Source of the DNA: an uncultured Pseudomonadales bacterium
GTDB taxonomy: Bacteria > Pseudomonadota > Gammaproteobacteria > Pseudomonadales > Cellvibrionaceae
Length of the DNA stretch: 15,144 bases
NCBI GenBank assembly: GCA_938048505.1
Contig: CALIUX010000214.1
Span: forward strand, 1-15,144
Reading direction: 5' to 3'
Shown here: one piece after another, positions 1 through 15,144 of the stretch
Layout of the letters: every line of letters starts with the position of its first letter
How positions within the stretch are numbered: the first letter of the stretch is position 1
Made by a program: the position numbers and the translations under genes
Notes under the pieces: model-generated
Seen by the model: the letters and a program-made list of their open reading frames with translations, nothing else
What the model was told of the DNA's origin: nothing
Database searches by the model: none

Positions 1-60
1 ACTTTGAGCTGCACTTACGAGTTGAATCCGCGAGCCATTAAAAAGTTTGCTATTTATTAA
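1..60 (+). other. Possible 3' end of an upstream gene
   Basis: Frame 1 is open from the window edge to a TAA at 58-60, and would give a 19-residue C-terminal tail ending in KKFAIY. A second frame is also open, to a TAA at 37-39, so the choice of frame is uncertain. Nothing in the tail is diagnostic of a family, and no terminator hairpin follows it before the next gene. Confidence 0.2.
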
Positions 61-80
61 TGGTGAGGCTGAAAACGAAG

Positions 81-86
81 AGGAGG
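81..86 (+). promoter_or_regulatory. Strong Shine-Dalgarno AGGAGG that sets a TTG start
   Basis: The perfect AGGAGG lies 6 bases before a TTG at 93-95 and 18 bases before the first in-frame ATG at 105-107. The spacing therefore favours the TTG as the start of the HAD gene. The product would begin MHHVMFDVDG rather than MFDVDG. Confidence 0.6.
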
Positions 87-92
87 TCCAAT

Positions 93-728
93 TTGCACCA
101 TGTTATGTTTGATGTTGATGGTACATTAATTGAATCGTATGATTTGGATTCAGACCTTTTTTGTAAGGCAGTTTAAGATGTTACAGGGATTGCTCTAAAT
201 GCAGATTGGGGGCGCTATCATCATGTTACAGACTCTGGAATTCTCTTAGAGGTCTTTGAGGAGTATGGGGTCTTTGATAAAAAAGATGCTGAGGAAAAAG
301 TAAAGCAAGTTTTTATCGAAAGGTTAACGCAGGCCATATCAGCTCAGCCTATTCAAGAGGTTCTTGGCGCTAAAGCATTTTTATTGCACCTACAGTCAAT
401 GAGTAATGTCATTGTTTCTATTGCAACTGGAGGATGGTACGAAAGCGCTGCATTAAAGTTAAGGTCAGCTGGAATAGAGATTAATTCAATCCCAATTGCT
501 TCATCAAATGACCATATTTCAAGAGTCGAAATAATGAAATGCGCAGCATCTAAAGCGATAGGTCAAAATGTTTATCCGTGCACCTATTTTGGTGATGGCA
601 GTTGGGATAAAAAAGCATGTGCGCAACTAGGTTTTAATTTTGTCTTGGTGGGAAATAAAATTAAACATCATCAACATATTGCATCTTTTCAACCCTTTGA
701 TCAGGCTCTTGCTTGGATATATCGTTAA
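93..728 (+). pseudogene. HAD-superfamily hydrolase with one in-frame stop
   Basis: The reading frame gives all four HAD signatures: motif I FDVDGTL just after the start (nucleophile Asp in DxDGT), motif II Thr in SIATGG, a Lys-containing stretch (IMKCAASKA) for motif III, and the acidic motif IV GDGSWD. The full length would be about 211 residues, normal for a small cap-type HAD phosphatase acting on a phosphorylated metabolite in the cytoplasm. The substrate cannot be read from the sequence. A TAA at 174-176 interrupts the frame after residue 27, but everything else is open to the TAA at 726-728, so the lesion looks like one recent base change (for example from AAA, CAA or GAA). Translation could restart only downstream, for instance at the ATG at 399, which would lose motif I, so the product should be inactive. 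A decayed partial copy lies at 7284-7443. Confidence 0.8.
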
Positions 729-782
729 CCTGTATTGATGTGTATTTGATAAGGCATTCGAACAAGAAAATAGGGGTTAACT

Positions 783-982
783 ATGAAGAGATTTACATTT
801 ATAGTATTTCTTCTTTGTACTCCTTTATCCGAAGTAGCTAGGTTTAAAAATGATAGGCAAGCTAGAGGGCTTGCAAACTCTTTGTGAGTAAAAAAATTGA
901 TGAGAGGCTAAGCTATATTCGCCAGCCACCAAAAGTGAAAAGCAAACATCGAGGAGAGTGTGCTACTACAAGGTCGATATGA
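783..982 (+). pseudogene. Short exported-protein remnant, frameshifted
   Basis: An ATG at 783 follows a good SD (AGGGG, 772-776, 6-base spacing). It opens a 34-codon frame ending at TGA 885-887. The first 19 residues (MKRFTFIVFLLCTPLSEVA) look like a signal peptide. A second open frame overlaps the stop at 884 and continues to TGA 980-982. It encodes a basic stretch (KKIDERLSYIRQPPKVKSKH) that could be the rest of the same protein after a one-base slip. The family is not recognised. It could instead be a genuine 34-residue peptide with chance coding downstream. Confidence 0.35.
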
Positions 983-1065
983 TAGCTAATGGACTTTTAC
1001 CGGTAATTATTCAGAATAAAAATATTTTTTCTGTTCTAGGTAGAGTGAGAGGTTGCTGTTTGGTG

Positions 1066-1094
1066 CTTGATCGACTCTTATAGTGTCGATCAAG
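1066..1094. repeat. Perfect 10-bp inverted repeat (hairpin)
   Basis: CTTGATCGAC at 1066-1075 is matched exactly by GTCGATCAAG at 1085-1094 across a 9-base spacer. No T-tract follows, so it is not a textbook intrinsic terminator. It sits about 100 bases before the lipoprotein start and could be an operator, an mRNA leader hairpin, or the weak end of the preceding transcript. Confidence 0.55.
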
Positions 1095-1197
1095 TCAAAG
1101 AAAAGGCTTTTGGTATAAAAACAACCACGAGTAGAACTATTAATCCGCTTCGCTTATCCGCTAAACTGCTTTGCAATATAGCGTTATTGGAGGCCTT

Positions 1198-4100
1198 ATG
1201 CTCTTTTCACCCCTAAAAATAAAACATCTAATCGCCAAAGGTAGTAGTAAGGCCTTAATTACATTGGGGCTAGGTGCGTTACTCTCTGCTTGTGGTGGTG
1301 CGGTTGATACTACCTCATCGAACTCTGTCAGCAGTAATAGTCCCGATCCAAGCAGCTCCAGCATACCGGCAAGCTCAGCCCCTATCTCTTCCAGCTTGGC
1401 CCCTGTATCTTCTACACCGCTCTCTTCTATACCTGCCTCATCTACACCGGCTTCCTCTATACCAGTTTCATCATCAGTCTCTTCAAGCGCCGTTTCTACC
1501 AATAGCGCCGAGAGCTCGAGTAGCGCCAGTAGTTCAAACCCACCACAGACTAACTTAGCCCTTGGTAAAGTTGCGACGCAGGTGAGTGATTTTAATGGTG
1601 ATTTTACTGCCGACAAAGCAGTCAATGGTTCACTTAATGACTTCAGCACTACGTTACGAGACACCAGCCCTTGGTGGGAAGTTGATTTAGAGGGCCTCTA
1701 TCAGATTAATACGATTGACCTCCATAACCGTGCGAGTTGCTGTAAAGATCGATTAAGTGACTTTTATGTGTTTGTTTCTGCAGACCCCTTTGTTTCAAAA
1801 GACCTCCAGGAAACACTTGATCAGCCTGGTGTGGTTGCTTTGCGTATGCCAGGCCAAGCGGCACAGCCGACAGAGCTTCAAGTGAATACAGCGGGGCGTT
1901 ATGTGCGAGTCCAGTTAGTTGGGCAGAATTTTTTACACATTGCTGAGGTCGTGGTTCATGGTAGCCCAATACCTAGCGAGGTGGTCTATGCCATTAATGT
2001 TGGTGGTGATGCCTATGTCGCTAGCGATAATACCGCTTTTAGCGCAGATGCTTTTTTTAGCGAAAGCGAGTTTCTCGATAGGGACTTTGCCGTTGAAGGT
2101 ACAACGGATGATGTGATTTATCAAAGTGAGCGCTATGGCGATTTTGAATACAATCTGCCCGTAACAACGGGTTCTTATACGGTAGAGTTATTATTCACGG
2201 AAGCCAAACACCAAGCAGCTGGTTTGCGCACATTTGATATTTGGATTGAAGACAAATTTGTTGTTGACGACTTCGATATTTTTGCTGCAGCTTCTAACCA
2301 ACGACGCAGACCTGCAAGGTTGATTTACGGTGATATCGAAGTTGACGATGGCCTACTGACAATAGCCTTTGAAAGCAATGTTGACAACGCTAAGCTTTCT
2401 GGGATTAAAGTAACGAGCAATGATGGTGCTGCCATTTCAAATAATAACGGTGGCGGTGATAATGATAGTGATAATGACGGCATTCCCGATGCTGCCGACC
2501 AATGTCCTAACAAAGCAGGGGCTAATACCAGTGATGGCTGCCCTGAAGCCGATGCTGAAGTTGTCGACTTGTACAGTGCTCAGTGCTTGGGTTGTCACGG
2601 TGATGAGAATGGTAATGGCATTGGCGTTGTTGAAGCAGGCGCCTTGACCGCTTTGGAATGTGATGAATGTACAACGGTTGATGAATTGGCGAGCTACATT
2701 GAAGCAGAAATGCCACCTAACAATAAGGTCGCTTGTGATCTGGATTGTGGCATTCGGCTAGCGAATTATATCTTTGACTTCTTTGAAGGTTATGAAGGCA
2801 ATTTATCGGGTGAGCAGTTATACGATAACCTTTGTGCAGACTGTCACGGTGATGGCGAACAAACAACCGATTTACTCGGTGCCCGATTAGTGCCGGCCAG
2901 CTGTAAAAGCTGCGCCAATCAGGAAGCGTTGATTTCGCGTATTGAAAGTAGTATGCCAACAAACTCGCCTGAGAAGTGCGGTTTAGAGTGTTCCACCAAG
3001 ATCACCGATTATATCGTGAATAACTTCGAAGGTTATGAGGGTATTGCTTCTTCAACTACCACAGCTAACCTAGCAGCGCCATCAGGCTCCATCGCGTTTG
3101 AGAATGGCACAGCAAACCTTAGCTGGATTCTGCCCGAAGAAAAGCCCGATTCTTGGGCCCTTGAGCGCTGGAATAAACAGGCCGCGTCTTGGGAGTCTAT
3201 TGCGCTATTACCAGGCCAGTCAAACAGCTACCAGCATGCCGATAACGATCGAGGCCATTACCGCCTTTACTCAATTACCAATAAAACAGCGTCTTTTCCT
3301 GCCCACTTCCGCTCGCCTAGCTATGTGCTTTACGCAAAAGGTATTGATACTTGGGGAACCGCTGATGAATTTCATTTTGCCCAGGTAGAACATAGTGGCG
3401 ACTTTGTTGCTGAAGTCACACTTGACTCCGTTGAGCGCACACATCGATGGACCAAAGCTGGGCTGATGATCCGTACGTCATTGGATGCTAACTCTAGAAA
3501 TGTATTTGCATTGTTTGGTGTGGATATGGGCGCACTTTACACAATGCGCTTAGAGGATGGTGGCAGGACTGCGAGGGTAACTGAAGGCGATAATGCTGGC
3601 ATCAAACCCGAAATTAAAGCGCCTGGTATGATCCGGTTAACCCGCACGGGTAATGTAATTAAAGCAGAAGCTCGAACGAAAGACGGGTCTTGGACTGATT
3701 TAGGCGAGCAAACACTTGATTTGCCTGAAACTGTTCATGTAGGCCTTGCCTTAACATCAAATACCCGCAGCCGCACCGCACGTGCTGTATTCAGTGATTT
3801 TCGTATTGATGGGAAAGCAGTCGATGATGCCCAAGGTGTTTCAATTGGTGCAGAATCTCGTTCGGTCTTCTACCCTTCACCAAACAATAACTCCGGGCAA
3901 ATCGATATTTCTCCGAGTGTCGTTTCACAGAGTCTCACCCATATATCGCGGTTTGAGTATGCTAACCAGATTGCTGATTTGTTTCCTGGCAATATCTTTG
4001 ATTTAACCTTGCCAGGCGGTGATCCTACTTCTGGTTATGAGGTAGGCATTAACACCACCACACTGGGAGTTGAACGCTATAACAATGCGGCTCAAAGCAT

Positions 4101-5433
4101 TGGGGCGGCGGTTGCAGCTGCAGAAAGAGATGAATTGGTTGACAATCTCGACTGTGATCCGAGCTCAAACGATATTTGCCTTTCTAGTTATATTAGCGAA
4201 ATAGGCCAGCGCTACACTAGGCGACCAGTGTCCGATGAGCTGAAAAATATTTTGAAAGACGTTTACCAAGAGGTTTCGGCGAACCTTTCAGATGAAATCG
4301 CAATACAAGCCATTCACGAAATGCTTGCGCAGTCTTCTAGTTTTCTCTACCGCTTTGACTCGGTGGGTTCTGGTATGCGTCCAGGTGTGACCGTACCGGT
4401 TACGGGCTATGAAATGGCTACTCGTTTGGCGTCAGCCATCTGGGCGGGTGCGCCAGATGCTCAATTACTTGAACTTGCGGAATTTGGTCTATTGTCTACA
4501 CCGGCCCAGATCAAGGCGCAGGCTCAACGCATGGTGAACGATGCAAAAGCCAGACGAGGGTTTAGAAACTTTTATCGTCAATGGTTGCACCTTGAACGGC
4601 TGGCAGAAGCAGAGAAGAATATTGACGGCGTCAATTTCGATGAGACCGTTGCAGAAGAAATGTTAAAAGGCTTTGATGCTTTTGTTGAGGAGGTTGTTTT
4701 TGGTTCGGGTGGCGGAACACTCAACGATCTACTAACAGCCCCATTGGTTGGTAACAGTAATACCTTAGCATCGTTTACAGGCATTCCATCTAATTCGAAC
4801 GATATCGTTGTGCAATCCACTAGTGGTTCTGCTGGTAATCAACGGACTGGTATTATGGGTCAGCCAGCCATGTTAACTAACTTAGCGCACCCAATCGAAA
4901 CATCAATCGTTGAGCGTGGAGTATTTGTTAATAGGCAATTGTTGTGTGCAGGTTTTCAGCCACCGCCTGAAGAAGTTCCTGATCTGCAGAGTATTGACCC
5001 CGATGGAAAACGAGCGCGTGAAGTACTCGATAGCATAACGTCTGACCCCACGCAGTGTGCTTTCTGTCATAAATTGATTAATGATCTTGGCGCAACAATG
5101 GAACATTTTGACGCGCTAGGTCGCTATCGAACAGAACACTTTGGCTTATCGATCGATGCATTTGGGACGGTTTTCGCTCGTGATGCGGAGAATAGCTCTG
5201 CTCAGGTTGACGGTTTGGCCGAGCTCAATGAATACCTGGCTTCTTTAGACAATGTTAAAGCCTGTATAGCTAAGCAATTTTTAGGCTATGCCACGCAACG
5301 TATACCCAGTGCGGCTGAGCAACCTTCTATCGATTGGTTGGTTAAGACTCTTGAAAGCAAAGATTGGAACTTGAAAGAAATGCTCGTTGAAGCAACTCAA
5401 ACGCCAATGTTCCTTTACAAAAAATTACCGTAG
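1198..5433 (+). CDS. Multidomain cytochrome-containing PSD/DUF1592 surface lipoprotein
   Basis: The ATG at 1198 is chosen over an in-frame TTG at 1171 because GGAGG at 1189-1193 precedes it and the protein then begins with a lipoprotein signal ending LLSAC (Cys32). G-G after the Cys suits outer-membrane sorting. Modules in order: Ser/Pro linker (about 33-115), discoidin/F5-8C-like (119-260), malectin-like (262-412), Asp-rich thrombospondin-3-like calcium repeats (418-450), tandem cytochrome c domains with CLGCH (463-467) and CADCH (546-550) and probable Met ligands in EMPP and SMPT, an FN3-like segment (about 622-705), a jelly-roll-like domain (about 708-885), then DUF1587, 1595, 1592, 1588 with a third haem motif CAFCH (1287-1291), and DUF1585. 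The total is 1411 residues. These PSD/PSCyt domains are known from planctomycetes and marine proteobacteria, and their reaction is unknown. A surface redox role tied to polysaccharide binding is inference. It is followed 20 bases later by its DUF1552 partner. Confidence 0.92.
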   Translation: MLFSPLKIKHLIAKGSSKALITLGLGALLSACGGAVDTTSSNSVSSNSPDPSSSSIPASSAPISSSLAPVSSTPLSSIPASSTPASSIPVSSSVSSSAVSTNSAESSSSASSSNPPQTNLALGKVATQVSDFNGDFTADKAVNGSLNDFSTTLRDTSPWWEVDLEGLYQINTIDLHNRASCCKDRLSDFYVFVSADPFVSKDLQETLDQPGVVALRMPGQAAQPTELQVNTAGRYVRVQLVGQNFLHIAEVVVHGSPIPSEVVYAINVGGDAYVASDNTAFSADAFFSESEFLDRDFAVEGTTDDVIYQSERYGDFEYNLPVTTGSYTVELLFTEAKHQAAGLRTFDIWIEDKFVVDDFDIFAAASNQRRRPARLIYGDIEVDDGLLTIAFESNVDNAKLSGIKVTSNDGAAISNNNGGGDNDSDNDGIPDAADQCPNKAGANTSDGCPEADAEVVDLYSAQCLGCHGDENGNGIGVVEAGALTALECDECTTVDELASYIEAEMPPNNKVACDLDCGIRLANYIFDFFEGYEGNLSGEQLYDNLCADCHGDGEQTTDLLGARLVPASCKSCANQEALISRIESSMPTNSPEKCGLECSTKITDYIVNNFEGYEGIASSTTTANLAAPSGSIAFENGTANLSWILPEEKPDSWALERWNKQAASWESIALLPGQSNSYQHADNDRGHYRLYSITNKTASFPAHFRSPSYVLYAKGIDTWGTADEFHFAQVEHSGDFVAEVTLDSVERTHRWTKAGLMIRTSLDANSRNVFALFGVDMGALYTMRLEDGGRTARVTEGDNAGIKPEIKAPGMIRLTRTGNVIKAEARTKDGSWTDLGEQTLDLPETVHVGLALTSNTRSRTARAVFSDFRIDGKAVDDAQGVSIGAESRSVFYPSPNNNSGQIDISPSVVSQSLTHISRFEYANQIADLFPGNIFDLTLPGGDPTSGYEVGINTTTLGVERYNNAAQSIGAAVAAAERDELVDNLDCDPSSNDICLSSYISEIGQRYTRRPVSDELKNILKDVYQEVSANLSDEIAIQAIHEMLAQSSSFLYRFDSVGSGMRPGVTVPVTGYEMATRLASAIWAGAPDAQLLELAEFGLLSTPAQIKAQAQRMVNDAKARRGFRNFYRQWLHLERLAEAEKNIDGVNFDETVAEEMLKGFDAFVEEVVFGSGGGTLNDLLTAPLVGNSNTLASFTGIPSNSNDIVVQSTSGSAGNQRTGIMGQPAMLTNLAHPIETSIVERGVFVNRQLLCAGFQPPPEEVPDLQSIDPDGKRAREVLDSITSDPTQCAFCHKLINDLGATMEHFDALGRYRTEHFGLSIDAFGTVFARDAENSSAQVDGLAELNEYLASLDNVKACIAKQFLGYATQRIPSAAEQPSIDWLVKTLESKDWNLKEMLVEATQTPMFLYKKLP

Positions 5434-5453
5434 TTAGGCTTGAGGTTGATACT

Positions 5454-6806
5454 ATGATCGTTTTAAAAACAAACCGACGCCGCCTTCTTCAGAAAATGGT
5501 GGCGAGCAGTGCGAGTCTGCCTTTTTTAAGTTACATGCCGAGTCTTGGTGCACAAGAGAGCGCCAGGAAACGCCTTCTCTTAATGTTTTCACCGAATGGG
5601 ACAATTGGTTCTGAGTTTTTCCCTTCTGGCAATGGCAATAACTTTCAGCTGAAACGCATCCTGCAGCCTTTAGAGAGCCTAAAAAGTGAGCTCTTGATAC
5701 TCAAAGGCATGCAAAATCGAATAAGTGGCGTCGGCGATGCCCATGCACGTGGCATTGTTGGTTTATGGACGGGTGCTGAACTTTTAGCTGCCAATACTTT
5801 ACCGGGCCAGGAGGATGCAGAAGAGGGCCTCGCATTTGCTGCTGGCCCATCGGTTGATCAAGTGATTGCGCCAACAGCCAGTCAAGGTCTGCGTTTTCGC
5901 TCTCTCGAATATGGAGTGAAAGTCGTCAGGAATGATGCTACAGCGAGAATGATTTATGCTGGCCGTAATCGGCCGATAGAGCCTGAGCGAAATCCCTATG
6001 ATGCGTTTGATCGTCTCTATGGGGACTTTAACGCGGGTAGTGCTGAGCAGGCTGCTTTGCGTGATAAAAATCTGCGTTTAAAGAGTGTACTCGATGCCGT
6101 TACTCGAGATATGACACGCGTCCGGCCCTTTTTGTCGGCCGAAGATAAGGTTAAGCTAGAGCGCCACACTGATTCGGTGAGGGATATCGAGCGCGCACTG
6201 CAAGCACCCGATGACTCCGACTTAGTTTGCCAAGTCCCTAACCGCGATACTCGTAATATTACTCGCTTTAATGATAATCGCCATGTCGAAAAATTAGGGC
6301 GGCTATTTATCGATATGATGGTTTCATCCTTTGCGTGTAATCGAACAGCCGTCGCGTCACTGCAATATAGCCAAGCCTTTGGCAATATTGGTTACCCTCA
6401 TATCGATGAGGACGGTAATCACCATGCTCGTTCTCATGCTCCAGATTCTGATGCCGGCATTAAAGAGAGACTGATCAAGACAAATGCATGGTATGCCGGT
6501 GAGTTCGCGTACTTAGTACAGTCACTCAAAGATACGCCAGACCCTTCAGGTAACGGCAGCCTTTTAGATAACAGCTTCGCAATATGGGGTAATGAATTAG
6601 GCAAGGGCAACAGCCATTCACGTAGTGATATTCCCTTTGTTTCAGCCGGTAGTTGTCAAGGCTACTTCAGAACAGGGCGCTATATTCAGCAAAGCTCACA
6701 AACAAACCATGCTCAGTTACTTGTTTCTATGTTGAATGCTTTTGGTTTACAGCAGAACGGTATCGGTGAGTTCAATAACGTAGGGCCGCTGGCTGATCTA
6801 ACTTAA
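5454..6806 (+). CDS. DUF1552 family protein, Tat-exported
   Basis: The 450-residue product matches the DUF1552 family in length and layout and in its usual pairing with a DUF1592/DUF1588 gene. The start ATG has GAGG at 5442-5445 with 8-base spacing and lies 20 bases after the lipoprotein stop, so the two are co-transcribed. The N-terminus has a twin-arginine motif (NRRRLLQ, residues 7-13), a hydrophobic stretch and a likely cleavage site near LGA-Q (33/34), which suggests folded export and perhaps a cofactor. The family is named for a HxxSHH motif. Here the corresponding stretch is H324-A-R-S-H328-A329 preceded by H323, so the last His is absent. A recognisable core follows: FAIWGNELGKGNSHSRSDIP (about 379-398). 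Function is unknown, and a joint role with the lipoprotein is inferred from conserved neighbourhood. No clear terminator follows it. Confidence 0.9.
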   Translation: MIVLKTNRRRLLQKMVASSASLPFLSYMPSLGAQESARKRLLLMFSPNGTIGSEFFPSGNGNNFQLKRILQPLESLKSELLILKGMQNRISGVGDAHARGIVGLWTGAELLAANTLPGQEDAEEGLAFAAGPSVDQVIAPTASQGLRFRSLEYGVKVVRNDATARMIYAGRNRPIEPERNPYDAFDRLYGDFNAGSAEQAALRDKNLRLKSVLDAVTRDMTRVRPFLSAEDKVKLERHTDSVRDIERALQAPDDSDLVCQVPNRDTRNITRFNDNRHVEKLGRLFIDMMVSSFACNRTAVASLQYSQAFGNIGYPHIDEDGNHHARSHAPDSDAGIKERLIKTNAWYAGEFAYLVQSLKDTPDPSGNGSLLDNSFAIWGNELGKGNSHSRSDIPFVSAGSCQGYFRTGRYIQQSSQTNHAQLLVSMLNAFGLQQNGIGEFNNVGPLADLT

Positions 6807-6963
6807 CTTAATATGCTCAAGTCATCCAAAGTTGACGTGACGTTATTGGCTGATTAATGGTTTTTTATAGCTTCTATAGCTAGTTAACTGACCTTCGGCA
6901 GAGCAGGTTGCTTATTAAGTGACTCCCTAGATTCTAGAAAGGCCTAATTTTGCCTCCAAGGTG

Positions 6964-7283
6964 CTACACCTCAAGATTCAATTGATCACGATGAGTATCA
7001 GTTGAATCTTGATTTCAAGTACATTCCCGAGCAACCTCCTTATTAAGATTGACCATCGATATATATAGCTTCTAGCCCAAAAAGCCTTTCCAATAAACTT
7101 ACGCTGACGACCTTTATAAGTGACGCACTATCGAAATCGTACTTTTACGTTTCAAAAAACCTACTGCACTTGGTGCTGATATTTCCGGTGGAATGCTCAA
7201 ATATATGAACATGCCCCATCATTAAATACCCTTCTTCTATAACTACACCTTTTAAACCTGCCAACGCATGAAAAATCCCTAGA
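6964..7283 (-). pseudogene. Decayed IS200/IS605-family Y1 transposase (tnpA)
   Basis: The minus strand read in several frames gives family motifs in the right order: GLKGVVIEEGYLMMGHVH (the HUH-type HxH motif), SIPPEISAPSAVGFLKRK, ISIVRH, YKGRQRKFIGKAFWARSY, then VNLNKEVAREC followed by a stop and THRDQLNLEV. These correspond to the well-conserved IS200-type TnpA from its middle to its C-terminus. There are at least three frameshifts and a stop codon. The Tyr expected in the REY(I) stretch, the probable nucleophile of this family, is read as Cys (TGT). The N-terminal third is absent: the remnant ends at about 7283, exactly where a fragment of the HAD gene begins on the other strand. No functional ends were identified. 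Confidence 0.75.
6971..7012. repeat. 16-bp inverted repeat inside the IS200 remnant
   Basis: TCAAGATTCAATTGAT at 6971-6986 pairs with ATCAGTTGAATCTTGA at 6997-7012 across a 10-base loop, with a single mismatch (T opposite G). It overlaps the part of the remnant encoding the C-terminus of TnpA. It could have arisen after decay or be a subterminal hairpin of the element. There is no T-run beside it to suggest an intrinsic terminator. Confidence 0.6.
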
Positions 7284-7443
7284 GCTAAAGCATTTTGATT
7301 GCGTCTTTAGTCAATGAGTCATGCCCTTGCTTCTATTATTGCTGGAAGTTAGTATAAAACTTCTGCTAAAGCTAAGGTCAGCTGTGAGAAAAAGTATGTA
7401 AGCAACTAGGCTTTAACTTTATCTTGGTGGGAAATAAAATTAT
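7284..7443 (+). pseudogene. Decayed partial copy of the HAD hydrolase gene
   Basis: This stretch aligns with the HAD gene upstream. GCTAAAGCATTTT, GTCAATGAGT, TTCTATT, CTAAGGTCAGCTG and the closing GGGAAATAAAATTA are shared, covering roughly 369-475 and 600-665 of the first copy. About 130 bases between these blocks, which encode the segment before motif IV, are missing. In-frame stops and many substitutions rule out a product. The similarity ends at about 7443. It lies in the same orientation as the first copy, about 6.9 kb away, and abuts the IS200 remnant. Confidence 0.8.
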
Positions 7444-7461
7444 TGTTAGGTTTTATTGAAA

Positions 7462-7611
7462 ATGGATTTTTATATGGAGAAAGTCATATTAATTACTGTG
7501 CTCATAGGGTTGATCGTTAATTTCTATGTCAAACTAATTGATCAAGGTCGAGATGGCTTACTAGGGCGTGTTGATCTTTTCAGTATAAAAAATGAGCGGC
7601 ATTTGGTTTGA
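7462..7611 (+). CDS. Small hydrophobic ORF, interrupted by IS copy 1
   Basis: An ATG at 7462 opens a 49-codon frame whose residues 8-21 form a strongly hydrophobic segment (VILITVLIGLIVNF). From codon 35 on, the frame runs into the left end of the IS. If the IS and one CTAG are removed, the frame instead continues from 8446 for 11 more codons to a TGA, giving a 45-residue peptide. The SD is weak (TTAGG, 11-base spacing). An alternative reading of the same DNA on the minus strand resembles a transposase N-terminus, and the two readings cannot both be ancestral coding. Confidence 0.25.
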   Translation: MDFYMEKVILITVLIGLIVNFYVKLIDQGRDGLLGRVDLFSIKNERHLV

Positions 7612-8441
7612 TTAGGTTAGGTTATAATGGTTTCGCCAAAAATCAAAGTAACTACCCCAAATGCCAAGACTCATGCTATCAGATACCAGCTGGAATTTGT
7701 TATCACGCGTACTGTATATGACAGGCCGCATCTACAACAAACATTGACACTTGAGGGGATTCTATTTCGCCTTCGTACAGGCATTCCGTGGAGAGATCTC
7801 CCGCAAGAGTTTGGGCATTGGGCAACGACGTGTTTCGTCGGTTTAATCTTTGGTCAAAGAAGGGCGTTATGGGCGTGATATTTCGTTATTTATCGCGCCT
7901 TCATGATACGCAATGGTTATTTATTGATGGCAGCATTGTTAAAGTACACCAAGATGGTTCGAATGTAGCGACCCCCGATAGCCAAAAGATAGGCAAAAGC
8001 CGTGGTGGCAATTCAACTAAAATTCACTTAGCCGTTGATAGTGGTGGTTTGCCTGTTCATTTTGAGCTGTCAGGTGGGCAAACACATGATGTTGTTCATG
8101 CTGAATCATTAATCTCTTCCTCACCGAAAGCCGAAGTTTTTATTGCTGGTAAGGGCTATGATAGCGATAAGCTAAGAGATTTTATTGAGGCGGCTGGTAG
8201 TGATTCAAAGATCCCCAGAAAGTCAAATAAAAAGAAAGGCAATCAGCATATGGACTGGTGTCTGTATCAATATCGACACCTTGTTGAAAACGTTTTTTTG
8301 AAGATTAAAAAGTACCGAGCCATTGCAACTCGGTACGATAAATTGGCAAGAAATTACCAGAGCATGCTTGCTCTCGCGTTTTCAATGCCTTGGCTACCCA
8401 TGTGGGTTGATTAATTTATGTGCTGCAAAGATCAACACGCT
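7565..8441 (+). mobile_element. IS5-family insertion sequence, copy 1
   Basis: The element is 877 bp. The left end begins GGCGTGTTGATCTTT, and the right end, read as its complement, begins AGCGTGTTGATCTTT, which makes near-perfect terminal inverted repeats of about 15 bp. CTAG occurs immediately outside both ends (7561-7564 and 8442-8445), which fits the 4-bp YTAR target duplication known for IS5/IS427-type elements. It contains one transposase gene in the plus direction, disrupted in three ways. Relative to copy 2 it carries a TTAGGTTAGG-type duplication before the gene. It may still be mobilised in trans, since the ends look intact. Confidence 0.9.
7661..8414 (+). pseudogene. IS5-family transposase, two frameshifts and lost catalytic Asp
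   Basis: The gene starts MPRLMLSDTSWN at 7661 and reads into a stop near 7745, where 10 bases present in copy 2 are missing. It resumes in the next frame (TLEGILFRLRTGIPWRDLP) and shifts again near 7825, where 2 extra bases lie. It then stays open to TAA 8412-8414. The last part carries the first DDE aspartate (WLFIDGS) and the glutamate (YRHLVENVFLKIKKYRAIATRYDKL gives the Y-R-E-type region). The second aspartate, ADKGYDSD in copy 2, reads AGKGYDSD here. Even a repaired frame should therefore be catalytically dead. It was a DDE enzyme for cut-and-paste of its own IS. Confidence 0.9.
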
Positions 8442-8445
8442 CTAG

Positions 8446-8535
8446 CAATACAAGAGGATCGCTTGGATCGATCTGATTGATTAAATCTTCACCAAAAAAT
8501 GAGGTTTGATGGCCTAGCGGGGCTAAGGTGAGCAT
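8446..8535 (-). pseudogene. Possible N-terminal remnant of another transposase
   Basis: The minus strand from an ATG at 8535 is open to the edge of IS copy 1 and reads MLTLAPLGHQTSFFGEDL, then INQIDPSDPLVLL. If the IS and one CTAG are removed, the frame continues VSHLDLDQLV to a TGA near 7530. A short F-F/D-P-x-x-P-L pattern like this is typical of the N-termini of some IS5/IS1182-type transposases, but the match is by memory of the pattern only. No SD is seen and nothing downstream continues the family. It competes with the plus-strand small hydrophobic ORF over the same DNA. Confidence 0.25.
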
Positions 8536-8744
8536 AGGAAACGCTTGAGCAAATCGACCAAGAATTTATGCCAGAATAGCGAAATTTGATCGATTTACAT
8601 AGCTCTAATCCTGGCCAAAGCCACTAAACATAATGCTTTCAGCGTTTTCAGGGCTGACTAAGTATATTCGTTTAACGCGGTGTTCAGACGTTGCGGTGGG
8701 GATCAAGCAATGATGAACACATCAGGGCAAAATGTTCTGAAGTG

Positions 8745-8778
8745 CGCCTCCCATCGAAACAATACTCAATGGGAGGCG
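8745..8778 (+). repeat. Perfect 10-bp hairpin covering a Shine-Dalgarno
   Basis: CGCCTCCCAT at 8745-8754 is exactly complementary to ATGGGAGGCG at 8769-8778 with a 14-base loop. The downstream arm contains GGGAGG, placed 5 bases before the ATG at 8782. Folding of the RNA would hide this ribosome site. It could be a translational switch, or simply the leading edge of a lost mobile element. The rest of 8551-8744 shows no open frame or recognisable element on either strand. Confidence 0.55.
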
Positions 8779-8781
8779 TAC

Positions 8782-8841
8782 ATGAGCGGAAAAGAATTTA
8801 GCTCAGACATAAACTGGCAGGTGCCATCGAAAGGCGTGTAA
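8782..8841 (+). CDS. 19-residue ORF behind the hairpin
   Basis: ATG at 8782 to TAA at 8839-8841 encodes MSGKEFSSDINWQVPSKGV. The support is the strong SD 5 bases upstream. The family is not recognised. The shortness and the setting suggest the 5' stub of a gene, perhaps of a mobile element, cut off by a stop or deletion, rather than a working peptide gene. Confidence 0.2.
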   Translation: MSGKEFSSDINWQVPSKGV

Positions 8842-8870
8842 CTGCAAAATTAAGCCTGAGCTACTACATA

Positions 8871-11036
8871 TTATTTATTTTCCATATAATCAAACCGCAA
8901 CCGCTCCTCATCACACCCTCTATGCAAATAAAGCTTGGTGTTTTCGTTTGGAGCTAGCGCTCCTCCTGATGGATGTATACACAGCCCAGAGCTCTTATGC
9001 TTTAAACTTCCAAATGAAGTTATTTCATATGCAAGTTTAGCTGGATTCCCATTACAATCGGACCAAAGCACTAAGGGAATAGCATTTACAGCAAACCCTC
9101 CTGAAGGATGAAGACATTTACCACTTGAAACATGCTGTATAGAACCATTATCCAACAACTTGAAATTTTGACCATCCGAAGAGCAGTCACTTTTCAAATA
9201 TATATTAGTCCCGTTTGCCGGATTACTTTGTCCTGCATGAGAAGAAATACATTTTCCATCAGAGTGTACAAAATTTAATGGTCTTTCTTGGTAACTAAAC
9301 TCAAGTCGAGATTCATTGCAGGCGTTGAAAAGAACTAGGGGCGTACCATTATTAGGGTCCGCAGTACCCGATAGTGGATGAATACAATAACCTGACGAGC
9401 GATGTTTTAAACTATTTCCATTAGTGATTTCAAACTCTAATTGACTCAAAGGTTCGTTACAATCGGTGAATTCTAGCCTTACCTCACTACTTATTAAACC
9501 GTTCTTTGGACGAACACAAAGCCCACTAGCTATGTGCTTGATGTGACCTTTTGATGTGAAATCAAAGGCTTGCCCTAAGGTATCACAGTTGGTGGAAAGC
9601 TCGATATTATCACCAGCGGCTGGCTTATGATTATCGCCTATTGCAGATATGCATTTCCCGGCAGCATGCACAAAATTAGAGTAATTATTTTTGGTAACTG
9701 CCCAAACTCGAACAGGGCTTTCTTTGAATACAGCTTCTCCGAGACCTTCGTAGTTACCATTCTCACCCACGATCCGGCCCAACCAGTAGTCCCTATAAAA
9801 ATGCAAGTGACCAGAATCTTGGTTGTTATTTCCCGCATACCCTTTGAAATGCCCCCCATGTACCGCACCGTTGGGGATTTTGTTGAGATGAGGAAGAACT
9901 GATTGCATATATTCATCATAAACATGCAGATGCTCATGGATAAATACTTCTGTAGGCTCACTTTTTGAGGACGTATCTCCACGATATGTTTTGAAGGTAT
10001 AAAGGCTACTATTATTGAGCGCATTAATAGTGGTCCAGTTCGAGTGTTTTTCATACGCATTAGGTATGCCAGCAGGATTATAGCCCCAGCCACCATCGGC
10101 CATTGTCCCTGATGTGAATGCCACTTGAATAGCATCGTATTGCCCTTTATTAACAAGAGCATTGACATGATCTTGAATGTATTCAGCCCTAGGTAAATAT
10201 CGGTAAGATGGAGCCCCACTTTCTGAATAATGGATTTGTAGCTCCATATCAGTAACAGGTATGCTTGTTTCTATGACATCCGTCGTGAAATTGACTTTAT
10301 TGTCTGTGATTTGCGCTATCCACGAAGGCAGGTGCTTCTCATAAGAACGACGAAGGTTGTTTACAGTACTCGTATCAATAGTTCCCGATGAGGCGGGCAC
10401 GTTATGCGAGCTAGTACCATTCACCACGGTTCGGGCAGGTATATCAGTTTCCCTTAAAATTAGCAGCAAAGTTCTGACATAGTAGTCTGGAGTTGCTTGA
10501 TCTCTGTCGCCCCAACCAGCTTTTTCAATGAAGATGTTTGCTCGAGAATTATCGGCAGAAAGCGAGCTTTGATTCGCTCCACCCCCATAAGCTAGATACC
10601 TCCGCGTGGTTTTTGACTGTAACCGGTGCAGGCCAGCTCGCCCTGCGCTTTCAGCTCGAATATTTGAGATTGCCCACTCAGCACCATCCAATGAACAACT
10701 TCCAAGAGTTACATTTGGTGTGGTAGTACTAGCAACAAGGCATTGGTCCGTGCTTTCATTTCGTATATTCCAATAACTGCCATCTGAAATGAAGCGCCAA
10801 TGAAAACGATCATTACCTGAGTAGAAATCATTATAAACCCCTCCCTGTCTAAAGTTTAGACTTTCAAACCCGAATGTCTCGCCATCAAGGTTTGGATTGT
10901 CAGGAACGAATGCGCTTTCAAAAAATAGCCGCCATTCCCCTGTAGAAAGTGCTGACAGATTATCAAAAGCATAAGTTTTCGATAATGGAAGCATAGATGA
11001 TAATAAGCTAGAAGCTAAAAGTATTTTTTTCAACAT
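8871..11036 (-). CDS. Secreted HEXXH zincin-like protein with two ricin-type lectin repeats
   Basis: The 721-residue product starts with a signal peptide (MLKKILLASSLLSSMLPLSKTYA, cut near 23/24) behind ACAGGA with about 10-base spacing. Residues about 80-170 contain a ricin-like segment (YWNIRNESTDQCLVAST). Residues about 180-450 hold the putative protease domain with H367-E-H-L-H371, the HEXXH zinc motif. E434 in NYEGLGEAVF is a candidate third ligand or support residue, but the metallopeptidase family is not assigned. The C-terminus is a duplicated unit of about 134 residues (454-587 and 588-721). Each unit opens NFVH-x2-GKCIS and has further Cys-containing subrepeats of the type SSGKCLHPSGG, a beta-trefoil lectin pattern. 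It probably acts outside the cell on a glycosylated target; the substrate is inferred, not shown. The gene stands alone between two IS copies. Confidence 0.85.
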   Translation of the reverse strand: MLKKILLASSLLSSMLPLSKTYAFDNLSALSTGEWRLFFESAFVPDNPNLDGETFGFESLNFRQGGVYNDFYSGNDRFHWRFISDGSYWNIRNESTDQCLVASTTTPNVTLGSCSLDGAEWAISNIRAESAGRAGLHRLQSKTTRRYLAYGGGANQSSLSADNSRANIFIEKAGWGDRDQATPDYYVRTLLLILRETDIPARTVVNGTSSHNVPASSGTIDTSTVNNLRRSYEKHLPSWIAQITDNKVNFTTDVIETSIPVTDMELQIHYSESGAPSYRYLPRAEYIQDHVNALVNKGQYDAIQVAFTSGTMADGGWGYNPAGIPNAYEKHSNWTTINALNNSSLYTFKTYRGDTSSKSEPTEVFIHEHLHVYDEYMQSVLPHLNKIPNGAVHGGHFKGYAGNNNQDSGHLHFYRDYWLGRIVGENGNYEGLGEAVFKESPVRVWAVTKNNYSNFVHAAGKCISAIGDNHKPAAGDNIELSTNCDTLGQAFDFTSKGHIKHIASGLCVRPKNGLISSEVRLEFTDCNEPLSQLEFEITNGNSLKHRSSGYCIHPLSGTADPNNGTPLVLFNACNESRLEFSYQERPLNFVHSDGKCISSHAGQSNPANGTNIYLKSDCSSDGQNFKLLDNGSIQHVSSGKCLHPSGGFAVNAIPLVLWSDCNGNPAKLAYEITSFGSLKHKSSGLCIHPSGGALAPNENTKLYLHRGCDEERLRFDYMENK

Positions 11037-11119
11037 AATGTTTTTTTCCTGTTTACCGCTACTAATAATAAATTCCTTCAGAGTTTCTCAATTGGCTGAA
11101 TGAGAATAGCTCTACAAAC

Positions 11120-11148
11120 ATTATATGCATAAAACATTAACCATCTAA
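11120..11148 (-). promoter_or_regulatory. Candidate sigma-70 promoter for the zincin-lectin gene
   Basis: On the minus strand a perfect TATAAT (11120-11125) is preceded, with 17-base spacing, by a weak -35 hexamer TTAGAT (11143-11148). It lies about 85 bases before the start codon. The poor -35 box suggests dependence on an activator, and a palindrome lies about 27 bases further upstream. Confidence 0.4.
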
Positions 11149-11174
11149 AGGGCCAATAGCTCAAGAAGTGCAAA

Positions 11175-11194
11175 ACTGTATACAAGTTTACAGT
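11175..11194. promoter_or_regulatory. 20-bp imperfect palindrome, possible operator
   Basis: ACTGTATACAAGTTTACAGT is symmetrical at 16 of 20 positions, with perfect 6-bp ACTGTA/TACAGT arms. It sits upstream of the candidate promoter of the minus-strand zincin-lectin gene, where an activator would bind. It is not a standard LexA box because CTG and CAG are 12 bases apart rather than 10. Confidence 0.35.
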
Positions 11195-11260
11195 AGTCGA
11201 TTGAGGGCGAGCGTTCAGCCAACCACGCTTTAACCGTCTAAATCCACCTTCGTAAACTAG

Positions 11261-12143
11261 AGCGTGTTGATCTTTCCAGTATAAAAAATGAACGGCATTG
11301 GGTTTGGTTATAATGGTTTCACCACAAAATCAAAGTAACCGCTCCAAATGCCGAGACTCATGTTATCAGATGCTGCTTGGAATTTCTTATCACGCGTAAT
11401 GCATATGTCAGGTCGCATCTATAATAAACCTGAGCATAGAATGACACTGGAAGGAATTTTGTTTCGCCTTCGAACAGGTATCCCTTGGCGAGATTTACCT
11501 CCAGAGTTTGGGGGCTGGAGCAGCGTATTCTGCCGGTTTAACCTTTGGTCAAAAAAGGGCGTGATGAGCGGTATCTTCAGTCATTTACCGAAACTTCATG
11601 ATACACAATGGTTATTTATTGATGGCAGTATTGCTAAAGTCCATCAAGATGGAGCTAACGTAGCCGAACCTAAAGCTCAAGATATCGGTAATAGTCGTGG
11701 GGGCAATTCGACTAAGATCCATTTAGCGGTTGATAGCGGTGGCTTGCCAGTACATTTTGAACTGTCTGGAGGGCAAGCAAATGACGTTGTTCATGCTGAA
11801 TCGTTGATATCTAACTCGCCTGAATCGGCTGTTGTCATTGCGGACAAAGGCTATGACAGTGACAAGCTTAGAGAATTTATTAAAGCCGCCGGAGGGGACT
11901 CAGAAATCCCAAGAAGGTCAAATAATAAAAAGGGGAATCAACATATGGATTGGTGATTATAGCTTATATAAGTACCGCCACCTTGTTGAAAATGCCTTTT
12001 TGAAGATCAAAAAATACCGAGCTATAGCGACTCGATATGACAAATTAGCGAGAAATTACCATAGTATGGTGGCCCTAGCATTTTCTATGATGTGGCTACC
12101 TATGTGGATTGATTAAAGAATGTACCACAAAGGTCAACATGCT
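11261..12143 (+). mobile_element. IS5-family insertion sequence, copy 2
   Basis: The element is 883 bp. Its left end AGCGTGTTGATCTTT and its right end, complement AGCATGTTGACCTTT, form near-perfect inverted repeats. CTAG stands outside both ends (11257-11260 and 12144-12147). It is clearly homologous to copy 1 along its whole length but diverged, with many silent differences. The length gap of 6 bp is fully explained by the indels seen: 10-base and 2-base differences in the transposase gene, a 7-base insertion here, and an about 10-base duplication in the copy 1 leader. The two are therefore separate old insertions, or copies that have drifted. Confidence 0.9.
11348..12116 (+). pseudogene. 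IS5-family transposase, split by a 7-bp insertion
   Basis: From ATG 11348 the frame encodes MPRLMLSDAAWN and continues through TLEGILFRLRTGIPWRDLP, the first DDE Asp (WLFIDGS) and the second (ADKGYDSD) to HMDW. It then meets TGA at 11954-11956. Compared with copy 1, 7 extra bases (ATTATAG) lie between TGGTG and CTTATATAAG. Removing them restores W-C-L-Y-K-Y-R-H-L-V-E and the rest to TAA 12114-12116. The catalytic Glu (HLVENAF) is thus cut off from the two Asp residues. All three DDE residues are otherwise intact, so this copy is one indel away from function, unlike copy 1. Confidence 0.9.
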
Positions 12144-12659
12144 CTAGTAACGACTTGGAAATTTTTTAGCTACTATACAACACTTACAAACATACTCGTC
12201 GGGATGTGGGCCTTTCTGTCTTTGGTGCAAATTTCAGGGGTTCTAGGAGAAGCAGCTCATAATGCAAATGCTGTCACGGCTATAACATTTTATATTGTCA
12301 CTGTAGGTATCGGTAATTATATGATGTTCAGCATTAAGGAGCTGAACTTGTTACGAAAATTTGCAGACTTATCTGTGCATGCTGTTGTTCCAGCTATGAT
12401 GCTTATTTATTGGCTTCTTTACATAGATAAAGCCAGCATATCGTTTAAATTTGTTCATTACTGGATGATTTACCCTATCGTATATGCCGCATATACGTTA
12501 ATGCATGGAGTCTGGACAGGTTTTTATCCTTATCCTTTTGTTAACGTCAAAGCGTTAGGTGCAAACAGGGTTTTGCTTAATGCTTGTGTTATGGCATTAA
12601 GCGTTTTAATCGGTGGTTTTTTATTTGTTGGGTTAGCAAAACTATTGAGTGCTTTATAG
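12120..12659 (+). pseudogene. Pr6Pr-like integral membrane protein, 5'-truncated
   Basis: The 179-residue frame is almost wholly hydrophobic, with about five membrane segments. It contains WKFFSYYTTLTNILVGMWAF near its start, a hallmark of the Pr6Pr/FAR-17a-like membrane family, and HYWMIYPIVYAAYTLMHGVW later. In relatives as I know them, this hallmark is preceded by a further membrane segment, which is missing. The only ATG before it (12120) lies in the right end of IS copy 2, and no good SD precedes it. With the IS removed, the frame meets a TAA seven codons before the CTAG, so the 5' end was already lost or shifted before insertion. The function of the family is unknown. Its stop overlaps by 6 bases the stop of the convergent MFS gene. 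Confidence 0.7.
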
Positions 12660-13850
12660 GCTTTTAGTGTGATCTTTACAGATAGCTAATAATGCCAAAG
12701 CTACAAGAGCAAACATTGCATTGGCCGCATACATATGATGGTAGCCAATCCAGGCAGCAATAATGCCAATGATTAAGCTACCTAAAACATTACCTGTATT
12801 AATGGCGTTATTGAACAAGGAAGATGCTGTACCCGTTAAAGAGGGCATTTGATCTTGATACCATGTCATGCCCAGACCTGCGACAAACCCTACAAAAATA
12901 GCATTAAAAACCTGCAATGCGATGATATGCCACAAACCGCTCGATAGCCAAATGCCCAGATAGAGTAGGAAAGCACCCAGTGCACCTACACGAATGAGTG
13001 GTAATAGCGATATTTTTGCAGCCAAAATGCCACCCATTATCATAATAGGAATTTCTAATGCTGCGGCTGTCCCCATTATGTAGCCTGTAAGGTGTGAGGC
13101 AATACCTAAGTACTCATTTAAGTAAAGCGGTAGTGCAATGATGTAGCTTTGGTTAACGCCAAACAAAATTGCGCAAGCGATAAACGCAATTTTTAAATTT
13201 GTAGGAATTGAGGGCGTGGTGGCATTTCTTTCATCGAGAGGTGCGATCGGTTGCTGTTTTTTTATTTTTACTCGAGGTAAAAAAAACCAAGCAAGAAAGC
13301 CTACAACACCATGCGCTACAGCCAGCCATAAATAGTGAGATGTTGCGCCCAGCGCATGTTGCAAAATAAAGCCTAAAGGTGGCCCGCCCACCCAAGATAA
13401 CGCAAACGTTGCACGCAGTACTGCGTTGTACAAGGGGATATGTTCAGGTTCAATGGTCTCATCAGCATATTCGCGTCCCAGTGCATTAATTTGGGGTAGG
13501 GTAATCCCAGCAAAACTGAATGCAATAACGCCTAATCCTAATGCAATCCAATAACTGGGACTCAGCGCAAAGCAGAGACAAGCCGCTGCACCGGCAAACA
13601 ACCCTCCGCATACCAGTATCAGTCTATTCATTCCTCGATCACTTAACACTCCAATTACTTGCGATACAGCGATTGTTCCTACTGAAAGTACAACAAAAAA
13701 TAAACCTATTTCAATAGGTGTCGAGCCGTATCTCTTAACTAAATAAAGACTCAGTGTTGGGATCATTTGCGCATAAATCGAGCCTATTAAAAAGGCTGTC
13801 ACGTAGGTCATTACCGCACCAGCGCGAAATAAAGGGGCGTATTTTTTCAA
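12654..13850 (-). CDS. SetA/SetB-type sugar efflux MFS transporter
   Basis: The 398-residue, 12-segment protein belongs to the SET group of the major facilitator superfamily, inner-membrane proton-driven exporters of sugars and glycosides. Supporting stretches are MIPTLSLYLVKRYGSTPIEIGLFF at the start, the MFS loop GVLSDRGMNR, LRATFALSWVGGPPLGF, SYIIALPLYLNEYL, MGTAAALEIPIM and QVFNAIFVGF. The start is a TTG at 13848-13850 with GGAG 5 bases upstream and an in-frame TGA five codons before it. The next ATG (residue 14) would cut into the first membrane segment. The gene ends 6 bases inside the Pr6Pr frame and diverges from the radical SAM gene. The transported compound is unknown; assignment to SetA or SetB cannot be decided from sequence. 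Confidence 0.88.
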   Translation of the reverse strand: MKKYAPLFRAGAVMTYVTAFLIGSIYAQMIPTLSLYLVKRYGSTPIEIGLFFVVLSVGTIAVSQVIGVLSDRGMNRLILVCGGLFAGAAACLCFALSPSYWIALGLGVIAFSFAGITLPQINALGREYADETIEPEHIPLYNAVLRATFALSWVGGPPLGFILQHALGATSHYLWLAVAHGVVGFLAWFFLPRVKIKKQQPIAPLDERNATTPSIPTNLKIAFIACAILFGVNQSYIIALPLYLNEYLGIASHLTGYIMGTAAALEIPIMIMGGILAAKISLLPLIRVGALGAFLLYLGIWLSSGLWHIIALQVFNAIFVGFVAGLGMTWYQDQMPSLTGTASSLFNNAINTGNVLGSLIIGIIAAWIGYHHMYAANAMFALVALALLAICKDHTKSL

Positions 13851-14012
13851 GCTAACTCCAAATCATAGTACAGGCTGCGATGCATTGTAGCTTAACTAAT
13901 AGACATTATTAGGAATAACAACGACTAAGACACCCAGCTTATAAGCGTAGCACTTTTATATTAAGAAATATGATTATAGCTCAATCCATTAGTATTAATT
14001 TATGTGCCAATA

Positions 14013-14030
14013 TAGATAACGAATTATCTA
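14013..14030. promoter_or_regulatory. 18-bp palindrome in the divergent intergenic region
   Basis: TAGATAA and TTATCTA form a perfect 7-bp inverted repeat around CGAA. It sits 53 bases before the radical SAM start and 162 bases from the MFS start. This position and symmetry suit a dimeric repressor site that could act on either divergent promoter. No -10/-35 pair nearby is clear enough to call, because the whole 13851-14083 region is AT-rich. Confidence 0.45.
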
Positions 14031-14083
14031 ACCGATATTTTTTCAGTCTATTTAGCCACATAAATCACAGTAATGGAGCTTAT

Positions 14084-15144
14084 ATGAAGCGCAAAATTTG
14101 TACTAAACCTTTTGAGTGGATGGAAATCTTTAATCAGCCTGCCAGCGGTGAGCTTTATCTTTGTTGCCCTTGGTGGTTGCCTGAGTCTATTGGTAATGTG
14201 AGTGAAAAAGAGGCTCGTTCCTTATGGCACAGTGATTTGGCCTCCAAGATCAGGCAGTCCGTTATTGATGGTAGTCATACCTATTGTAGTAAAGAGTATT
14301 GCCCTTACTTAGCAGATCCTGATGCACCAGAGAGCCCTATTAAATACGTGGATGAAGAAGAGTATTCAGGGTATCAGTTAGCGGTGCAGCAGCCAGAACT
14401 TTACTTGCCTGCGCCAAAGACGATGAATTGCGCTTATGACCGCTCATGCAATTTGCAATGCCCTTCTTGTCGGGACGAAATTATGCAGGCGTCCAAGGGT
14501 GAGCGCAGTGAATACGATGTGATGATTCGAAAAATATTGGATTCATTTGCAGAAGATTTAGGCACGTTGTATGTAACAGGTTCAGGTGATCCTTTTGCAT
14601 CCCGTCATTTGTGGGAGTTACTGAGTTCTGATGTGGCGGAGAAATACCCTAATTTACAGTTTCGTTTACATACCAATGCTATTTTGTTTACGGAGCAGCG
14701 TTGGGAAAAAATGGCGCATTTACATGGCCGCGTGGAAATGGTGGAAGTATCAATTGATGGTGGCCGGCCAGCCTCTTACGAGATTAATCGATACCCTGCA
14801 AAATGGCATACATTGTTAGAGCGTATGGCGTTTATCGCGCGCATTCGAGCGCAGTACAGTAATCTACATCTTAAAATTAACTACGTTGTGCAGTCGAATA
14901 ACTGGCGTGATATGAAGGCGTTAATTGCATTGGCTGCCGATTGGAATGTAGATGTGATTAAATTTTCAAAAATTGTAAATTGGGGGACTTACAGTGCAGC
15001 GGAATACCGTGATGTCTCCATTCATGAACCGGTACACCCTGATTATGCCGAGTTTAAGGCTTTTTTAGATGACCCGATTTTTGATCAAAAGGGCATTATG
15101 ATGGATGAATTTATAAAAGAAGGCGAGGGTGTACTGGCGTCAGA
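14084..15144 (+). CDS. Radical SAM protein with N-terminal SPASM-like region (3' end outside window)
   Basis: The ATG at 14084 has GGAG 5 bases upstream, and 353 codons are open to the window edge. The radical SAM iron-sulfur motif is C122-x3-C126-x2-C129 (CNLQCPSC), followed by the usual SAM-fold features YVTGSGDPF (the GGE-like SAM-binding strand) and SIDGG. In front of it, residues 1-75 carry five Cys (C6, C27, C28, C68, C73) in a pattern like ICTKPFEWMEI, LCCPWW, YCSKEYCPYL. This is typical of a SPASM auxiliary-cluster region placed at the N-terminus, where it is more often C-terminal. Such proteins use SAM cleavage to modify a peptide or other substrate in the cytoplasm. The substrate is not visible, and no precursor peptide is seen in the window. 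The divergent exporter could handle a product; this is inference. Confidence 0.88.
   Translation, partial: MKRKICTKPFEWMEIFNQPASGELYLCCPWWLPESIGNVSEKEARSLWHSDLASKIRQSVIDGSHTYCSKEYCPYLADPDAPESPIKYVDEEEYSGYQLAVQQPELYLPAPKTMNCAYDRSCNLQCPSCRDEIMQASKGERSEYDVMIRKILDSFAEDLGTLYVTGSGDPFASRHLWELLSSDVAEKYPNLQFRLHTNAILFTEQRWEKMAHLHGRVEMVEVSIDGGRPASYEINRYPAKWHTLLERMAFIARIRAQYSNLHLKINYVVQSNNWRDMKALIALAADWNVDVIKFSKIVNWGTYSAAEYRDVSIHEPVHPDYAEFKAFLDDPIFDQKGIMMDEFIKEGEGVLAS

Follow-up and report, generated by a model that had tools for sequence, protein, structure and literature searches.

An Exported PSD Lipoprotein with Three Heme Sites and a DUF1552 Partner in Marinagarivorans: A Candidate Two-Protein Redox Enzyme

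Proteins related to the one described here have been reported under different names. Cbp2D of Cellvibrio japonicus consists of CBM2, X158, X183, FN3, DUF1587, and X132 modules (PMC8981238), whereas TERTU_2913 of Teredinibacter turnerae consists of X122, three X183 domains, and X132 (PMC10916295). In Verrucomicrobia, PSCyt3/PSD genes are described as numerous, and those with carbohydrate-binding modules (CBMs) adjoin genes of unknown function (PMC5615132). The literature surveyed, mostly in the form of listings and passages, yielded no function for the PSD/PSCyt3 or DUF1552 domains. In that respect the chemistry is undescribed, as a preliminary description of this DNA had held, yet the kind of protein is already in print (PMC5615132, PMC8981238, PMC10916295, and PMC12542752).

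The DNA analyzed (the window, 15,144 nucleotides) belongs to a Marinagarivorans genome. It encodes a PSD lipoprotein of a kind already published as Cbp2D-like X183/X132 proteins and as PSCyt3 proteins. The gene is a single open frame of 1,411 amino acids (1198-5433; this and all features below lie on the plus strand), and a GGAGG stands shortly ahead of its ATG at 1198. The sequence and a lipobox scan identified a signal peptide ending in the lipobox LSAC (Cys32; 1198..1293), followed by a poly-serine tether (residues 33-118, 44% Ser; 1294..1551), in agreement with the earlier lipoprotein assignment, and the protein is probably located at the cell surface. The three proposed heme motifs were likewise confirmed: CxxCH sites occur at 463, 546, and 1287, a number reached by 0 of 20,000 shuffles and compared with 0.005 predicted from composition. 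Pfam matches are given below relative to each family's threshold in bits (the cut-off), and "no match" means none at E<=1.

Beyond the tether, residues 121-257 (1558..1968) matched both F5_F8_type_C and F5_F8_type_C_2 over the Pfam cut-off (PF00754, E 2e-10, and PF22633, E 4e-14). This F5/8 type C domain, suggested to be discoidin-like, is closest to F-type lectins (FBP32, PDB 3cqo, E 2e-15). F-type lectins bind fucose through the motif H-x24-R-x-D-x4-R/K, to which no match was found in this domain: R178, the Cys pair, and R185 are retained, while the His position is Leu153 and the Asp position is Ser180. The adjoining Malectin domain (residues 262-403; 1981..2406), already recognized as malectin-like, scored 92.3 bits against a cut-off of 23 (PF11721, E 4e-26) and matched solved malectin structures at E 6e-8. 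Aligned to malectin 6s7t, the Tyr-Phe pair that we take to be the disaccharide site of the animal protein reads Lys-His. Because the fucose motif is incomplete and the malectin pair is replaced, sugar binding by these modules is unproven. The proposed calcium repeat corresponds to a thrombospondin-3-like, Asp-rich stretch (residues 416-441; 2443..2520) whose match is weak (PF02412, 16 versus 25 bits; PDB 5wtl, E 1e-4).

The tandem cytochrome c region could be assigned more closely. Cytochrome_CBB3 matched over the Pfam cut-off in two stretches of the lipoprotein, and both domains resembled the X183 structure 8q1v: the first (CLGCH 463-467; 2533..2790) at E 4e-9, the second (CADCH 546-550; 2806..3036; PF13442, E 4e-12) at E 6e-11. 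This lipoprotein domain, 8q1v, is presumably one of the solved X183 domains of TERTU_2913. Met505 and Met586 align with a Met of the 8q1v chain, and at all 14 N-terminal CxxCH sites compared a Met lies 33-43 residues past the first Cys (13 in MP, 1 in MT). Met is the axial heme ligand in the solved TtX183A and TtX183B, and X183 redox properties are described as consistent with electron transfer, the reduced state being quickly lost in air (PMC10916295). The spacer that follows (3115..3342) is kept in alignments of close relatives. Its reading as FN3-like was not upheld, as FN3 gave no Pfam match at E<=1 in the lipoprotein and the spacer profile found no solved structure better than E 0.4. The jelly-roll-like module next to it (residues 722-871; 3361..3810) does resemble DUF1349, of ConA-like, jelly-roll type, but remains below the cut-off (PF07081, 24.2 versus 32.4 bits).

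The C-terminal PSD block had been described as a full domain set, which holds for three of its parts: DUF1592 (PSD4; residues 1069-1196; 4402..4785; PF07631, E 1e-26), DUF1588 (PSCyt3; residues 1216-1313; 4843..5136; PF07627, E 2e-25), and DUF1585 (PSD2; residues 1336-1405; 5203..5412; PF07624, E 8e-11), with 94.3, 89.2, and 42 bits against cut-offs of 23.3, 27, and 25.8, respectively. DUF1595 (PSD5) was sub-threshold (residues 994-1053; 4177..4356; PF07637, 20.6 versus 34.2 bits). DUF1587 (PF07626), matched by 7 of 11 family members scanned in the same genome, had no match at E<=1 in the lipoprotein, in which a divergent DUF1587-like segment (residues 914-970; 3937..4107) can be aligned to the region where the PSD blocks of its paralogues begin. 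The third heme site (CAFCH 1287-1291) lies inside DUF1588, and its CxxCH is invariant in the PSD blocks of 70 relatives, as is Arg1240 (70/70). No second conserved His or Met was found for this heme among the 70: every other His was below 50%, the highest counts for a Met and for a further Cys were 43/70 and 47/70, respectively, and the pattern was the same in 64 rows free of near-duplicates. The lack of a conserved second His/Met suggests a catalytic heme, although it is not proof of an open one, as PSD subfamilies may differ in heme ligand, position 1051 is largely aromatic (Tyr in 59/70, Phe in 7/70), or the sixth ligand may come from a partner protein.

The preliminary description, confined to 1198..5433, ends ahead of such a candidate partner. 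Only 20 nt past the PSD stop begins a gene for a 450-amino-acid DUF1552 (HXXSHH) protein with a Tat-type signal (5454..6806; PF07586, E 2e-69; 235.3 bits against a cut-off of 30). In an alignment of 45 DUF1552 proteins, the twin Arg (8-9), D135, H328, and H388 are invariant (45/45), H97, H323, H324, and E381 are conserved in at least 90%, the aromatic residues Y168 and W346 are conserved, and no conserved Cys was found. A profile comparison (hhalign) gave a sulfatase match of 67.7% probability (score, 46.8) over 75 columns only, versus 1.5% (25.5) for the reversed profile and at most 0.44% (at most 20.7) for 19 valid column shuffles; DUF1501 reached 19.9% against the same sulfatases.

Pairing of PSD4 with DUF1552 was nearly one-to-one. 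Across four Marinagarivorans genomes, which carry 12-27 PSD4 genes each, DUF1552 lay downstream on the same strand of 79/88 PSD4 genes, at 735-1307 nt from profile to profile; a DUF1501-type gene lay within 3.5 kb of 6 of the remaining 9, and no partner was found for 3/88. In nine other family genomes, 28/29 listed DUF1552 matches had a listed PSD4 upstream, and from the PSD4 side at least 28/32 listed matches were paired among the DUF1552 matches listed. DUF1552 was also the next gene in all ten loci with room for it among Gammaproteobacteria, Planctomycetota, and Verrucomicrobia, a count that leaves aside two loci stopping at a contig edge and includes two from genomes (G010 and G038) already counted in other samples. 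A survey of 61 Cellvibrionaceae genomes found PSD4 in 33 and DUF1552 in 32, all within those 33, with copy numbers correlated at a Spearman coefficient of 0.99; one genome reached 51 matches to PSD4 and 31 or more to DUF1552. Moreover, 11 paralogous pairs of the genome under study co-diverge (r 0.90, p 5e-5; without the two nearest relatives, r 0.84, p 3e-4). Judged by this gene context, the PSD lipoprotein belongs to a module of two genes that duplicate and diverge together, although unit duplication without contact between the proteins would also yield co-divergence.

Among 26 flanking proteins scanned at ten loci of the same genome (21 with a Pfam match, 5 without), none of the 21 was a CAZyme or sulfatase; the pairs sit among housekeeping-type genes, and clustering with polysaccharide loci was not supported at these loci. 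No sulfatase match was found in this incomplete genome. One of the 21 is a di-heme peroxidase, encoded 6.8 kb from a pair on contig C79. In a sister species (G056), hydrolase or esterase domains, most of them from xylan-type families, occur in 11 of 16 picked non-PSD malectin proteins (GH10, two GH11, GH43, GH62, glucuronoyl esterase, deacetylase, GDSL, SASA, and PETase/S9-like), and a simple pattern recognizes a lipobox and Ser linker in 7 of these 11. A separate malectin protein of that species, L073, has one CxxCH and a Cip1-like end. In a malectin tree, PSD malectins stand apart from hydrolase malectins (2 changes versus a shuffled mean of 5.5), giving no sign of recent swapping. The shared lipobox, Ser linker, and malectin fit docking on cell-wall sugar. 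The earlier picture of a surface-held redox enzyme docking on polysaccharide is partly supported, by the lipoprotein signal, the three heme sites, and this scaffold, and weakened by a fucose motif and malectin pair that are not intact. A redox enzyme role is plausible, and the protein may take part in degrading the cell walls of plants or algae.

The reading that we favor, at somewhat less than even odds, is that the PSD lipoprotein and DUF1552 together make up an exported redox enzyme associated with the cell wall, in which the lipoprotein is the heme-bearing half. Tethered on the outer surface, it would be held to hemicellulose-type polysaccharide by its lectin-type modules; the two His/Met X183 hemes would form a one-electron relay, and the DUF1588 heme, having no conserved sixth ligand, would be the open catalytic heme. 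DUF1552, with its conserved His, Asp, and Glu and weakly sulfatase-like C terminus, could be the substrate- or metal-binding half, and together the two might oxidize (or peroxidize) cell-wall carbohydrate or an attached group. A bolder version, which we consider unlikely, makes the pair a separate class of secreted, heme-dependent, two-protein polysaccharide oxidizers, in which DUF1552 would bind the chain, the open DUF1588 heme would activate peroxide or oxygen, and X183 would relay electrons.

Quite improbable, in our estimation, is a surface electron outlet passing electrons of the cell or a partner dehydrogenase through the three hemes to humics, metals, or oxygen, with the sugar modules merely anchoring the cell to a particle. 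A lipoprotein with three heme sites and the X183 redox traits mentioned above (PMC10916295) would suit it, but porin-cytochrome parts were 0 of the 21 Pfam-matched flanking proteins, and a conserved DUF1552 partner and a dozen or more PSD4 genes per genome better suit many substrates. We give little credence to the role proposed for Cbp2D, in which the X183 hemes would supply electrons to an AA10 LPMO outside the cell. Isolated Cbp2D X183 slowly reduces LPMOs (PMC8981238), and LPMO_10, the LPMO family searched, occurs in 27/33 family genomes with PSD4 versus 6/28 without (count correlation, 0.40). However, LPMO_10 was not matched in the genome under study (72.5% complete), each of the three sister species has a single match that is weak yet over the cut-off, and the eight genomes with at least 10 PSD4 matches have 0-1 each. 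None of three TtX183 domains passed electrons to its cognate LPMO (PMC10916295), growth suffered more from loss of cbp2D or cbp2E than from loss of LPMOs (PMC12542752), and DUF1552 would be left without a role. Equally doubtful is periplasmic action on imported oligosaccharides, the role that He et al. assigned to PSCyt proteins of Verrucomicrobia: those of freshwater members were predicted to be periplasmic or cytoplasmic (PMC5615132) and DUF1552 has a Tat-type signal, but the lipobox and long Ser tether are common to several polymer-type hydrolases and esterases of the sister species. Least probable is that a MauG-like open heme oxidizes residues of DUF1552, which would then be the real enzyme, for although near one-to-one pairing with co-divergence, relay and putatively open hemes on a single chain, and the aromatics Y168 and W346 would accommodate it, the Pfam scan at E<=1 gave no hit to CCP_MauG, conserved Cys is absent from the 45 aligned DUF1552 proteins, and no sign supports an oxidized DUF1552 residue.

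The window and genus offer three handles on the favored two-protein enzyme: a conserved, co-diverging partner, a His/Met relay versus a heme that lacks a conserved second ligand, and a scaffold also found in hydrolases and esterases of xylan-type families. Should the pair prove to oxidize polysaccharide, it would represent an unrecognized enzyme class in marine and lake carbon turnover, and something other than LPMO feeding could explain why cbp2D mutants grow poorly on cellulose. Were the separate oxidizing class real, LPMO-poor or LPMO-free bacteria would have dozens of pairs, many of them equipped with docking modules, for LPMO-independent oxidative cell-wall attack, and the long-missing function of planctomycete-specific domains would be found.

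Di-heme peroxidases (BCCP/MauG) combine a relay heme and a heme without an obvious second ligand on one chain; their likeness to the PSD lipoprotein, with its relay and putatively open hemes, is one of functional analogy only, and CCP_MauG found no match in it at E<=1. TERTU_2913 shares X183 domains with solved structures, 8q1v matching both tandem cytochromes, and a C-terminal CxxCH domain, but its X122 is Cip1-like, and the description consulted names no lectin modules (PMC10916295). Cbp2D is likewise a secreted multidomain protein of the Cellvibrio group, with a carbohydrate-type module, X183, and, in place of the PSD block, the C-terminal CxxCH domain X132 (PMC8981238), which from domain order we infer to be DUF1592/1588/1585. 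The PSD lipoprotein differs in having no YceI/X158 or CBM2 match at E<=1 and instead two X183 domains and F-type-lectin-like and malectin modules. From the PSCyt3/PSD proteins of Verrucomicrobia and Planctomycetes it differs in that the figure legend names LamG, PA14, NPCBM, CBM6, Bac_rhamnosid_N, and F5_F8, not malectin, and in that sulfatases lie nearby there (PMC5615132), whereas sulfatases were matched in neither the genome under study nor M. algicola. With those proteins it shares the PSCyt and PSD domains, the CBM-type modules that some of them carry, and a conserved gene family of unknown function adjoining the PSCyt3 genes (PMC5615132); in eight loci of this type analyzed here, the gene adjoining PSD encodes DUF1552.

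The gene at window positions 1198-5433 (+) is single and unbroken, with 1,411 codons and a GGAGG ribosome site ahead. Its product, P0001, begins with a signal peptide, a lipobox (LSAC, Cys32), and 86 residues that are 44% serine, a linker style that recurs on other secreted Marinagarivorans proteins. The preliminary description had read this lipoprotein as discoidin-like, malectin-like, calcium-repeat, tandem cytochrome c, FN3-like, and jelly-roll-like modules followed by the full set of DUF1587/1595/1592/1588/1585 domains (the PSD block). Above the Pfam cut-offs were F5/8 type C, Malectin, Cytochrome_CBB3 (two stretches), DUF1592 (PSD4), DUF1588 (PSCyt3), and DUF1585; the calcium repeat and jelly-roll-like module came down to sub-cut-off matches to TSP_3 and DUF1349, DUF1595 was likewise below cut-off, and DUF1587 had no Pfam match at E ≤ 1. 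The discoidin-like domain stands as an F5/8 type C domain, but its nearest solved relative is the lectin FBP32 (3cqo, E 2e-15). It retains both arginines and the cysteine pair (R178-A-S-C-C-K-D-R185), and what we take to be the F-type-lectin fucose motif is incomplete. The malectin domain is clear, with Lys-His at the position of the Tyr-Phe pair that presumably forms the disaccharide site of animal malectin. Malectin was present in 6 of the 11 PSD proteins of the source genome, the F-type-lectin-like domain in P0001 only. The FN3-like module did not hold up: a profile search of that FN3/ConA-like part against solved structures gave a best E of 0.4.

The three haem motifs were confirmed (CxxCH at residues 463, 546, and 1287; three were reached in 0 of 20,000 shuffles of the protein), and they are of two kinds. 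Both tandem cytochromes matched solved chain 8q1v (E 6e-11 and 4e-9), which we take to be a TtX183 domain of Teredinibacter turnerae; two haems thus belong to X183 domains and the third to the PSD block. In the 11 source-genome proteins, each of the 14 N-terminal CxxCH sites has a Met 33 to 43 residues after its first Cys, as Met-Pro in 13; the window's two sites were those compared with solved X183. The Met at this position is the axial haem ligand in TtX183A and B (PMC10916295).

The third site was compared across 70 PSD blocks, a nonrandom set of relatives from our own searches (each scoring ~8,000 candidates), in which 72 proteins matched, two short matches were dropped, and a broken copy at locus L010 was excluded beforehand. 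CxxCH and Arg1240 occurred in 70/70, and Arg1216 (67), Arg1274 (66), Glu1302 (65), Asp1305 (66), and Arg1311 (65) were nearly fixed. Outside CxxCH, no His reached 50%, the best Met was Met1112 (43, with 25 Leu), and the top Cys was found in 47/70; Tyr1051 was Tyr in 59 and Phe in 7. Removal of six rows >90% identical to another left the result unchanged (CxxCH 64/64, Met1112 38, Tyr1051 55). Because no second His or Met is conserved, the DUF1588 haem is putatively open on one side, which would make it catalytic or ligand binding, feeding or fed by an X183 relay; a ligand could also come from the partner protein. Searched against solved structures, the PSD block profile found nothing meaningful, its top match being cytochrome c555 (E 0.008), confined to the stretch around CxxCH.

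That partner is a DUF1552 (HXXSHH) protein of 450 residues with a twin-arginine signal, whose gene (5454-6806, +) starts 20 nt 3' of the P0001 gene. In the source genome, DUF1552 came next in 11/11 intact PSD genes at gaps of -47 to 143 nt, the small gaps and overlaps being approximate because gene starts were picked mechanically. Across four Marinagarivorans genomes, DUF1552 followed 79 of 88 PSD4 genes (matches <600 nt apart on one strand merged as one gene); six of the other nine had a DUF1501-type gene within 3.5 kb, and one of the three left without a partner is a broken gene (contig C35, source genome). These six are divergent PSD4 genes in the other three genomes (G010, G038, and the complete sister species, G056), with the DUF1501-type gene downstream in place of DUF1552, so that the partner family appears exchangeable. 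Among the matches listed for nine other selected few-contig family genomes (32 PSD4 and 29 DUF1552, weaker matches being missed), 28/29 DUF1552 had a listed PSD4 upstream and 28/32 PSD4 a listed DUF1552 downstream. At ten loci with room 3' of the PSD gene in Gammaproteobacteria, Planctomycetota, and Verrucomicrobia (two being G010 and G038 again; two additional loci stop at a contig edge), DUF1552 was next in 10/10. Of 61 family genomes, 32 held both families, 1 PSD4 only, and 28 neither, and match counts for the two correlated at 0.99. The families also diverge together: distances among the 11 source-genome paralogous pairs correlated at r = 0.90 (permutation p 5e-5), or 0.84 (p 3e-4) once the two pairs closest to that of the window were left out. 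This co-divergence is not accounted for by species history, as all 11 pairs belong to a single genome, but duplication as a unit explains part of it.

Several irregular copies were seen. A PSD gene at L010 (9594-11356) is broken by in-frame stops, on a contig without a DUF1552 match, and a short DUF1552 copy of 392 aa at L002 (10373-11551) stops before the usual C terminus. At L061, a second protein with the serine linker and F-type-lectin-like domain of P0001 (1156-4383, -; 44% over P0001 residues 10 to 257) also has Big_7, a single CxxCH, and a DUF1585 match below threshold; it is followed by a Tat-signal protein (1-1134, -) without a Pfam match, whose start looks by eye like that of the DUF1501-type protein at L040. 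These two genes may represent a version of the arrangement seen for PSD and DUF1552.

Conservation in DUF1552 resembles that of a metal enzyme, as judged from 45 aligned proteins (37 from the best 120 of 1,400 matches of a search that scored ~8,000 candidates, plus 8 source-genome copies): D135, H328, D372, and H388 were invariant, H97, D287, H323, H324, and E381 were at least 90% conserved, Y168 and W346 were conserved, and there was no conserved Cys. The profile found no relative by sequence among solved structures. Compared with a profile of 14 family sulfatases, it gave 67.7% probability over 75 C-terminal columns (reversed sulfatase profile, 1.5%; 19 valid column shuffles out of 20, ≤0.44%, one value of 92.39 being discounted as a duplicate of the DUF1501 result). 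DUF1552 matched DUF1501 (11 of 12 frames used, L034 dropped) at 92% over 36 columns, DUF1501 matched the family sulfatases at 19.9%, and the DUF1501 model also matched at some DUF1552 places. An alkaline-phosphatase-like fold is possible for DUF1552.

Clustering with polysaccharide loci, which the preliminary description had raised, was not seen: none of 21 Pfam-matched neighbours at ten source-genome loci (26 scanned, 5 without match) was a CAZyme or sulfatase. Neighbours were of such types as IMP dehydrogenase, GMP synthase, SecG, triosephosphate isomerase, AspRS, Rep-type helicase, Mur ligase, and flavoprotein. On contig C79, a PSD-DUF1552 pair is preceded at a distance of 6.8 kb by a true di-haem peroxidase gene (L007 898-1884, +; CCP_MauG E 4e-52), which has a gene for a histidine kinase after it. 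In the window, two co-directional IS4/5-type transposase copies (7639-8448 and 11326-12150; 77 to 84% alike, ~3.7 kb apart) bracket a gene (8871-11036, -) whose 721-residue product has ricin-B-lectin stretches and, as judged by eye, a metallopeptidase-like HEHLH motif.

Neighbourhoods tell little about the substrate; shared scaffolds, from which we would infer it, say more. In G056, 11 of 16 non-PSD malectin frames, all scanned and chosen by similarity to P0001 (more may exist), carry hydrolase- or esterase-type domains: GH10, GH11 (two), GH43, GH62, glucuronoyl esterase, polysaccharide deacetylase, GDSL, SASA, and PETase/S9-like. Most of these families are known from xylan breakdown. By a simple pattern, seven of the 11 have a lipobox and serine linker. 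The other five comprise one sub-threshold Cip1-like protein, one cytochrome, and three without a further Pfam domain, and four of them have one CxxCH. One-CxxCH malectin proteins lie at L073 (1139-2941), L069 (1505-3031), L070 (1575-3464), and L078 (1426-3165); L073 and L069 do not differ in their malectin domain. The C-terminal Cip1-like domain of L073 resembles solved CIP1 (3zyp, E 6e-5), named in PMC10916295 as the relative of the X122 domain of TERTU_2913. Three non-PSD malectin proteins scanned in the source genome were one subtilase and two without other domains.

We give roughly two chances in five to a tentative reading in which the PSD lipoprotein and DUF1552 form a cell-wall-associated redox enzyme, held at the surface and perhaps docked through its putative glycan-binding domains, in which the X183 haems would act as an electron relay and the DUF1588 haem would be the active site. 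The sequences show the anatomy, conservation, pairing, and co-divergence on which this reading draws, whereas the place at the surface, the docking, the open state of the haem, the chemistry of the partner, and the substrate are predictions. The feeding of LPMOs as a general role of PSD proteins would fit the family-level co-occurrence (LPMO_10 in 27/33 genomes with PSD4 versus 6/28 without), but copy numbers argue against it: eight genomes with at least 10 PSD4 matches hold 0 or 1 LPMO_10 match, and the source genome has none (LPMO_10 being the sole LPMO family searched). Published mutants agree, since loss of cbp2D or cbp2E impaired growth more than LPMO loss (PMC12542752). Recent malectin swapping between PSD proteins and hydrolases is unlikely, as PSD malectins group together in the tree (7/20 inner branches well supported), so that the scaffold is common to both and not freshly exchanged. 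Neither the source genome nor M. algicola had a sulfatase match, against 5 and 3 for the remaining two same-genus genomes, which weakens a sulfated-polysaccharide link through sulfatases. The family genome G028, a gammaproteobacterium with planctomycete-like gene content, had 51 PSD4 and at least 31 DUF1552 matches (57/62 and 31/55 candidates scored); sulfatases matched 56 times in it and LPMO_10 not at all.

Proteins of the kind of P0001 have been described before: PSCyt proteins with CBMs (PMC5615132) and X183/X132 proteins, of which some carry CBMs (PMC8981238, PMC10916295). PSCyt3 genes were also reported usually to adjoin one family of unknown genes (He et al. 2017, PMC5615132). No function for PSD/PSCyt3 or DUF1552 was found in the literature searched, most subscription journals being outside its scope. 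As far as our searches show, the additions here to these known systems are the precise order of the modules, figures for how closely the two genes pair and co-diverge, and the proposed division between relay and open haem.
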